Source of the DNA: Rothia aeria
Lineage (GTDB): Bacteria > Actinomycetota > Actinomycetes > Actinomycetales > Micrococcaceae
Reading direction: 5' to 3'
DNA length: 64,000 nt
Assembly (NCBI GenBank): GCA_002355935.1
Contig: AP017895.1
Coordinates: 2,418,001 to 2,482,000, forward strand
Made by a program: the position numbers and the translations under genes. The notes beneath the pieces were generated by a model. The model worked only from the letters and a program-made list of their open reading frames with translations. It did not search any database and was not told the origin of the DNA. The number at the start of each line of letters is the position of its first letter. Position 1 is the first letter of the stretch. This document shows positions 1-64,000 of the stretch, piece by piece.

Positions 1-402
1 GCCAGTGAGGAGAGTCAAAGCATTACTGTCGGTGAGGCGTTCGCGGATAACGGTCACCGTGATGAAGGGGTTGAGCGCGCGCATCGTTTCGGCAGCCGAT
101 TCTGCCTTCGAGTTTCCCGCCCGTGCGTAGCTGTGGATGACCTGCCGGTGCAGGTTTGAGATCTCAATGGAGTCATCGTCGATGATGATAATCTCGCCCA
201 CCCCGGCTCCCGCAAGATAGAGCAGGGCGGGGGCACCAAGCCCACCGGCACCGAGTACAGCAACCCGTGCCGCCTTCAGCTTCAGCTGCCCCGCCATGCC
301 GATTTCGGGCAGAATCAGCTGACGCGCGTAGAAGGCGCGTTCAGCCGCGCTCAACCGGGTCGAGGGCTCCGGCGCGGTTTCGGGGTCTGGGATAAAGCTC
401 AT
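1..402 (-). CDS. moeB: MoeB/ThiF-type adenylyltransferase (N-terminal part, runs off the window)
   Basis: Activates the C-terminal glycine of MoaD as an adenylate so that it can be thiocarboxylated for molybdopterin synthesis. Only the first 134 codons lie in the window. They show the E1-like Rossmann start with the nucleotide-binding glycines (VLGAGGLGAP, about residues 49-58), then an acidic IIIIDDDSIE strand and NLHRQ, all typical of the ThiF/MoeB/HesA family. It is last in a leftward run behind moaE, mogA, moaC and moeA, which favours MoeB or MoeZ (MoeB plus rhodanese) over ThiF. The missing C-terminus would decide between MoeB and MoeZ. Confidence 0.85.
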   Translation of the reverse strand, partial: MSFIPDPETAPEPSTRLSAAERAFYARQLILPEIGMAGQLKLKAARVAVLGAGGLGAPALLYLAGAGVGEIIIIDDDSIEISNLHRQVIHSYARAGNSKAESAAETMRALNPFITVTVIRERLTDSNALTLLTG

Positions 403-439
403 CCTAATAGTGTCTTTCGCGGAAATACGTGTTGAGTTT

Positions 440-928
440 CTAGGTGTCTATGCCCACCCATTCGGTGCTGCCGTCCGTCAGCTCCTGTTCTTTCCAAATG
501 GGAACCTGGGCTTTCACACGGTCGGCCACCGCCTCGCAGGCCTCGAAGGCTCGCCCACGATGTGCTGCAGCGGCAAGCACGGTCAGCGCGGACTCTCCTA
601 TAGCGATGGGACCGACGCGGTGAACCGCCCACAGACGAACCCCCTCCAGCTCATCCGCTACAGACTGCACAACACGCGCAATATATTCTTTCGCCTGCGG
701 ATGCGCACTATAGGACAGCCCGCGCACCGCGCTGCCGTGATCATGGTTGCGTACAATGCCGTCGAATACAACAAGGGCGCCCATGGCCTCTGTCATGACC
801 TGAGCCTTCGCGGCGTTGGCAAGCGGCTCTAGGGCTTCCTCGGTAATATCGGTGAAAATGACAACCGAACCGGTGGGCTCAGCACCGTGCGCCCCGCTGT
901 GGTCGAGCCCCTGCGGCTTAGTGGTCAT
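440..928 (-). CDS. moaE: Molybdopterin synthase catalytic subunit MoaE
   Basis: Large subunit of molybdopterin synthase, which transfers two sulfurs from MoaD thiocarboxylate to cPMP. The 162-residue protein shows the MoaE signatures HPQAKEY, RVGPIAIGE, HRGRAFEACE and the catalytic-lysine stretch KAQVPIWKEQ. The N-terminus is about 20 residues longer than in the E. coli protein. It overlaps the upstream mogA by 11 bases, so the two are probably translationally coupled. The partner MoaD is encoded on the other arm of the locus (6614-6880). Confidence 0.95.
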   Translation of the reverse strand: MTTKPQGLDHSGAHGAEPTGSVVIFTDITEEALEPLANAAKAQVMTEAMGALVVFDGIVRNHDHGSAVRGLSYSAHPQAKEYIARVVQSVADELEGVRLWAVHRVGPIAIGESALTVLAAAAHRGRAFEACEAVADRVKAQVPIWKEQELTDGSTEWVGIDT

Positions 929-1436
929 GGTAGTCCTCCATCTGGCGGCAAATATGTTCCACGAGTGGGTCTAGGGTTTTCACTCCATCTTTAACTCCGC
1001 CGCGCGACCCAGGCAGAGTCATCACGAAGGTTTTATCGATCACGCCCGCAACCCCGCGTGAGAGCACTGCGGAAGATACGTTCTGCAGGCCGTTCGCCCA
1101 GAAAGCATGCATGATTCCGGGGATTTCCTTATCCAGATGCGGGCGTACCGCCTCCACGGTCTGATCGTCCGTGTTCAGCCCGGTACCGCCGCTGGTGAGA
1201 ATAAACGTGGGCAGGTTATTATTCTTCTTCCCATCGGCAATGAGGGTGTTGAAGTAGTCGATAATCTGCCGGTCTTCGATCACGACGGCGTCCGGGGTGT
1301 CGAACCCGCGCGAACGCAGCCACTCGACCGCGATAGGACCCGATTTATCCTCATAGATACCACGGGCGGCGCGAGTAGATGCCACAATAACAAGCCCGGT
1401 CAGATTCTCGGGAAGCTGGATTTCTTCTGCACTCAT
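918..1436 (-). CDS. mog: Molybdopterin adenylyltransferase, MogA/MoaB family
   Basis: Adenylates molybdopterin before metal insertion by MoeA. The 172-residue protein has the MoaB/MogA fold signatures: an N-terminal VIVASTRAARG strand, the LTSGGTGL loop around residue 90 and a C-terminal LPGS loop. The start is an ATG 6-7 bases after a strong AAGGAGG site. It lies between moaC and moaE in a leftward operon and overlaps moaE by 11 bases. MogA and MoaB cannot be separated by eye; in bacteria with two moeA copies MoaB-type proteins do this step. Confidence 0.9.
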   Translation of the reverse strand: MSAEEIQLPENLTGLVIVASTRAARGIYEDKSGPIAVEWLRSRGFDTPDAVVIEDRQIIDYFNTLIADGKKNNNLPTFILTSGGTGLNTDDQTVEAVRPHLDKEIPGIMHAFWANGLQNVSSAVLSRGVAGVIDKTFVMTLPGSRGGVKDGVKTLDPLVEHICRQMEDYHDH

Positions 1437-1484
1437 GGTGTGCCCTCCTTATAGAGTGGTTACTAGTGTGGTGATGCGGCGGGT

Positions 1485-2000
1485 TTACCGATCTGTTACA
1501 GCCCAGTCGCCGGATTTTCCGCCGGATTTCTCTAGTACCCGAATATTGCTGATCACGGCGTATTTATCGACCGCTTTAATCATGTCGAAAATCGTCAGCG
1601 CCGCGGTGGAGACCGCGGTCAGCGCCTCCATTTCAACCCCGGTAACGCCCCGGGTTTTCACCGAAGCCACAATGCGCACAGAATCCTCGCCACGTTCAAA
1701 ATCCAGGGTAATTTTACCCAGGGGCAACGGGTGGCACAGCGGAATAATATCCGGGGTGCGTTTAGCGCCCATAATACCGGCCACACGTGCAACCGGCAGG
1801 GCATCGCCCTTAGGTAAGTCGGCATCAAAAATCTTGGCGATCACATCGGCGCGAGTGTGCACGGTTCCCTCAGCGAGCGCCGTGCGTGTGGTGACGTCTT
1901 TCATCGTCACATCAACCATATGGGCCGACCCGTCGGCGCGCACATGAGTCAAGTCTTGGGCTGGCTGTGCCGCATCGGGGTGAAGATTCTTCTCGGTCAC
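1485..2000 (-). CDS. moaC: Cyclic pyranopterin monophosphate synthase MoaC
   Basis: Converts the MoaA product 3',8-cyclo-GTP into cPMP. The 171-residue protein is of standard length and carries the diagnostic [19 protein letters not shown] and MIKAVDK motifs around the active site. The N-terminus reads as a GTG start eight bases after AAGGA. It sits 48 bases before mogA and 44 bases after moeA in the same leftward operon; its partner moaA is on the divergent arm. Confidence 0.95.
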
Positions 2001-2044
2001 GGTATGTCCTTAAGGTCTGCGTTGGGGTGAGGGTTCAGCCACGT

Positions 2045-3424
2045 TCAGTTATCTGTAAGCCGGATACGGTGGTACCGCACCGCTTCTCCCCCGGTGTACG
2101 TGGTGCCCGGCGCCAGCTCGATGAGCACATCGGCGGTCGCAGCGTGATGCAGCAGATGCGATCCGGGCAAAACATCGGGGTATAGCTCCACCTGGTAGGT
2201 TCCCGGTTCGGATTCAACCATCGTCAGGTTCCCGCGCAAAAATTGGCGTTTATTGGCCGGTGCCGTCAGCGGTTTGTCAATGACGAGCACGCCGCGCGGG
2301 GCATTGTCGAGAGTTGCCATGCGCGAGGCCACCTCGTGCGGGGTGCCGTAGGGGCCGCCCGCACGCAGGTAGGGGCGAAGCATCAGCACATAGGAAATAA
2401 GGGTACTGACGGGGTTGCCGGGGAAAGAAATCATGGGCAGACGGTGCCCGTTGAAATCCAGCACGTTCACGCCCTGTGGCCCGCCGGGCTGCTGGCTCAC
2501 ATGGCCGAACCAACTGAGCGGAATTGGCAGCCCCAAAGACGGTGCTATAGCGATGGCATTGCGCACCACTTCGTATTTGCCGTGGCTGATCCCGCCGGAG
2601 GTAATAATAATATCCGGTGCGAAAGTCTCATATTCTTCCCGCAAATGCTCAATCAGAAGCTCCGGGTCATCCCCAATCGAGATGCGCCGCACCACGGCGC
2701 CGTCTTCGACCAGCATTGAGGTGAGCATGGGGCCGTTCGCATCATAAATCTGGCCGTAGGCGAGGTCGGTGGCCGTATCGTCGCCGTCTTCGGTGAGAGT
2801 GGGGCGAACTTCGTCGCCGCCGGTGCACACCAGCACGCGCGGTCCGCAGGCCACCGTCACGCGGGTGTACCCCTGCGCGGCCAGTGTACCCAGCAGCGCG
2901 GGGGTCACACGCTCGCCAGCGCGCGCAAGAACCTGCCCGGCTACCACGTCTTCGCCACGGCGACGTATAAACTGCCCTTTGGGCGCCTGAGGGAGCCTAA
3001 TTTTTTCGCTGGGACGCCCGAAAGATTCGGGTACGTCGGGATATTCGATGCGCTCAGAATGCTCAACCGGAACCACCGCCACATACCCCTTAGGAATGGG
3101 GGCACCGGTCATAATCGGGTAGGTTAAATCGTCGGATGCGCGCGAACGCTGCAGCGGCCGCCCCGCCGGGATTTCACGCCCCACCGTGAAGATGCGGTTC
3201 TCACGGCTGGCGCCTTCGGCGGTTAGGGCATAACCATCCATCTGGGAGTTATCGAAACTCGGTACATCGAGCCTAGCCAGCACGTCCTGAGCGAGGATGC
3301 GGTTGGTAGCACGCGCCAGTGGCAGGTTTTCGGCGCGACCAATAAAAGTATCACGCAACAAAAGCGCCAGATAGGCGCGATACTCTTCGGTGCTGGGGGT
3401 GCCATCGAACTGGGGCTTGTGCAT
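2045..3424 (-). CDS. moeA: Molybdopterin molybdenumtransferase MoeA (copy 1)
   Basis: Inserts molybdate into adenylated molybdopterin. Length is 459 residues from the ATG at 3424, chosen because GGGAG lies six bases upstream; a TTG at 3436 is possible but has no ribosome site. Visible motifs are PSFDNSQMDGYAL, where the essential Asp lies, IIITSGGISHG of the MogA-like domain 3, and SFPGNPVSTL. The C-terminal domain 4 is present. It lies between modB and moaC. A second, shorter MoeA is encoded at 7738-8963, so this organism may use one per molybdoenzyme class or split the tasks. Confidence 0.95.
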   Translation of the reverse strand: MHKPQFDGTPSTEEYRAYLALLLRDTFIGRAENLPLARATNRILAQDVLARLDVPSFDNSQMDGYALTAEGASRENRIFTVGREIPAGRPLQRSRASDDLTYPIMTGAPIPKGYVAVVPVEHSERIEYPDVPESFGRPSEKIRLPQAPKGQFIRRRGEDVVAGQVLARAGERVTPALLGTLAAQGYTRVTVACGPRVLVCTGGDEVRPTLTEDGDDTATDLAYGQIYDANGPMLTSMLVEDGAVVRRISIGDDPELLIEHLREEYETFAPDIIITSGGISHGKYEVVRNAIAIAPSLGLPIPLSWFGHVSQQPGGPQGVNVLDFNGHRLPMISFPGNPVSTLISYVLMLRPYLRAGGPYGTPHEVASRMATLDNAPRGVLVIDKPLTAPANKRQFLRGNLTMVESEPGTYQVELYPDVLPGSHLLHHAATADVLIELAPGTTYTGGEAVRYHRIRLTDN

Positions 3425-3454
3425 CTGTACTCCCAAACGGTAATAAATTATCTA

Positions 3455-4291
3455 CTAGTTATTGTAAGAGGCTTTGGCACGCAGTTTCTTCACCACGGAA
3501 AATAGGCCGAGCAGACCAAAGATACACAGGTACAGGCTGATGAGCATGAGCGCGCTTCCCAGAGCGCCAGACATATTGCCGCCGCTAATGGCTAGATCAA
3601 TGCTCAGCGGGATGGTCTCGGTTTTGCCTTTGACGTTTCCGGCGAAGGTGACGGTGGCACCGAATTCTCCCAGTGCCCTGGCGAAGGAGAGCAGGAACCC
3701 AGTGGCGATGCCGGGCGCAGCCAGTGGCAGCAGCACCCGGTAGGTGATTTCTGATGCTTTTGCGCCTTCGACTTCGGCAATTTCTTCGTATTCTCGGGGG
3801 ATGGCTTGCAGGGTGGTGACGGCGCTGGCAACGAAGAATGGTAGGGCCACAAAAACTTGGGCAATAATGACGGCGGTGGTGGTGAAGGTGATTTTGATTC
3901 CGGCATCATACAGGGCCGCCCCTATGATGCCTTTACGCCCCCAGAAGAAAAGCAGCCCCAGGCCCGAAACAACGGGAGAGAAAATAATGGGCGTGTAGAT
4001 AATAGCGTAGAGCAGGCTCCCGGCGCCGCGCAGGCGGGAGCGGTCGAGCACTTTGCAGAGTGTGAGCGCCAGGGGGGCACCAATTACACCGCAGATAAGG
4101 GTTGAGATGCTGGCGGTGACCAGTGAGAGCTGGGTGGCTCCGACCACCTCTTCATCAATAATTTCGTGCAGACCCATCCAGGGGATGTTGTACAGCAGCC
4201 CCAGCAGCGGCCCCAGAATAAGAGCTAACCCGATGAGGGAGGGGATGGTGAAATACCACGGTACGACGCTGAAGGTGGTGCGTTTTTTCAC
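3455..4291 (-). CDS. modB: Molybdate ABC transporter permease ModB
   Basis: Membrane subunit of the molybdate importer. The 278-residue protein has about six hydrophobic segments, beginning near residue 13, and the EAA-loop region EEIAEVEGAKASEITYRVLLPLAAPGI that contacts the ATPase. GEFGATVTFAGN near the end is typical of ModB/CysT-type permeases. GTG start with AGGAG upstream. It follows modA by about 100 bases on the same strand. The usual third gene modC is absent here; moeA follows directly. Confidence 0.92.
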   Translation of the reverse strand: MKKRTTFSVVPWYFTIPSLIGLALILGPLLGLLYNIPWMGLHEIIDEEVVGATQLSLVTASISTLICGVIGAPLALTLCKVLDRSRLRGAGSLLYAIIYTPIIFSPVVSGLGLLFFWGRKGIIGAALYDAGIKITFTTTAVIIAQVFVALPFFVASAVTTLQAIPREYEEIAEVEGAKASEITYRVLLPLAAPGIATGFLLSFARALGEFGATVTFAGNVKGKTETIPLSIDLAISGGNMSGALGSALMLISLYLCIFGLLGLFSVVKKLRAKASYNN

Positions 4292-4394
4292 GTGGTCACT
4301 CCTGTGTGGGTGTTACTTACTGGGGTTCTACGATACAGCTGTTGCGGGCGCCTACTGTGGGATAGCGCCCGCAACGGGTGCGGCTGCAGGTTAA

Positions 4395-5207
4395 TTATCG
4401 AGCGGATTCGAAGCCGTGCTCCTTAAGGATTTTCTGGGCCTCGTCGGTGGTGAGCCACTCGTTGAACTTCTTGGCGGCTTCGGAGGAGTTACCTTTTGAG
4501 GTCAGCGCCGAGGGATACTCGTTCTTCTCCACATCGGGCAGGTCTACTGAGCCGAGGTTCTTGCCGTCTTTCTTAGCGGCGGCAAGGTCGGTGGTGTAGA
4601 TGAAGCCCGCATCGGCACTACCGGAGGTGACCTTGGTGGTCACTGCGGCCACATTCGACTCGTTGGTGGCGTTCTTCAGCTCAATATTGTGGTCCTTGAG
4701 TTCCTTATGGGCTAGGGTGCCGCAGGGTACGTCTTCCTTGCAGATGGCCACGGTGCCGTCGGTGTTCTTCAGATCGTCGATGGAGTTGATCTTACCGGGG
4801 TTGCCGTCGGCGGTGACCAGTACCAGCTTATTGGTTGCAATAACCTCGCTCTTGGAGCCTTTGAACTCGTCGAGCTTGGCGGCCTTGTCCATGTTCTTCT
4901 TATCGGCGGTGATGAGGAGATCGGCATCCTCACCCTGCTCAATCTTCTGCACCAGCTTGGAAGAGCCCTCATAGGTGAAGCTGAAGTTCACGTTCGGGTG
5001 CGCCTTCTTGAAAGCAGCTTCCAGGTCTTTCCCGGCGTTGCGCAAAGATGCTGCGGCGAACACCTTCACCTCGCCCGAAACGGAACCAGCGGCTGAAGAG
5101 TCAGCTGAGGCGCTTGATGAGGAGTTCGCGTTGGAGCCGCATCCGGCCAGTGTTAGGGAAGCAGCCAGTGCTGCGCCGACGCCTACGGCTTTGAGGGAGT
5201 TCTTCAT
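4395..5207 (-). CDS. modA: Molybdate-binding lipoprotein ModA
   Basis: Extracellular substrate-binding lipoprotein of the molybdate transporter. The start at 5207 is preceded by AGGAAG and gives a classic lipoprotein signal peptide ending in the lipobox LAGC at about residues 21-24, followed by a Ser/Ala-rich linker. The mature part has VFAAASLRNAGKDLEAAFKK and FTYEGSSKLVQKIEQG, the oxyanion-binding loops of ModA. An upstream ATG at 5270 would put 21 charged residues before the signal peptide and is unlikely. Divergent from moaA. Confidence 0.95.
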   Translation of the reverse strand: MKNSLKAVGVGAALAASLTLAGCGSNANSSSSASADSSAAGSVSGEVKVFAAASLRNAGKDLEAAFKKAHPNVNFSFTYEGSSKLVQKIEQGEDADLLITADKKNMDKAAKLDEFKGSKSEVIATNKLVLVTADGNPGKINSIDDLKNTDGTVAICKEDVPCGTLAHKELKDHNIELKNATNESNVAAVTTKVTSGSADAGFIYTTDLAAAKKDGKNLGSVDLPDVEKNEYPSALTSKGNSSEAAKKFNEWLTTDEAQKILKEHGFESAR

Positions 5208-5401
5208 ACGTGTTCTTCCTTTGCGGTTGGATGAATCGAAGTGAGTGGATACAATGCGAGGTGTCTCCATGTTCTTAGGGTGTGTGCGTGTGCACTGCTT
5301 CGGGGATGTAACTTACCCTTGGCGCACTATCGGTGATTACCCAAAACATGGAATAATTTATATTGTCGCTTTTAGTATGCATATTTTCTATGAAGGTTCC
5401 A
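5208..5401. promoter_or_regulatory. Divergent control region between modA and moaA
   Basis: This 194-base spacer must hold the leftward promoter for modA-modB-moeA-moaC-mogA-moaE-moeB and the rightward one for moaA-moaD. The moaA-proximal 60 bases are strikingly AT-rich against a GC-rich background. I looked for a ModE-like inverted repeat and for a molybdenum-cofactor riboswitch and could not make a convincing case for either. Confidence 0.5.
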
Positions 5402-6610
5402 ATGGCTTACACACCCGGTTCGGGCCGGTCTCAGCTAATCGCTGGCCCCGTGTTACACACCTTAGCTTCTGCTGAGGGTGAGACAGCCGGTTTTGTGACG
5501 CCTCAAAAAATCCAGGCCCCGGATATTAAGCGGCGTAAACCGGCGAATATTAAGAACAGCGGTCCGCTCTTAGACCGCTGGGGTCGTATCGCCACCGACC
5601 TGCGTATTTCTTTGACAGATAAATGTAATCTTCGTTGCATTTATTGCATGCCAGCCGAAGGGCTGCAGTGGCTTCCCAAGAACGATCTGCTCACCGCCGA
5701 CGAGATTGCACGATTAGCCGATATCGCGATCCGTGAGCTCGGTGTTGAGGAGATCCGGTTCACCGGCGGTGAACCGCTGGTTCGCGCCGACCTGGTGGAT
5801 ATTATTGGGCTGATTCACGCCATGCACCCGCAGGTGCCTCTTGCGATCACGACGAACGGCATCGGGCTGGAAAAACGCGCCAAGACGCTGGCAAAAGCCG
5901 GGCTGGCCCGCATCAATGTCTCCCTTGACACGATCTGCCCAGAAACGTTCGCTGAGCTGACCCGCCGCGATAAGCTCGACGCCGTACTGCGTGGCATTGA
6001 TGGTGCAGCGGCGGCCGGGCTGCACCCGATTAAGATTAACGCGGTGCTCATGCCCGGGCTAAACGATACGCAGGCCCCGCAGCTGCTGAAGTGGGCCCTA
6101 GCGGGCGGCTACCAGCTGCGGTTCATTGAGCAGATGCCCCTGGACGCCGATAACCGGTGGACGCGTGAAGGCACTATTACCGCGGCGCAGATACGCGCCA
6201 TGCTCGCCGATGAGTTCACGCTCGGGCCGGTATCTGAAGAACGCGGTGACTCCCCCGCCGCCCTGTGGGAGGTGTACCCGCACGGCACCGCCCTCACCGA
6301 CGGGGTACCCGCTGACGGCACAGCATCCCTGGGGCGGGTAGGTATTATAGCCTCGGTCACCGAATCATTCTGCGGGGCGTGCACCCGCACACGGCTCACC
6401 GCCGACGGTAAAATCCGTTCCTGCCTGTTTTCGGATTCCGAGACCGATCTGCTGCAGCTGCTGCGTTCGGGGGCATCCGATAAAGAGCTGGCGCTGCGCT
6501 GGCGTGAGGGTATGTGGTTTAAGCCGCGCGCCCACGGCAAGGAAGACGCCGATTTCGATATTGAAGAGTTCGCTCAGGCAAGCCGCTCTATGAGCGCGAT
6601 CGGGGGGTAA
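5402..6610 (+). CDS. moaA: GTP 3',8-cyclase MoaA
   Basis: Radical-SAM enzyme starting molybdopterin synthesis from GTP. About 402 residues. The SAM [4Fe-4S] motif CNLRCIYC lies at about residues 75-82, preceded by DLRISLTDK; the second cluster is given by CGACTRTR with a further Cys in IRSCLF. The protein ends in Gly-Gly, as MoaA proteins do. I prefer the ATG at 5402, five bases after GAAGG, over ATGs at 5363 and 5390; the N-terminus is about 50 residues longer than in E. coli. moaD follows after three bases. Confidence 0.95.
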   Translation: MAYTPGSGRSQLIAGPVLHTLASAEGETAGFVTPQKIQAPDIKRRKPANIKNSGPLLDRWGRIATDLRISLTDKCNLRCIYCMPAEGLQWLPKNDLLTADEIARLADIAIRELGVEEIRFTGGEPLVRADLVDIIGLIHAMHPQVPLAITTNGIGLEKRAKTLAKAGLARINVSLDTICPETFAELTRRDKLDAVLRGIDGAAAAGLHPIKINAVLMPGLNDTQAPQLLKWALAGGYQLRFIEQMPLDADNRWTREGTITAAQIRAMLADEFTLGPVSEERGDSPAALWEVYPHGTALTDGVPADGTASLGRVGIIASVTESFCGACTRTRLTADGKIRSCLFSDSETDLLQLLRSGASDKELALRWREGMWFKPRAHGKEDADFDIEEFAQASRSMSAIGG

Positions 6611-6613
6611 GCA

Positions 6614-6880
6614 GTGATTGTCAGGTTTTATGCGGCCGCATGCGCGGCAGCTGGCGTGGATCAGGTGAACATTACGCTCAGCGACCTCGTCTCCCCCACC
6701 CTCGGGGCGCTCGTTCAGGAGCTGGGAGACCGTTACACGGGCACCACCGCCTCCGGGCTGACGTTAGCGCAGGTAATGCAGCAGTGCTCATTCCTGCTCG
6801 ACGGGGTGCGTTCAGAGCACGAGGCGGCTCTCACCGAAGAAACCCGCGTGGATGTGCTTCCCCCCTTCGCGGGCGGCTAA
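6614..6880 (+). CDS. moaD: Molybdopterin synthase sulfur-carrier subunit MoaD
   Basis: Small ubiquitin-like sulfur carrier of molybdopterin synthase. The 88-residue protein has a GTG start three bases after the moaA stop and ends PPFAGG. The terminal Gly-Gly is the site adenylated by MoeB and thiocarboxylated. The fold pattern (IVRFYAAA strand, V-x-V-L-P-P near the end) fits MoaD. It is translationally linked to moaA, whereas its partner moaE is in the opposite arm. Confidence 0.92.
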   Translation: MIVRFYAAACAAAGVDQVNITLSDLVSPTLGALVQELGDRYTGTTASGLTLAQVMQQCSFLLDGVRSEHEAALTEETRVDVLPPFAGG

Positions 6881-7060
6881 ACCGGGTCCTCCATCCCGCC
6901 TCAGGCGCCACCTGCAGGTTCCTATTAAGGGCACTCAACTATTAACTAAAGCGTTCTGTACGGCAGCAGCAGGGATGCCACAATATTCACAAGCGCACAC
7001 CGCGCCGGTACACTTACTGTAGCCATTGCGGCTTACCGAACCACACAATGAGGGTTACGT

Positions 7061-7678
7061 ATGCACACACCGGGTTTCTGCGCCATTATTGTTGCCGGAG
7101 GAAAATCTTCCCGCCTGGGAAACACCCCCAAAGCTGGCCTCTCAAACGGCACGCACACCCTCCTCGACCGGGCCCTCCTGGCGGTTTCTCAAGCCGATGC
7201 CTGCGTGGTTGTAGGCCCCGAAACCCTGCCGGTGCCCAACGATGTACTCCTCACCCGTGAAGACCCGCCGTATTCCGGGCCAGCTGCCGCTATCCACGCC
7301 GGAGCCGAAAAGCTGGCCCAGCACTATTCAGGGATCGGCCGCCCGGCCCCTACCTGGTGCATCATCCTGGGGGTAGACACCCCCAATATCGCCCCGGCGG
7401 TAAGTTTGCTTGCCGAGCATGCGGGGGCCGCCGCCGGGCACGAAACCGGTTTCTGGGGCGTCTGTGACGGCGTCTACCAGCCTCTGGTTGGGATATACCG
7501 TTATGCGCCGCTGCGGCAGGTTTTTTCGGCGGGGAGCACTAACGCCTCCGTGCGCTCGTTCCTCAAGCAGTTGCACCCCCAAGAGGTAGAGCTCAGCCCC
7601 GCCCACACCGCCGACGTGGACACCTGGGAGCAGGCGCGGGCGCTAGGCTTCGACTCCCCACAGTGGAGCAGCTACTAG
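7061..7678 (+). CDS. mobA: Molybdenum cofactor guanylyltransferase MobA
   Basis: Attaches GMP to Mo-molybdopterin, giving the bis-MGD precursor used by nitrate reductase and formate dehydrogenase type enzymes. The 205-residue protein opens with AIIVAGGKSSRLG, the nucleotidyltransferase loop (LxGGxSxRxG), and has the metal-binding Asp in ILGVDTPN. A CGVYQPLVGIYR-like segment in the second half also fits MobA. ATG follows GAGGG. It is 180 bases after moaD and 59 bases before the second moeA. Its presence implies that molybdoenzymes here use the guanine dinucleotide form. Confidence 0.88.
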   Translation: MHTPGFCAIIVAGGKSSRLGNTPKAGLSNGTHTLLDRALLAVSQADACVVVGPETLPVPNDVLLTREDPPYSGPAAAIHAGAEKLAQHYSGIGRPAPTWCIILGVDTPNIAPAVSLLAEHAGAAAGHETGFWGVCDGVYQPLVGIYRYAPLRQVFSAGSTNASVRSFLKQLHPQEVELSPAHTADVDTWEQARALGFDSPQWSSY

Positions 7679-7737
7679 AAACTCCATAACCGCGCACCGC
7701 ATCCGAACCACCCCGCAAGAAACTGAGGTACCCGCCC

Positions 7738-8963
7738 ATGCCGCACCACCATCCTCCCGCCGTTGCCTGGGAGCAGGCACGTAAGAACCTGCACGCCGCC
7801 GGGCTCACGTGCACGGCGGGTACCGATGTTGAGACCCTGCCTCCCAAAGCCGCCATCGGGCGTTACACAGCCGATGATGTGTACTCACTTATGGACGTAC
7901 CCCACTATGATTCCTCAGCAATGGACGGGTACGCCGTATCCGGCACCCCGCCCTGGCTGCTTGTCACCCCCGAATATCCCGACGACGAGCGCGTTAATAT
8001 TCACCGCCTGACAGTGGCGATTGAGCCGGGGCAGGCCACCCCCATCCTCACCGGCGGGCTGCTGCCCCGCGGGGCGCAGGCTATTGTGCGGGAAGAACAC
8101 ACCACACTGAACACGGTAGGAGGTATCACCACCGTGACAATGGCTTCCGGGCATATCCCCCGGCCAATGGCGCCGATATCCGCCGCACCGGGTCCGAGCT
8201 GCCCGCAGGCAGGCTGCTGGTTGAGCGCGGCACGCTCATTACCGCCCGCCTTGCCGCATTTTTGGGGATGAACGGCTTCGACGAAATCCCCGTCTTAGCG
8301 CCCGTTACCGCCCGCTGCGCGTTTACCGGGAACGAGGTTATTACTATCGGTGTGCCAGAGGCCGGGCAGGTGCGGGATGCTTTCGGCGGCTTCCTAGAGG
8401 CAACTCTCGCAACTCAGGGGTGCGCCGCGCTGCCTTCGGCCCGTCTGGCCGATACGGGGCATGATTTCACCACTTTTTTGAACACATCACACGCGCAGGT
8501 GCTGATTTTTACGGGCGGCTCCAGCACCTCCGGGGTGGATATGGTGCGTAAAACCCTCGCCGAGGCTCAGGCAACTTACCTGTTCGAGTCAGTGCAGGTG
8601 CGCCCCGGGCACCCGGCGCTCGCCGCCCGCTTAGCTGACGGGCGTATTGTGCTGGGGTTGCCGGGTAACCCGCTGGCAGCGTACACGGCCTTGTACTCTT
8701 ACCTGCCGCCGCTGCTGGCGGGTATGCGGGGGCTGCCGCTGCCGCCTCTTGATACCGCTGAAATTGCCCAGGACATTCCCGCGCTCACCGCCAGCTCCCA
8801 GCAGCGGCTCATTCCGGCCCTAGTCCGTGAATGCCGGGCGCATCCGCTTCCCAGGCGTGCATCCTATATGCTTTCTGGGCTGTCGAAGGCCACCCACCTG
8901 CTGGTAGCGGATGCCAGCGGGCATACGGCGGGTGATCGTGTGCCGCTGCTGCCGGTGTTTTAG
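7738..8963 (+). CDS. moeA: Molybdopterin molybdenumtransferase MoeA (copy 2), frameshifted
   Basis: Second MoeA, 408 residues if one base is restored. The first frame (7738 on) has VPHYDSSAMDGYAV with the essential Asp. The second frame carries the GADIRRTGSE and ERGTLITARLAAFLG stretches, then TGGSSTSGVDMV and GLPGNPLAAY, to the stop at 8963. The frames join at the C run 8157-8161, where one C is missing. Domain 4 appears shorter than in copy 1, as in the MoeA2 type. Follows mobA. Either a sequencing deletion or a recent pseudogene; the intact second half favours the former. Confidence 0.85.
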
Positions 8964-9117
8964 GGAGGGCCGCTACATCCCCTTCTTTTCCGCCGCAGCA
9001 CACTGTGCTTTTATGGGCGCAGAATAAGCCGAACACCCGGTGTTCTCTCGGAGGATCAAGTGTACAATAACCTTTACGGTTAAGATTGCATACGTATACT
9101 GCAAAGGAGACTTACCC

Positions 9118-10172
9118 GTGTCAAAGCCTAAACTCGGCGATGTGGCCGCACGCGCAGGGGTTTCTCCCACCACAGTGTCGCGAGTCCTGAACAATAGAGG
9201 CTACCTGAGCCAGAGAACTCGTGAAAAAGTATACGATGCAATGCGGGAGCTGGGGTACCGCCCTAACGCTATTGCCCGCAGCCTTAAAGGTCAGCGTTCC
9301 CGTATAGTCGGGCTGGTTTTCCCAACTGTTGCTAATCCGTTTTATGCGGAGATGGTGTACCGGATTGAGTCATTTTTAGCGGACGCCGGGTACCGGGTGA
9401 TTCTATGTAATAGTGACGACCACCCAGACCTGGAGGAACAGTATTTTGAGATGCTGCTATCGAACCAGGTGGATGGAATTATTACCGGTGCGCATTCGCA
9501 GGTGGTGGCGAACCTGCCGCATGTGCAGGCGCCGCTGGTGACAGTAGACCGCCCAGGTACGCAGAAGTACCCCAATATTCGTGCGGATAACTATGCGGGT
9601 GCACGCATGGCGGTTGAGCATCTGGTCGCCACCGGAGCAGGAAACATTCTGCATATCACCTCAACCGTGAGCGAGCAGAACCTTCGCCTGGCGGGCTACC
9701 GGGACGCGGTAACTGCCGCAGGAATGACCCCTCAGGTGCTTGAGTTAGGGTTCCGCACTCCCCTGCCCCGCAAACGTGAACTTATCGAACGTTATCTTAA
9801 GGAGAGCACCACAGGCGAGCGTGTTGACGCTGTCTTCGCCTCGAACGATACGTATGCGGCGATGACGCTGAACTGGGCGCGCACCCGTAACCTGTGTGTC
9901 CCCAGGATTTTCAGGTGGTGGGGTTTGACGGCACCGAGACAGTACGCGCACTTATCCCGGATCTTGCAACTGTGGTGCAGCCGATTGAGCAGATCGCCGC
10001 GCGTGCAGTGCAGCGGCTGCTTCAGACGATCGAATCGGGCAGACAGGGCCACCCCGACGATACACCATCGCCTCATAAAAGCGATAAGAAGCAACAGGGT
10101 TCCACGGCTGATGTTTTCCCAGTGCACCTGCACGAAGGCGGTACCCTCAGGGCCATTACCGCCTCCTCTTAG
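9118..10172 (+). CDS. LacI-family transcriptional regulator, frameshifted
   Basis: Sugar-responsive repressor of about 351 residues. The GTG start at 9118 follows AAAGGAGA. The N-terminal LacI helix-turn-helix is clear: LGDVAARAGVSPTTVSRVLNN, then the hinge RPNAIARSLKG. The periplasmic-binding-like effector domain follows. The reading frame breaks at the C run 9900-9903 (one C missing); the continuation FQVVGFDGTE ... QIAARAVQRLL runs to a stop at 10172. TTGCA and TGCAA halves separated by nine bases flank the promoter just upstream (about 9088-9106) and may be its own operator. It could control the sucrose PTS to the right, but their candidate operators differ. Confidence 0.85.
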
Positions 10173-10200
10173 CGGAACACCAGACCTCGCTACTTCCTCG

Positions 10201-10863
10201 CTATGCCGCCGATAAGAGGCCGTTTGCAGCGGCTGAATGCGGGTCGTACTGCACCCCGTCAATGGTGGCGGGGTAGAGCATCCCTGCTGCCGGGCTGGTT
10301 CCCTTATAGGTGCCGATGGGTACGAAACCGTGGCGGGTGTAGAGTGTGGCGCTGCGCGGGGTGGATGCCTCAAGATATGCGGCGGTTCCATTAAACCGGG
10401 TGATGCCGTGTTCTAGCAGTGCCGAGCCAACCCCACGCCCTTGGGCGGTAGCGCGCACACCGATAGTGTGCAGGTACCAGTGGTCGAAGGCAGGACGGTG
10501 TTTGCGAATGTAGATGTCGGTGGCGATCACGTGCCGCAGGGCACGGGCCCCGAGTATTTTGAGGTACTTCGGCCCGTCACGCAGCTCCAGTTTCAGGGTT
10601 CCTTGCTGGCCTTCGGGAGGCATCCACTGGGCGGTTCCGAGGATTGCGCCGTCGCTATCGACCGCAACATCAATGAATCCGCGTGGGATGTAGAGGCTTT
10701 TGAGCTGAAGCTCGAAGAGCCCGCGGATCTTCTCGGGCTGGGGTTCCTCTCCTAAAAGTACGCGCATAAACGGGTCTGGGGTGAACGCTTCAACGAGCAC
10801 ATCGAGGAGTTCCGGGAGTTCTTCGGGGCGGGCTTCACGAATCGTGTACGGTTCGGGTGGCAT
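10201..10863 (-). CDS. GNAT-family N-acetyltransferase
   Basis: Probable acetyl-CoA-dependent N-acetyltransferase of 220 residues; substrate unknown. The acetyl-CoA loop appears as GVRATAQGRGVGSALLEHG (R/QxxGxG/A), followed by LEAST and YTRHGF of motif B. The start at 10863 follows AGGGGG; the open frame extends 25 codons further without a ribosome site. It is convergent with the LacI gene and lies downstream of the PTS gene on the same strand, separated by a hairpin. Confidence 0.8.
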   Translation of the reverse strand: MPPEPYTIREARPEELPELLDVLVEAFTPDPFMRVLLGEEPQPEKIRGLFELQLKSLYIPRGFIDVAVDSDGAILGTAQWMPPEGQQGTLKLELRDGPKYLKILGARALRHVIATDIYIRKHRPAFDHWYLHTIGVRATAQGRGVGSALLEHGITRFNGTAAYLEASTPRSATLYTRHGFVPIGTYKGTSPAAGMLYPATIDGVQYDPHSAAANGLLSAA

Positions 10864-10981
10864 GGTATATCCCCCTGTGTGTTGGTGATTACATCTCTTT
10901 TCGATGCTAACGAAGGCCTTTACACGGTCAAAGTGCAAATATGATATACGCCACTTATCCTTGACTTTACGGTTTGCAGCA

Positions 10982-11024
10982 AAGCGGCGGCCTATCCCCT
11001 GTTATACGGGGCAGGCCACCGCTT
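10982..11024 (-). terminator. Hairpin downstream of the PTS gene
   Basis: Imperfect inverted repeat with an AAGCGG outer stem, a GGCCT inner stem and a CCCC/GGGG core. It begins 37 bases past the PTS stop codon on the leftward strand. It has only a short T run (TTTG), so it may be a weak terminator or an mRNA-stabilising stem. Confidence 0.5.
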
Positions 11025-11060
11025 CATCCGCCTCGTACAGGCAGGATATTCCGGAAAATA

Positions 11061-13069
11061 TTAAGCCTGGGTGGTCGTCGCCTTCGTTTTGAGAGTGACA
11101 TCCGCGAGGGTGTCTTTCCCGGCGGTCACGGTTGTACCAGCACCGGCAGCATCCGCCATGAGGGCCACAGCTTTTTTGGCATTGGTAACCACCAGCGGAG
11201 TGGTAACCGGGTACCCAGCCTTCTTAATGGCGTCAATATCGAATTCGGCGAGCACATCCCCACGCTTGACCACATCACCTTTAGCAACTTTGGGGGTGAA
11301 GTGTTTACCATCCAGCTCGACAGTGTCGAAACCGATGTGCATCAGCAGATCCAGCCCGTCCTCGGTGCGCATACCGTAGGCGTGCCCGGTGGGGAATGCC
11401 ACGGTGATCTTGCCATCAGCGGGAGCCACTAGGGTGCCTTGAGTCGGTTCAATCGCGTTTCCAGAGCCAAGCGCACCAGATGCAAAGCTCTGGTCGCTCA
11501 CCTCAGCCAGCGGTACCACGGTACCGCTCAGGTGCGCGGCCAGTTCAGCTTTCTCACCTTCAACCTCGGGAGTCTTAGGGGCCGCAACGGCGGTCTCGGC
11601 CTTGGTTTCGCCAGCAGTGGCGGGTTCTGCAGCATCCGGTGAGGAAGCCTCACCGCGTGCCACCTTCAGGCCCCAGACGTATGAGGCGGCGAAGGCAAGA
11701 GCGGTCGTCATCAGCAAGCAGACAATGAAACCAAGCCAACCGGCTCCAGCCTGAGGATTCACGGAAGGGATACCCAGGTAACCGGCAGCACCAAGGGCTG
11801 ATGCTTTCACACCCAAAATTGCTGAGAGCGCTCCGCCGATACCAGCCGAAGCTATCGCGATATAGAAAGGCCAACGCAATACCAGGTTCACACCGAAAAG
11901 TGCGGGTTCGGTAATACCCAAAATGCCGAAGGAGCCGAAGCCGAGGCCACGCCCTTGATCTTCTTGTTCTTGGTCGTCAGCGCGACACCTGCCGCTGCTG
12001 CGCCTTGGGCAACATTGGAGATCGAGGCAATCACGAAAATAAAGGAACCACCGCTTGCCCAGAGCGAGGTTTCGATGGGCGGGAAGGACTGGTGCAGACC
12101 GGTTATTACGATGGGCGCGTAGAGCACACCAAAGATCAGCCCGCCGATGGGACCAGCGGCAGTGTATAGCCAGTTCACGCCTTCGCCCAACCAGGTACCC
12201 AGCTGGAACATAGGCGGTCCCACCAACAGGAAGGTAACAAAGCCGGTAATGAGCAGGGTCAGGGTGGGGGTGAAAATAAAGTCGATTGTGCCCTTGAGAA
12301 TCTTATGGAAGAATTTCTCGATATTCGCAAGGATAAAGGAAACCAGCAAGATAGGAAGCACGGTTCCCTGGTAACCCGCCTGCTGCACCTGAAGACCGAA
12401 AAGATCCCAGTACTTCATGGGGTCTGCACCCTCAGTGTGGGCGAGCGATGCCGCAACCTTATACCCGTTCATCAGCGCGGGTGAGACCATAGCCGCACCC
12501 ATCGTTAAACCAAGGTAAGGGTTGCCTCCAAAGACCTTAGTTGCAGAGTATCCCACGAGCACGGGCAGGAAAGCGAAAGGCGCCGCCGAAAGCAGATTCA
12601 CAATATCTGCGAAGCCTTCCCAGGCGGGATACATTTCAATCAGGGGCTTTGGCCCAAAGATGTTCTTGGCGCGAAGGACGTTATCAAGCGCCATCAGCAT
12701 ACCGCCGCCGACCAGCACCGGGATCAGGGGGATAAAAATATCGGCAATGGTTTTGATGAAGCGGGAGAAGATATTTCCCTGATTTGCCGCAATAGATTTC
12801 AGATCATCTTTGCTGACCTCGGGGGCACCCGATGCCACCATATGCTTAAAGACTTCGTTAACATCGCCGGGGCCCACAATAATCTGGAACTGTCCGGCAT
12901 TCAGGAAACTGCCTTTAAGGTCTTCGTCATTGTCAATAGCACTTTGATCAACGGAATCCTGGTTCTTCAAGACCAGGCGCAGACGAGTTGCACAGTGAGC
13001 CGCCGCGCGGATGTTGCCCACGCCTCCGACATCCTGCAGCACGCGCTCTGCCACTGATTTGTGGTCCAC
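11061..13069 (-). CDS. Sucrose/beta-glucoside-type PTS transporter EIIBCA, frameshifted
   Basis: Phosphotransferase permease importing and phosphorylating a sugar, very probably sucrose given the adjacent GH32 hydrolase. About 669 residues after restoring one base. EIIB comes first (phospho-Cys in RAAAHCATRLRL near residue 26), then EIIC with about ten membrane helices. After the break at 11920-11923 (AAAA on the plus strand, one base short) GITEPALFGVNL closes EIIC. A Glu/Ala-rich linker precedes a Crr-type EIIA with LVAPADGKI and the phospho-His in LLMHIGFDTVEL. GTG start at 13069 after AAGGAGAAG. A perfect operator lies 42 bases upstream. Confidence 0.9.
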
Positions 13070-13110
13070 GTTCTTCTCCTTGAGTTTGGGCGGACGGGGC
13101 CTTCCAGCAG

Positions 13111-13132
13111 ATATGTCAAACGTTTGACATAT
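13111..13132. promoter_or_regulatory. Perfect 22-bp palindromic operator upstream of the PTS gene
   Basis: ATATGTCAAACGTTTGACATAT is identical on both strands. The central CG flanked by AAA/TTT and TGTC/GACA is the layout expected for a LacI-family repressor of a sucrose operon. It lies 42-63 bases before the GTG of the PTS gene, in the promoter or leader. No second copy was found upstream of scrB. Confidence 0.8.
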
Positions 13133-13350
13133 TGGTGCGTAGAACGCCCCTGTACGCTGACTGCATTTACTTACAGCATACGTGAACGGCAGGTTAGCAG
13201 GCACGAAAAACCGCGCCCTGCACCACATAATTTTGTGCTGCCAGGCACGGCTTCTGCCCCGTACAGGCTTCTTGCAGCCCACATGTTTAGCTCTTGCCTT
13301 ACCGCGACACCTGGCAGGAGCCCTGTTAAGGGAGCGGGCCGCAAGTGAAA

Positions 13351-15048
13351 CTACAGCACTGCGTAGCTCAGTTTCAGTACCTCGCCGTTACCGCCCATAC
13401 GCACACGACGTTTGCTGCCCGAGAAGTAGGTGCGGGCCGAGAATACCTGCTCGTATGAGCCAGCCCCGTCCTGCCCGTTCACAGCACCGCCCACGAACAG
13501 TTCGGTGGATGAGGCATCCACCAGCAACTCAAACTCGCGCTCAGTGTTCGGGGTAAGGGCACGGCGGCGTAAAGTGCCGCCCTCAGTGTATCGGGTGCCC
13601 GAACGGTCCAGCTGCGCAAAATCCTCCGCGATCGTGATGCGCAACGCCGTACCATGCGCATCTTTCACCCGGATTTTTACCGGACCATCCGAAACATCAA
13701 CGGTGCCGTGAAGCCGCCAGGTACCCGCGTCTTTGAGCACCGGAACTTTACCTTTCACCGCGTCAACAACCGTCGGCTCAAGCGGCAGCACCCGGTCAAG
13801 ATGCGGCACTGGGGTTTGGTAGATTTTTCCTTCCCGCAGGTGCAGCTCACGCGGGTAGGTGAACATGTGCACCCAACGGTGCGCCCACGAAGGGTGGTCG
13901 TCCTGCTCGGCGTTACCCAACCAGCCGATCATCACAGTCTGCGGGTGCGGGGCATCATCATGTGCGCTGGTGCCGGTACCGTGCACGGTCTGCGGGGCGT
14001 AGAACTCGAACCCGGCATCCAGCTCCGTGAACGGGGTGTGCACCTCAAACCGCAGGGTCTGCGGGTCAAGCTCGCCCACAATGTACCCTGACTGGTAGAT
14101 ATTCTGGTACTTCTCCCCCTCGGGGCTCAGCCCCTGGGGGCTGAAAATCAGCACGTCCCGCAGGGTGCCCGTCGCCTCATCCCGCAGCTGCAGCAGAGAC
14201 GGGCATTCGTACATGTAGCACCCCTCAACGGTGGGGTCGGTGAAGTCAAGTTCGCCTTTAAAATCCCAGCTGCGGCGGTCTGCCGAAGTGTACACGACTA
14301 CGGTACCGGTGCGGTGCTTCTTCTTTTTGCCGTCTTTCTGGGCACCAATGACCATCCACCATTGGCCGTCCCGCTCAAATACGTACGGGTCGCGGTAGTG
14401 CGCCGTATAGCCCTCATGCGGGCCCTCAAGCAGCGGAGGCAGCTGCCGGGTGGGGTGTGCGTCTTCCCCCGCGGTGGCCAGTATCTGGTAGGTTTCGCGG
14501 TTATTGCGGGAGTCTTTCACGTTGCCGGTGTAAAAGAACTCAAAACCGCCGGGCACTCGGATGCAGGAGCCCGAGTAGCAGCCGTGCGAATCGTAGCGCG
14601 TGTTTGGTACTAGGGCGGTACCTGCGTCCTCCCAGTAAGTGAGGTCGTCGCTTATGGCGTGCCGCCAGTAGACAATGCGCTCTGGGTGCAGCGGCGAGTA
14701 CTGGTAGAAAGCGTGGTAGTGCCGCCCGTCGTATACCAGCCCGTTCGGGTCGTTCAGGCGCCCTACTGGAGGGGCAAGATGCAGTTTCGGGTAGTCCCGG
14801 TCGCTGCGCACGGATTCCCCGAAGGCGGCCACGGTCTGATGGTCTTCGGCCGCTAAATCCCGCTGCAGGTACGGGGCGAGGGGTGCCAGCGTAACCGGCT
14901 TGGCGGCGGTTTGAGAGGGTGCGGTGTTCTCCGGCAGAGGTTCGAGCGTGATCTTCCCGAAAGAGGACCACGGGGTGGTGGGGCTCTCATCGACCGGCTG
15001 CACGTCGTCTGTGTCTAGTATGGGTCTATTCTGTTTAGTCATGCTCAT
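13351..15048 (-). CDS. scrB: GH32 sucrose-6-phosphate hydrolase
   Basis: Splits the sucrose-6-phosphate made by the PTS into glucose-6-phosphate and fructose. 565 residues, longer than usual because of about 75 extra N-terminal residues. Family GH32 motifs are visible: the nucleophile motif RLNDPNG near residue 100, the transition-state Asp in HYRDPYVF near 220, and the acid/base Glu in MYECPSLL near 280. The C-terminal beta-sandwich has the FELLVDASSTELFV segment. No signal peptide, so intracellular, which fits ScrB rather than a secreted invertase. ATG at 15048 or 15042. It precedes the PTS gene on the same strand with a 280-base gap holding the operator. Confidence 0.9.
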   Translation of the reverse strand: MSMTKQNRPILDTDDVQPVDESPTTPWSSFGKITLEPLPENTAPSQTAAKPVTLAPLAPYLQRDLAAEDHQTVAAFGESVRSDRDYPKLHLAPPVGRLNDPNGLVYDGRHYHAFYQYSPLHPERIVYWRHAISDDLTYWEDAGTALVPNTRYDSHGCYSGSCIRVPGGFEFFYTGNVKDSRNNRETYQILATAGEDAHPTRQLPPLLEGPHEGYTAHYRDPYVFERDGQWWMVIGAQKDGKKKKHRTGTVVVYTSADRRSWDFKGELDFTDPTVEGCYMYECPSLLQLRDEATGTLRDVLIFSPQGLSPEGEKYQNIYQSGYIVGELDPQTLRFEVHTPFTELDAGFEFYAPQTVHGTGTSAHDDAPHPQTVMIGWLGNAEQDDHPSWAHRWVHMFTYPRELHLREGKIYQTPVPHLDRVLPLEPTVVDAVKGKVPVLKDAGTWRLHGTVDVSDGPVKIRVKDAHGTALRITIAEDFAQLDRSGTRYTEGGTLRRRALTPNTEREFELLVDASSTELFVGGAVNGQDGAGSYEQVFSARTYFSGSKRRVRMGGNGEVLKLSYAVL

Positions 15049-15273
15049 TCTGTGGGTTCGTGCTTACAGTGGCGTGAGATATTCATGCGCCCTCGCGGGG
15101 GCTTTCTCGGGTGCCTGGCGGCTGCTTTGGATACTGCTGCCGGGTTTTACCGGGCGTTTCTCATCATACAGGATGCACCTTCTTCGTATCTTCGGATCTT
15201 GACACCGGCCCCTGCTGTTGAGGTGCCGAAAAGCTGTTTCCTCGCGAGCTGTCTTCCTGTAGGGTTTAGAGAC

Positions 15274-15325
15274 AAAAAACCACCCGCCGGGCGGGCTCCG
15301 TCAGGGAGCTCATCCGGCGGGTGGG
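15274..15325 (-). terminator. Rho-independent terminator after rplL
   Basis: A CCACCCGCCGG stem with an inner GAGCTCC/GGAGC stem, ending in TTTTTT on the leftward strand. It starts about 23 bases past the rplL stop and ends the rplJ-rplL transcript. Confidence 0.9.
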
Positions 15326-15347
15326 GTAAGAATCGAGAAGAAGTCGA

Positions 15348-15725
15348 TTACTTGAGGGTAACGGTTGCGCCTGCGCCCTCAAGCTGCTCCTTAGCCTTCT
15401 CAGCGTCTTCCTTGGAAGCGCCTTCGAGGATCGGCTTGGGTGCGCCGTCAACGAGGTCCTTTGCTTCCTTCAGGCCGAGGGAGGTCAGGGCACGAACTTC
15501 CTTAATCACGGCGATCTTCTTGTCGCCAGCGGATTCGAGGATCACGTCGAATTCGGACTTCTCTTCAGCAGCGTCGCCGCCGCCAGCGCCGCCTGCTACA
15601 ACTGCAACGGGAGCTGCAGCGGTAACGTCGAACTCTTCCTCGAATGCCTTAACGAACTCGGAAACCTCTACGAGGGAGAGCTCTTTGAAAGCTGCAATGA
15701 GTTCTTCGATGGACAGCTTAGCCAT
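15348..15725 (-). CDS. rplL: 50S ribosomal protein L7/L12
   Basis: Stalk protein of the large ribosomal subunit, recruiting translational GTPases. 125 residues from ATG 15725. It shows the N-terminal dimerisation part ([18 protein letters not shown]), the Ala/Gly-rich hinge, and the conserved C-terminal domain (EKSEFDVIL ... IAVIKEVR ... [10 protein letters not shown]). It follows rplJ by 115 bases, as is usual. Confidence 0.97.
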
Positions 15726-15840
15726 GTGTGGCTCCTTCACTATCAGGTGCGGGATGTACCCGCGTTTTAGATTTGAGTGCCGCACCCGGCGGGTGGGCTA
15801 AAGTTTTGGGTGCGTTTTCACGCGGTGAGTGCGGTGCGGC

Positions 15841-16368
15841 TTATGCCTCGTCCGCTGCCTCCTCGGCGGCGGGTGCGCCACCTTCCTGCTCTTCCAGCTT
15901 CACGCGCAGGGCGTCCACAGCCTGAGCAACACGGGCAATAGCTGCCTTCGCGCCACCAGCAACCTTGGACAGCAGAACCTCGCGGGATTCGAGGTCAGCG
16001 TAGCGCTTCACATCAGCTTCGGTCAGTGCGGCGCCTTCATAGAAGCCGCTCTTGACGATGAGCTGGGGGTTTGCCTTGGCAAAGTCACGCAGGCCCTTGG
16101 CAGCATCGATCAGGTCGCCCTTGATGAATGCCAGCGCGCTGGGGCCGTGAAGCTGGCCGTCGAACGCGTCGATGCCAACTTCTTTCGCCGCAATAGCAGC
16201 GAGCGTGTTCTTCACCACGGCGTATTCGGTCTCTGCACCGAGTGCACGACGCAGCTCCTTGAGCTGAGTCACAGTAAGACCGCGGTATTCGGTCAGGATC
16301 ACTGCATTCGAAGCTTCGAAGAGTTCTTTCAGCTCGGATACTGCAGCGATCTTTTCCTGAGTCGCCAT
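15841..16368 (-). CDS. rplJ: 50S ribosomal protein L10
   Basis: Anchors L7/L12 dimers to the ribosome. 175 residues from ATG 16368 (MATQEKIAAVSELKELF). It has EYRGLTVTQLKELR and VVKNTLAAIAAKE, which are typical, and an acidic C-terminal tail. A hairpin leader lies just upstream. In contrast to many actinobacteria it is separated from rplKA by an ABC ATPase gene and a TehA gene. Confidence 0.96.
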   Translation of the reverse strand: MATQEKIAAVSELKELFEASNAVILTEYRGLTVTQLKELRRALGAETEYAVVKNTLAAIAAKEVGIDAFDGQLHGPSALAFIKGDLIDAAKGLRDFAKANPQLIVKSGFYEGAALTEADVKRYADLESREVLLSKVAGGAKAAIARVAQAVDALRVKLEEQEGGAPAAEEAADEA

Positions 16369-16429
16369 GGTAGTTCCTTCTTCCGATTCTTGTAAGGTCG
16401 CCGGTAGAGCACAATCGTGAGCACTAAAA

Positions 16430-16458
16430 ATGCCCCGATGCGCAGGGCTTCGAGGCAT
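16430..16458 (-). promoter_or_regulatory. L10 leader hairpin upstream of rplJ
   Basis: A 9-bp stem with one G-U pair (ATGCCTCGA against TCGGGGCAT) and an 11-base loop, 62-90 bases before the rplJ start. L10(L12)4 commonly represses its own synthesis by binding a leader stem here. The match is structural and was made by eye; an Rfam L10_leader search was not run. Confidence 0.6.
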
Positions 16459-16710
16459 ATAGAAAAGTCCCTTTTAGAGTTGAGGGAGGTTTTCTATTCA
16501 CTTCTTCATCACCTGCGCGGGCGGCGAATCCCTGGAACGGGAATCTGCTCTTATCAGTGCTAATAACACTGGCAGCTTACGGCTATTCACCGAAAAATGC
16601 ACAGCAAAACACTAGACCGGCGGTCTTTGGTCTAATCATCATGACAGGTTAAACCGGCAAAAGCAAGTTTCCCCTCGCAGGAAACCAACTCTGCGGTGTA
16701 GAACTTCATC

Positions 16711-17838
16711 TTACAGATAGTGCCGCGTGCCGTCGGCAAAGATAAAACAGCGATGCGGGGGAACCTGCACCTGTACCCGTTCCCCCGATGTCAGGACGGG
16801 CAGGGCGAGCGCATCCGGCTCAAAAAATTCGAGGGGCTGTCCACTGGGAACCTGCAGAGGAACTCGCGCCGAACCGTCATGCGACGCGGCATATACAGTC
16901 ACCTCTGCCTGCGTTACAGCACGGTAGAGTGTGCCACCCACCTGCGGGAGTACACTCCGAACCTGCACCGGTATCGTATTCTCCGTGGGGTGCTCAGCAA
17001 TGTTCTCTATGCGCCGCAGCGAGGTTGCACGCACATAGAGCGAAGCCCCAGCAGGAAGATGCTGCCCCTCCGTGAGAGTCAGCTCGTTCAGAGCTGGCGA
17101 TGCTGTCAGCCGCGCCGCCTGCAGCGTATGCGGATTTGCCAACAGATGCTCGGGAGTATCAACCTGCACCAGGTACCCGGCATCCATGACCGCCACGCGC
17201 TGCCCAAGCTGCAGCGCCTCATTCTGATCATGCGTCACGTACAGCCCCGTGAACCTGTATTCAGCGTGCAGACGCGCAATATCCGCCCGAATACTTGCGC
17301 TCAGTTCCTCATCAACACTCGCCAGCGGCTCATCGAAAAGAACCACAGGTGCTTTGCGGATGAGGGCGCGCGCAATACCCACACGCTGCGCCTGCCCGCC
17401 TGAGAGTTCCTGGGGTTTGCGGTGCTGAAGCTCGCCAATCTGGAGCGCATCCATAAGATCCGTATAGTAATTTTTATCGACCTTTTGGCGGTAACCGCGC
17501 AGCGTAGTTGGAAAAAGAATATTCTTGCGAACCGACAGGTGCGGGTACAGAATCGGGTGCTGAAAAACGAACCCTACCTGCCCGGCGTTCAGCGGCTGAC
17601 CCGCATAGGTAATGCGTCCGGCATTGGCTTCCTCAAGCCCGGCAATAATGCGCAAAAGCGTAGATTTACCGGTTCCGGATGCGCCCACCAGTGACACCAT
17701 TTCGCCCGGTTCCACCTCAAGGTCGATCTCACGCAGAACGTGAGTATCCGCCCCAAAACTCTTCGCGACACCACGAATCTGAAGCCCGCCGTGAGTCGTC
17801 GTTGAGGAAGGCTGAGGTGTTGAACCTTGAGTTGTCAT
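16711..17838 (-). CDS. ABC transporter ATP-binding protein, MalK/CysA-like, without cognate permease
   Basis: ATPase of an importer, 375 residues. Walker A is GASGTGKST near residue 54, signature LSGGQAQRV, Walker B VVLFDEP, H-loop YVTHDQNEA. About 130 C-terminal residues form an OB/TOBE-like regulatory domain, as in the MalK, UgpC, CysA and ModC groups. It stands alone between rplJ and the TehA gene with no permease. It may serve several sugar importers as MsiK does, or replace the ModC missing from the mod locus; the sequence does not decide. Confidence 0.75.
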   Translation of the reverse strand: MTTQGSTPQPSSTTTHGGLQIRGVAKSFGADTHVLREIDLEVEPGEMVSLVGASGTGKSTLLRIIAGLEEANAGRITYAGQPLNAGQVGFVFQHPILYPHLSVRKNILFPTTLRGYRQKVDKNYYTDLMDALQIGELQHRKPQELSGGQAQRVGIARALIRKAPVVLFDEPLASVDEELSASIRADIARLHAEYRFTGLYVTHDQNEALQLGQRVAVMDAGYLVQVDTPEHLLANPHTLQAARLTASPALNELTLTEGQHLPAGASLYVRATSLRRIENIAEHPTENTIPVQVRSVLPQVGGTLYRAVTQAEVTVYAASHDGSARVPLQVPSGQPLEFFEPDALALPVLTSGERVQVQVPPHRCFIFADGTRHYL

Positions 17839-17919
17839 GTTTCTATTATGACCTCCGGCGTTCTACCCGAAAAGCAGCGCCACAGCCCACACGTTCCTGA
17901 GGCTCTGTGTTCGATGAAG

Positions 17920-18903
17920 CTACCGCACTAAAAGCTTGCCGCGTATCGCCAGCACCAGCATCCCGAGCCAAAGCACCGCGATCAGTGCGGTGCCAAGAAT
18001 CCACAGCGCCCAGCCAAGCTGCACGAGCTGAGAAACCGCGACCAGGTGCATTCCGGCACCCGCCATAGCGCCCAGCCCGAAGGAGAATCCCCACAGGCTC
18101 ATAGTGTACCCCGCTTTGAGAATCCACGGCACTAAGCGAAGCAGGAACAGCAGCTGAAGCACCCCGTAACCCGTGAGCGCCAGGAAAACCCAGTCCACGT
18201 GTCCGCCGTTAGCCGCCAGATAGGCGTTACCGCCCACAAACGGAGGGGCCAGCTGAACCCCTATAATGCCGCGTACCGCAGGATCCAACGCAGGTTTGGT
18301 GCGCAGGCGGCCCAGGATTGCAGCCTCCACGCTAAACCACGAGAGAAGACCCATACCGAAGAACAGCATCGCCCAGTCGTGGTGCCCCAACGCCCCTAAC
18401 CCGGACGCGGAGGCAAAGTTCGCGGCCACCGTTGGTAGGTAGATGACCGGGGTTGTCGCCGCCACTGTATGCGTTCCACGCCAAAGCCCGGCGGTGCGGT
18501 ACATCGAAAATGCCAGCTGTCCCAGCACACCGATAAGAATCAGCGAATACCCAAGCGGGGCCGCATAGGGGCGTGCGGATATCCCGATTTCGATGGTGGT
18601 GACCGGAACCAGCGCCAGGAAGCAGCACATCACGAGGTCGCGAAGTTCGTTCTGGAGCGCATCGCGACGGGTTATAAGTTTGACGGCAAATGCCGTGATC
18701 AGCACCAGCCAGGTTGCTGAGGCGAGCGCCAGTATGCTCTCCCCTACCCAGGACGGTACCAGGTGTGCGGTGGCACCGTACCGCCACGACAGCCCCAGCG
18801 CACTCGTTCCCAGCGCCACCGAAAAGTAGCTCGTTGGAATAGGGAACGGTTTTGTGGTGGTGGGCGTGCCCAAAGGTACGGGTTGTGCGGCGGCGGTACT
18901 CAT
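17920..18903 (-). CDS. TehA/SLAC1-family (TDT) transporter
   Basis: Membrane carrier of 327 residues with about ten hydrophobic helices. The opening FPIPTSYFSVALGTSALGLSWRYG and repeated helix pattern fit the tellurite-resistance/dicarboxylate transporter family, whose members are anion channels or C4-dicarboxylate or sulfite exporters. Start at 18903 after GGGAGG; the open frame extends 15 codons further. Substrate not predictable. It lies 80 bases upstream of the ABC ATPase gene on the same strand. Confidence 0.78.
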   Translation of the reverse strand: MSTAAAQPVPLGTPTTTKPFPIPTSYFSVALGTSALGLSWRYGATAHLVPSWVGESILALASATWLVLITAFAVKLITRRDALQNELRDLVMCCFLALVPVTTIEIGISARPYAAPLGYSLILIGVLGQLAFSMYRTAGLWRGTHTVAATTPVIYLPTVAANFASASGLGALGHHDWAMLFFGMGLLSWFSVEAAILGRLRTKPALDPAVRGIIGVQLAPPFVGGNAYLAANGGHVDWVFLALTGYGVLQLLFLLRLVPWILKAGYTMSLWGFSFGLGAMAGAGMHLVAVSQLVQLGWALWILGTALIAVLWLGMLVLAIRGKLLVR

Positions 18904-19089
18904 GTAATCCTCCCGAAGTATATGCACAGTATACGGCGGCGCTCTCACCTGAGGTATCGCCTCGTATGGGTCTGGCTTGTGTAGCTGCCGGGGTATATAA
19001 GTAGAAGTTTTCCCGCTTTATTCCCGCGCAGGTGCTCAGGCGGCTCTGGGGTGCGGCTTTGCGACGCATCATAACCCCACCACAAGCAG

Positions 19090-19128
19090 CAAAGAGCCCG
19101 CCACCCCACCGGGATAACGGACTCTTTG
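19090..19128 (-). terminator. Hairpin downstream of rplA
   Basis: CAAAGAG and CTCTTTG form a 7-bp stem around a GC-rich loop, 28-66 bases after the rplA stop on the leftward strand. No long T run follows, so termination is probable rather than certain. Confidence 0.5.
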
Positions 19129-19155
19129 TATGAAAGCTGGTAACGCTACAGCGTC

Positions 19156-19851
19156 TTATGCAGCGACCTCTGCCGGATCCACCGGAATGCCGGGGCCGAA
19201 GGTGGTCGCAATGGTAGCCTTCGAAATGTAGCGGCCCTTAGCCGAAGAGGGCTTCAAACGGTTAACCTCTTCCAGGGCTGCCGCGAAGTTCTCCGCGAGC
19301 TGCTCAGCAGAGAAGGATGCCTTGCCGATAATGAAGTGCAGGTTCGAGTTGCGGTCAACGCGGAAGTCGATCTTGCCGCCCTTAATGTCGGCAACAGCCT
19401 TTGCAACGTCCATGGTCACGGTGCCGGTCTTGGGGTTCGGCATGAGGTTACGGGGACCCAGAACCTTACCCAGGCGACCAACTTTACCCATCATATCGGG
19501 GGTTGCAACTGCAGCGTCGAAGTCGGTCCAGCCGCCCGCGATCTTAGCAATCAGCTCGTCCGAACCGACATAGTCGGCGCCCGCTGCCTCAGCTGCGGCA
19601 GCCTTATCGCCTGCGGCAATAACAACCACGCGGGCGGTCTTACCGGTGCCGTGCGGCAGGTTCACGGTGCCGCGAACCATCTGGTCGGCCTTACGGGGGT
19701 CAACCGAAAGGCGCAGAGCCACCTCAACGGTTGCATCGGTTTTAGCGGAGGAAGTCTCCTTCGCCAGGGCTACTGCCTCGGCGGGGGTGTAGAGTTTACC
19801 CTCTTCAATCTTGGCTACAGCCGCCTTGTACGCCTTGCTGCGCTTTGCCAT
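19156..19851 (-). CDS. rplA: 50S ribosomal protein L1
   Basis: L1 stalk protein binding 23S rRNA; commonly also an autogenous repressor of rplKA. 231 residues, the standard length. Recognisable stretches are [43 protein letters not shown] (shared by all L1 proteins) and the C-terminal [10 protein letters not shown]. It follows rplK after 124 bases. Confidence 0.97.
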
Positions 19852-19975
19852 CTGCTTATCTCCTTATGCAGTTGTGGTCTCGTGAGCCGCGCTCGGCTCT
19901 GCCACATCCCACGCTCAAACGTGGGCATTTACAAGTTAAAACGCGAAAACCGCGGTTGCCGAAAAACGGCTTAGA

Positions 19976-20404
19976 CTACTCGACGGTGATACCCATGGAG
20001 CGAGCGGTGCCGGCAACGATCTTGGTTGCGGCATCCAGGTCGTTCGCGTTCAGGTCGGGCATCTTGGTCTCGGCGATCTCACGTGCCTGAGCCTCGGTGA
20101 TCGAACCAACCTTCACGGTGTGCGGGGTTGCTGAGCCCTTCGCAACACCGGCGGCTTTCTTGATCATCTCAGCGGCCGGAGGGGTCTTCGTAATGAAGGT
20201 GAAGGAACGATCCTCGTATACGGTAATTTCAACGGGGATCACGTTACCGCGCTGCGATTCGGTAGCAGCGTTGTATGCCTTGCAGAACTCCATAATGTTC
20301 ACGCCGTGCGAGCCCAGTGCCGGGCCGACGGGCGGAGCCGGGTTAGCGGCGCCTGCCTGGATCTGCAGCTTAATAAGGCCGGTGACCTTCTTCTTGGGAG
20401 CCAA
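19976..20404 (-). CDS. rplK: 50S ribosomal protein L11
   Basis: Forms the GTPase-associated centre with 23S rRNA. 142 residues with [23 protein letters not shown] and [12 protein letters not shown] near the N-terminus. The start reads as TTG at 20404 after AAGGA. The gene is normally directly downstream of nusG; here an amidase gene and a strong terminator stand between. Confidence 0.97.
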
Positions 20405-20671
20405 TGTTAGGTCCTTTTCTTAGCTGGGAAACTGACGCACAGGAGCGTACGCCAGCAGACGGTGACCGTGGCGCGGCCACCCGTGCGGGCGCATGAAAGC
20501 GTGAACATGCGCATACACAAGCGAATATTCTACCGTTAATCGCATTTTTAATCCACTGGATTCCTGCGTGAACACGGCTGACAAAACGGGGAGGGATGGG
20601 TAGTGAGTTATCTCCCCGTCACACTGTGCGCCCCCCGCACCACGGTTACCGTCCGGCGGGTGTTGGTAGTT

Positions 20672-21226
20672 CTAGGCAGCCTGCTTTTTCTTCTGCTTCA
20701 GCTCTTGCAGTTTAGCCAGGCGGTCTGCCCGCTCCTGTGCGGTCAGAGCAGCCGGGGCGTTATTCATCCCGGCCTTGATGGTGTTCACCCGATGAATCAG
20801 TTCGGGAAGGTGAGGATAATACTCACCGGGGCATGAGGTGCTAATAATATCCCGGTGCCCAATCAGGTACAGCGAATGCCCCAGCCGCACCTCAATATCT
20901 GCAATGAGCTGCGCCAGCGTGTCCAGATCCTCGGAGCGGCAATCGGGTCGGTTCTCCAGCCCGATTGACACCTCATTCACCTCCCACTGTCCCGCGTGAA
21001 GAGCTACATCCTGATCATCGGCGATCTGAGCGACACGACCGGCTTCTACCACATAGTTCGCGGATACCTTACGGTCGTTATTGCACAGGAAGTTAACGGT
21101 TTCATCAAAAGACTTTCCCTTATCGTCACCCCACCAGTGAACGACGCCATACAGAACATCGCTCAGCTTACGGTAGTTGATGTGACGGTTTTTAGTCTTA
21201 GATGTCGTGATCAGCTCGTAGCTCAT
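20672..21226 (-). CDS. Phage-type N-acetylmuramoyl-L-alanine amidase (Amidase_2/PGRP fold)
   Basis: Probable peptidoglycan hydrolase of 184 residues. Zinc-ligand positions of the Amidase_2 fold are visible: the first His in VVHWWG, the second in YLIGHRDI, and the Cys in STSCPGEYYPHL. The middle (NFLCNNDRKVSANYVVEAGRV) is typical of actinophage endolysins. It has no signal peptide and ends with a Lys-rich tail. Start ATG 21226 after AGAAGG. It sits between nusG and rplK, an unusual place for a lysin, with its own leader of about 150 bases. It may be a domesticated prophage gene. Confidence 0.82.
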   Translation of the reverse strand: MSYELITTSKTKNRHINYRKLSDVLYGVVHWWGDDKGKSFDETVNFLCNNDRKVSANYVVEAGRVAQIADDQDVALHAGQWEVNEVSIGLENRPDCRSEDLDTLAQLIADIEVRLGHSLYLIGHRDIISTSCPGEYYPHLPELIHRVNTIKAGMNNAPAALTAQERADRLAKLQELKQKKKQAA

Positions 21227-21377
21227 GAGGTGCCTTCTCTCTCGTGCATCGGTGAAGCGGCAGGTTCCCGCTGGTACAGTATCTACCCTGCCATCCTAAT
21301 TCTGCGGGCGCAAGAGGTTAAGCACCCTCAGCATAAGCACCGCCGTCTCAGATCCAACCGTACCGCCCGCATAAAAA

Positions 21378-21425
21378 CCTCTTGGGGCGGTGCAAGAAAA
21401 CGGGTTCTTGCACCGCCCCAAGAGG
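21378..21425 (-). terminator. Strong terminator after nusG, perfect 21-bp stem
   Basis: Two 21-base arms (CCTCTTGGGGCGGTGCAAGAA and its exact complement) enclose a six-base loop and are followed by TTTTTAT on the leftward strand. It begins 27 bases past the nusG stop. It separates secE-nusG from the amidase and rplKA, so rplKA must have its own promoter. Confidence 0.92.
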
Positions 21426-21452
21426 CTGATACGTTCAGAGTCAGAAAAGAGT

Positions 21453-22235
21453 TTACATCTTCTCGATCTGGCTGAATTTCAAGGTCACCGGGGTGTCACG
21501 TTCGAACACCGAGATGAGGGTGACGACTTCCTGCGCCTCGGGCTTAATCTCGGATATCGTGGCGTCCATACCCTCAAACGGGCCGGACTTCACGCGAACA
21601 TTATCGCCCACCGAGTAGTCGGATTCGACCACAGGCTGAGGAGTGGGCAGGCCCTTGCTCTGCTGCTCTTCTTCAAAGACCGGCAGGAGCATATCGAACA
21701 CCTCATCCATACGCAGCGGCATGGGGTTGTATGCGTCCTGACCAACGAACCCGGTCACACCGGGGGTGTGGCGCACCACGCCCCACGAGTGGTCGGTCAA
21801 ATCCATGCGCACCAGCACATAACCGGGCACACGTACGCGGCGGATGGTCTTTTTCACCGTGTTCTTGTACTCAACAACGGTCTCCATGGGAACCTGAACC
21901 TCGAACACCTCATCCTCGGCCTCCAGGTTCTGGATGCGGGTCTCAATCCCGGCCTTCACCTTATTCTCGTACCCCGAGTAGGTGTGTACCACATACCAGT
22001 CACCGATCTGGCGGCGCAACTTCGCTTTGAACTCCTCCAGCGGGTCGGCAGCGGCAGCAGCCTCTGCGGAGCTCTGAGACTCCTCCGTTTCAGGCTCCTG
22101 CTCAGCGGTGTCCGCAGCGGGCTGCTCATCAGCTGCGATGCTGCCGATTTCCTCTACTTCGTCTTCAAAAGTTTCGGCCTCAGCGGGTTCCACCTCGACC
22201 TCTTCAACCTCGGATACCATATCCTTCTCGGGCAC
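21453..22235 (-). CDS. nusG: Transcription termination/antitermination protein NusG
   Basis: RNA polymerase elongation factor linking transcription with Rho and ribosomes. 260 residues. A Glu-rich N-terminal extension of about 80 residues, common in actinobacteria, precedes the NGN domain (DWYVVHTYSGYENKVKAGIETR). The KOW domain is at the end (DNVRVKSGPFEGMDATISEI). GTG start at 22235 after AGGAG, 74 bases from the secE stop. Confidence 0.96.
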   Translation of the reverse strand: MPEKDMVSEVEEVEVEPAEAETFEDEVEEIGSIAADEQPAADTAEQEPETEESQSSAEAAAAADPLEEFKAKLRRQIGDWYVVHTYSGYENKVKAGIETRIQNLEAEDEVFEVQVPMETVVEYKNTVKKTIRRVRVPGYVLVRMDLTDHSWGVVRHTPGVTGFVGQDAYNPMPLRMDEVFDMLLPVFEEEQQSKGLPTPQPVVESDYSVGDNVRVKSGPFEGMDATISEIKPEAQEVVTLISVFERDTPVTLKFSQIEKM

Positions 22236-22308
22236 GTCGCTCCTACTTTCTCAGTTCGTTACCTGTGCCCGGCGCCAGGTGGCGGGGCGAATTGATGCGG
22301 GTACGGGC

Positions 22309-22571
22309 TTAGCTTCCGCCCGTCTGAATGGTTCCGTTACCGAAGACCCAGAAGGCGCCCTGACCGAACACCCAATCCAGACCCGAAATTAACAGAAGCA
22401 TAAAAACAACAAAGAAAAGCACGCCGAAGAAGTAGCCAATCAGCTCTTTACGGGTGGGGTGGTGACCTTCTTAAGCTCCGTAATCACCTCACGGATGTAC
22501 TGGAATAGGCTTCGCCGTGTCTTATCCTCAGCGGACTCAGAAACCGTCTCGGCGGTAGCAGATTTAGCCAT
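22309..22571 (-). CDS. secE: Preprotein translocase subunit SecE, frameshifted
   Basis: Essential SecYEG channel subunit, 87 residues after repair. The first frame reads MAKSATAETVSE ... LFQYIREVITELKKVTTP. At 22456-22459 (GGGG on the plus strand) one base is missing. The next frame continues TRKELIGYFFGVLFF with a single membrane helix and ends at 22309. Position between tRNA-Trp and nusG is the universal actinobacterial one. Loss of SecE would be lethal, so this break is strong evidence for sequencing error. Confidence 0.88.
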
Positions 22572-22645
22572 CTCCTCGCCCCTTTCTACTGTCTAACATG
22601 GCGCCCTATAACCGGTACGCACAGAACATTTCATTGAGGCACTAG

Positions 22646-22718
22646 CAGGGCGGACAGGACTCGAACCTGCAACCTGCGGTTTTGGAGACCGCTGCTCTAC
22701 CAATTGAGCCACCGCCCT
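22646..22718 (-). tRNA. trpT: tRNA-Trp (CCA)
   Basis: 73 bases. The acceptor stem AGGGCGG pairs with CCGCCCT, discriminator G. The anticodon loop CTCCAAA reads CCA (Trp), and the T loop is TTCGAGT. The CCA end is not encoded. It lies just upstream of secE, as in most actinobacteria. Confidence 0.97.
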
Positions 22719-23153
22719 TCGAAGCTTCCACTCCGTCGGTGTGGGGTGTTGCTCCCCACGTGTTTGCACCCTCGAATGCCTCACAGCCGGCGGCTATACA
22801 AGGGAACAAACTAATGCACCCTAGTAGCGGGTGCAGAAACAACTCTAGACCATACAAAGCCCGCTTGGCAACTTGAACCGCAAATATTTTCCGCGAATCC
22901 GCCGCCTCCGCACTGAAGCGTTTCTCCGCCCAACATGCAGCACAGTTAGCGCACGCACACTCTGAGCACACCCAAGACGCAGGCTAAGATGCGCTTCCGC
23001 CGACCGGCGGTAACCCCCTATCATAGTAGGAAGGTGCCCAGCACGCAGCCCCACGCACACGCACCTTCGGGCCGCTAAGGGTGGACTACACCGGGCTTAT
23101 CACCGAATTTTGCACTGAAGTATTGGTGCAGAACACTATGAAAGCGAGAGAGA
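22719..23153. other. Intergenic region between tRNA-Trp and aspC
   Basis: 435 bases separating the divergent tRNA-Trp/secE and aspC transcripts. It must hold both promoters. I see no open reading frame, repeat or hairpin that I would defend. Confidence 0.4.
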
Positions 23154-24352
23154 ATGCCGCGTATTGCCAGCCGTATTGCCGCCATCACCCCTTCAGCAAC
23201 CCTCGTCGTCGATTCCAAGGCCAAGGCGCTCAAAGCCGACGGTCAGCCGGTGATCGGTTTCGGTGCGGGAGAACCTGATTTTCCCACTCCCGCGCACATT
23301 GTAGAGGCCGCCCGTCAGGCACTTAACGACCCGAAGAACTTCCGCTACTCCCCCTCTGCCGGATTGCCTGAGCTGAAACAGGCCATTGCTGAGAAGACCC
23401 TCCGTGACTCCGGTGTGCAGGTTGACCCCTCACAGGTGCTCGTCACCAACGGGGGTAAGCAGGCGGTCTACGAGGCGTTTGCGACTGTTATTGATACGGG
23501 CGACGACGTTCTTTACCCGCCCCCTACTGGACCACCTACCCTGAGTGCATCCGCTTAGCGGGCGGAAACCCCATTGAGGTTTTTGCTGGAAGCGAGCAAG
23601 ACTATAAGGTCACCGTTGAGCAGCTGGAGGCCGCCTACACCCCCGCCACAAAAGCCCTGCTGTTCGTCTCCCCCTCAAACCCAACTGGTTCGGTCTACAC
23701 CGAGGAAGAGACGCGCGCTATCGGGCAGTGGGCGCTCGCGAAGGGGATTTTTGTGTTCACCGACGAAATCTATGAGCACCTCACCTACGACGGTGTTAAT
23801 TCGGTCTCTATTCTCAAGGTGGTTCCGGAGCTCACCCCGAACTGCATCATCCTCAATGGTGTGGCGAAAACGTACGCCATGACGGGGTGGCGTGTGGGCT
23901 GGATGGTTGGCCCGCAGGATGTTATCGCGGCCGCCTCAAACCTGCAATCGCATTTGAGCTCAAACGTGAACAATATCGCCCAGCGTGCGGCGCTGGCGGC
24001 ACTGGCCGGCCCGCAGGATGAGGTCGCGGTCATGCATGCCGCGTTCGACCGGCGGCGTAAGGCTATTGTTGCCGGGCTCAACGCCATTGAGGGCGTGCAC
24101 TGCCCCACCCCGCAGGGTGCGTTCTACGCCTACCCGGATGTGCGCGGGCTACTCGGTAAGGAATTTGACGGGGTGCGTCCGCAGACTTCCGCCGAGCTGG
24201 CCGACCTCATCCTGGAGAAGGCGCTTGTGGCGGTGGTGCCGGGTGAGGCGTTCGGCCCCAGCGGGTACCTGCGGCTCTCCTATGCGCTCAGCGACGAAGA
24301 CCTCGCCGAGGGTGTGGAGCGTCTGCAGAAGTTTTTGGGAAGTGCGCGGTAG
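23154..24352 (+). CDS. aspC: Class I aminotransferase (aspartate aminotransferase type), frameshifted
   Basis: PLP-dependent transaminase, 399 residues after restoring one base. The N-terminus [17 protein letters not shown] and [10 protein letters not shown] are typical of subgroup Ib aspartate aminotransferases. The break lies in the C-rich stretch 23516-23524. The continuation has [26 protein letters not shown] and the PLP lysine in [20 protein letters not shown] precedes the ATG weakly. It is divergent from secE-nusG. Confidence 0.88.
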
Positions 24353-24618
24353 GAACCGTCTCAGTCACACCCGGTACGTTGATTTAGGTGCCTATTACCT
24401 GAACTTTTCTGCCGGACTTCGGCATCATTTCGGTAAAAACACACCCAACCCAACACTTACCCACACAACCCAAACGCGCTAGAATAGATAGCAAGAGAAC
24501 GGCCTCCCGGGCTCGTGCCACGCGTTGCTTAACGCGTCGCACAAGCTTTGCGGAGGCCATCATTATATGACCGCGCGCCTAAACCCAACACCTGCGGGCG
24601 CCAACCCAAGGAGCCATC

Positions 24619-25649
24619 ATGAAAATCGGTCTGCTTACCTCCGGAGGCGACTGCCCCGGTCTCAACGCCGTTATCCGCGGCGCAGTTCTCAACGGTGTCA
24701 AGAAGTACGGCTACGAATTCGTCGGTTTTCGTGACGGGTGGCGTGGCGTCGTCGATGGGGATTTCATGGATCTGCCCCGCACTAAGGTGCGCGGCCTGGC
24801 CAGCCAGGGCGGCACTATTATCGGCACCTCGCGCACCAACCCCTTTGATGGACCTAACGGCGGACCCGAAAACATCGAAATTATGATGGAACGCCACGGG
24901 ATTGACGCCATTGTCGCCATCGGCGGTGAAGGCACCCTGGCCGGGGCCAAGCGCCTGGCGGATGCGGGTCTTCCTGTTATTGGTGTGCCAAAAACTATCG
25001 ATAATGACCTGCGCGCCACCGATTACACGTTCGGGTTCGACACGGCTGTTTCCATTGCGACTGAGGCAATGGACCGTATTCGCACCACCGGCGAGTCACA
25101 CCACCGGTGCATGGTGGCCGAGGTGATGGGCCGTCACGTGGGGTGGATCGCGTTGAACTCCGGCATGGCCTCCGGCGCACACGCGATTCTCATCCCCGAG
25201 GTGAAGGTGTCAATGGACGAGGTCTGCCAGTGGGTGAAAGAGGTACATGACCGTGGCCGCTCCCCCTGGTGGTGGTTGCGGAAGGGTTCATCCCCGAAGG
25301 CTCTGACGAGGTCATGGCGAATAAGGGTACCGAAAAAGACGGGCGGCCCCGCCTGGGTGGTATCGGTGAATACATTACCCACGAGATTGAGACCCGCACC
25401 GGTATTGAAACCCGCAACACCATCCTGGGGCATATTCAGCGCGGTGGCGCACCAACCGGTTTTGACCGGGTGCTGGCAACCCGCCTGGGTATGGGCGCGG
25501 TGGATATGGTGAACCAGAAGCTCTGGGGCAAGATGGTGTCGCTGCAGGCCACCAATATTGTGTACGTTCCGCTTGAGGAGGCACTTGACGGGCTGAAAAT
25601 GGTACCGCAGGAACGCTGGGACGAGGCGGCCGTACTGTTCGGCCGCTAG
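24619..25649 (+). CDS. pfkA: 6-phosphofructokinase, actinobacterial group III type, frameshifted
   Basis: Phosphorylates fructose-6-phosphate in glycolysis. 343 residues after repair of the C run at 25262-25266. Visible motifs are LTSGGDCPGLNAVIRG, the phosphoryl-donor site GGEGTLAGA, and the substrate loop GVPKTIDNDL. GEG at the donor site favours ATP rather than pyrophosphate, while Lys in PKTIDND is the state found in the Streptomyces/Amycolatopsis mixed group. The second frame continues VVVAEGFIPEGSDEV ... LGHIQRGGAPTGFDR to the stop. ATG follows AAGGAG. Confidence 0.9.
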
Positions 25650-25790
25650 ACGCTGGCCCCTAACGAGTGGGTTAGGGCCATCGAACACACAGATATATTG
25701 AACGCAGAGGGGGTGCCTGGTGATTTTTCACCGGGCGCCCCGATTCACCGTGATGCGATGGCCGCGTTTATCTACCGGTACAAGCACTAG
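25650..25790 (+). pseudogene. Remnant of an S-layer-like surface module ('RDAMAAFIYRY')
   Basis: Directly after the pfk stop, in the same frame, about 46 codons read as the end of a surface module: NEWVRAIEHTDILNAEG, DFSPGAPIHRDAMAAFIYRY, then Lys-His and a stop. This pattern (W-x-x-x-x-x-I ... F-x-P-x-x-x-I-x-R-D-A-M-A-A-F-x-Y-R) recurs at the C-termini of secreted hydrolases in Rothia and relatives. There is no start codon or ribosome site, so it looks like the 3' end of a lost gene. Confidence 0.6.
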
Positions 25791-25861
25791 CCGATACGTA
25801 CTAGCGCGCGGCCGTCTTTACGACGGGTACGGGGCCGCTAACCCCGCCAGTGGGCGAAAAT

Positions 25862-25906
25862 ACTGTAGCGTCACAGAGGTTTGCGAGCAGCCTGTGACGC
25901 TACAGT
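25862..25906 (-). terminator. 15-bp inverted repeat at the end of the 4-TM protein gene
   Basis: ACTGTAGCGTCACAG and its exact complement enclose a 15-base loop. The stem covers the stop codon of the leftward gene and is followed by ATTTTC on that strand. Its position between two convergent transcripts suggests a bidirectional terminator. Confidence 0.65.
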
Positions 25907-26577
25907 GACGTCGGGGTGTTTTCCGTGGACGGCTGTGGCTGGGTACGGCGTTTTTTGAACGTCATAATAGCCAGCGTCGCAAAAAGGAAGCACAGCACCA
26001 TATCGATTTTGTCGGCTGTGAAGGCCAGCAGCCTCTGCGGGTCCTGCTCCGTGAAGAACGCTGTCCCAGAGATTATTTGGTACACCAGACGAGCAGTTCC
26101 GTACAGGCCCCACAGCGCACCAATAATATTGACCACGATAATGTACACAAGAGCCCGGTTACGCAGGTACAGGATAGCGGCAATAATCTGTGCTACCAGA
26201 TACGCCGTATACACTGCCGAAATCAGAAACGAAGGCATGGCCCACTGAAGGTAGGTCTCTGTGCTTGGACCATATCCATTGGAGCCCTCCGCCAGAATAA
26301 ATATAAGAAACACCACCGTGGACACGACATTTACCACCAGTAAGATCACAAAAATAGCGATGCGCACACCGTAGAGCCATTTCAGCGGTGTGTGCGGGCG
26401 TACCTTAGCAGCTGGAGGCTGTTGCACCTCAAGCCTTGCGCCCTGTTGTACAGCGTCAGGGTAGTTCCCGCCAGGTGCGGATGGCTGAACCGTTGGTTCT
26501 CGGTGTTTTTCCGTGTGGCTTTCTGACCGGTGTGGCTGATAAGAATCGTCGTGATGCCCGGAAGTCTGTTCACTCAT
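25900..26577 (-). CDS. Hypothetical membrane protein with four predicted helices
   Basis: 225 residues from the ATG at 26577. The first 65 or so residues are hydrophilic, rich in His, Pro and Gln, and probably cytoplasmic. Four hydrophobic segments follow (about GVRIAIFVILLVVNVVSTVV, WAMPSFLISAVYTAYLVAQII, LVYIIVVNIIGALWGLYG and MVCFLFATLAIMTF-like), then a basic tail KKRRTQPQ. I do not recognise a family. It is leftward, downstream of ygfZ, with no obvious partner. Confidence 0.7.
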   Translation of the reverse strand: MSEQTSGHHDDSYQPHRSESHTEKHREPTVQPSAPGGNYPDAVQQGARLEVQQPPAAKVRPHTPLKWLYGVRIAIFVILLVVNVVSTVVFLIFILAEGSNGYGPSTETYLQWAMPSFLISAVYTAYLVAQIIAAILYLRNRALVYIIVVNIIGALWGLYGTARLVYQIISGTAFFTEQDPQRLLAFTADKIDMVLCFLFATLAIMTFKKRRTQPQPSTENTPTSL

Positions 26578-26686
26578 GTACCTGAATGTACCACGGCCAC
26601 CTGACAATCACCGTTATTATAGTGAAGTTTCAGAAGTAGCAATCCTGTGCACTATCAAATAGCCTGCCCAGCAAACCGGAAGGCTC

Positions 26687-27895
26687 CTAGCGTTTGAGGA
26701 AGTCTTGCCCCGCAACGGATTTGCGGGCAATTTCGCCAGCCTCGGGAGAGACGATGAGAGTCTGCGCCGCAGCGTATTCGGTCGCGGGGGCTGAGGATTC
26801 ATCGGTTGCGGCCTCACCGGTATCTACCGCACGCAGAGGTGCCGCAGGGTCCACAGCCCGCTTAATGACGGCGAGCGCTATGGGGCCCGCCTCATGATGC
26901 AGCGCCACCGAGGTGATGCGCCCCACCGCACGGGGTTTACCCTCTACAAAGAGTTCGCTGCCCGCTGCAGGCAGGGTGTGCTCAGAACCGTCAAGGTCGA
27001 GAAAGACCAGGCGACGCGGCGGATGCCCCAAGTTGTGCACACGCGCAACGGTTTCCTGCCCCTTGTAGCATCCCTTCTCGAAGTGCACGGCGGTGCGGGT
27101 GTAGTCCAGCTCTTGCGGAATGGTTTTATTATCAACTTCGGTGCCTGCGCGCGGGCGCCAGGCTTCGATGCGCAGCGCCTCAGCCGCCCAGACGCCCGCC
27201 AGCTGAGCACCCTCCGTGAGGGTGGTGAGCTTTTCGCGGGGAATAATGCTCAGGTACCGTTCGTAGTCGGTACCGGGATGCGAATCAGGCGTTGCGCTGT
27301 AATGGTAGCCGCCTTCGACGAGTGCCGTCCACGGGTCGCGCCAGATCAGGGCATCCGCAAAGGCAGGATGGGCCGCACCCTGTTTTCCGCGCGGGTTTCG
27401 GGCGGTCTCAACGACGGCATAGTCGCCGCTCATATTCTCAATATCGACGCGAAGCATGAACTTCATGCGGTTCAGGTAGTCGGTCAGCGGCTCCGCCTGT
27501 GCACCCTCGACGACGAGCCAGAGCGCTTGCCCGTCCTCGACGGCGGCGGGTGCATATTCGATGCGTCCCTGCGGGGAGAGTAGTAAAAATTCGCGGCTGT
27601 CCCCCGGGTTCATGTCGGTCAAAATCTGGGATGCGAGGGAGGTGAGCCAGCTGGCGCGGTCGGGCCCCGAGACCCTCACGACGCCAAGAGAGGAACGGTC
27701 CACAACTACGGGGTCCCCCGTGGTGGCTCCACGGTCGCGGACTAAAGCACGCTGTTCGGCGAGGGGATTGCCGTAGTGCGCCGCGACGCCCGCATCCGGC
27801 CCATCTGCGGCGAAGGCACCGTGTACCTGCATGAGGGGGCTGGGTATAGGGGTGTATTCGGGTGCATCAGCGGCAATATTTTCGGCGGTGCTCAT
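26687..27895 (-). CDS. ygfZ: YgfZ/GcvT-domain folate-binding protein
   Basis: Tetrahydrofolate-dependent protein assisting iron-sulfur cluster assembly or repair. 402 residues from ATG 27895, preceded by GAGAGGA. The YgfZ signature K-G-C-Y-x-G-Q-E is seen in FEKGCYKGQETVARVHN, and LRIEAWRPR and IPQELDY are typical of the family. It belongs to the GcvT fold but lacks a glycine-cleavage context. The nitrobindin-like gene is just upstream on the same strand, a pairing known from other actinobacteria. Confidence 0.9.
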   Translation of the reverse strand: MSTAENIAADAPEYTPIPSPLMQVHGAFAADGPDAGVAAHYGNPLAEQRALVRDRGATTGDPVVVDRSSLGVVRVSGPDRASWLTSLASQILTDMNPGDSREFLLLSPQGRIEYAPAAVEDGQALWLVVEGAQAEPLTDYLNRMKFMLRVDIENMSGDYAVVETARNPRGKQGAAHPAFADALIWRDPWTALVEGGYHYSATPDSHPGTDYERYLSIIPREKLTTLTEGAQLAGVWAAEALRIEAWRPRAGTEVDNKTIPQELDYTRTAVHFEKGCYKGQETVARVHNLGHPPRRLVFLDLDGSEHTLPAAGSELFVEGKPRAVGRITSVALHHEAGPIALAVIKRAVDPAAPLRAVDTGEAATDESSAPATEYAAAQTLIVSPEAGEIARKSVAGQDFLKR

Positions 27896-28005
27896 GATGG
27901 TTCCTCTCATGCTTTCTGATCGTGAGTGACGGCCAGGCGGTCTGCAAAACCCGCACACCACAACGGGGCGGCGGGTGTGCGGGTTCTATGCTGTGTGGCG
28001 TAGTC

Positions 28006-28682
28006 CTAGTTTTCGGCGGAGCCTTCTTCTGCGCCGTCGTCGAGGGAACCAAACATGCCGGTGCCCAGCGAATCTCCGGACATGGATGAGGTTTTTCGCA
28101 GTTCTGCGGAGGCGTGCTTGTGCAGGTTCCCTTCGTTATCTGCGATCTCCCAGTCCCACATGAGGTTGCCGTTCACCAGCCCCCACAGGCGCACCGAACC
28201 GGCGTACTGGTGGGAGATATCGTCGCGAATCAGGTTTGCCGTCTGCATACGCACCACGGGCCCTTTGACCATGCCCACATAGTTTTCACTGATGCCGCCG
28301 GGGTGGGCGATAGTGGCGATCAGGTTAAATCCGTCATCTTCGTTGCGGAGGGTTTCGACCGATTCCGCGTCGGCGAAAGCGGGAACAATGTCTTTAGGCA
28401 CCAGCCCAAACCCGCCATCCGCGTCGGTGAGGGGGCGGTCAATCTGCCAGAACCCTGTTTCTATAGTGATGGGGCGCAGCTTCTGCCCGCTATCATCCAG
28501 CAGGAACGACTCTGCTCGGTATTCCAGGTACGGCAGGCCGTCTTGGGTGAAGGTAATAATCTGGCCAAAAGGGGTTTTCTCCTGCTCTTTGTACCACATG
28601 GTACCAGTGCCCTCCCAGGTTCCAAGGAGCCACGAGAAAGGCACAAGTTCGGGGTTAAGTTGCTTGGAATTTCAATTGCCAT
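28006..28682 (-). CDS. Nitrobindin-like FABP/DUF1794 heme-binding protein, frameshifted
   Basis: Beta-barrel protein of 225 residues after repair. The first frame from ATG 28682 reads AIEIPSNLTP; one base is missing at 28651-28654. The second frame continues VPFSWLLGTWEGTGTMWY, with the GxWxGxG motif of nitrobindins, and YLEYRAESFLL. Family members bind ferric heme and react with nitric oxide or peroxynitrite. A C-terminal proximal-His candidate lies in HKHASAEL. It is leftward, 110 bases before ygfZ. Confidence 0.85.
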
Positions 28683-28983
28683 ACACACCAGTCTAACGGT
28701 GCGCGGGCACACACTACCATATGAGGCAGCTAATTTCCCTACCGGAATAACCGCCCCAGACGTCCACGTCTCACGTTCTAAAGCTCACCCAGTGTAAGGG
28801 CCAGTATGCGCATCACCACGCTATTAAGCCGCCCTGAGGAGGTTGCGATAAGGTGCTGTACCCCGCCAGCTGGAGCCGCACCTGGGCCGTCATGAACCGC
28901 ACCGTTACAGCCCTTAGCGCCGCATAAACCTATACAAACCAGCAGGGCACGAACGGTGTGCCCCGTGTTCGCTGCGTACAGGT
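28683..28983. other. Intergenic region upstream of the nitrobindin gene
   Basis: 301 bases between the nitrobindin gene start and a small open frame. I see no convincing gene, repeat or hairpin; presumably it contains the leftward promoter. Confidence 0.35.
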
Positions 28984-29100
28984 TTACTTCTGGCCGCGGT
29001 ACAGGCCCAGAAGCACCTTCAACGCACCAATTGCGATGCAGATAGATGCCAGGCCCAGCAGGCAGATAAAGAAGATTTCAAGAGCAAAAATGTTATCCAT
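28984..29100 (-). CDS. Possible 38-residue single-helix membrane protein
   Basis: An ATG at 29100 opens a 38-codon frame: MDNIFALEIFFICLLGLAS then ICIAIGALKVLLGLYRGQK. It has an acidic start, one long hydrophobic helix and a basic end, the pattern of small membrane proteins oriented with the C-terminus inside. The ribosome site is weak. It could be a real small protein or a chance frame. Confidence 0.4.
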   Translation of the reverse strand: MDNIFALEIFFICLLGLASICIAIGALKVLLGLYRGQK

Positions 29101-29310
29101 GCTTAAAAAATATCACAGCGGATGCGCGCCCGGCCCTAATGTTAACCTCAGGTTATTTCAGGTAACTCAACCAGCCCCTTGGCCCGCACCGCCACCGAGC
29201 AGGCCCGCCTCTTAACCGGCCGCACCGGGTAGCGCGCACAGCGTTCGTACAGGGGGCTCACACCCCGACGGGTAAAATGGTGTTCTACCAGGTAAAACCC
29301 AGGAGGGCCC

Positions 29311-29991
29311 ATGTACCGCATTACGCTACTGAGCGACGCTTCCGGCGAGCAGTCCGATATCGCCGCCCTGAGCGTGCTCAGCCACCGCGTGGACCTGTAC
29401 CCCCTGGCTACCTCCGCGAAACGTTTTGAGACGGCGCACCACGATGTTGTGATGATTGATGCCCGCCGCAAACTCATTGAGGCACGCAACACGGCGCAGG
29501 CGCTCAAAACGGCGGGATTAGACGTCCCGCTCATGATGGTGCTCACCGAAGGCGGGATGGCGGCTGTCTCTTCAGCATGGATGGTGGACGATATTGTGCT
29601 CGACCAGGTGTCTCCATCCGAGCTGGATGCACGCCTGCGCCTGGTCGTCACCTCCCCGGAATCTTCCGCAGACACCGAAAACTCCGCACAAATCATCCGG
29701 GTAGGGGCCCTGTATATTGATGCCCCAGCGTACTCGGCGTACCTCAACGGCGTCGCACTGAACCTCACGTTCAAAGAGTTTGAGCTGCTGAAGTTCATGG
29801 CGCAATACCCCGGCCGGGTGTTCACCCGCGCCCAGCTGCTCTCGGAGGTGTGGGGGTACGACGCCTACTATGGCGGCACCCGCACCGTGGATGTGCACGT
29901 GCGGCGGCTGCGCTCTAAACTCGGCACCGAATATGAGCAGATGATCTCAACTGTACGCAACGTGGGGTACAGCTTTAACGCCCAGCGCTAA
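29311..29991 (+). CDS. glnR: GlnR-type orphan response regulator
   Basis: Winged-helix regulator of 226 residues. The N-terminal receiver-like domain is poorly conserved (DVVMIDARR, no clear CheY pocket). The OmpR/PhoB-type DNA-binding domain is clear: LTFKEFELLKFMAQYPGRVFTR, QLLSEVWGY and TVDVHVRRLRSKLG. No histidine kinase is adjacent. In mycobacteria glnR (Rv0818) is next to mshD (Rv0819), and here mshD also follows, which supports GlnR, the actinobacterial nitrogen regulator. ATG follows CAGGAGG. Confidence 0.85.
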   Translation: MYRITLLSDASGEQSDIAALSVLSHRVDLYPLATSAKRFETAHHDVVMIDARRKLIEARNTAQALKTAGLDVPLMMVLTEGGMAAVSSAWMVDDIVLDQVSPSELDARLRLVVTSPESSADTENSAQIIRVGALYIDAPAYSAYLNGVALNLTFKEFELLKFMAQYPGRVFTRAQLLSEVWGYDAYYGGTRTVDVHVRRLRSKLGTEYEQMISTVRNVGYSFNAQR

Positions 29992-30117
29992 CCCGCCGCC
30001 GCAGCACACCGCATACGCCGAGGTTCAGCGCAGGGTAATACACCCCTCAACCGTCACCAAACCGCACAGAAAACCGATAGAGTTAAACACAGAAGGCACA
30101 GCGGAAAGAAGGCGTAC

Positions 30118-31163
30118 ATGGCACCAGAGCAGTTCACCCCCGAAGCGGTCTCTTTCACTCAGCCCGTGCTCAGTGACGAGTTCTTGGCGCGGTTCGATGA
30201 CTTTGCCGCCACAGTGCAGGCGCACGACGGCACCCCTGCCTTCTCCGAACAGACCCGCATTGAGCTGAGTAAGGCGCTCGCCACGCACGATGCGGTGCCC
30301 CCGCGCGTATTTGTGCTGGAGCGAGCCGGCTACCTTGCGGCGGCGCTGGTGGCGGTGCCCGCATCCGGCGGGCAGCAGGACACGGTTCCGGGGGTCATTG
30401 AGGCGGCTGTTCACCCGGATGCGCGGGGCGTGCACCTGGGCCAGGAATTCTTCGAACTGGCGATCGCCGAGCTCGGGGCCGAAGCTTCCTTGTACAACCT
30501 GTGGGTGCACGGCAGCGCGCAGGACACCGGTATTGAGTCACCCGCGAATGCGCTGGCGAAAGCTGAAGGGTTCAAACCGGTGCGGGTGCTGTACAAGATG
30601 GTGCTGCCGCTGGATCCGCAGACACGGGAGAACCTGGTGGAGGCCTCCGACGCCCGCCAGCTGCCCGATGACCTGCTGCTGCGCACCTACACCCGTGACG
30701 ACGAGCAGCCCTGGCTGCGGGTCAACGCCCAGGCATTCGCCCACCACCCCGAGCAGGGGCGGCTGACCCTCGCAGACCTGCGTGAACGCACCGGCGCCGA
30801 CTGGTTCCGCCCGAAGGGTTCTTCATTGCCAGCGACCGTGAAAACCCCAGCAGCATCGCCGCATTCACGTGGACGAAAATACCGCGCTCTCAGCCCGCCA
30901 CGGCACTGTCACCGGCCGGTGAAATCTACGTGGTAGGTGTTAGCCCAAGTGCTCAAGGCGGCGGCTTGGGCCGGACCCTGGTGCTGCGCGGGCTGGCGTA
31001 CCTGGCGCTGGCGCATGACGAACACAACGTGCCGCTGCGGTCCATCGAACTGTACGTGGATGCAGACAACACCCCGGCGGTGGCGTTGTACGAGTCGCTG
31101 GGCTTTGCGGTGGCAACTATTGACCGCATGTACGCCCCAGCCCGCCCGGCATCAGGCGAATAA
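30118..31163 (+). CDS. mshD: Mycothiol synthase MshD, frameshifted
   Basis: Acetylates Cys-GlcN-Ins in the last step of mycothiol synthesis. Two GNAT domains in 348 residues after repair. Domain 1 has a degenerate acetyl-CoA site. The frame breaks at CCC 30810-30812; the second frame has EIYVVGVSPSAQGGGLGRTLV, the acetyl-CoA loop, and LYVDADNTPAVALYESLGF. Order glnR-mshD matches mycobacteria. The organism therefore probably uses mycothiol as its main thiol. Confidence 0.9.
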
Positions 31164-31282
31164 GCGGCACTACACAGGTAAACCCACCCGCACCTGTAAA
31201 GAACGTTCGTTCCTTTACCGGAGGGCGATGAGGCCCCCGGTTAGAGGAACACCGAAAAATATGATCGACCGAAAGGAACACT

Positions 31283-33534
<2,252 letters not shown>

Positions 33535-33794
33535 CCGCACTGAGGCGCTGAGGCTCACCCCTGCGAAAAGTGGCTTCTAGCTGCGAAACGCCCCTGCACA
33601 CATACCGGGCTGCCAGAAAGCCGCTTTTCGCAGGCCACCGAGCAGCAGACCCCACCACCAAAGTAAACGGAAGGTAACGCACAGGTGACGGAACGGGGCG
33701 TTTAATCCCCTAGAATAGTTATGGGAGGAACGGACGCCTAACAGCTCCACCCCGACCACACCTCGCCCGCCCGTTACGCACCGAGAAGGAACAC

Positions 33795-34791
33795 GTGCCT
33801 AAAACAACGTACTACTCCGCGCATACCCAACCCAACGGCCTAGCCCTCACCTACACCCCCAAAAACGCCGCTGAAATTATTGCCGCAGGCGCACTCATCT
33901 GGCGCGTACGCAACAGCAAAATCGAGCTGCTCATCATTCACCGCCCCCGCTACGACGACTGGTCATGGCCCAAAGGCAAACAGGACGCGGGCGAAACCAT
34001 CCCCGAAACAGCAATCCGTGAAATCTCCGAAGAAGTGCAGCTGCGGGTACACCTAGGGTACCCCTGGGCACCACCCGGTACAAGGTCAACAGCAAAACCA
34101 AAGACGTCTTCTACTGGGCCGCACAGCTGCCGACGGGACAGAAACCACGCGCTGACAAGGACGAAGTGGACGATATCCAGTGGGTGAGCATTAAGAAGGC
34201 ACGCACCATGCTCACCAACCCCTCAGACCTGCAGCCGCTAGAGGCGTTCGAGAACCTGTGGGCTACCAGCGGGCTGGACACGCACCCCATCATTATTGCC
34301 CGCCATACGAAAGCCAAACCGCGCGCCAACTGGTCAGCAGCCGAAGACGAGCGGCCCCTCGCTGGTACGGGTAAAAGGCAGGCGCTTGCGCTGGCCCGGT
34401 TGCTGCCGGCGTGGGAGCCTTCTCGGGTATTGTCCTCGCCTTGGCTTCGGTGTGTGCAGACCGTCGCCCCCTACGTGAACGAGTACTCCCTGACGGTGAA
34501 AGAGAAAAAGTCACTCTCAGAGGCGGGCGCAGAACGCCACCCCAAACGCACCGCAAAAACCATTGCGTCCCTCTTCGAGAAGGGCACCCCTGCCCTGGTG
34601 TGCACGCACCGTCCGGTGCTGCCGGTGGTGCTGGATGCGGTAGCCGAACACCTGCTCACCAAAAAGCAGAAGGAGCACCTGCCCGCCAAAGACCCGTACC
34701 TCGAACCGGGGACATACTGGTGCTTCAGGTCTCCGCGTACGAACGCGGCGGCATCGTATCGGCTGAAGTGGTGCGCCCGTTCACGGACTAA
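33795..34791 (+). CDS. mutT1: Nudix hydrolase fused to histidine phosphatase (MutT1-like), two frameshifts
   Basis: 332 residues after two repairs (GGG 34056-34058, GGGG 34708-34711). The N-terminal Nudix box is seen in PKGKQDAGETIPETAIREISEEVQL. The C-terminal half is a phosphoglycerate-mutase-like phosphatase with the catalytic RHTKA (RHG variant) and a second His in VCTHRPVLP. Mycobacterial MutT1 has this architecture and degrades 8-oxo-GTP and diadenosine polyphosphates. Downstream of ppk, as in several actinobacteria. GTG start after GAAGGA. Confidence 0.88.
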
Positions 34792-34948
34792 GAACCCGGC
34801 CCGTATGCCATCCATCCCTGCCCCGCTGCAGACGTGGGGCAGGGATTACTATTGCCCTGATGAGCTGTTTTGCGCTGTAGGGGCCCTGCCCCATCTACAG
34901 TACAATGGTATTTTGGCCAAGTGTCTATAGCCCAGGAGTCAAGTCACC

Positions 34949-35855
34949 ATGAGTACGCCCGCGCACCACGCCTCTGGTCAGCAGAGCATCCCAACGCCCT
35001 ATGAGGATCTGTTGCGCGAAATTCTTGATGAGAACCGTGATGCTATTGCCGCCGATGCTCAGCGCAAAGACCGTACGGGCACCGGCACGTTCGGCGTGTT
35101 TGGGCGGCAGATGCGCTTCGATCTGCGTAACTCTTTCCCCCTGATTACTACCAAGCGTGTGCACTTCAAATCGGTGGCGGTCGAGCTTCTGTGGTTCCTG
35201 CGCGGCTCCTCAAACATACGTTGGCTGCAGGAACGCGGCGTGACTATATGGGATGAATGGGCTGACGAAAATGGTGACCTCGGTCCGGTCTACGGGGTGC
35301 AGTGGCGCTCCTGGCCCACCCCGACGGCGGCACCATCGACCAGATCGCGAAAGTGATCGAATCTCTCAAAACGACCCCGTCGTCACGCCGCCACATTGTC
35401 TCGGCGTGGAACCCCGCCGAGGTTGATGAGATGGCACTGCCGCCCTGCCACGCCATGTTCCAGTTTTACGTGCACGAGCGCCCTGACGGTGTGAAGGAAC
35501 TGTCGTGTCAGCTGTACCAGCGCAGCGCCGACATGTTCTTGGGTGTACCCTTCAATATCGCCTCCTACGCCCTGCTGACCTACCTGATAGCCCACGAGGT
35601 CGGTATGGAACCCGGCGAGTTCATATGGACGGGTGGCGACTGTCATATCTACTCCAACCACCTGGAACAGGTGAAAAAGCAGCTCGGTTACGGCAACGAC
35701 CCGAGGGTAATCCCTATCCCCCGCGTGAGCCCTACCCGTACCCCAAACTCGTTATCAAAACGAAGAAACCTTCTATTTTTGATTACGAGTATGAAGACTT
35801 TGAGCTCATCGATTATAAGCATCATCCGGGGATTTCTGCCCCCATCGCGGTTTAG
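34949..35855 (+). CDS. thyA: Thymidylate synthase, two frameshifts
   Basis: Makes dTMP from dUMP with methylene-tetrahydrofolate. 302 residues after restoring C at 35319-35322 and at 35700-35702. Motifs: [19 protein letters not shown], the catalytic Cys in [44 protein letters not shown]. The last frame ends [22 protein letters not shown] follows CAGGAG. The stop is eight bases before folA, so the two form an operon. Confidence 0.92.
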
Positions 35856-35863
35856 GACAATCG

Positions 35864-36550
35864 ATGCGTGAAGATGAATCCCCCTCCCCCGCACAACCGT
35901 GCCTCGGCGCTATTTGGGCGCAGACCGATGCGGGTATTATTGGGCGCGACGGCACCATGCCCTGGCGTGCCCCCGAAGACCTTGCGCATTTCAAAACCGT
36001 CACCATGGGTAAGCCCGTCATCATGGGGCGGCGCACCTGGGAGTCTTTTCCACCGCGTTTTCGACCGTTGCCTGAGCGCACCAATATCGTCATCAGTCGC
36101 AGTATTACGGGCGATTCAGCCGCGCCTCTTAAACGCGATGGCGCGCTTTGGGTTCCGTCGCTGGATGCGGCTCTCACCCTCGCGGGCAACACGCCTTTAA
36201 CGCCCAACACTACCCAGCACTCAGATGCGGCACATCAGCGAGTTACTGCCTGGATCATTGGCGGCGGCTCAGTCTATGCGGAGGCGCTTTCCCGCGAGGA
36301 TTTACCTTCCTTTGGTCGCGTCGAGATTATCGAACGCACCTTCTTCTATTGTCAGGAAGGTAACGAGATTACGGGTGATACCTACGCCCCCGAACTCGCG
36401 GTAGAAGGATTTGTGGCTGCGGACGAACCGGTGCGATGGCGCATCCTGGGTGAAAGCGCTTGGGAGAAGAGCGAGCGCGGCTACCTGCTGGATGCTTCGG
36501 GCGGGAAAAATCCCATGTACTACTCGTTTCAGACCTTAGCCCGCCTCTGA
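35864..36550 (+). CDS. folA: Dihydrofolate reductase
   Basis: Regenerates tetrahydrofolate after the ThyA reaction. 228 residues, somewhat longer than the usual 160-190. Motifs: [29 protein letters not shown], with the substrate-binding acidic residue, then [15 protein letters not shown] for [18 protein letters not shown] and a VEIIERTF-like strand. ATG follows TTAGGA, overlapping the end of thyA closely. The insertions fall in the second half. Confidence 0.92.
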
Positions 36551-36761
36551 TGTACCTGGCGCGGAAATTCCCTACAACAACGTTCGCCTGTGCGAACGGC
36601 AAAGTGTAGTCTCGTTTGTCTGAGGTACATTCGTTCACCTCGCAACGTCTTACACCACAGCTCATCACGCTCCTCACACTTCACCTGGTCTTTCCCCATA
36701 CTGACTAGGGGTTATGACGCTGTTCCACGCGATATGTGGCACACGGGGTAGACTAGAAATT

Positions 36762-37898
36762 ATGAATTTTAATCCCGGTGACTCAGTAGGTTTGTAGGTT
36801 GGCGCGGCATGGTTGGTTCCGTGTTGATGAAGCGCATGCTTGAAGAGAGCGATTTCAACGATATTCCTCCCGTTTTTTTCACAACCTCCAATGTGGGCGG
36901 TGAAGCCCCACCTTCGACGGCACGCTTGAACCTTCTACGCTGAAGGATGCGTACGATCTGAATGAGCTTCGCCAGCATAAGATTATTGTGACCGCACAGG
37001 GCGGTGACTACACGAAAGAGGTTCACCCGAAGCTGCGCGAGTCCGGCTGGGAGGGCCTGTGGATTGATGCCGCTTCTGCCCTGCGCATGAACGATGATGC
37101 CATTATCGTGCTTGACCCAATTAACCGTGATGTGATTGACCGCGGGCTCGAATCCGGTGTGAAAGATTTTATTGGTGGCAACTGCACCGTCTCATGCCTC
37201 CTCATGGGGCTGGGCGGCCTCTTCAAACAGGGTCTGGTGGAATGGACCACCTCGATGACCTATCAGGCGGCTTCGGGAGGCGGCGCCCGTCATATGCGCG
37301 AGGTTCTGGGGCAGTTCCGCGACCTCGGTAATGAGGTGTCTGCCGAGCTTAACGATCCGGCAGCGGCGATCCTGGAGATTGACCGTAAGGTGCTCGCTAA
37401 GCAGCGTTCGGGTGAGCTGGATACCGCGCAGTTCGGGGTTCCGCTTTCCGGCTCGCTGATCCCGTGGATTGACTCTGACCTGGGCAATGGGCAGTCCCGC
37501 GAGGAATGGAAGTCTGATGCCGAGACCAATAAATTTTGGGTCTTGAGGGCGATAACCGTGTGATAATGGACGGCTTGTGTGTGCGTATCGCGGCCATGCG
37601 TTCGCATTCTCAGGCGCTCACCATGAAGCTGACCGAAGACCTGCCGGTTGCCGAGATTGAGCGCATTATCGCTGAAGATAACCAGTGGGCCCAGGTGGTG
37701 CCGAATACTAAGGATGCCACGATGGAGGGGCTGACTCCGGTCGCCGCTTCCGGCTCGCTGAATATTCCGGTGGGGCGCATCCGCAAGTTGGCGATGGGTC
37801 CGCAGTACATTAGTGCTTTCACGGTGGGCGACCAGCTGCTGTGGGGTGCCGCCGAGCCGGTGCGCCGCATGCTCAAGATCGCGGTTGGAAAGCTCTAA
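36762..37898 (+). CDS. asd: Aspartate-semialdehyde dehydrogenase, enterobacterial type, three frameshifts
   Basis: Second step of the lysine/threonine/methionine pathway and source of diaminopimelate. 379 residues after three repairs (G at 36794, CCCC 36906-36909, TTTT 37534-37537). [22 protein letters not shown], the catalytic Cys in [15 protein letters not shown], and [16 protein letters not shown] match E. coli Asd closely and differ from the short type I know from mycobacteria. TAGACT lies six bases before the ATG and there is no ribosome site, so the mRNA may be leaderless. Three breaks in 1.1 kb is the highest density in the window. Confidence 0.9.
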
Positions 37899-37919
37899 AG
37901 TAGCCTTCTCAAAGTATTC

Positions 37920-37955
37920 GTGGGCGCGGTGCCGTGTAAACGGTACCGCGCCCAC
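37920..37955 (+). terminator. Hairpin after asd
   Basis: GTGGGCGCGGTGCCGT pairs with ACGGTACCGCGCCCAC (one mismatch) around a GTAA loop, 22 bases past the asd stop. The T run is poor, but the stem is long and GC-rich. Confidence 0.7.
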
Positions 37956-38123
37956 TCATATTGAGTTTGCCCCCCAGATCGCAGGCAATGAAACGTTATG
38001 TACTGTGCCGCGCACACCAGCTGCGCTCTTCCCTACCGGGTACAAGAGCATGCTCACTAGTTTTCCCGCCACACAGCAAAGGCACGTTAGTGGTTAGGTA
38101 ACGTGCCTTCGGGTTGGTTAGGG

Positions 38124-38474
38124 TTATGCTTGCCTGCGGGCCTCTGTTTTGCGGGCTTTACGTTCGGCGTGCCGTTCTTTGAACCAGTGCCAGATACGCA
38201 GCACCAGCCGTTTAAGCCGTTGGTTCAGGTGATGCGCCCACGCGAACTCGGTTCCCCAGATTCCCAGGCCAATAAAGATAAACAGCCAGCCGGGGCCGGG
38301 GGTCACCAGCATGATCAGCCCTGCGATGAGGCAGAAGCCGCCCACGCCGATCACAAGCGGCTTGTACAGGTGGCGCATTACCGGGTGGGCGTGCATGCGG
38401 GCTTTTTTCTTCTCTAACCAGCGGTGGAACCGGCTGGTTTCGCTTTCTTTGACTTCGTCCTCGATGGTTTTCAC
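38124..38474 (-). CDS. PGPGW-motif transmembrane protein
   Basis: 116-residue membrane protein of the 'PGPGW' family (TIGR02611-like), function unknown. Two hydrophobic segments flank LVTPGPGWLFIFIGLGIWG. Both termini are strongly basic and charged (KKKARMHAHP, ERHAERKARKTEARRQA), probably cytoplasmic. GTG start at 38474 after AGAAGG. It is convergent with asd. Confidence 0.82.
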   Translation of the reverse strand: MKTIEDEVKESETSRFHRWLEKKKARMHAHPVMRHLYKPLVIGVGGFCLIAGLIMLVTPGPGWLFIFIGLGIWGTEFAWAHHLNQRLKRLVLRIWHWFKERHAERKARKTEARRQA

Positions 38475-38869
38475 GGTGCGTCACCTTCTTTCCAGCAGTG
38501 AGGGAGTATGCCGGGCGGCGCACACGGCATTGAAGTAAGACTATCATCGGCGCCTGTGAGTACGCTAGGAAAGGGGCGCAGCAGCCGTGCTCCAGGATAG
38601 ACGACGAGCGGTGCCCGGAATAGGGGTGTTGTTTCTTCACTCGCTTTTTTACGGCCTGGTTTCCTTTTCGCTGTCTGAGAGTGTGCGGGCTGCTAAACCT
38701 ATGAACAAATGGTGATATGCAATACAAGTTACCCTTTCTGGGCGCACCAACACCCGCAAGGTAGTAGTATACAAACCATCTAAAATAAGGCGCATCCGCT
38801 GGTTTTACCACTTCCGGGGTAAAAACTGCCCCGTTACGCGCCGCGCATCTTCCGGGAAGGAACCACGCA
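38475..38869. other. Intergenic region upstream of the PWP paralog cluster
   Basis: 395 bases between the PGPGW gene and a small open frame. It contains AT-rich patches near 38690-38790 that may be promoters. I see no repeat or gene that I can support. Confidence 0.35.
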
Positions 38870-38965
38870 ATGAGCGTCTACAGATCCGTGAGTATCACCC
38901 TCGCTGATGATATAAACCGCACGGGCGTGTTCCGCCCATATCCTGCCGTGTTCAGCACCCGGTAA
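38870..38965 (+). CDS. Possible 31-residue small open frame before the PWP cluster
   Basis: ATG at 38870, six bases after GGAAGGA, opens a 31-codon frame beginning MSVYRSVSITLADDINR and ending in a TAA at 38963. The ribosome site is good, but the peptide resembles nothing I know. It could be a leader peptide or the start of a decayed paralog of the following family. Confidence 0.3.
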   Translation: MSVYRSVSITLADDINRTGVFRPYPAVFSTR

Positions 38966-39046
38966 AACCCGACCCCGTTATCAGCATATTCAGCGCAGAA
39001 AACCAAAAATCACGCAGCGCACAGGCACGCAGCTAGAAGGAAAACT

Positions 39047-39565
39047 ATGGACACAGCCGATTACGACACCGGTTTCACCACAGAATTCACCGCGTGGACG
39101 GTACCCCCTGAACTGGCCGTATACCCGTGGGATGATGCGCATCCTGCAGACCGGCTTAAGCCCGGGGTGATCAGTGTTCATACGCCCGGGCGGGGCTGTT
39201 ATGAGCTGTACCTTGACCCCATGCCCCGCCCCGACAGGCCGGGAGTGTGCCGTACCCATGCCAGAAGTGGGAAGCTGTACCCGTTGGGCGAAGGCGAACG
39301 GTGGGCGCATGATGTGAGTATCGAATGGCACAGCCCCACCGACGACGATATGGCCATCATAGCGTTAGGTGACACCGTTTTCTGGGACGAGCACCGCAAC
39401 GGGGTGTACACCATCGCCTATATTGGGCGGGATATGAACCTGTGGTGGGACGTGCGTGACGAAAACCCGCGCAGGATGGCGTTTATACAAGCCATAGTGG
39501 AGGCGCTACACCGCAGCATGCAAGCCAGCCCCACACTGAGTGTCCCACCTAAGAGCAAAAGCTAG
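39047..39565 (+). CDS. PWP-family paralog 1, N-terminal half only
   Basis: Not a family I recognise. 172 residues. It carries the family's opening (FTAWTVP in place of FTPWPV), the subtype-a line HPADRLKPGV, a middle beta-rich part, and the block LWWDVRDENPRRMAFIQAIVEALHRSM. It then stops after a Lys/Ser tail, about 100 residues short of the other members. No second half can be found downstream in any frame. AGAAGG precedes the ATG. First of seven paralogs; no signal peptide. Confidence 0.7.
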   Translation: MDTADYDTGFTTEFTAWTVPPELAVYPWDDAHPADRLKPGVISVHTPGRGCYELYLDPMPRPDRPGVCRTHARSGKLYPLGEGERWAHDVSIEWHSPTDDDMAIIALGDTVFWDEHRNGVYTIAYIGRDMNLWWDVRDENPRRMAFIQAIVEALHRSMQASPTLSVPPKSKS

Positions 39566-39836
39566 CTGCCAGCCGTGCCGAAGGTGCTCCGCCCGGGGTA
39601 ATCTACCGCTCCTATCTTTACTGAGCACGCCTTACTGCTGATTGCGTTGCGTGCGGAGCACCCAAGGGTTTTCCCAGTCGCAAAGGGTATCCTAAGAGGC
39701 GTGGGACGCCAGGGTGGCACGCCCCGCAATAATGCGTTTTCTTCCACTGCCGGGCGAGAGCACAAACCCCTAAGCCCCCTAACCAACCGCACAGCCCCAC
39801 GAATCTTTCGCGGGCACAGCACGACCCGAGGGAACT

Positions 39837-40682
39837 ATGACCGACCGCACCTATACTGTGACTTTTACGCCTTGGCCTATCACGGTGTATCACGCCGAAC
39901 GGATCCGCGCCTCTCAGAGGCCGTGGGAACGCATCATACCGGGCGAATTCCACATTAGCTGTTCCAATGGTGAACAGTCATGGCTTTTTCTGAACTGGGA
40001 TAACCAAGTTGAGCCGACCCAATACAGCGACTATCGAGTGGATTTCACCACCGATCCCACCACGGCCCGTATCACCAGCAGCTTCACTATCATGTTCGAT
40101 ATGCGCCGTGAGGGGATGCGCCTTCAGGCGGTGAGTAACCTCATGTGGGAGCCATATGCTTACGATGAGGAGGGCGTGATCGCTGAGGCCGCTATCGGCC
40201 CCGACCTTGAGTTCACCTGGACGGTACGTGATAGGCTGCCCGAACGCGCCCGACTGATTGAGGCAATTTTCGAGAGCGTGTATTCCAGCTTCCACGTGAC
40301 CCCGGTGGTGCTCGCCGAAGGCCACCATTTCTATAAGGAGCAGACCCTCAGCACGGGTGAGCAAGCGCTGGAAGAGATCCACCTGTGTGTGAACAGCAGC
40401 ATTACGCGCCTGTTCATTACCGACAGCTGGGATGTTGAAGAACCCGAGGGCAAACGCGTCACCGGCGGGTACGCAGCCACCATTATGAACCACGGCGGGT
40501 ATGACGGTGTGCTCACCTGGAGCACCCCCGAGGATGCACGCTACACGTTCGCACCCGATATTGTGCCGTATGAAGCTCCGCTCAGCGGCGATGCGCTGCC
40601 CCAGAAGATACAGGCGATTCTGCCGTACCTGCCAGCCGCCCCGGGTGCGTCCCTCACCGAGCATGGAACGGGTGAACAGTAA
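39837..40682 (+). CDS. PWP-family paralog 2, one unit (subtype b)
   Basis: 281 residues, function unknown. Starts YTVTFTPWPITVYHAERIR with PWERIIPGEFHI (subtype b). The centre has LEFTWTVRDRLPERARLIEAIFESV and a VVLAEGHH turn. It ends LTWSTPEDARYTF, APLSGDALPQKI and ILPYLPAAP. The sequence is acidic and aromatic-rich with alternating hydrophobic strands, suggesting a beta-rich soluble protein. The stop is two bases before the next paralog, so the two are co-translated. Confidence 0.72.
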   Translation: MTDRTYTVTFTPWPITVYHAERIRASQRPWERIIPGEFHISCSNGEQSWLFLNWDNQVEPTQYSDYRVDFTTDPTTARITSSFTIMFDMRREGMRLQAVSNLMWEPYAYDEEGVIAEAAIGPDLEFTWTVRDRLPERARLIEAIFESVYSSFHVTPVVLAEGHHFYKEQTLSTGEQALEEIHLCVNSSITRLFITDSWDVEEPEGKRVTGGYAATIMNHGGYDGVLTWSTPEDARYTFAPDIVPYEAPLSGDALPQKIQAILPYLPAAPGASLTEHGTGEQ

Positions 40683-40684
40683 CC

Positions 40685-42277
40685 GTGGCCTCTTCTCCTT
40701 CCGTGCACTTCATCCCTTGGCCTGTGGCTGGCCCGCAAAGAATTAGTGAGGGCACGCCGTTGGGGGCGCATCCAGCTCTGCACCTGAAGCCCGGGCTACT
40801 CACCCTCACAGCAGGCGGCAGCGCGCACAGTTTATTCCTGGTGCCGCCCGCGTTTACCCCGGAGCACCCGTATGGTTTCAGCGCTGAGGCCACACCAATC
40901 ATCCTGCCGGATGAGCCCGAGCCGCAGGGCATGTGCTTCCATTTCACGGCCGATGAGAGCCAGCTGCTGGTTCGTGTGTGTGGTTCCTCCCTGTGGGAGC
41001 AAGAAACGCATTATGCAACCGCCGCCATAGACCGCGCCCTGAAGCTCATATGGGCTAAACGCGACACGAATACAGAGCGCATGGCCTGTATTGAGGCAGC
41101 CGTGACAGCGATACATCAGGGGATGCTCACCGACCCGCACCTTCTTGGCCCCGGTGAGTACGCTAGGGTGGGCTCCCCCGACGGGTTCATTTCATACCAC
41201 TTGCATTCGGCTGCTGCGCCCGGGCGGATTACCCGTGTTCTTGAGGTGGACCAGCGCTACGGCAACCCCGAGCGTCGCACGGTGACGGAGTACTGCGCGC
41301 ACGTACTGCCCGATCATGGGTGCCTGGTGTGGCAGGTGGCGGCTGAGGATGCCCGCTACTGGTCAGATGCCATGAGCCCTCTCTTTGATGCTCCGCTGAC
41401 TGGGGAGCAGATTCCCGAGTTTGTGCGGGAAATCCTGCCGTATCTGCCGTCTGCACCGATCGCTTGCGAATATCCGCAGCCGCCGCAGGTCACCGACTAC
41501 AGGGTGACGTTCACGCCGTGGCCGGTGGCTGCTGCGCAGGCGGAGCGCATGAGCGCGGCACCGGATCTGTGGGGACACCTGGTGCCGGGCGAGCTGAGCG
41601 TGGAACGTGCAGACGGTAAACCTGAAAACCTGAGCCTGTATATGGCCGTTGATGATGCCCACACCCTGGTGCCTGGCTGTTTCTTCCAGGTCCCGCCCGA
41701 GCTTCCTGAGGACCCCGCAGGAGGTCTCGCCTTCTCTTTTCGCCGTACCGCGCAGCATGGGGAACTATTACTGGTGGCAAGCGCCGCTGAGACCGTATGG
41801 TCCCCCAACGGGGTGGGAGAGATCGCGGTGGCACGCCTTGATTCGTCACTGAACCTCACCTGGGAGGTGCGGGATACGGTTCCGGGCCGAGCCGAACTGA
41901 TTGAGGCCGTGTTTGAGGTGATGCACACCATCCCCGGCACGGTGCCGCCAATAGTCCCTGAGGGAGAGTGCCTGCACCTGCCTCATAGGTTCGATGTGGC
42001 TGAGGAGTTCGGCACCTACCATTATTGCCATGACGGGGTGATGGTGCGCGCATTTATGGTGGGGGCTGGCTGGGTGGACGGTGATGTGCAGCTATACCAG
42101 GCGCAGGTACAAACCACCGACGGGACGGGTGTGCTCGTGTGGGGCACCGGTTCCTATGGTGCCCGGTACTGGAAGGCGCCGGGGCATCAGGCGTATTTCC
42201 CGCCGCTGACCGGCGATGAGATTCCTGCCCCCGTGCGGGCACTGAGTGCGCACCTACCGCCAGCGGGCAGCGAGTAG
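40685..42277 (+). CDS. PWP-family paralog 3, tandem two-unit protein (a + b)
   Basis: 530 residues made of two complete units. Unit a (about 1-265): FIPWPVAGPQRI, HPALHLKPGLLTL, LIWAKRDTNTERMACIEAAV, EDARYW, APLTGEQIPEF, ILPYLP. Unit b (about 268-530): YRVTFTPWPVAAAQAERM, LWGHLVPGELSV, LTWEVRDTVPGRAELIEAVF, GARYW, PPLTGDEIPAPV, AHLPPA. The units are joined by a short Pro-rich linker. GTG start two bases after the previous stop without its own strong ribosome site, so translational coupling is likely. Function unknown. Confidence 0.72.
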   Translation: MASSPSVHFIPWPVAGPQRISEGTPLGAHPALHLKPGLLTLTAGGSAHSLFLVPPAFTPEHPYGFSAEATPIILPDEPEPQGMCFHFTADESQLLVRVCGSSLWEQETHYATAAIDRALKLIWAKRDTNTERMACIEAAVTAIHQGMLTDPHLLGPGEYARVGSPDGFISYHLHSAAAPGRITRVLEVDQRYGNPERRTVTEYCAHVLPDHGCLVWQVAAEDARYWSDAMSPLFDAPLTGEQIPEFVREILPYLPSAPIACEYPQPPQVTDYRVTFTPWPVAAAQAERMSAAPDLWGHLVPGELSVERADGKPENLSLYMAVDDAHTLVPGCFFQVPPELPEDPAGGLAFSFRRTAQHGELLLVASAAETVWSPNGVGEIAVARLDSSLNLTWEVRDTVPGRAELIEAVFEVMHTIPGTVPPIVPEGECLHLPHRFDVAEEFGTYHYCHDGVMVRAFMVGAGWVDGDVQLYQAQVQTTDGTGVLVWGTGSYGARYWKAPGHQAYFPPLTGDEIPAPVRALSAHLPPAGSE

Positions 42278-42383
42278 CCGCCTAAGGATTCTGCGCATTA
42301 GCGGAATTCTGCACCCTGAGAACATATACAATACAGCCAGCTAATCATGCGTTATAACGCTATATGAAAGGAATAAGCAGAGC

Positions 42384-43301
42384 ATGACCGACGACCTTTT
42401 TCTGACCGAGTTCATCCCCTGGCCCGTGCCCGCCGGGTGGGTTCAGCGGCAGCAGCAGTTTAAGCATCCGGCGGCGCGCCTTATCCCCGGGGAGCTGCAC
42501 ATTCCCTTTGCCTGGGAGGAAGGGGTGGAAAGCGGCGAGAAGGGTTGCATCTTGCGGTACCAGGTGGTTTGGGAAGGGCTCACCCCGGACATGTTTGAGA
42601 ATGGCAACCGGTGGGGCTTCCCGTACCGTGCGGGGTACCTGTCGGTATTTCCGTTCTCACAGGCCGCCGACGATGGGCTCATTTTCGGGATGGATATTAC
42701 CGAAACTGAGCTGCATCTGACCGCTGAACAGGATAATTATTTCTGGTCCCCGCAAGAGGGCCCCGACTATGAAGAATGGGCTAAAACCAGCCTTCTTGCC
42801 CGGGTGCGTATCGGTGAGGATATGACCCCGGTGTGGGAGGTGCATGATACGAACCCGTATCGCCGCCGCTACCTTGAGAACGTGCTGGGTGCACTGGTGG
42901 AGAGCCTGTCGCTGACCCCGGTTGAGCTTGCTGAGGGTGAGGCACACCTGGTGGAGGATTCTGAGTACGACTGGGGTGGTCCCGTAGGCTCTCTGCATTA
43001 CGCCACTACCCTGGTGGCCGATAGGTTCAGCGAAGGCGGCTGCACGCGTGTTGAGAAGCCGCAGATGCTTCGGCTTGTGGCCTGTATGCACCCGATTGGT
43101 ATTGGTGCACCGGACCCAGTGTATGTGGCACAGTTTTTTAACACTGCGGAACCGGAGTATCTGGCGTGGAGCACTGGCGAGGATGCCCGCTACTGGCCGA
43201 AGGAATTGAGCCCGGCGGCTTTTCCTCCGCTGACGGGTGAGGACCTTCCGGAGCATATTCGGCAGCTCATTGCGCATCTGCCGCTAGTACAAGACGCATA
43301 A
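42384..43301 (+). CDS. PWP-family paralog 4, one unit with insert
   Basis: 305 residues, unknown function. FIPWPVPAGWVQRQ is followed by HPAARLIPGELHI, mixing features of both subtypes. The middle has an insert of about 25 residues before PVWEVHDTNPYRRRYLENVLGALVESL. The end is LAWSTGEDARYWP, PPLTGEDLPEHI, LIAHLPLV. GAAAGGAA precedes the ATG, and the 106-base AT-rich gap upstream may hold a promoter. Confidence 0.72.
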   Translation: MTDDLFLTEFIPWPVPAGWVQRQQQFKHPAARLIPGELHIPFAWEEGVESGEKGCILRYQVVWEGLTPDMFENGNRWGFPYRAGYLSVFPFSQAADDGLIFGMDITETELHLTAEQDNYFWSPQEGPDYEEWAKTSLLARVRIGEDMTPVWEVHDTNPYRRRYLENVLGALVESLSLTPVELAEGEAHLVEDSEYDWGGPVGSLHYATTLVADRFSEGGCTRVEKPQMLRLVACMHPIGIGAPDPVYVAQFFNTAEPEYLAWSTGEDARYWPKELSPAAFPPLTGEDLPEHIRQLIAHLPLVQDA

Positions 43302-43586
43302 ACCACTGCGTTGAGCCGTGTGCTGCGGGCCGTAATGCACGGCCAGCAACACACATTCCTATACACAATTTGTATTTTTATACTTTAAGGGAGCGATATA
43401 TACCGTAGAGGATTAATGATTACTCTCAAATAATTCGACAGGTTTAAAGATATATACGTAAAATACTCTAAAATTATTCAGGAATATGGCAGAAAAACGG
43501 GCCGCTCTAAGCTATCATATATGCATAACTATTTAGGGCATGACACCAATCACCACACCGATAAATAACCCGTTATAGGAACACAT
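43302..43586. promoter_or_regulatory. AT-rich spacer between PWP paralogs 4 and 5
   Basis: 285 bases, far richer in A and T than anything nearby between about 43360 and 43530, with several TATA-like stretches. No gene is visible. It probably contains the promoter of paralog 5; the composition suggests foreign DNA or a silenced, regulated promoter. Confidence 0.45.
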
Positions 43587-44404
43587 GTGAATAGCTTCCC
43601 GTACACCATACAATTCACACCCTGGCCAGTCACCGACGAATATAAAGTCTTCTACACCGCCCCGAACCCGGGGCGCATCCGGCGGAGTACCTGCAGCCTG
43701 GCGTGCTGCGCATCGCACACACAAGAATCAGCGACCCCACCCACGAACTGTACCTGGTGCCGCCCATATTCACGCCCAATCACGATGCTGACTTCGTGGG
43801 GTACCTGCACAGCCCCGACGCTGACCAGTGGGCACCCGACATTGAGTTCAAATACTTTGCAAGAGGCGGCGAACTGATGATTCGTGCCCGAAGCCGCCTG
43901 CACTGGGACGACCCGGCCGTGAGCCGCTTCGCCCTAGCCAGTATTGATGCGCAGCTTAACCTGCATTGGGAGCAGCGGGATGAGAACCCGCGCCGCCGGG
44001 ACTACACCGAGGCCGTCATCGGCGCCCTGCATAAGAGTATGCGCCACCCCGCCCGCACCATAGCCGACGGGCAGTGCGTGGCTGTGCGCTCCCCCGACGG
44101 TGAGGCGTCCTCGTATCATCTGCGGGAAGGTAACGATATTATTCGGGTCATTAACATTACCGAATACTCCAACAGCCAGACCCGCAACGCGAAAGCCGGG
44201 TACTATGGGCGGGTGCTGAGCTACTTTGAGGAGGACACGGCCCTGGCATGGCACGCCGCCGAGCAGGATGCACGGTGCTGGCCGTACGGCATGAACCCGC
44301 TGTTTGATACTCCGCTCACCGGCAGCGATATTCCGGAGTGGCATGTGCAGCCCATTCTGCGGCATCTGCCTGATTCGTCGATCCGCAGGCAGCGCGTGGG
44401 GTAG
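43587..44404 (+). CDS. PWP-family paralog 5, one unit (subtype a), frameshifted
   Basis: 272 residues after adding a G at 43670-43673. The first frame reads YTIQFTPWPVTDEYKVF; the second continues HPAEYLQPGVLRI, ELYLVPPIFTP (shared with paralog 3 unit a), LHWEQRDENPRRRDYTEAVIGALHKSM, DARCWP, TPLTGSDIPEW and ILRHLP. GTG start after ATAGGAA. Unknown function, no membrane segment. Confidence 0.7.
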
Positions 44405-44440
44405 CTGCGCCTATAGCGCCAGCAGAGGGTATCGGTTCGG

Positions 44441-44482
44441 GCAGAGGATATTTTCTCCTCCGGTGAGACAAATATCCTCTGC
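44441..44482 (+). terminator. Hairpin after PWP paralog 5
   Basis: GCAGAGGATATTT and its exact complement (13 bp) flank a 16-base loop, 37 bases beyond the stop of paralog 5. No T run follows, so it may be a weak terminator or a protein-binding site. Confidence 0.5.
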
Positions 44483-44608
44483 TCGCGTATATAGTATAGG
44501 GTTACTATAGATGCTAAAGTCAGCGGCACAGGGTGCCGCGGCACACCAACCACCTGCCCAAGACGCCAGTTACAAATACAGTGTCTGTCACCTCGTAAAG
44601 GATCACCC

Positions 44609-45426
44609 GTGAGCGAGTATTCCTACACCATAACGTACGTTCCGTGGCCCCTAGCCGCTTCCTCAAACGCCGGTGTACATCCGGCCTCGCGACTGTTCCC
44701 CGGAATTTTCACGATTGACCGGGCGCTAACCGATGAAGGCCCCATAAGGGCGGCGGCACCGTCGAGGTGGATTATGAATTCGTAGACTATTTCTTCTTTA
44801 ACCCTCCCGCGTATAACCCGCTGAACCCCAAGAATTTTCGGGGGTTCTCAAATGAGGGCGCCTACGATTTTGAGGACCAGGAACTATTCTTTGAGTACTC
44901 TGCCGACTCCGAGAACCTGTATATTGCGGCTGTCAGCGACACCGGCGACGACCGGGTGTGCTACGTGCGGGGCCGAATCGAGCCCACCCTCAAAGTGGTG
45001 TGGGAAATCCGCAGCGACGACCCGGAGTTTATGGAATTCATGGCCGCCATACTGGATGCGGTGCGCACCAGCCTGGGGGTGACCCCGCCGCATCTGAGCG
45101 AGGGCGAAATGATGGAGGTGACGGGCACCATTGAGCGCGTTGAACCTATTGTTGGAGCCTCATACCATACGGTAGCCGGGGGCGTGGTGGTGCGTTTTGT
45201 GAATGTGGAATTCGTGCCGCACCACCCCCTCACGCAGGCCGCATCGTATTTTGCCAAGGTGGTGGGGCGCGGGGTGCCCAGTGGGAGCGTAGTGTGGAGC
45301 GGCCCACGTCGTGTAGTGTTCTGGGAAGGTGCCGACGATGACGGTGATAACCCTCTGCACGGCAAGAGTATTCCTGCCCCGGTGAATTATGCGGTAAAAC
45401 GCCTGCCCGTTGTGGAGGGCGCTTAA
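44609..45426 (+). CDS. PWP-family paralog 6, one unit (subtype a), frameshifted
   Basis: 272 residues after adding a C at 44740-44743. Start YTITYVPWPLAAS with HPASRLFPGIFTI; the second frame has KVVWEIRSDDPEFMEFMAAILDAVRTSL, VVWSGPRRVVFW and LHGKSIPAPV. It is the most divergent member: DARYW is replaced and the last motif is weak (KRLPVV). GTG start at 44609 about eight bases after AAAGGA. It is followed by an MFS transporter gene on the same strand. Confidence 0.68.
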
Positions 45427-45593
45427 ACGCGCGGTTTTCCAGTCTGGGCTGGGCGTAATATTTCTTCACTATTGACGGTTTTTACCCGCAAATTGGGAGG
45501 GTGCTTACCTTCACACACTATGTTTGAGTCATAAACACCCTAACCTGGTGTATGCTGAGATACGAAGAAAATATCGCACCAAAGGTATCCACC

Positions 45594-46948
45594 ATGAAAA
45601 CCGCTGCAACAGCAGAATCCCCCGCCACACGTAACCTCTCACAACGTCTCGAATCCCTGCCCTTCACCCGCAAACATACCAAGCTCCTGGGCGTCACCGG
45701 TATCGGCTGGGCGCTCGACGCCATGGATGTTGGGCTGATCTCCTTCATCATGGCGGCACTGACCAAACAGTGGTCGCTCTCCCCCACCGAAACAAGCTGG
45801 TTAGGCTCCATTGGCTTTTGGGTATGGCTCTGGGCGCCACCGTCGGCGGGCTTCTCGCCGACCGTTTTGGACGACGCTACATTTTCGCCGCAACGCTGCT
45901 CATCTACGGTTTGGCGACGGGCGCATCCGCACTCGCCGGTTCACTGGCCGTTTTGATGGTTTTCCGGTTTATTGTGGGGCTGGGGCTCGGGGCTGAGCTG
46001 CCGGTCGCATCCACGTTGATGTCGGAATTTTCGCCGCGCGCTATTCGTGGGCGTGTGGTCGTTATTTTGGAGGCGTTTTGGGCGCTCGGATGGATTCTTG
46101 CGGCGCTTATCGGCACCTTTGTTGTGCCGAACCCAAACGGCTGGCGGTGGGCGCTTGCCATCGGCGTGATCCCGGCACTGTATTCGCTGATTATTCGCTG
46201 GGGAACACCCGAATCCGTGCGGTTCTTAGAGTCGAAAGGGCGCACTGACGAGGCAGAACGAGTGGTTGCCGAGTTTGAGAGCTCTGCGGCCCTCAGCACA
46301 TGTGCTCACGCGGATGAAACCAACCGTGACAATGCACCTGAGACCCCTGCCAACGATGCCCAGGAGGCAACCTCCATCTGGTCGGCTCCGCTGCGTAAAC
46401 GCACGCTGGCGCTGTGTACCGTATGGTTCTGCATTAACCTCTCGTACTACGGGGCGTTTATCTGGATACCCTCGCTGCTGAGCGCACAGGGTTTCAGCCT
46501 AGTGAAGTCCTTCGCGTTTACCCTGATTATGACCTTGGCGCAGCTGCCCGGCTATGCAGTGGCCGCCTACCTGATTGAGAAGTGGGGGCGCCGAGCCACC
46601 CTCGCCGTATTTTTAGCTGGTTCAGCAGGCGCGGCGGTATGCTACGGCCTCTCACATTCGGATTTCTACATTATCCTCAGCGGGTGCTTCCTCTCGTTCT
46701 TCAACCTGGGCGCATGGGGCGCACTCTACGCCATCAGCCCGGAAGTATTCCCCACCCGACTGCGCGGCACCGGCACCGGCACGGCGGCCGGACTGGGGCG
46801 CATCGCCTCGATTCTGGCGCCGCTTATCGTTCCGCCGCTCATCTCTTTCGGCGGCACCGGAGTACTGTTCGCTGTTTTCGCGGCGGCATTCCTTCTGGCG
46901 GCGGTTACTACCTTCGCGCTGCCCGAAAAGCGCGGGAAATCGCTCTAG
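45594..46948 (+). CDS. MFS transporter, frameshifted
   Basis: Proton-coupled permease of the major facilitator superfamily, 451 residues after adding a T at 45816-45819. Twelve hydrophobic segments. GWALDAMDVGLISF opens helix 1; LADRFGRRYIF is the loop 2-3 motif; RFIVGLGLGAELPVASTLMSEF and PTRLRGTGTG in the second half are typical of the NiaP/aromatic-acid:H+ and sugar-porter groups. The substrate cannot be named. It splits the PWP cluster; no clear link is visible. Confidence 0.85.
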
Positions 46949-46990
46949 CTGCTAAAACCTTCAACACAGGAATGATGTGAAGCATAGTGT

Positions 46991-47028
46991 GCCGAGAAGG
47001 TGGGAATCTCTCACCTTCTCGGCTTTTT
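46991..47028 (+). terminator. Rho-independent terminator after the MFS gene
   Basis: GCCGAGAAGGTG pairs exactly with CACCTTCTCGGC around a nine-base loop and is followed by TTTTT. It lies about 40 bases beyond the MFS stop. Confidence 0.93.
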
Positions 47029-47252
47029 CTTTGTTTATCAGGTGCTCGTGGAGTCGCAGAAGACATAGGGTGCATAATCTGCGGGGCACGCCGCAGGCAC
47101 ACACTATGAGGTGCTGACGTATTTCCAGGTGCCGATACGTTATGATGGCTAAACATCGCGTGTTACCGCCTCATTAATGTGTACAGGGTGGGGCTCAGTG
47201 CGTATCTCAGGTGAGATAGAACGGTCTAGACATCAACCTCAAGGAGCGCGGC

Positions 47253-48980
47253 ATGGCAGAAACCCCCGCAGTCACCTATATTCCCTGGCCAATTGCCCAC
47301 ACGCCCGCGCCGCTTGAGAACGGTGAACCGGTCGCAGGCAGGCATCCTGCTGAGTATCTGGGACCCGGGGTGCTGCACTATATCGGTTCGGAATTTCACC
47401 TGATGGCGGAGCTGAACCCCCAACCTTTCGACCCCGAAAACCCGCATCGGTTTAGGGGTGAACTGGTGCATCGGTACACGTATTTCTCAGGCAATATCAC
47501 GTTTAGTTTCAAAGCTGATGAGGATTATCTTTACTTCACGGCGCACGTTTTTCTGGCCTGGCAAGAGCCCTCTGACCGCACGTACGCGCGCGCCCGGGTG
47601 GATCGTAATTTCGCTTTTCACTGGGAGCAGCACGATGATGACCCGCAGCGTTCGGTCTATATTGAGGCGGTCTTCATGGCACTGTACCGCAGCCTCAGCG
47701 TTGAGCATACGGCGCTTGAGGACGGTGAGTTCCTAGACCTGAACGAAGACACGTGTTACTCATACCATATGCGCCAGGGTGACAATATTACTCGGCTGGC
47801 GTACGTTACCGACTACAGTTCTCGAACATACCTTGACGTGACGACCGACTACCGGGCAACGGTTTTGAGCTACTGCCACCCTCCGGCTCAGCTGGCGTGG
47901 AGCGTTCCAACCGAAGATGCGCGCTACACATTCGAACATACCGATCCCCTCATCTATCCTCCGGACACGGGCGAGGATATTCCCGAGTATGTGCGCCGCA
48001 TACTCCCCCATCTGCCGACAGCGCCCTACCGGCAAGCCGCCCGTTCCTACCCGCCCGCCTCAGAGTATGGTGCGGTCTTTACGCACTGGCCTATGACGGT
48101 TCAGCAGGGTGAGGGTATTCGTGGCACCCAGTATCCGTGGCAGAAGCTCGTTTCCGGGGAGTTTTTAATTCAAAGCCCGCAAAGCGTCCCCTTCAGAATG
48201 TATCTGGACGCCTGCGAACCCGATTGGGATTCCATGAAGGGCGACCGCCAAGTCTACGCCGAGCTAATGCCCATCTCGGGGATTATGCCTAACTTGAATC
48301 ATGCGCGGCCCTGGTTTGGCGTAGATTTTACGCTCGTCATGCGCCGCTGGAATAACCGTTTGGTGTTTGTGGCGGAGCATCTGACCCCGTGGCGTGCCAC
48401 CGATTGGGAGGTGTGCGCCGTCGCGATCCTAGATGCGGAAGGAAACCTGGTCTGGGAGCTTCGCGATGATGTTGCTGGGCGCGGCTCCTATATCGAGGCA
48501 CTGGTGGGGCATATTGTGGATTCTCTGGGAACCGAGCCGCCCGTGCTCGCCCCGGGCGAAGGCAAGGTTCTCTACGACCAGGACGGCCAGGTCTCTTCCG
48601 TGCACGTCAATACGGGTGAAGCCATGCTGCGGGCGCTCATCACGCGTATCTGGTACGGGGTAAACCCGACGACCGGTGAGAGGGCACCGTACCTGTATGA
48701 GGCGCGGGTCAAAGATCAGTTTGATGAGGATTCCAGGGGCGGGTTCAGCACGATCGCCTGGAGCTCACCCGAGAAGTTCTACTACTGGAGCTGGGATCGG
48801 GTGCCCGGGTTCGTGCCTGCGGTAACCGACCCCGAGATTCTGCGCCGCGACGAGGTGGATCTGCTGATTCCGCATCTTCCGGGTGCCCCCGGCGTACCCT
48901 CACAGGAGAATGAAGGCGATGCAGCGGTGCCGTGGTTTTACGAGGCTTCAGGTGCTGTTTCTGACAATCCTGAGCCGTAA
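47253..48980 (+). CDS. PWP-family paralog 7, tandem two-unit protein (a + b)
   Basis: 575 residues. Unit a: VTYIPWPIAHTPAP, HPAEYLGPGVLHY, FHWEQHDDDPQRSVYIEAVF, LAWSVPTEDARYTF, PPDTGEDIPEYV, ILPHLPTAP. Unit b: AVFTHWPMTVQQGEGI, PWQKLVSGEFLI, LVWELRDDVAGRGSYIEALV, IAWSSPEKFYYW, LIPHLPGAP, then an acidic tail. Same a-b order as paralog 3. CAAGGAG precedes the ATG. It stands alone after the MFS terminator. Function unknown. Confidence 0.72.
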   Translation: MAETPAVTYIPWPIAHTPAPLENGEPVAGRHPAEYLGPGVLHYIGSEFHLMAELNPQPFDPENPHRFRGELVHRYTYFSGNITFSFKADEDYLYFTAHVFLAWQEPSDRTYARARVDRNFAFHWEQHDDDPQRSVYIEAVFMALYRSLSVEHTALEDGEFLDLNEDTCYSYHMRQGDNITRLAYVTDYSSRTYLDVTTDYRATVLSYCHPPAQLAWSVPTEDARYTFEHTDPLIYPPDTGEDIPEYVRRILPHLPTAPYRQAARSYPPASEYGAVFTHWPMTVQQGEGIRGTQYPWQKLVSGEFLIQSPQSVPFRMYLDACEPDWDSMKGDRQVYAELMPISGIMPNLNHARPWFGVDFTLVMRRWNNRLVFVAEHLTPWRATDWEVCAVAILDAEGNLVWELRDDVAGRGSYIEALVGHIVDSLGTEPPVLAPGEGKVLYDQDGQVSSVHVNTGEAMLRALITRIWYGVNPTTGERAPYLYEARVKDQFDEDSRGGFSTIAWSSPEKFYYWSWDRVPGFVPAVTDPEILRRDEVDLLIPHLPGAPGVPSQENEGDAAVPWFYEASGAVSDNPEP

Positions 48981-49054
48981 ACGCGGGCAACAAAAGCTAC
49001 GCCGAGAACTCGACCCAGATTTTTACCATTCATCGTTAGAAAGGGTTTAAGCCT

Positions 49055-49591
49055 ATGCAGTACATTCTTTTGCTCAGGAGCGTTAACCTGGGGAAGCTGC
49101 GCAAGGTGTCGATGCCTGAGCTGAAGAAGCGGCTGGCTGCACTGGGGTACGAGAACGTCACAAGCTATATCAACTCGGGGAACCTGCTATTTGTGAGTTC
49201 GCGGGATAAAACCACCGTGGCGCAGGAGATCACCGAGCTGCTGGCGGAGCATTACGATTTTGAGATTCCATTCTCGCTTCTCACCGCTGACGAATACCGC
49301 AAGGATGCGCACAACCTGCCCGAGTGGTGGAACGAGGACATGCCACGCCTAGACGCCATGTTTTTCACCATTGATGCTGATCGCGATGCGCTCGCCGCTG
49401 AGCTCGAAACGTTGGATGTTCCCGACGAGGTGCTTCACGTAGGAACCTGCGCCGTCTACTTCGGCAACTACAGCACGCCCGACTACAAGAAAGCGCAGTA
49501 CGGCAAGTTTATGTCGAAGAAAGCCTTCGCAAACCAGTTGACCCTGCGTAACGCCAAAACCTGCAACAAGATTCTAGACCTGTTGGATTAA
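49055..49591 (+). CDS. DUF1697 family protein
   Basis: 178-residue soluble protein of a widespread uncharacterised family. The opening LLRSVNLGKLRKVSMPELKKRL and YINSGNLLFVS are characteristic, as is RNAKTCNKILDL at the end. ATG follows AAAGGG. It is convergent with the Phd-type gene. No function is established for the family. Confidence 0.85.
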   Translation: MQYILLLRSVNLGKLRKVSMPELKKRLAALGYENVTSYINSGNLLFVSSRDKTTVAQEITELLAEHYDFEIPFSLLTADEYRKDAHNLPEWWNEDMPRLDAMFFTIDADRDALAAELETLDVPDEVLHVGTCAVYFGNYSTPDYKKAQYGKFMSKKAFANQLTLRNAKTCNKILDLLD

Positions 49592-49658
49592 CAACGCCAC
49601 CCCACCCACATCACAGTTTGAGTTTCGTATGGGGTGGGTGATCCGTTTAATCCGCCAA

Positions 49659-49919
49659 CTAATCCTCAAAATCCACAGGACGGCGTTGGGCACGGCTGCG
49701 CGGCTGTAGTTCTAATTCAATATCGGCGGCGTCGAGTGGCATCAAAGCGTCTAAACCACTCCGAACGGATTTAGACTGCAAAGTCTTCTCATACTCGGTA
49801 TAGGTCATGAGCACGTATGCGGGTTCGCCCCGATTGGTAATAATGACTGGTTCGGTTTGTGCCGTTTTCTGTGCTTGGCTGACGTTCTGCTTGAACTCTT
49901 GATTGGTCATCACGGTCAT
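49659..49919 (-). CDS. Phd/YefM-type antitoxin, without visible toxin
   Basis: 86 residues. The N-terminal DNA-binding part has NQEFKQNVSQAQKTA followed by VIITNRGEPAYVLMTYTEYEKTL, the classic Phd/YefM core. The C-terminus (PRSRAQRRPVDFED) resembles antitoxins that partner PIN-domain VapC toxins. The next gene downstream is convergent, so no toxin follows. It may be an orphan left after toxin loss or act in trans. AAGGAG precedes the ATG. Confidence 0.85.
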   Translation of the reverse strand: MTVMTNQEFKQNVSQAQKTAQTEPVIITNRGEPAYVLMTYTEYEKTLQSKSVRSGLDALMPLDAADIELELQPRSRAQRRPVDFED

Positions 49920-50018
49920 TACGATAGCTCCTTACACAGCGATATATCTGCAAGAATAGGATGCGCCCCTGAGAATGGCAAGAAAACTCCTAAACTTACA
50001 GACCCCACAAACCGCGAG

Positions 50019-50078
50019 CAGATAGTATTTTGACGAGCAGATAACAATCCGCTATCTGCTCGTCAAAATACTTATCTG
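50019..50078. repeat. Long imperfect inverted repeat between murB and the antitoxin gene
   Basis: Arms of 25 and 26 bases, complementary except for one bulged A, enclose a nine-base loop. The inner 19 bp are perfect. CGAGCAGATA also occurs twice as a direct repeat within it. It lies 38 bases beyond the murB stop on the leftward strand and about 100 bases before the antitoxin start. No T run follows. Confidence 0.7.
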
Positions 50079-50115
50079 TCCGCGGAAATCGCAGGGAATA
50101 AGAAGCTGAAGAGTC

Positions 50116-51225
50116 CTAAATCTTCCCGTTCACCACAACCGGCTCGGGCACCAGCTCAACCCCGAATTTCTCGGCAACACCGGCACGCACGGCACGGGCG
50201 ATCGCGAAAATATCCTCAGCGGTGGCATCCCCACGGTTCGTAATCGCCAGCGTATGCTTAGTCGAGAGCGAGGCGCGGCCGCCCGCGATCTCGCGCGCAT
50301 CGCCTTCGAGCCCGAAGCCTTTCTCGAACCCGGCGTGCTGAATCAGCCAGGCGGCGGAGAGCTTCACGTACTCCTCGTTCTCCTGCTGCTCGGTTCCGAA
50401 CACTCCGGTGCGCGTTACCACCGGGAAATGCGGCGCATCCTCAGGCAAAGAGTCCAGTGCAGACACCGGCACAATCGGGTTCGTGAAGAACGAACCGGTC
50501 GAGAAGGTATCGCGGTCGGAGGCATCCAGCACCATCCCCTTGGAGGCACGCAGCGCCAGCACCTTATCCCGCACCAGCGCGGATTCGGCGCGCTCCCCCA
50601 CCTGCACACCCAGGCTCTTCGCCAGTTCCCCATACTTGATGGGTGAAGACAGGCTGCCGAGCGTGAACTGGAAATCCACGGTCAGCACTACGTAGCGCGG
50701 CGAGCCGTTCACCATGTTTTGCTTCAGGATTGAATCGCGGTAGCCGAAACGCAGATCGGCGTTTGCGAAGGTCTTAAACTGGTTAATCTGGCGGTCCCAG
50801 GTGCGTACGGACGCGATGAACTCGCCGACCTCCACCCCGTAGGCGCCCACATTCTGCACGGGGGTTGCGCCCACAGTCCCGGGAATGCCCGACAGCGCCG
50901 CCGGGCCGGACCATTCTTTTTCAATGCTCAGCTGCACGAAATCATCCCACACGGTACCCGCCTGCACGCGCACATTCGCGCCACCACATGCGGGAATGGG
51001 CAGCTCCTCAACCCCGGTGGATGCAATATGCACAACGGTACCGTCAAACCCAGCATCGGAAACCAGCAGGTTTGAGCCGCCGCCCACAATCAGCACGGGT
51101 TCGTTGGCGGCATCGGCGGAGGAAACGGCCTCGACGATCTCGGTTTCAGTCGTGGCGCGGATGTATGTGCGGGCAGGGCCGCCAACTTGGGCGGTGGTGA
51201 TCTCACTCAGCAGCTTTTCAGTCAT
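50116..51225 (-). CDS. murB: UDP-N-acetylmuramate dehydrogenase MurB
   Basis: Reduces UDP-GlcNAc-enolpyruvate to UDP-MurNAc for peptidoglycan synthesis. 369 residues, with the FAD-binding VLIVGGGSNLLVSDAGF, SGIPGTVGATPVQNVGAYG, the catalytic Ser in GSFFTNP, and AWLIQHAGFEKGFG near the end, of the type I class. Leftward, in the same direction as hadB-hadA, 139 bases downstream of them. Confidence 0.96.
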   Translation of the reverse strand: MTEKLLSEITTAQVGGPARTYIRATTETEIVEAVSSADAANEPVLIVGGGSNLLVSDAGFDGTVVHIASTGVEELPIPACGGANVRVQAGTVWDDFVQLSIEKEWSGPAALSGIPGTVGATPVQNVGAYGVEVGEFIASVRTWDRQINQFKTFANADLRFGYRDSILKQNMVNGSPRYVVLTVDFQFTLGSLSSPIKYGELAKSLGVQVGERAESALVRDKVLALRASKGMVLDASDRDTFSTGSFFTNPIVPVSALDSLPEDAPHFPVVTRTGVFGTEQQENEEYVKLSAAWLIQHAGFEKGFGLEGDAREIAGGRASLSTKHTLAITNRGDATAEDIFAIARAVRAGVAEKFGVELVPEPVVVNGKI

Positions 51226-51364
51226 GTCTTTAAGAATACCGGTCTGTCACGTTTTATTCCGTTAGGGTCAGCTAAACCTTATGGCAGGCCCGCCCCATAT
51301 TCGGAGCGGGCCTGCCATAACTCAACAACGCACAATCACACAGAGTATCGACTGCAAGCGCGGG

Positions 51365-51826
51365 CTATGCAAATTTCACCACGGCCTGAGTCTTCATCAG
51401 AACCTTCTGCTGGGTGCCTTCACCGTCGTCAGCGGTAACGGTGAGGTCGATGCGAGCCGTGCGCGCATCCTCATCCACGGCGCCTACCTTGCCGGTGATA
51501 GTCAGCGCATTCGTGGGGGTGTCCGGGTTGTCGCCACCGGGCGCATCCGGCACCGGCACAGGTTTGGTGAAGCGGGTCTGGTAGTCCACGATTGCACCCG
51601 GATCGCCCGCCCAGTCGCTCACCAGCTGCACGGCGGTGCCCATCGTGAGCATGCCGTGCGCAATCACGCCGGAAAGCCCCACGGACTGGGCAAAACGCTC
51701 GTTCCAGTGAATTGGGTTGAGGTCGCCGGATGCGCCCGCATACCGCACCAGCGATGCACGCGAAATATCGACGGTTCGGGAGCCGATCTCCTGCCCTTTT
51801 TCGAGTTCTGCAAAGTTTACGGACAT
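51365..51826 (-). CDS. hadB: MaoC-type (3R)-hydroxyacyl dehydratase subunit, HadB-like
   Basis: 153-residue hot-dog fold protein with the hydratase-2 motif YAGASGDLNPIHWNERFA, which supplies the catalytic Asp and His, and GVIAHGMLTMG. Pairs with the upstream HadA-like protein; the start codon overlaps its stop by one base (TAATG), indicating coupling. In mycobacteria HadAB dehydrates fatty-acid intermediates; here the substrate is not certain. Confidence 0.9.
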   Translation of the reverse strand: MSVNFAELEKGQEIGSRTVDISRASLVRYAGASGDLNPIHWNERFAQSVGLSGVIAHGMLTMGTAVQLVSDWAGDPGAIVDYQTRFTKPVPVPDAPGGDNPDTPTNALTITGKVGAVDEDARTARIDLTVTADDGEGTQQKVLMKTQAVVKFA

Positions 51827-52281
51827 TATTCGCCCTCCTCGTCGGCACGTACCAGCAGGGATGAGATACAGGTGGTGACGGGTTTACCGTCAGCATCAGT
51901 AATTTCCTCGCGGGTGGTGAGCATGGCGCCCGCACCCATCACACGCACGGAATCCACATGAACTTCAGTGCGCAGTTCGTCCCCCGCCACGATGGGACGG
52001 TGATGCGTAAAGCGCTGATCGGCATGCACCACGCGAGAGAAATCGATGCCCGCAGATTTATCACCAATCAGAGCGGCATCGGCTGCTTGGGACAGGATGA
52101 TAGCGAAGGTGGGCGGGGCGATCAGGTCTGCGTATCCTGCGGCGCGTGCCGCCTCAACGTCATGATGCAGAGGGTTTTCGGCGTGTACGGCGCGGGCGAA
52201 TTCGCGGATCTTCTCGCGGCCAACGGCGTAGGTGCCCTCGGCGGGGTACACGCGACCCACAATGTCAGGGTTAATACTCAT
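51826..52281 (-). CDS. hadA: FAS1-like dehydratase subunit, HadA-like
   Basis: 151 residues from ATG 52281. It has VGRVYPAEGTYAVGREKIREFARAV, a degenerate hot-dog start, and LIAPPTFAI as in HadA/HadC-type subunits that lack the catalytic dyad and shape the substrate tunnel. The open frame extends 23 codons further without a ribosome site. Overlaps hadB by one base. Confidence 0.88.
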   Translation of the reverse strand: MSINPDIVGRVYPAEGTYAVGREKIREFARAVHAENPLHHDVEAARAAGYADLIAPPTFAIILSQAADAALIGDKSAGIDFSRVVHADQRFTHHRPIVAGDELRTEVHVDSVRVMGAGAMLTTREEITDADGKPVTTCISSLLVRADEEGE

Positions 52282-52448
52282 ACCCACCAGTCTATCGGGT
52301 TGGCCGCAACGTGGGGGCGCAAGTGCGGCGGGGGCACCCGTCATTTTCACGGCCGTAGAAACCGCCCACGGCGAACCTCCTGTTGCCGCGCGCGAAGCGG
52401 GAGTAGCCTAAGAAGGTACATTAACCGTCACAGTGAAGGAGTGACACA

Positions 52449-53452
52449 ATGACTAACCAGCAGATTCCGTTCTCGGTGCTGGATCTTATGCCCACCCGCA
52501 AAGACCGCACCCACCACCAGACCATGCGCTACACTCTTGAGGCGGCGCAGGCGGTGGAACGGTTCGGGTTCAACCGGTACTGGGTGGCCGAGCACCATAA
52601 TGCTGGTTCGCTGCTTTCTTCGGCGACGGTGGTGGTGATGGCTGAGATTGCCGCCGCAACCGAGCGTATCCGGGTGGGGTCGGGCGGTATTATGCTCCCC
52701 AACCACGCCCCGTATGTGGTAGCAGAACAGTTTGGTACCCTTGAGGCGTTCCACCCCGGGCGCATTGATTTGGGGTTGGGCCGCGCACCCGGCACCGACC
52801 CAATGACCGCCCAGGCGCTGCGGCGGGATGATTCAGCGGCCATGAATTTCCCCGCCGAGGTAGAAGAGATTCAGCGCTATCTGGGTGAGCCCTCCCCCAT
52901 GCGGCGGGTGCACGCTATCCCCGGGCAGGGCTCGAACGTGCCCCTGTATATTCTGGGCTCGTCCACGTTTGGGGCGTCGTTGGCGGCGCAGCTGGGGCTG
53001 CCGTTTGCGTTTGCCTCCCATTTTGCGCCCGCAGCGCTGACTGAGGCTATTAACCTGTACCGCACCAATTTCACGCCGTCGCGTGTGCTGTCTGAACCGT
53101 ATGTGATAGTGGGTGCGGCCGCGATGCTCGCCGATACCGATGAGCAGGCCCGGCGGCTTTTCACCACCATGCAGCAGCATTTTTGGGTGTTATTCGCGGC
53201 CGCACGCTCTACGCCCCGCCGGTTGAGACTATGGATAAGCTGTGGAGCCCTATTGAGAAGCAGCGCGTCGATTCTATGCTCGCCGAGGCGATCGTTGGGT
53301 CCGCTGATACTGCGCAGCGGCAGCTCACTAACTTGGTGGAGCGCACCGGCGCGAATGAGGCGATCGTGATGAGCGCACCGTGGGAGTTTGAGGACCGTAT
53401 CCGAAACTACGAGCTGCTTTCACAGCTGCCGATTTTCCAGAAAACCAACTAG
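52449..53452 (+). CDS. Luciferase-like (LLM-class) flavin-dependent monooxygenase, frameshifted
   Basis: 334 residues after adding a T at 53177-53181. FSVLDLMPTRK, FNRYWVAEHHNAGSLLSSATVV, RIRVGSGGIMLPNHAPYVVAEQFGTLEA and RIDLGLGRAPGTDP identify the bacterial luciferase-like family (YhbW/MsnO8 group). The second frame continues IRGRTLYAPPVETMDKLW. F420- or FMN-dependence cannot be decided. ATG follows GAAGGAG. Divergent from hadA. Confidence 0.88.
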
Positions 53453-53620
53453 ATTAACGAGGATTTATCTACCTATTCTGAGCGATTTACCCCGTACTTC
53501 TGGTATGTCTTGGCATAAGGTCTATGAGGCTTTACCCTAGATATATAAAATAACTTTTATATATTATTGGTAAGCCCCTTCCCCACGCCAAGACATGCCA
53601 GAACAACAAAAGGTACGCTC

Positions 53621-54559
53621 ATGAGCTCGGAAGATCAGTATTCTTCTGCCCGCACCCGTTCCCAGAACCCAGACCTGCGTCCGCGAATTGCACTCGCCTT
53701 TGGGCTTGCTGCAGCGATTGTCGTAATCCAGTTCGTCGGATCTCTTATGACGGGCAGTCTCGCCCTTCTTACCGATACGGCGCACGCGCTCACCGATGCC
53801 TCCGGACTGCTAGTCGCTTTGATAGCGGCGACTCTCGCACTGAAGCCCGCCACGGCACAACGAACCTGGGGATTCCGACGCATCGAAGTTCTTGCGGCAC
53901 TCGCCCAAGCCACCTTACTGATGGCGGTCGGTCTTTATGCGGCCTTTGAAGGGATTCATCGTCTCTTCGTGCCTCCAGAGGTACCGGCTTCCGAACTTTT
54001 ACTCTTCGGTGTCATCGGTTTGGCGGCAAATATTGCCGGAATCATGGTGCTTTCTGGGCGCCGTGATGCGAACTTTAATATGCGCGCCGCGTTCCTTGAA
54101 GTCCTCAACGATGCACTTGGTTCCGTGGGCGTCATCGTCTCTTCACTCGTTATAGTCTTCACCGGCTTCATGCAGGCCGATGCCATTGCGGGCTTATTCA
54201 TTGCGGCGCTAATTGTTCCTCGCGCGGCAAAGCTCATGCGTGAGACCACCGGTGTACTGATGGAGTTCTCTCCCCAAGGGCTGGATCTTGAAGAAGTGCG
54301 TCGCCATATATTGACCGTGCCGGGTGTACATGAGGTTCACGATATACATGCCTCAACCATAGCAACGGGTCTGCCCGTACTGACCGCTCATATCGTTATC
54401 GCCGATAAATGCTTCACGAATGGTGAGGCCCTGGAAATCTTACGGCAAGCCCGAACCTGCGTATCCGAGCATTTCGAGGTATCTATTAGCCACTCGACCT
54501 TCCAGCTTGAGAATGCGCTTTTCGGGCAGACAGAACCCGAAGAGACCCAACACCCTTAG
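53621..54559 (+). CDS. Cation diffusion facilitator (CzcD/ZitB-like metal exporter)
   Basis: 312 residues, six hydrophobic segments. Helix 2 has GSLALLTDTAHALTDASG with the His and Asp of the metal site. Helix 5 has FLEVLNDALGSVGV, where Glu stands at the position that is His in ZitB/YiiP. A cytoplasmic C-terminal domain follows (VPGVHEVHDIHASTI). Probably Zn or Co efflux. Start 53621 after AAAGGT. It lies between the had operon and the tRNA group. Confidence 0.88.
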   Translation: MSSEDQYSSARTRSQNPDLRPRIALAFGLAAAIVVIQFVGSLMTGSLALLTDTAHALTDASGLLVALIAATLALKPATAQRTWGFRRIEVLAALAQATLLMAVGLYAAFEGIHRLFVPPEVPASELLLFGVIGLAANIAGIMVLSGRRDANFNMRAAFLEVLNDALGSVGVIVSSLVIVFTGFMQADAIAGLFIAALIVPRAAKLMRETTGVLMEFSPQGLDLEEVRRHILTVPGVHEVHDIHASTIATGLPVLTAHIVIADKCFTNGEALEILRQARTCVSEHFEVSISHSTFQLENALFGQTEPEETQHP

Positions 54560-54597
54560 ATACGTGTGACCCATTTAGCCACCCAAAAGGCACAAAC

Positions 54598-54625
54598 AAA
54601 AAAGCCTGCCTCCGAAGAGACAGGC
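54598..54625 (-). terminator. Terminator of the tRNA-Thr/Met/Thr group, UUCG loop
   Basis: GCCTGTCTC-TTCG-GAGGCAGGC (nine pairs, one G-U, a UUCG tetraloop) is followed by TTTTTT on the leftward strand, eight bases after the last tRNA. Confidence 0.9.
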
Positions 54626-54632
54626 TTAGCTG

Positions 54633-54704
54633 AGCCCCGACCGGGAATCGATCCCGGGACCTCCATCTTACCAAGATGGCGCTCTACCACTGAGCTATCG
54701 GGGC
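54633..54704 (-). tRNA. tRNA-Thr (GGT)
   Basis: 72 bases. Acceptor GCCCCGA pairs with TCGGGGC, the anticodon loop TTGGTAA reads GGT (Thr), and the T loop is TTCGATT-like. Mature part identical to the copy at 54809-54880. CCA is not encoded. Confidence 0.95.
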
Positions 54705-54705
54705 G

Positions 54706-54779
54706 TAGCGGTGGACGGGCTCGATCCGTCGACCTCACGATTATGAGTCGTGCGCTCTAACCAGCTGAGCTACACCGCC
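54706..54779 (-). tRNA. tRNA-Met (CAT), elongator type
   Basis: 74 bases. The anticodon loop CTCATAA reads CAT, and GGCGGTG pairs with CACCGCT (first pair G-U). It lacks the initiator's three GC pairs in the anticodon stem, so it is elongator Met; the lysidine-modified Ile type is less likely. It is separated from the flanking tRNA-Thr by one base on one side and 29 on the other. Confidence 0.92.
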
Positions 54780-54808
54780 AGAACATTAACCTTGCAGGTC
54801 AATGCGAG

Positions 54809-54880
54809 AGCCCCGACCGGGAATCGATCCCGGGACCTCCATCTTACCAAGATGGCGCTCTACCACTGAGCTATCGGGGC
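54809..54880 (-). tRNA. tRNA-Thr (GGT), second copy
   Basis: Same 72-base sequence as 54633-54704, anticodon GGT. It is first in the leftward Thr-Met-Thr group, so its flanking sequence contains the promoter. Confidence 0.95.
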
Positions 54881-55064
54881 AACAGATAAAAGTTTACGGC
54901 ACGGTTCATCTTTTTGACAAATGCAGGGTGAGTGTTCTGCACCACGTATGCGGGGGTTCGGATACCCCACCCCGGCGCGTGCTCCCGCCTCCCCGCTGAA
55001 GGAGGCGGGCCGCCGCCGAGCCGCTGCACTGAGCCGCTACGCCGGGTGGGGCATCAGCAGCAGG

Positions 55065-57092
55065 CTAGTAGCGTTTACCGCCGTGCCCACCGCCCTTGTA
55101 CCCGCCGCGGCCGCCACGACGGTCATCCCGGCTGTTGCGGCCCTCACGGTAACCACCGCCGCGGCGCTCATACCCGCCACGGTCATTGCGGAAACCGCCG
55201 CGCCCGCCACGGGAGCCGCCTCCCCTGGGGCCGTTATCCTTGCGGATATTAATGAACTCACCGGCGATTTTGGTGTCGCGCAGACGCTCAAAGAAATCAC
55301 GCGGCAGATCCTGCGGCAGCCCCACAATTGTGAAGTGCTGGCGAATATCAATCGAACCGATCTGTGAGCCCTTAATGCCGCCCTCGTTTGCGAGCGCACC
55401 CACAATCGCGGAGGCGCTCACCCGTGCGGAGCGGCCCACATTCAGCTTGTAGTCGACCATGCCCTCGTTATTGAACTGTTTCTTGCCCTTGTTCTTGCGG
55501 GGGCGGTCTCCGTCGTCGGCGAAGGGGCGGGAGGCGTGCGCAATATCCTCGTCTTCGTCGAGGAAGAAGGCCCGCCCCTGCTGTGCGATAACAGCCAGTG
55601 CCGCCGCAATGTCTTCGGCGGTAATGTCGTGCTCGTTCTCGTAGTCTTGAATGATCTGGCGGAAGAAGTCCAAATCTTCGGTTTCGATGGTGGTGGTGAT
55701 CTGCTCGGCGAAGCGCTGTTTGCGGTTCGCGTTCACGTCTTGGGCGGTGGGCATGCGCATCGGCTCAACCTTTTGGCGGGTTGCTTTTTCAATCTGCCGC
55801 AGCATGTACCTCTCGCGCGGGGTGACGAAGAGGATCGCTTCGCCGTCACGCCCGGCGCGGCCGGTACGCCCGATGCGGTGCACGTAGGATTCGGTGTCGT
55901 GCGGAATATCGTAGTTCACCACGAGGGAGATACGTTCAACATCCAGCCCGCGGGCGGCAACGTCGGTCGCTACGAGAATGTCGATGCGCCCGTCGCGCAG
56001 CGCATCAACGGTGCGTTCACGCAGCTGCTGGGGGATGTCGCCGTTAATGGCTGCGGCTTGGAAGCCGCGTGCCTTGAGCTTGTCGGCGACTTCTTCGGTT
56101 TCTTTTTTGGTGCGTACGAAGACGATAATGCCGTCGTAGTTTTCGACTTCGAGCACGCGGGTCATGGCGTCAAGTTTGTGGGAGTGGGTGACCTGCATGT
56201 AGCGCTGGCGGATGTTCGCCCCGGTGGTGGTCTTGGTTTTGACGCGCACCTCGGTGGGGTCGTTGAGGTATTGCTGGGCGATTTTGCGGATCGAGGTGGG
56301 CATGGTGGCTGAGAAGAGCGCCACCTGTTTGGCGTCCGGGGTGCCTTCGAGAATGGTTTCTACGTCTTCGGCGAAGCCCATGCGCAGCATTTCGTCGGCC
56401 TCATCCAGTACCAGGTACTGCAGGTTTGAGAGGTCGAGCGAGCCTTTGTTGAGGTGGTCGATCACGCGCCCTGGGGTGCCGACGACTACCTGTGCGCCGC
56501 GGCGCAGCCCGGCAAGCTGGGGCCCGTAGGGTGAGCCGCCGTAGATGGGAAGCACGGTGAAGTCTTCCATGTGGGTTGCGTAGGAGGAGAAGGCCTCAGC
56601 AACCTGCAGAGCGAGCTCGCGGGTGGGGGCGAGTACGAGCACCTGGGTGTCTCGGGAGACGCCGTTAATGTCGGCGAGTTCTGCCATGCGGGAGAGCGCG
56701 GGCAGTGCGAAGGCTGCGGTTTTGCCGGTACCGGTCTGTGCCAGACCCACCACATCGTTGCCGTCCAGCAGCAGCGGGATGGTCTGTTCCTGGATGGGGG
56801 AAGGTTTCTCGTAGCCGACTTCTTCGAGTGCAGAGAGCACTCGGGGGTCTAGCCCCAGGTCGGTGAATTTAATGCCGTTCTCCTCGCCTTTTTCTGCGGC
56901 GGTTTCGGGGGCTGTAGCTGCCGCGGCGACGTGGGTTTCTTCAACGGTTCCCTGTTCGGGGTGCGCGGCGTCGTTCTGCTTTGTGGCGGCCTGTGTAGTC
57001 TCAGTATGCGCCGCAGTTTCCTGTTCAGCGGCGGAGGTATTGGCAGTATACGTTGCGTTGTCTGCCTGATCGGCAGAGATATTCTCAGTCAA
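55065..57092 (-). CDS. deaD: DEAD-box RNA helicase (DeaD/CsdA-like) with RGG tail
   Basis: ATP-dependent RNA helicase, about 675 residues. It has the Q motif (GYEKPSPIQEQTIP), motif I AQTGTGKT, DEAD, SAT, ARGLDVERI and HRIGRTGRAGRDG, in order, then a DbpA-like RNA-binding domain. The tail is rich in RGG/GGY repeats (GGRGGFRNDRGGYERRGGGYREG). I suggest a TTG start at 57092 (GAGG upstream); the frame is open to 57191 with unrelated, basic residues. An acidic region rich in Ala, Glu and Thr precedes the core. Confidence 0.93.
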   Translation of the reverse strand: MTENISADQADNATYTANTSAAEQETAAHTETTQAATKQNDAAHPEQGTVEETHVAAAATAPETAAEKGEENGIKFTDLGLDPRVLSALEEVGYEKPSPIQEQTIPLLLDGNDVVGLAQTGTGKTAAFALPALSRMAELADINGVSRDTQVLVLAPTRELALQVAEAFSSYATHMEDFTVLPIYGGSPYGPQLAGLRRGAQVVVGTPGRVIDHLNKGSLDLSNLQYLVLDEADEMLRMGFAEDVETILEGTPDAKQVALFSATMPTSIRKIAQQYLNDPTEVRVKTKTTTGANIRQRYMQVTHSHKLDAMTRVLEVENYDGIIVFVRTKKETEEVADKLKARGFQAAAINGDIPQQLRERTVDALRDGRIDILVATDVAARGLDVERISLVVNYDIPHDTESYVHRIGRTGRAGRDGEAILFVTPRERYMLRQIEKATRQKVEPMRMPTAQDVNANRKQRFAEQITTTIETEDLDFFRQIIQDYENEHDITAEDIAAALAVIAQQGRAFFLDEDEDIAHASRPFADDGDRPRKNKGKKQFNNEGMVDYKLNVGRSARVSASAIVGALANEGGIKGSQIGSIDIRQHFTIVGLPQDLPRDFFERLRDTKIAGEFINIRKDNGPRGGGSRGGRGGFRNDRGGYERRGGGYREGRNSRDDRRGGRGGYKGGGHGGKRY

Positions 57093-57639
57093 TTTTTCCT
57101 CAATTGTTTTAGGGGTTCGTACGGTGCGCGCTTTTCGGCACCGGGCGGGGTTCCCCTGTTCCACGTGTCCCTGCGGAAAACGTACTCCCATCTTGCACAG
57201 CCCGACGGGGCCGTGGCGCGCAGAGCGGATTGCCTATGCGGTGGTGCGATGGGATGGTTGCTGCTGGGATTTTCAGGCCTTGAATTTCTCGTAAACACGC
57301 AACATCGCCACGCACGGTGAAAACGTGGCGTCCGCCGGTGGGCGGTGAAGAATTGATTCGGAGTGCGGCGCCCTCCCGTGCGAGCTGGCGAACCGGCTCT
57401 TTTTGGGCGCACAAGACCTCTTGGGGTACCCGTACGTCATCTAGTGTACCGCACCCGGGAACCGGTTGGGGTTAGCCTGCACATTACTTTCGCTTACTCC
57501 GCCTCATGCCGCCTCACGCTGGCCCGCACCGCAGCGGCAGGCATGGGGGGCAAGTGTTAGCTGATACAGGTGCACCCCACCAGCTGCCGAAGCAGGCGGT
57601 GGGGCGCATCAGAGGCAGGGCTCATGGATTTTACGGAGG
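57093..57639. other. Region between the DEAD-box helicase and the DUF2079 gene
   Basis: About 550 bases, GC-rich. It includes the alternative helicase start at 57191, and the leader and promoter of that gene. Beyond this I see no gene or repeat that I can support. Confidence 0.35.
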
Positions 57640-59461
57640 CTATTTGTCGGTGCGGCGCACAATATCGATGGTGCCCACACGTTCAGCTACCTCATAGGGG
57701 TGCCCGTACCGGTCGGCGGCGTACTGCGCCGCATTGGTCGGGGCTTACCGCCCCAGGCGGTACCGGCGCGGTCAATCACCACATAGTCGGGGGCCGGTTC
57801 GCCGTGATGCCCAATCCAGTAGACAGTGCGTCCGGGAATCAGCTCGGTAATAATCGACAGGTCGGTGGCCACGCTCGCACCGATGGGCACCGCATCAACG
57901 GCACGGCGCTTGTTCACCTCGGTACTGGTTTGATCGGTGGTGGTGAACACCGGGTCGGTCAGCTGCGCCAGCGGCTGGGTGGGCTGGGCGGTAAGAATCG
58001 GTGCGACAGTGAACACCAGAGCCAGAAGAGGCACCAGCCACAGCGGGGTTTTGAGGATAATTGCCTGCGTGGCGTTTCGGTATGGTTTCGCCCAGTCGCT
58101 CCCCGCCGTGTTCTGCTGCTCAGGCTTCTGGTAGGCGGTGTTCTGATCCGCAGCGGCTTTATCGTGTGCTGAGGCGGCAACCCGGCGACGGTGCTCGTGC
58201 ACCCGCACCAGCACGTCCAGTAGCGCCATGAACACGATCGGCATGAGTACCAGCGAGTAGTGCCAGGTGCTCAGCCAGTACGACGAGTTACTTGAAAGCA
58301 TCCGCCAGGCGATGGTGGGCAGCGCCACGGCCGCCAGGGGGCTGACCACCCACAGGAAGGCGCCCACCATGAGCAGAAGCCAGAGGCTTTGGGCTTTTTC
58401 ATCGGGGGTGAACAGCAGTTGAAGCGCGTTCAGCGGGTTCTTGAGGGCACCGAAAAGGTCCACTTTGTCGGCGTAGTCGAACTGGTGGTTGACGTTAAAA
58501 ATCGGCAGTATCAGGTTCATTGAGGTGTACGACCAGAAAAGGCCCCACACCATCAGCAAGGTGGCTTCGGCTGCCCCACGCGATTTTGTCCACCCGGAAA
58601 AAACCTCACGCAGGCGCGGCCAAAATGCGGGTACATCCTTGCTGGCGTGCGGGAACAGTGTGTTCGCCGCTTCACGCAGCCAGCCGGAGCGGATGAGCGC
58701 GATTGCACCGATCATGGCTGCGGTAACGCCCATATCTTCTTTAACGAACGCCAACGGGGCCGCCCACCAGCAGGCGTGTGTAATATGTGATGCGCGCTGC
58801 GGGTTCTGCTGCGTGCCAGCAAGTACCAGGTGTCCCAGCGAGAGGCTTAGGAACGGCAGGGCGAACGCCACCTCGTGAAACTGGGCGGCGACCGCCTGCT
58901 GCACCCCGTAGCTCAGCCCGAATGCTGCGCCCAGGAGCACTCCCACAACGTGCCCGTTGAGCCCGCCAAGCGCGCGCTGAGCAAACCGCACCGTCAGGTA
59001 CACGCTAAGGGCCACCATACCGTTCTGCACCACCAGCAGGGTCATGGGTGAGGGGAAGAAGGCGTACACCGGCCCCAGGAGCATGAGAATGGGGTGAAAA
59101 TGGTCACCCCACAGGTTAAAGTCGGGGCCTTTAATGGGCACGATCGGCATTTCAAACCGCGAGTACGCCTGGGCCATTTGGGTAAAAATCGCTAAATCCC
59201 AGGAGGGGGTGATCCAGTGCAGCAGCTGCTGTGAGGAGTAGTAGTTGTACAGCATGAAAATGCACACCGCAAGCAGCCCCGCCAGCAGGGTACCCTGTTT
59301 TTCACGCAGGCGCGTACCGATGTTTTTCTTGGTTCTGTCTCGGCGGAGTGTGCGGGCGCGCCGGTTTCGGGCGCAGTATTTTCGGTGGTGGTGTCGGGTG
59401 CTTTACCAGTATTGGATTGAGTGTTCGGCGTATCCTCTGTACCGGATGCCCCTGCGGCCAT
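57640..59461 (-). CDS. DUF2079 membrane protein, two frameshifts
   Basis: About 607 residues after two repairs (TTTTT 59323-59327 and GGGG 57740-57743 on the plus strand). The N-terminus is hydrophilic and Thr/Pro/Glu-rich. The membrane part begins near LAVCIFMLYNYYSSQ and has many helices, with the DUF2079 stretch WDLAIFTQMAQAY, GDHFHPIL and AAVALPTIAWRMLSS. The end reads YAADRYGHPYEVAERVGTIDIVRRTDK. The family is thought to be related to GT-C glycosyltransferases. ATG 59461 follows AGGGGA. Confidence 0.85.
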
Positions 59462-59689
59462 GTTGTTCCCCTGTCAGCCTGTTTGTCTACGGTGTCCTGT
59501 AGCGGCGCATTGATAAGGATGCACCCGCACCGTGCACGGGGCATCCGCATCATGAATATCTACCTCATAAGGGTATCTTATCCCCCGGTGTAACAGCTGA
59601 TACGGTGGTGCACATTTCCTATGGTCAGCACCACGGCGACAAGCTCAGGCGGCGGTATGTGGGGCACGAGGCTGCGGTAGCATGTGTGT

Positions 59690-60831
59690 ATGCCCCCGAA
59701 TCTTCCGACACCGCTCATGGCGCTACCAGAGGTTGAGCTGACGCCGCTGCCCACTCGCACCAGCGCAATCACGCAGGAGGCGACGATCGGGGTGCAGGCG
59801 ATGATCCGCCCGCAGGTTCCGGTGCATATGGGCCAGACACTGGGGGTATTGCAGCGGGGTGCCGCAGATGCCGCATATCGGATAACCGCCCGGGAGCCGG
59901 GGGCCGAAATGGTGTGGGTTACCGCCCGCACCCCGCAGCTGATGCTCCCGGTCACCCTACGTTTTTCTCGGGCGGCAGATGACACCCCCGAGCCCGCCCT
60001 GCCAGCCCTTCACCGCCTGCTGATGCGTCCCATCCTAGTGCGGGCGTGGGCGCGGCTATCGCCCGAAATGTTTCTTGAAGAGCCGCAGGCGCGGGCCGAT
60101 GTGGAGGCGCTGGTGCGAAGCTGCCCAGCGTGGCTGGGTTTGGGTGATTCTTGGGAGTCGTTTACCGCTTCGGCAGGGTACGCGAGCCTGCCGCGCAGCT
60201 TACGCAGGGCGCATCGGGAACATCCGGGGCTGCGGCTTAGCGCCTCGGACCAGCTGGACCGTCACGTTTTTGCAGCCATTATTGAGCAGCGCGTCACCCT
60301 GAAGGAGGCGTTCCAGACGCAGCGTGACGTGCTCATACGCTATGGGGAACCCGCCGTGGAGTCGGGGTACCGTGATCAGCCTGCGGGGATGCGTGTGCAC
60401 CCAACGGCCCGCACACTTGGGGCGATCCCGGATTGGGGGTGGCACCGGGTGGGGTTGATGCGGCACGTTATAACGCGGTGCGCGCCTACGCCCGCGCCGC
60501 CGATTCTCTGCACCGTCTTGCCGCTGCGGGCCCGGTGGCTCATTTTGCCTCCGCCTTGGGGTCGCTGCACGGGGTGGGCCCGTGGACCGTAACCCAGGTG
60601 CTTCAGATTCAGGTGGGCCACCCGGATGCGGTGAGCGTAGGCGACTACCATTTGGCGCACCATGTGGGGTATGCCCTGCGTGGGAAGCGGGGTGATGATG
60701 CTGATATGCTCAGGCTTTTAGCCCCGTACGCGGGGCACCGCCAGCGGGTGGTGCGGCTGATTCTGGCTGCGGGCGCTACCGAGCCGAGACACGGCCCGCG
60801 CACGCCGGTGCGGGATTACCGCGACCTATAA
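59690..60831 (+). CDS. AlkA-like DNA-3-methyladenine glycosylase, frameshifted
   Basis: Base-excision glycosylase of 380 residues after adding a G at 60451-60454. The HhH-GPD core spans both frames: DQLDRHVFAAIIEQRVTLKEAF, then ALGSLHGVGPWTVTQVLQIQVGHPDAVSVGDYHLAH, where HGVGPWT is the helix-hairpin-helix and the Asp of GDYHLAH is catalytic. No Ada domain. The N-terminal part is not conserved by eye. Start GTG 59684 is also possible. Confidence 0.85.
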
Positions 60832-60942
60832 GACCGTATACGTACCGGGTTCGGCGGGGTTCCTCAGGGCGGAGGTGCACGTATAGGGCCGGCACCTGTA
60901 CGGTACCGGCCCCTGCATCATATGCGCACGTTTGCGCTAAGC

Positions 60943-61314
60943 TTAGGATTCTGCCTTTTCTGCGGCGGCTACCTCTGCGTGAACCTTATCCATGTCGAGC
61001 TCTCGGATGGATGAGATCACCTGCTCGAACTGTGACTCGTTGAGCGCACCCGGCTGTGAGTATACGAGGATGCCCTCACGGAACCCCATAATAGTGGGGA
61101 TGGAGGTAATACCAGCGTCCTGCGCGAGCTGACCCTGGTCTTCGGTGTCTACCTTACCGAAGGTAATGTCGCTGTATTTCTCGGAGGCAGCCTCGTAGAC
61201 AGGCGAGAACTGCTTGCAAGGACCGCACCAGTCAGCCCAGAAGTCGAGGAAGACGATGTCGTTCTCCTGGACGGTGGGCAGGAGGTTCTGCTGGGTAATT
61301 TCGATAGTTGCCAT
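60943..61314 (-). CDS. trxA: Thioredoxin
   Basis: 123 residues with DFWADWCGPCKQFSPVYE (the redox pair CGPC), ITSIPTIMGFREG with the cis-Pro, and a short acidic C-terminal extension. In an actinobacterium with mycothiol it serves general disulfide reduction. The ATG has no strong AGGAG. Confidence 0.93.
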   Translation of the reverse strand: MATIEITQQNLLPTVQENDIVFLDFWADWCGPCKQFSPVYEAASEKYSDITFGKVDTEDQGQLAQDAGITSIPTIMGFREGILVYSQPGALNESQFEQVISSIRELDMDKVHAEVAAAEKAES

Positions 61315-61514
61315 GCAGATAACGCTACACCTTACGGGCGCTTAGCGCGAATATTTCACTCACAGACTAAAGAATGTGTTGGTTTCATGTCGTATTGTCG
61401 TCATATTTTATGCGGTTAACAACATGAAAACGGGTTTGGGGGTGCTGAACGCAACCCGCACCATGCTTATTGGCGGTATCGCCCTGCTGTTTCGGGCAGG
61501 TAGTGAACGGGTAC

Positions 61515-61544
61515 AAAAAAACCCGGCTACCGCAGTAACCGGGT
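61515..61544 (-). terminator. Rho-independent terminator after tRNA-Tyr
   Basis: ACCCGGTTAC pairs with GTAGCCGGGT (one mismatch) around TGCG on the leftward strand and is followed by seven T. It begins seven bases past the tRNA. Confidence 0.9.
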
Positions 61545-61550
61545 TATTTG

Positions 61551-61632
61551 TGGCAGATGAGGGATTCGAACCCCCGTAGGCTGTGCCAGCTGATTTACAG
61601 TCAGCCCCCTTTGGCCGCTCGGGTAATCTGCC
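61551..61632 (-). tRNA. tRNA-Tyr (GTA)
   Basis: 82 bases, class II with a long variable arm. GGCAGAT pairs with ATCTGCC, discriminator A. The anticodon loop CTGTAAA reads GTA (Tyr). Confidence 0.95.
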
Positions 61633-61750
61633 AAGCTAACCATCATATTTATGATTGTTAGACGTTCGTCAGGCGAACAGATAAAAGTCTACAGCATGTA
61701 TAGCAACTGTGTGAAATCAACACCCTTATTTGTGAGGAACGCTACTTTTT

Positions 61751-62113
61751 CTATTCGCCGTCTTGTTCAAGCAGCAGCGTGATTTCGAGGTGCTCAAGGT
61801 ACCGCTGAGCCTGTTCGACGGTGCACATCCCGCCCCGAATCTCCCGCAGCAGATCGCGGCGGACGCCGTTGAACCGAGCCACAATGTTCGGGTCAGTGAG
61901 CGTCACCCCAATGCCCTCAAATGGGGAGAAGTCCTCATCGGTTTCCTGCTCGTCACCAGCTTCAACAGCCGTTGTGGCCTCGACCTTCTCGGCATCGGGA
62001 ATATCGGCCGGGTCAAGGTCAAGAGAACTATAAATGTCCAAGAAAAGCAGGGTTTCCAGGTCATTTGGATTGTTATTAGTAATATCGTGTGTCTGGTAGT
62101 AGTTAGTCGTCAT
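61751..62113 (-). CDS. Hypothetical acidic protein
   Basis: 120 residues from ATG 62113, strongly acidic. The first 80 residues look disordered (TTNYYQTHDITNNNPND, AVEAGDEQETDED). The C-terminal 50 are probably helical: DPNIVARFNGVRRDLLREIRGG and VEQAQRYLEHLEITLLLE. I do not recognise it. The region is rich in Asn codons compared with its neighbours. Confidence 0.7.
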   Translation of the reverse strand: MTTNYYQTHDITNNNPNDLETLLFLDIYSSLDLDPADIPDAEKVEATTAVEAGDEQETDEDFSPFEGIGVTLTDPNIVARFNGVRRDLLREIRGGMCTVEQAQRYLEHLEITLLLEQDGE

Positions 62114-62273
62114 ATCTCCATTCTGAGCGGCCAATGTTGGAACAAGCTGAGAAATATTCGAGCGAACCTGATAGTTCGCTGTGAACGGCGCCTCAGAGCG
62201 GGTAGGCTAGATGTGTACCAGGTGCGCGCTGGCGCGCCGCACCCCGTTACCAACCGAAAGGAACAGAAAACCA

Positions 62274-62765
62274 ATGGCAAGCGAGTCTTCATTCGACATC
62301 GTCTCAAAGGTTGATAAGCAGGAGGTTGCTAACGCCCTGCACCAGGCGCAGAAAGAGGTCTCACAGCGCTACGATTTTCGCAATGTGGGCGCAGAGATCG
62401 ACTTTTCGGGCGAGAAAATCCTGATTAAAGCCAATACCGAGGAGCGGGCACTGGCAGTTCTAGACGTCTTCCAGTCGAAGCTCGTCAAGCGCGGCATCTC
62501 GCTCAAGTCTTTGGACGATGGCAAGCCTTATGCTTCGGGTAAGGAGACCCGCATTGAGTGCGCCATTAAGGAAGGTATTGCCCAGGATCAGGCAAAGAAG
62601 ATTTCCAAGCTTATCCGCGACGAAGGCCCCAAGGGTGTTAAAGCAACGATTCAGGGGGACGAACTGCGTGTTTCGTCCAAATCACGTGATGATCTGCAGG
62701 ATGTTATTGCGATGCTCAAGGCGGCAGACCTTGAGGTGGATCTGCAGTTCGTAAACTACCGCTAA
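62274..62765 (+). CDS. yajQ: YajQ family nucleotide-binding protein (UPF0234)
   Basis: 163 residues, the standard length. [21 protein letters not shown] and SQRYDFRN open it, [18 protein letters not shown] follows, and [11 protein letters not shown] plus QFVNYR close it. Family members bind cyclic di-GMP in Xanthomonas and tRNA or nucleotides elsewhere; the role in actinobacteria is not established. AAAGGAA precedes the ATG. Confidence 0.93.
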
Positions 62766-62788
62766 GACACGCACACACAACACACGCA

Positions 62789-62830
62789 CGGCGGGGTGGG
62801 TACCGGAACATTTCGGTACCCACCCCGCCG
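62789..62830. terminator. Perfect 17-bp hairpin between yajQ and htpX
   Basis: CGGCGGGGTGGGTACCG and its exact complement with an eight-base loop lie between two convergent genes. No T run on either side, but the position and stem suggest a bidirectional terminator. Confidence 0.8.
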
Positions 62831-62890
62831 CGTATACTGCCCTAAACCTGAGCCAGTTGGTCACTCCAACCGGGCACTGGGGCGGCAGGT

Positions 62891-63781
62891 CTAGTTGTAC
62901 TGCCCGTTATCGCGCGCCATCTGCTGCAAACGAGCGATACGCTGATCCATCGGCGGGTGGGTTGAGAAGAACTTCCCAATATTTAGGTTGCCGAAGGGGT
63001 TGGCGATCATCATGGAGGAGGTGGTGGCGGTACGCGGGTTATCGGGATCCATAGGGTACAGCGACACCCCGGATTCAAGCTTATTGAGCGCCGAGGCGAG
63101 CGCCAGCGGGTCGTTGGTGAGCGCGGCGCCGTCTTCATCAGCGTCATACTCGCGGGTGCGGCTAATAGCCATTTGAATAACGGCGGAGGCCAGCGGCGCG
63201 AGCACAGCGATCGCAAGAGCCCCGAGCGGGTTACCGCGTTCGTGACGGTTACCGCCGCCAAACATAGCCCCGAAACTTACCACGTTAGCGATGGTGCCGA
63301 TAATAGTAGAAATACCCGCGGCGATAGAGCTGGTGAGGATGTCCCGGTTATACACGTGCATCAGCTCATGTCCCAAAACCCCGCGCATCTCTCGCTCATC
63401 AAGCAGCTGCAGGATACCTTCGGTGCAGCATACGGCGGCGTTTTGCGGGTTACGGCCGGTAGCAAACGCATTAGGGGTTTGGGTGGGTGCCACGTACAGG
63501 CGGGGCATAGGCTGGTTCGCGCGGGAGGAGAGCTCTTCCACAATGTCGTAGAGTACAGGCACTTCCTCTCGACTGACCGGGTAGGCGTTCATGGAACGCA
63601 GGGCAAGTTTATCGGAGTTCCAGTAGGTGTAGGCTACCGAGCCGAGCCCGATGAGCCCGAAAAGCCAGATGAAGAGCATGCTGCGGGTGTACGCCGAGAT
63701 AACCGCGCCAATAAGCATAAGGAGCCCCACCATAGTCCCCATGAGCAGGGCGGTTTTGAGGCCGTTGTAGTGTTTGTGCAT
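62891..63781 (-). CDS. htpX: Membrane zinc metalloprotease HtpX
   Basis: Membrane-protein quality-control protease, 296 residues. Two N-terminal membrane helices, then LYVAPTQTPNAFATGRNP, the zinc motif GHELMHVYNRD and the third ligand region SRTREYDADEDGA, with two further hydrophobic segments between. Ends STHPPMDQRIARLQQMA. AAGGAAAA precedes the ATG. The 219 bases to the end of the window show nothing I can support. Confidence 0.96.
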   Translation of the reverse strand: MHKHYNGLKTALLMGTMVGLLMLIGAVISAYTRSMLFIWLFGLIGLGSVAYTYWNSDKLALRSMNAYPVSREEVPVLYDIVEELSSRANQPMPRLYVAPTQTPNAFATGRNPQNAAVCCTEGILQLLDEREMRGVLGHELMHVYNRDILTSSIAAGISTIIGTIANVVSFGAMFGGGNRHERGNPLGALAIAVLAPLASAVIQMAISRTREYDADEDGAALTNDPLALASALNKLESGVSLYPMDPDNPRTATTSSMMIANPFGNLNIGKFFSTHPPMDQRIARLQQMARDNGQYN

Positions 63782-64000
63782 TTTTCCTTCCCCGTTTCAA
63801 CTTCCCATGCTGGTGTGTGCAGCGGGGTGTTAGGGTGAACGTGTTTTTTCTTAGGATACGGGGTGCGCGGCTGGCGCGTGGGAGACTTCGCCCAGAGCGG
63901 GGTGTTTTGCATGCACACATCCACCGCTGCATGAGAGATAAATCACCGGTCATGGAACTACATACCCCTCTTAAGGCGCCATGACACGGTTTTTAGCGAC

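What the first reader, a model, noticed from the sequence alone, without database searches (positions are those of the whole stretch)
39047..48980. Unrecognised protein family amplified to nine units in seven adjacent genes
Genes at 39047, 39837, 40685, 42384, 43587, 44609 and 47253 share one unit of about 270 residues. Each opens with (F/Y)xPWP or a close variant. Next comes an (HPA or PW)-x-x-L-x-PG line. A block of the form L-x-W-x-x-RD-x-x-P-x-R-x-x-x-IEA follows mid-unit, then DARYW, then LTGexIP and finally LPhLP. Paralogs are very divergent outside these motifs, so the amplification is old or under diversifying selection. There is no signal peptide or membrane helix. I know of no family with this motif set. 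Clusters of divergent paralogs are typical of immunity, recognition or antagonism systems, but nothing here proves that.
Basis: partly seen in the sequence, partly recalled or inferred. Interest (0 to 1): 0.85.

Follow-up and report, generated by a model that had tools for sequence, protein, structure and literature searches.

The report
Orphan toxin-immunity gene array in Rothia
A human mouth bacterium carries nine old, very different copies of an undescribed protein whose relatives in other bacteria sit directly behind a small secreted RNase-like toxin gene, so the row of copies is most likely a collection of antidotes against neighbours' toxins.

Summary
Nine units of one family lie at 39047-48980 in what is, by exact genome length, Rothia aeria JCM 11412. 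Left out in turn, each is recovered at E 1.9e-25 or better. Corrections: unit 1 has only its first half, the genes at 43587 and 44609 are frame-broken, and a transporter gene interrupts the row. At least six nearby genes are broken too, so sequencing indels are likely. No curated model matches above its cut-off.

Most likely it is a homogeneous polyimmunity locus. Relatives occur in 17 of 35 Rothia genomes and in four genomes of two other genera. Six loci (two of them orthologous) hold a small secreted toxin with an Ntox21-like domain; in all six the next gene belongs to this family. Two were found by searching for the toxin alone. A profile of only the nine window units ranks these six genes and one orphan relative first among 86 ORFs. 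R. aeria itself gave no such toxin.

So: cytoplasmic immunity proteins kept without their toxin. Not shown: binding, neutralisation, or which toxin each unit answers. The kind is known; the immunity family and its toxin pairing appear new.

The parts
39047..39565 (+). unit 1, half-length gene (172 aa; N-terminal part only)
39837..40682 (+). unit 2, intact gene (281 aa); AlphaFold model pLDDT 83.4, pTM 0.79
40685..42277 (+). units 3a (40685-41488) and 3b (41489-42277), intact two-domain gene (530 aa), starts 2 nt after the stop of unit 2
42384..43301 (+). unit 4, intact gene (305 aa)
43587..44404 (+). unit 5, frame-broken: first motif in one frame from 43587, rest open from 43646 in another
44609..45426 (+). 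unit 6, frame-broken: first motif in one frame from 44609, rest open from 44737 in another
45552..46948 (+). MFS transporter gene (recalled name), frame-broken, interrupts the array; not part of the family
47253..48980 (+). units 7a (47253-48056) and 7b (48057-48980), intact two-domain gene (575 aa); orthologue in G005 86% identical; AlphaFold model of 7a pLDDT 86.9, pTM 0.83

Best explanation
The cluster is a homogeneous polyimmunity locus. Each unit is a cytoplasmic immunity protein, and two genes carry two units each (polyimmunity proteins). Each unit would bind and block one variant of a small, Sec-secreted, Ntox21-like RNase toxin made by related or neighbouring actinobacteria. Elsewhere in the family the immunity gene is still the direct partner of such a toxin. 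In R. aeria no such toxin was found, and divergent immunity copies have been kept at one chromosomal site as protection against other strains. Shown: the units are one family; relatives follow the toxin gene directly at all six toxin loci found; the toxins have a signal peptide (by eye) and most of the Ntox21 key residues; searches of the R. aeria genome gave no toxin match. Inferred: binding, neutralisation, RNase activity, one unit per toxin variant, and a selective benefit of the array.
For: Toxin-immunity architecture in relatives. G003 (L044): secreted 148-aa protein, weak Ntox21 match, overlapped by the family gene. G030 (L066): the orthologous pair, so not independent of G003. G030 second locus (L087): frame-broken toxin pieces, then a family gene. 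Another genus: G960 (L113), and G812 (L120) and G799 (L121), found by the toxin profile alone and then seen to have a family gene next. Toxin domain invariants across four loci include D, H, WKL, S, G; published Ntox21 motif K, [DS]xDxxxH, K, RxG[ST], RxxD (PMC3482391, passage); Ntox21-type CdiA-CT of E. cloacae active site D203, D205, H207, K214 (PMC9086364 table, passage; family assignment in PMC7033585, passage). Homology: nine-unit profile A1 vs three toxin-paired proteins of the other genus 5.7e-6, vs rplA-side members 1.4e-7; 39 decoy comparisons all E >= 0.08. Rank test: with A1 the seven target genes take ranks 1-7 of 86 ORFs, worst 0.016, best non-target 0.14. No toxin match in G000. 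Polyimmunity features as defined in PMC3482391 section 39.
Against: No unit of the window has a toxin beside it, so its own function rests on relatives. Many relatives are also unpaired: the single copies between the transporter and murB in four genomes and the copies beside rplA in nine. Links between window units and toxin-paired proteins are weak and lie mainly in the C-terminal half: 51 columns for the Rothia pairs, 134 for the other genus; the two toxin-paired groups share only 37 columns, E 9.3e-4. The family profile A12 had not reported the G799 and G812 proteins at E<=0.05 in 396 genomes of the order (six candidates a genome scored), and G960 came in only at 0.034, the level of hits I dismissed elsewhere. 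The toxin domain stays under Pfam's Ntox21 cut-off (best 19.4 of 25 bits; the G960 and G030:C3 domains not matched to Ntox21). Three of six toxin genes are frame-broken. No complex, binding or activity was tested. No clear structural match was found.
Confidence: 0.74

Rival explanations
1. Immunity array, but against other toxins. The unit is a versatile scaffold like SUKH; only one branch answers Ntox21-like toxins, and the R. aeria units cover unrelated toxins.
For: Units are very divergent (19-36%); the toxin-paired branches are themselves distant; published versatile immunity families such as SUKH behave so (PMC3482391). A DUF2599 secreted protein lies between rplA and a family member in three genomes.
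Against: Every Ntox21-like toxin found has a family member next, in two genera; DUF2599 has its own small neighbour in between in L091 and L095.
Confidence: 0.3
2. A housekeeping or regulatory protein family (for example ligand or protein binding) of Rothia. Toxin-paired members are a recruited side branch and the array is a lineage-specific expansion for another purpose.
For: Single copies kept at two fixed chromosomal sites (between the transporter and murB; beside rplA) without an Ntox21-like toxin; purifying selection.
Against: Patchy presence (17 of 35 Rothia genomes at E<=0.01); large copy-number change between near species; pairing with toxins in two genera.
Confidence: 0.15
3. A decaying gene cluster without present function.
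For: Unit 1 is half-length; units 5 and 6 are frame-broken; remnants of copies in G005 and G030.
Against: Housekeeping genes around are broken in the same assembly, pointing to sequencing indels; four genes with six units are intact; the 47253 gene has an intact orthologue with dN/dS 0.26.
Confidence: 0.06

Closest known systems
Polyimmunity loci and polyimmunity proteins (SUKH, Imm6, Imm11, Imm28, Imm33, Imm36, Imm41 arrays; Zhang et al. 2012, PMC3482391 section 39)
   Same: Tandem divergent paralogues of one cytoplasmic (inferred) immunity family, same strand, no toxin gene among them, fused multi-domain members, copy number varying between close genomes.
   Different: The immunity family matches no curated model here; an MFS gene interrupts the row; gaps of up to 285 nt; strain-level variation not examined.
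CdiA-CT/CdiI of Enterobacter cloacae (Ntox21 toxin, 16S rRNase; PMC9086364, PMC7033585, passages)
   Same: Toxin C-terminal domain with a D-x-D...H...K pattern, immunity gene next to it.
   Different: The intact toxins here are 148-170 aa with a Sec signal peptide (by eye), not a two-partner filament; the listed immunity partners of Ntox21 are Imm-Barstar and Imm41, neither of which matched the units.
RdnE/RdnI of Rothia dentocariosa and Proteus (PMC12483513, passages)
   Same: Immunity protein of an oral Rothia; protection across species shown for RdnI.
   Different: RdnI is described as built of alpha-helices and answers a PD-(D/E)XK DNase; the units here are mostly beta.
Acquired interbacterial defence / orphan immunity genes of gut Bacteroidales (search listing only)
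   Same: Orphan immunity genes kept to resist neighbours' toxins.
   Different: Those answer type VI effectors in Gram-negatives; here Gram-positive hosts and small secreted toxins.

Membership tests
Homogeneous polyimmunity locus | several tandem genes of one immunity family | tested here: met
   nine units in one row, leave-one-out E 1.9e-25 or better; that the family is an immunity family is inferred from toxin pairing in relatives
Homogeneous polyimmunity locus | no toxin gene or cassette inside the array | tested here: met
   no Ntox21 or toxin-profile match in G000; the only other gene seen inside is an MFS transporter
Homogeneous polyimmunity locus | same orientation, small gaps | tested here: inconclusive
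   all on the + strand; gaps of 271, 2, 106, 285 and 204 nt, then 1826 nt with the MFS gene
Homogeneous polyimmunity locus | number of genes varies between close strains | tested here: inconclusive
   between species met: nine units in G000, three in G005, one in G012, G013, G014 and G027 at this site; strains of one species not available
Polyimmunity protein | two or more immunity domains in one chain | tested here: met
   40685-42277 and 47253-48980 each hold two units
Immunity partner of Ntox21-like toxins | gene directly downstream of the toxin gene, same strand | tested here: met
   six of six toxin loci in relatives, two of them orthologous; not so for the window genes themselves, which have no toxin
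Immunity partner of Ntox21-like toxins | binds and neutralises the toxin | not testable with these tools
   needs a bench test
Ntox21 (PF15526), for the partner toxins | score over Pfam's curated cut-off | tested here: not met
   at most 19.4 bits against 25; hence 'Ntox21-like' only
Ntox21 (PF15526), for the partner toxins | conserved residues K, [DS]xDxxxH, K, RxG[ST] | tested here: inconclusive
   [DS]xDxxxH complete in four of six loci (L044, L066, L113, L121); L087 and L120 keep the second D and the H; WK in all six (in L121 in a second frame); R-x-G-S in L120, R-x-A-S in four, neither in L087
Imm41 / Imm-Barstar (published Ntox21 partners) | sequence match to the family | tested here: inconclusive
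   no such Pfam match for the seven window genes or pieces at E<=1 or for 17 members at E<=0.5, but I did not check that an Imm41 model is in the library
RdnI | alpha-helical protein | tested here: not met
   both AlphaFold models are mainly beta-strand; RdnI described as several alpha-helices (passage)

The most novel reading that the evidence does not exclude
The units are a new immunity superfamily with a fold not represented among solved structures. R. aeria has built up an antidote repertoire from it: each divergent unit, including each half of the two-domain proteins, blocks a different subtype of a new class of Sec-secreted Ntox21-like mini-toxins that circulate among human-associated and other actinobacteria. 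Three of six toxin genes are frame-broken, two of them between leader and toxin domain and one at a run of eight G, so the toxins themselves may be switched on and off.
Probability: 0.3. Interest if true: 0.72.

Novelty: new member of a known kind. Interest (0 to 1): 0.58.

Why it matters
Polyimmunity arrays show which toxins a bacterium meets. In the human mouth, where Rothia lives, Gram-positive antagonism by small secreted protein toxins is little mapped (my judgement). The finding gives a searchable immunity family (nine divergent templates), a partner toxin with intact examples (G003, G030, G812) and a simple co-expression test. It also suggests that unannotated rows of divergent paralogues in commensals can be read as toxin-exposure records.

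Tried and rejected
Led nowhere: the search for related loci with A2 in genome contigs and with the 575-aa protein in viral contigs found no relative; the 575-aa protein found nothing in plasmids or phages; A3 in 396 genomes of the phylum found only G000; PHROGs gave only weak single-member matches. For the unit 7a model Foldseek gave no match at E<=0.001 in PDB (best 0.0098) or BFVD (best 0.019), and VIA-align gave nothing at Z>=5 for either model; the unit 2 model was not put through Foldseek's own listing. OspA-like, polo-box and START-like rows at Z 3-5 were not used. A weak or missing match does not show a new fold.

Rejected: diversifying selection at orthologue level. Recent tandem amplification (identities at most 36%). 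Toxin hits in G032 (inside a LysX-like 1176-aa protein by eye), G001 (E 0.47, two stops, judged by score only) and G442 (E 8.7e-4, no toxin-like ORF), taken as chance and dropped before the count of six. Family hits in G1179, G1213 and G1226 (looked at), G849 (inside an unrelated 462-aa frame), G1196 (judged by E-value only) and G025 and G034 (E 0.51 and 0.39), taken as chance; G960 at a like E-value (0.034) was kept because of its toxin neighbour and later HMM-HMM scores. The tree of 20 unit rows (unit 1 left out) resolved only four branches, so I make no claim on the branching of the units.

Not checked: other R. aeria strains; whether Pfam holds Imm41; public protein databases outside the tools. 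The family and phylum searches used A3, which misses the rplA-side branch (for example G028 scored nothing), and only 6-8 candidates a genome were scored there, so rarity outside Rothia is not established. That the family or its toxin link is not described is judged only from the libraries above and the paper searches (open-licence PMC papers).
Full report
What is there. The window lies at 2418001-2482000 of a one-contig genome of 2,588,680 bp. That length is the published length of Rothia aeria JCM 11412, a PacBio RS II / HGAP assembly (PMC5201055, whole text read). At 39047-48980 on the + strand there are nine units of one family. Each unit, left out of the profile in turn, is recovered at E 1.9e-25 to 7.8e-60 against 302 of the 348 window ORFs (those starting inside the array were dropped), with no other hit at E<=10. 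Pairwise identities are 19-36%, median 26%. In the whole genome the family was found only here.

Corrections to the finding. Unit 1 (39047-39565) has only the N-terminal part, and no convincing C-terminal half follows. The genes at 43587 and 44609 each change frame after the first motif. A transporter gene lies between units 6 and 7. At least six nearby genes that are single frames in relatives are broken here too (thyA, asd, MFS, ppk, nudix, LLM-class oxidoreductase; names recalled), so indel errors are a likely cause of the broken units. Four genes (39837, 40685, 42384, 47253) are intact and hold six units; two of them hold two units each.

No known family. None of the seven genes or pieces matched Pfam above a cut-off (one weak DUF7007 match, 14.8 of 27 bits), or NCBIfam or PADLOC at E<=1. 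Seventeen family members gave only single-member weak Pfam matches (best E 0.0062). No solved structure is related by sequence. AlphaFold gives unit 7a pLDDT 86.9, pTM 0.83, and unit 2 pLDDT 83.4, pTM 0.79; both used the same 12 sequences, so they are not independent. Both show the same order of elements: a strand, short helices, six or seven strands and a long helix, then six strands and a short helix. Structure searches found no clear relative, which does not prove a new fold.

Distribution. With the nine-unit profile, 10 of 35 Rothia genomes matched at E<=0.01. With a wider profile (A8, which includes some of these relatives), 17 of 35 matched at E<=0.01 and 19 of 35 at E<=1. In four genomes (G012, G013, G014, G027) one copy lies between the same transporter and murB as in the window. 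G005 (2,506,025 bp; probably R. dentocariosa, recalled) has three units at the same site, two of them in a protein orthologous to 47253, and a remnant; its 20-kb region does not align as DNA to units 1-6 of the window. A second branch of 303-356-aa proteins lies beside rplA in nine genomes: directly after it in six, behind a DUF2599 gene in three. Outside Rothia the family was seldom found: 4 of 295 genomes of the family and 1 of 396 of the phylum matched, all Rothia, but with a profile that misses the distant branch. In the order 6 of 396 matched at E<=0.05: three Rothia, G888 (2.9e-6), G960 (0.034) and a chance-level G849 (0.024). In the class 6 of 364 matched, two Rothia and four at chance level (E 0.010-0.034).

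The clue to function. In G003 the distant member at L044:7512-8288 overlaps by 11 nt the end of a gene for a 148-aa protein with a signal peptide (by eye) and a C-terminal domain weakly like Ntox21 (17-19 bits, cut-off 25). A search of 35 Rothia genomes with Ntox21 rang in two, G003 and G030, both under the cut-off, and G030 has the orthologous pair. Beside another family hit in G030 lay a third, frame-broken toxin, about 200 nt before the family gene, which the two-toxin profile also finds (E 6.9e-4 and 0.0079). The order search showed a fourth pair in G960, of another family of the order, where leader and toxin domain lie in different frames. A profile of the four toxin domains alone (A14) was then run over 396 genomes of the order: 4 of 396 matched at E<=0.01. 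G960 was already in the model and G442 looks like chance. G812 and G799 are new, and in both the next gene downstream carries the family's motifs: W-E-(P/A)-W-P, then G-A near the start, and W-R-x-G-x-x-P-x-L-D-x-P near the end. In G812 the toxin stop and the next start overlap by one nt; in G799 16 nt lie between them. So six of six toxin loci, in two genera, are followed by a family member on the same strand; G003 and G030:C6 are orthologous, so at most five are independent.

Is the downstream gene really the same family? HMM-HMM comparison of the nine window units alone gave E 1.4e-7 with the rplA branch, 5.7e-6 with the three non-Rothia toxin-paired proteins and 1.9e-4 (51 C-terminal columns) with the Rothia toxin-paired proteins. 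39 decoy comparisons (8 reversed, four each with A1 and A12; 30 column-shuffled; one unrelated array) gave 0.08 to 0.97. The L087 member is also linked to the rplA branch by BLAST (1e-15). In a second control the nine-unit profile was compared with all 86 called ORFs of the seven loci. The six toxin-following genes and the orphan in G888 took ranks 1 to 7 (E 2.8e-9 to 0.016), and the best other ORF had 0.14; the 17-row Rothia profile put the same seven on top. Caveat: L044, L112 and L113 had been found through a family profile, and L066 and L087 by both routes; only L120 and L121 are free of that selection (ranks 3 and 6). The family profile had not reported those two at E<=0.05.

The toxin. 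Invariant positions of the four-locus domain alignment include D, H, WKL, S and G. Zhang et al. 2012 list for Ntox21 K, [DS]xDxxxH, K, RxG[ST], RxxD and immunity partners Imm-Barstar and Imm41 (PMC3482391, passages). The Ntox21 member of E. cloacae is a 16S rRNase with active residues D203, D205, H207, K214 (PMC9086364 table, passage; PMC7033585, passage). [DS]xDxxxH is complete in four of the six toxins, and the other two keep its second D and H. The toxins are therefore probably RNases, but they stay under Pfam's cut-off, so I call them Ntox21-like. Three of the six are frame-broken: G030:C3, G960, and G799 at a run of eight G.

Reading. A row of divergent, cytoplasmic immunity paralogues on one strand with no toxin among them, and with two-domain members, is what Zhang et al. 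call a homogeneous polyimmunity locus with polyimmunity proteins (PMC3482391, section 39 read in full). G000 gave no toxin match. The low identity within the row and the smaller, different set in G005 fit a store of different antidotes rather than a dosage amplification. Orthologous units are under purifying selection (dN/dS 0.12-0.27; between G000 and G005 DUF1697 0.04, MaoC 0.05, murB and the MFS piece 0.08, PGPGW gene 0.10, folA 0.26), and dS along the 47253 gene varies from 0 to 1.7, which suggests recombination. Cross-species protection by an immunity protein of Rothia has been shown for the dissimilar RdnI (PMC12483513, passages).

What remains open. Nothing here shows binding or rescue. 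The window units may answer Ntox21-like toxins or, as a versatile scaffold, others. Copies beside murB and rplA have no Ntox21-like toxin and keep their place, so a further role cannot be excluded.

Noticed in passing
window 31283-37955, 45552-46948, 52464-53449: At least six housekeeping genes (ppk, nudix, thyA, asd, MFS, LLM-class oxidoreductase; names recalled) are frame-broken where relatives are intact, pointing to residual indels in this PacBio-only assembly.
   Followed up: partly
L036:949-4101 (G005): Another row of four divergent paralogues (203-253 aa, low GC3) directly upstream of thyA, without a Pfam match (four tested) or PADLOC match (three tested); perhaps a second immunity array.
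   Followed up: partly
L091:6095-7229, L092:3610-4329, L095:6094-7558: A secreted DUF2599 protein (Pfam match tested for L095) lies between rplA and the family member in three Rothia genomes, with a 168-196-aa membrane-like protein after it in L091 and L095.
   Followed up: partly
L087:4309-4756, L113:7658-8107, L121:4701-5071: Three of six Ntox21-like toxin genes are frame-broken, two between leader and toxin domain and one at a run of eight G; decay, sequencing error or phase switching.
   Followed up: no
L041:6963-9158 and L043:16513-17349 (G033): A family member follows a lipoprotein of unknown function and an I36-like inhibitor gene; a paralogue (by eye) of that lipoprotein lies on another contig.
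   Followed up: no
window 47253-48980 against L036:10911-12665: Synonymous divergence changes from about 0 to 1.7 along the gene, as if pieces had been exchanged between lineages.
   Followed up: no
L036:8895-9098 and L088:5020-5157: Short remnants of family members at the array site of G005 and beside rplA in G030, suggesting loss of copies.
   Followed up: partly
window 49659-49919 (-): ORF that looks like a Phd/YefM-type antitoxin (by eye) just beyond the array; no partner was looked for.
   Followed up: no
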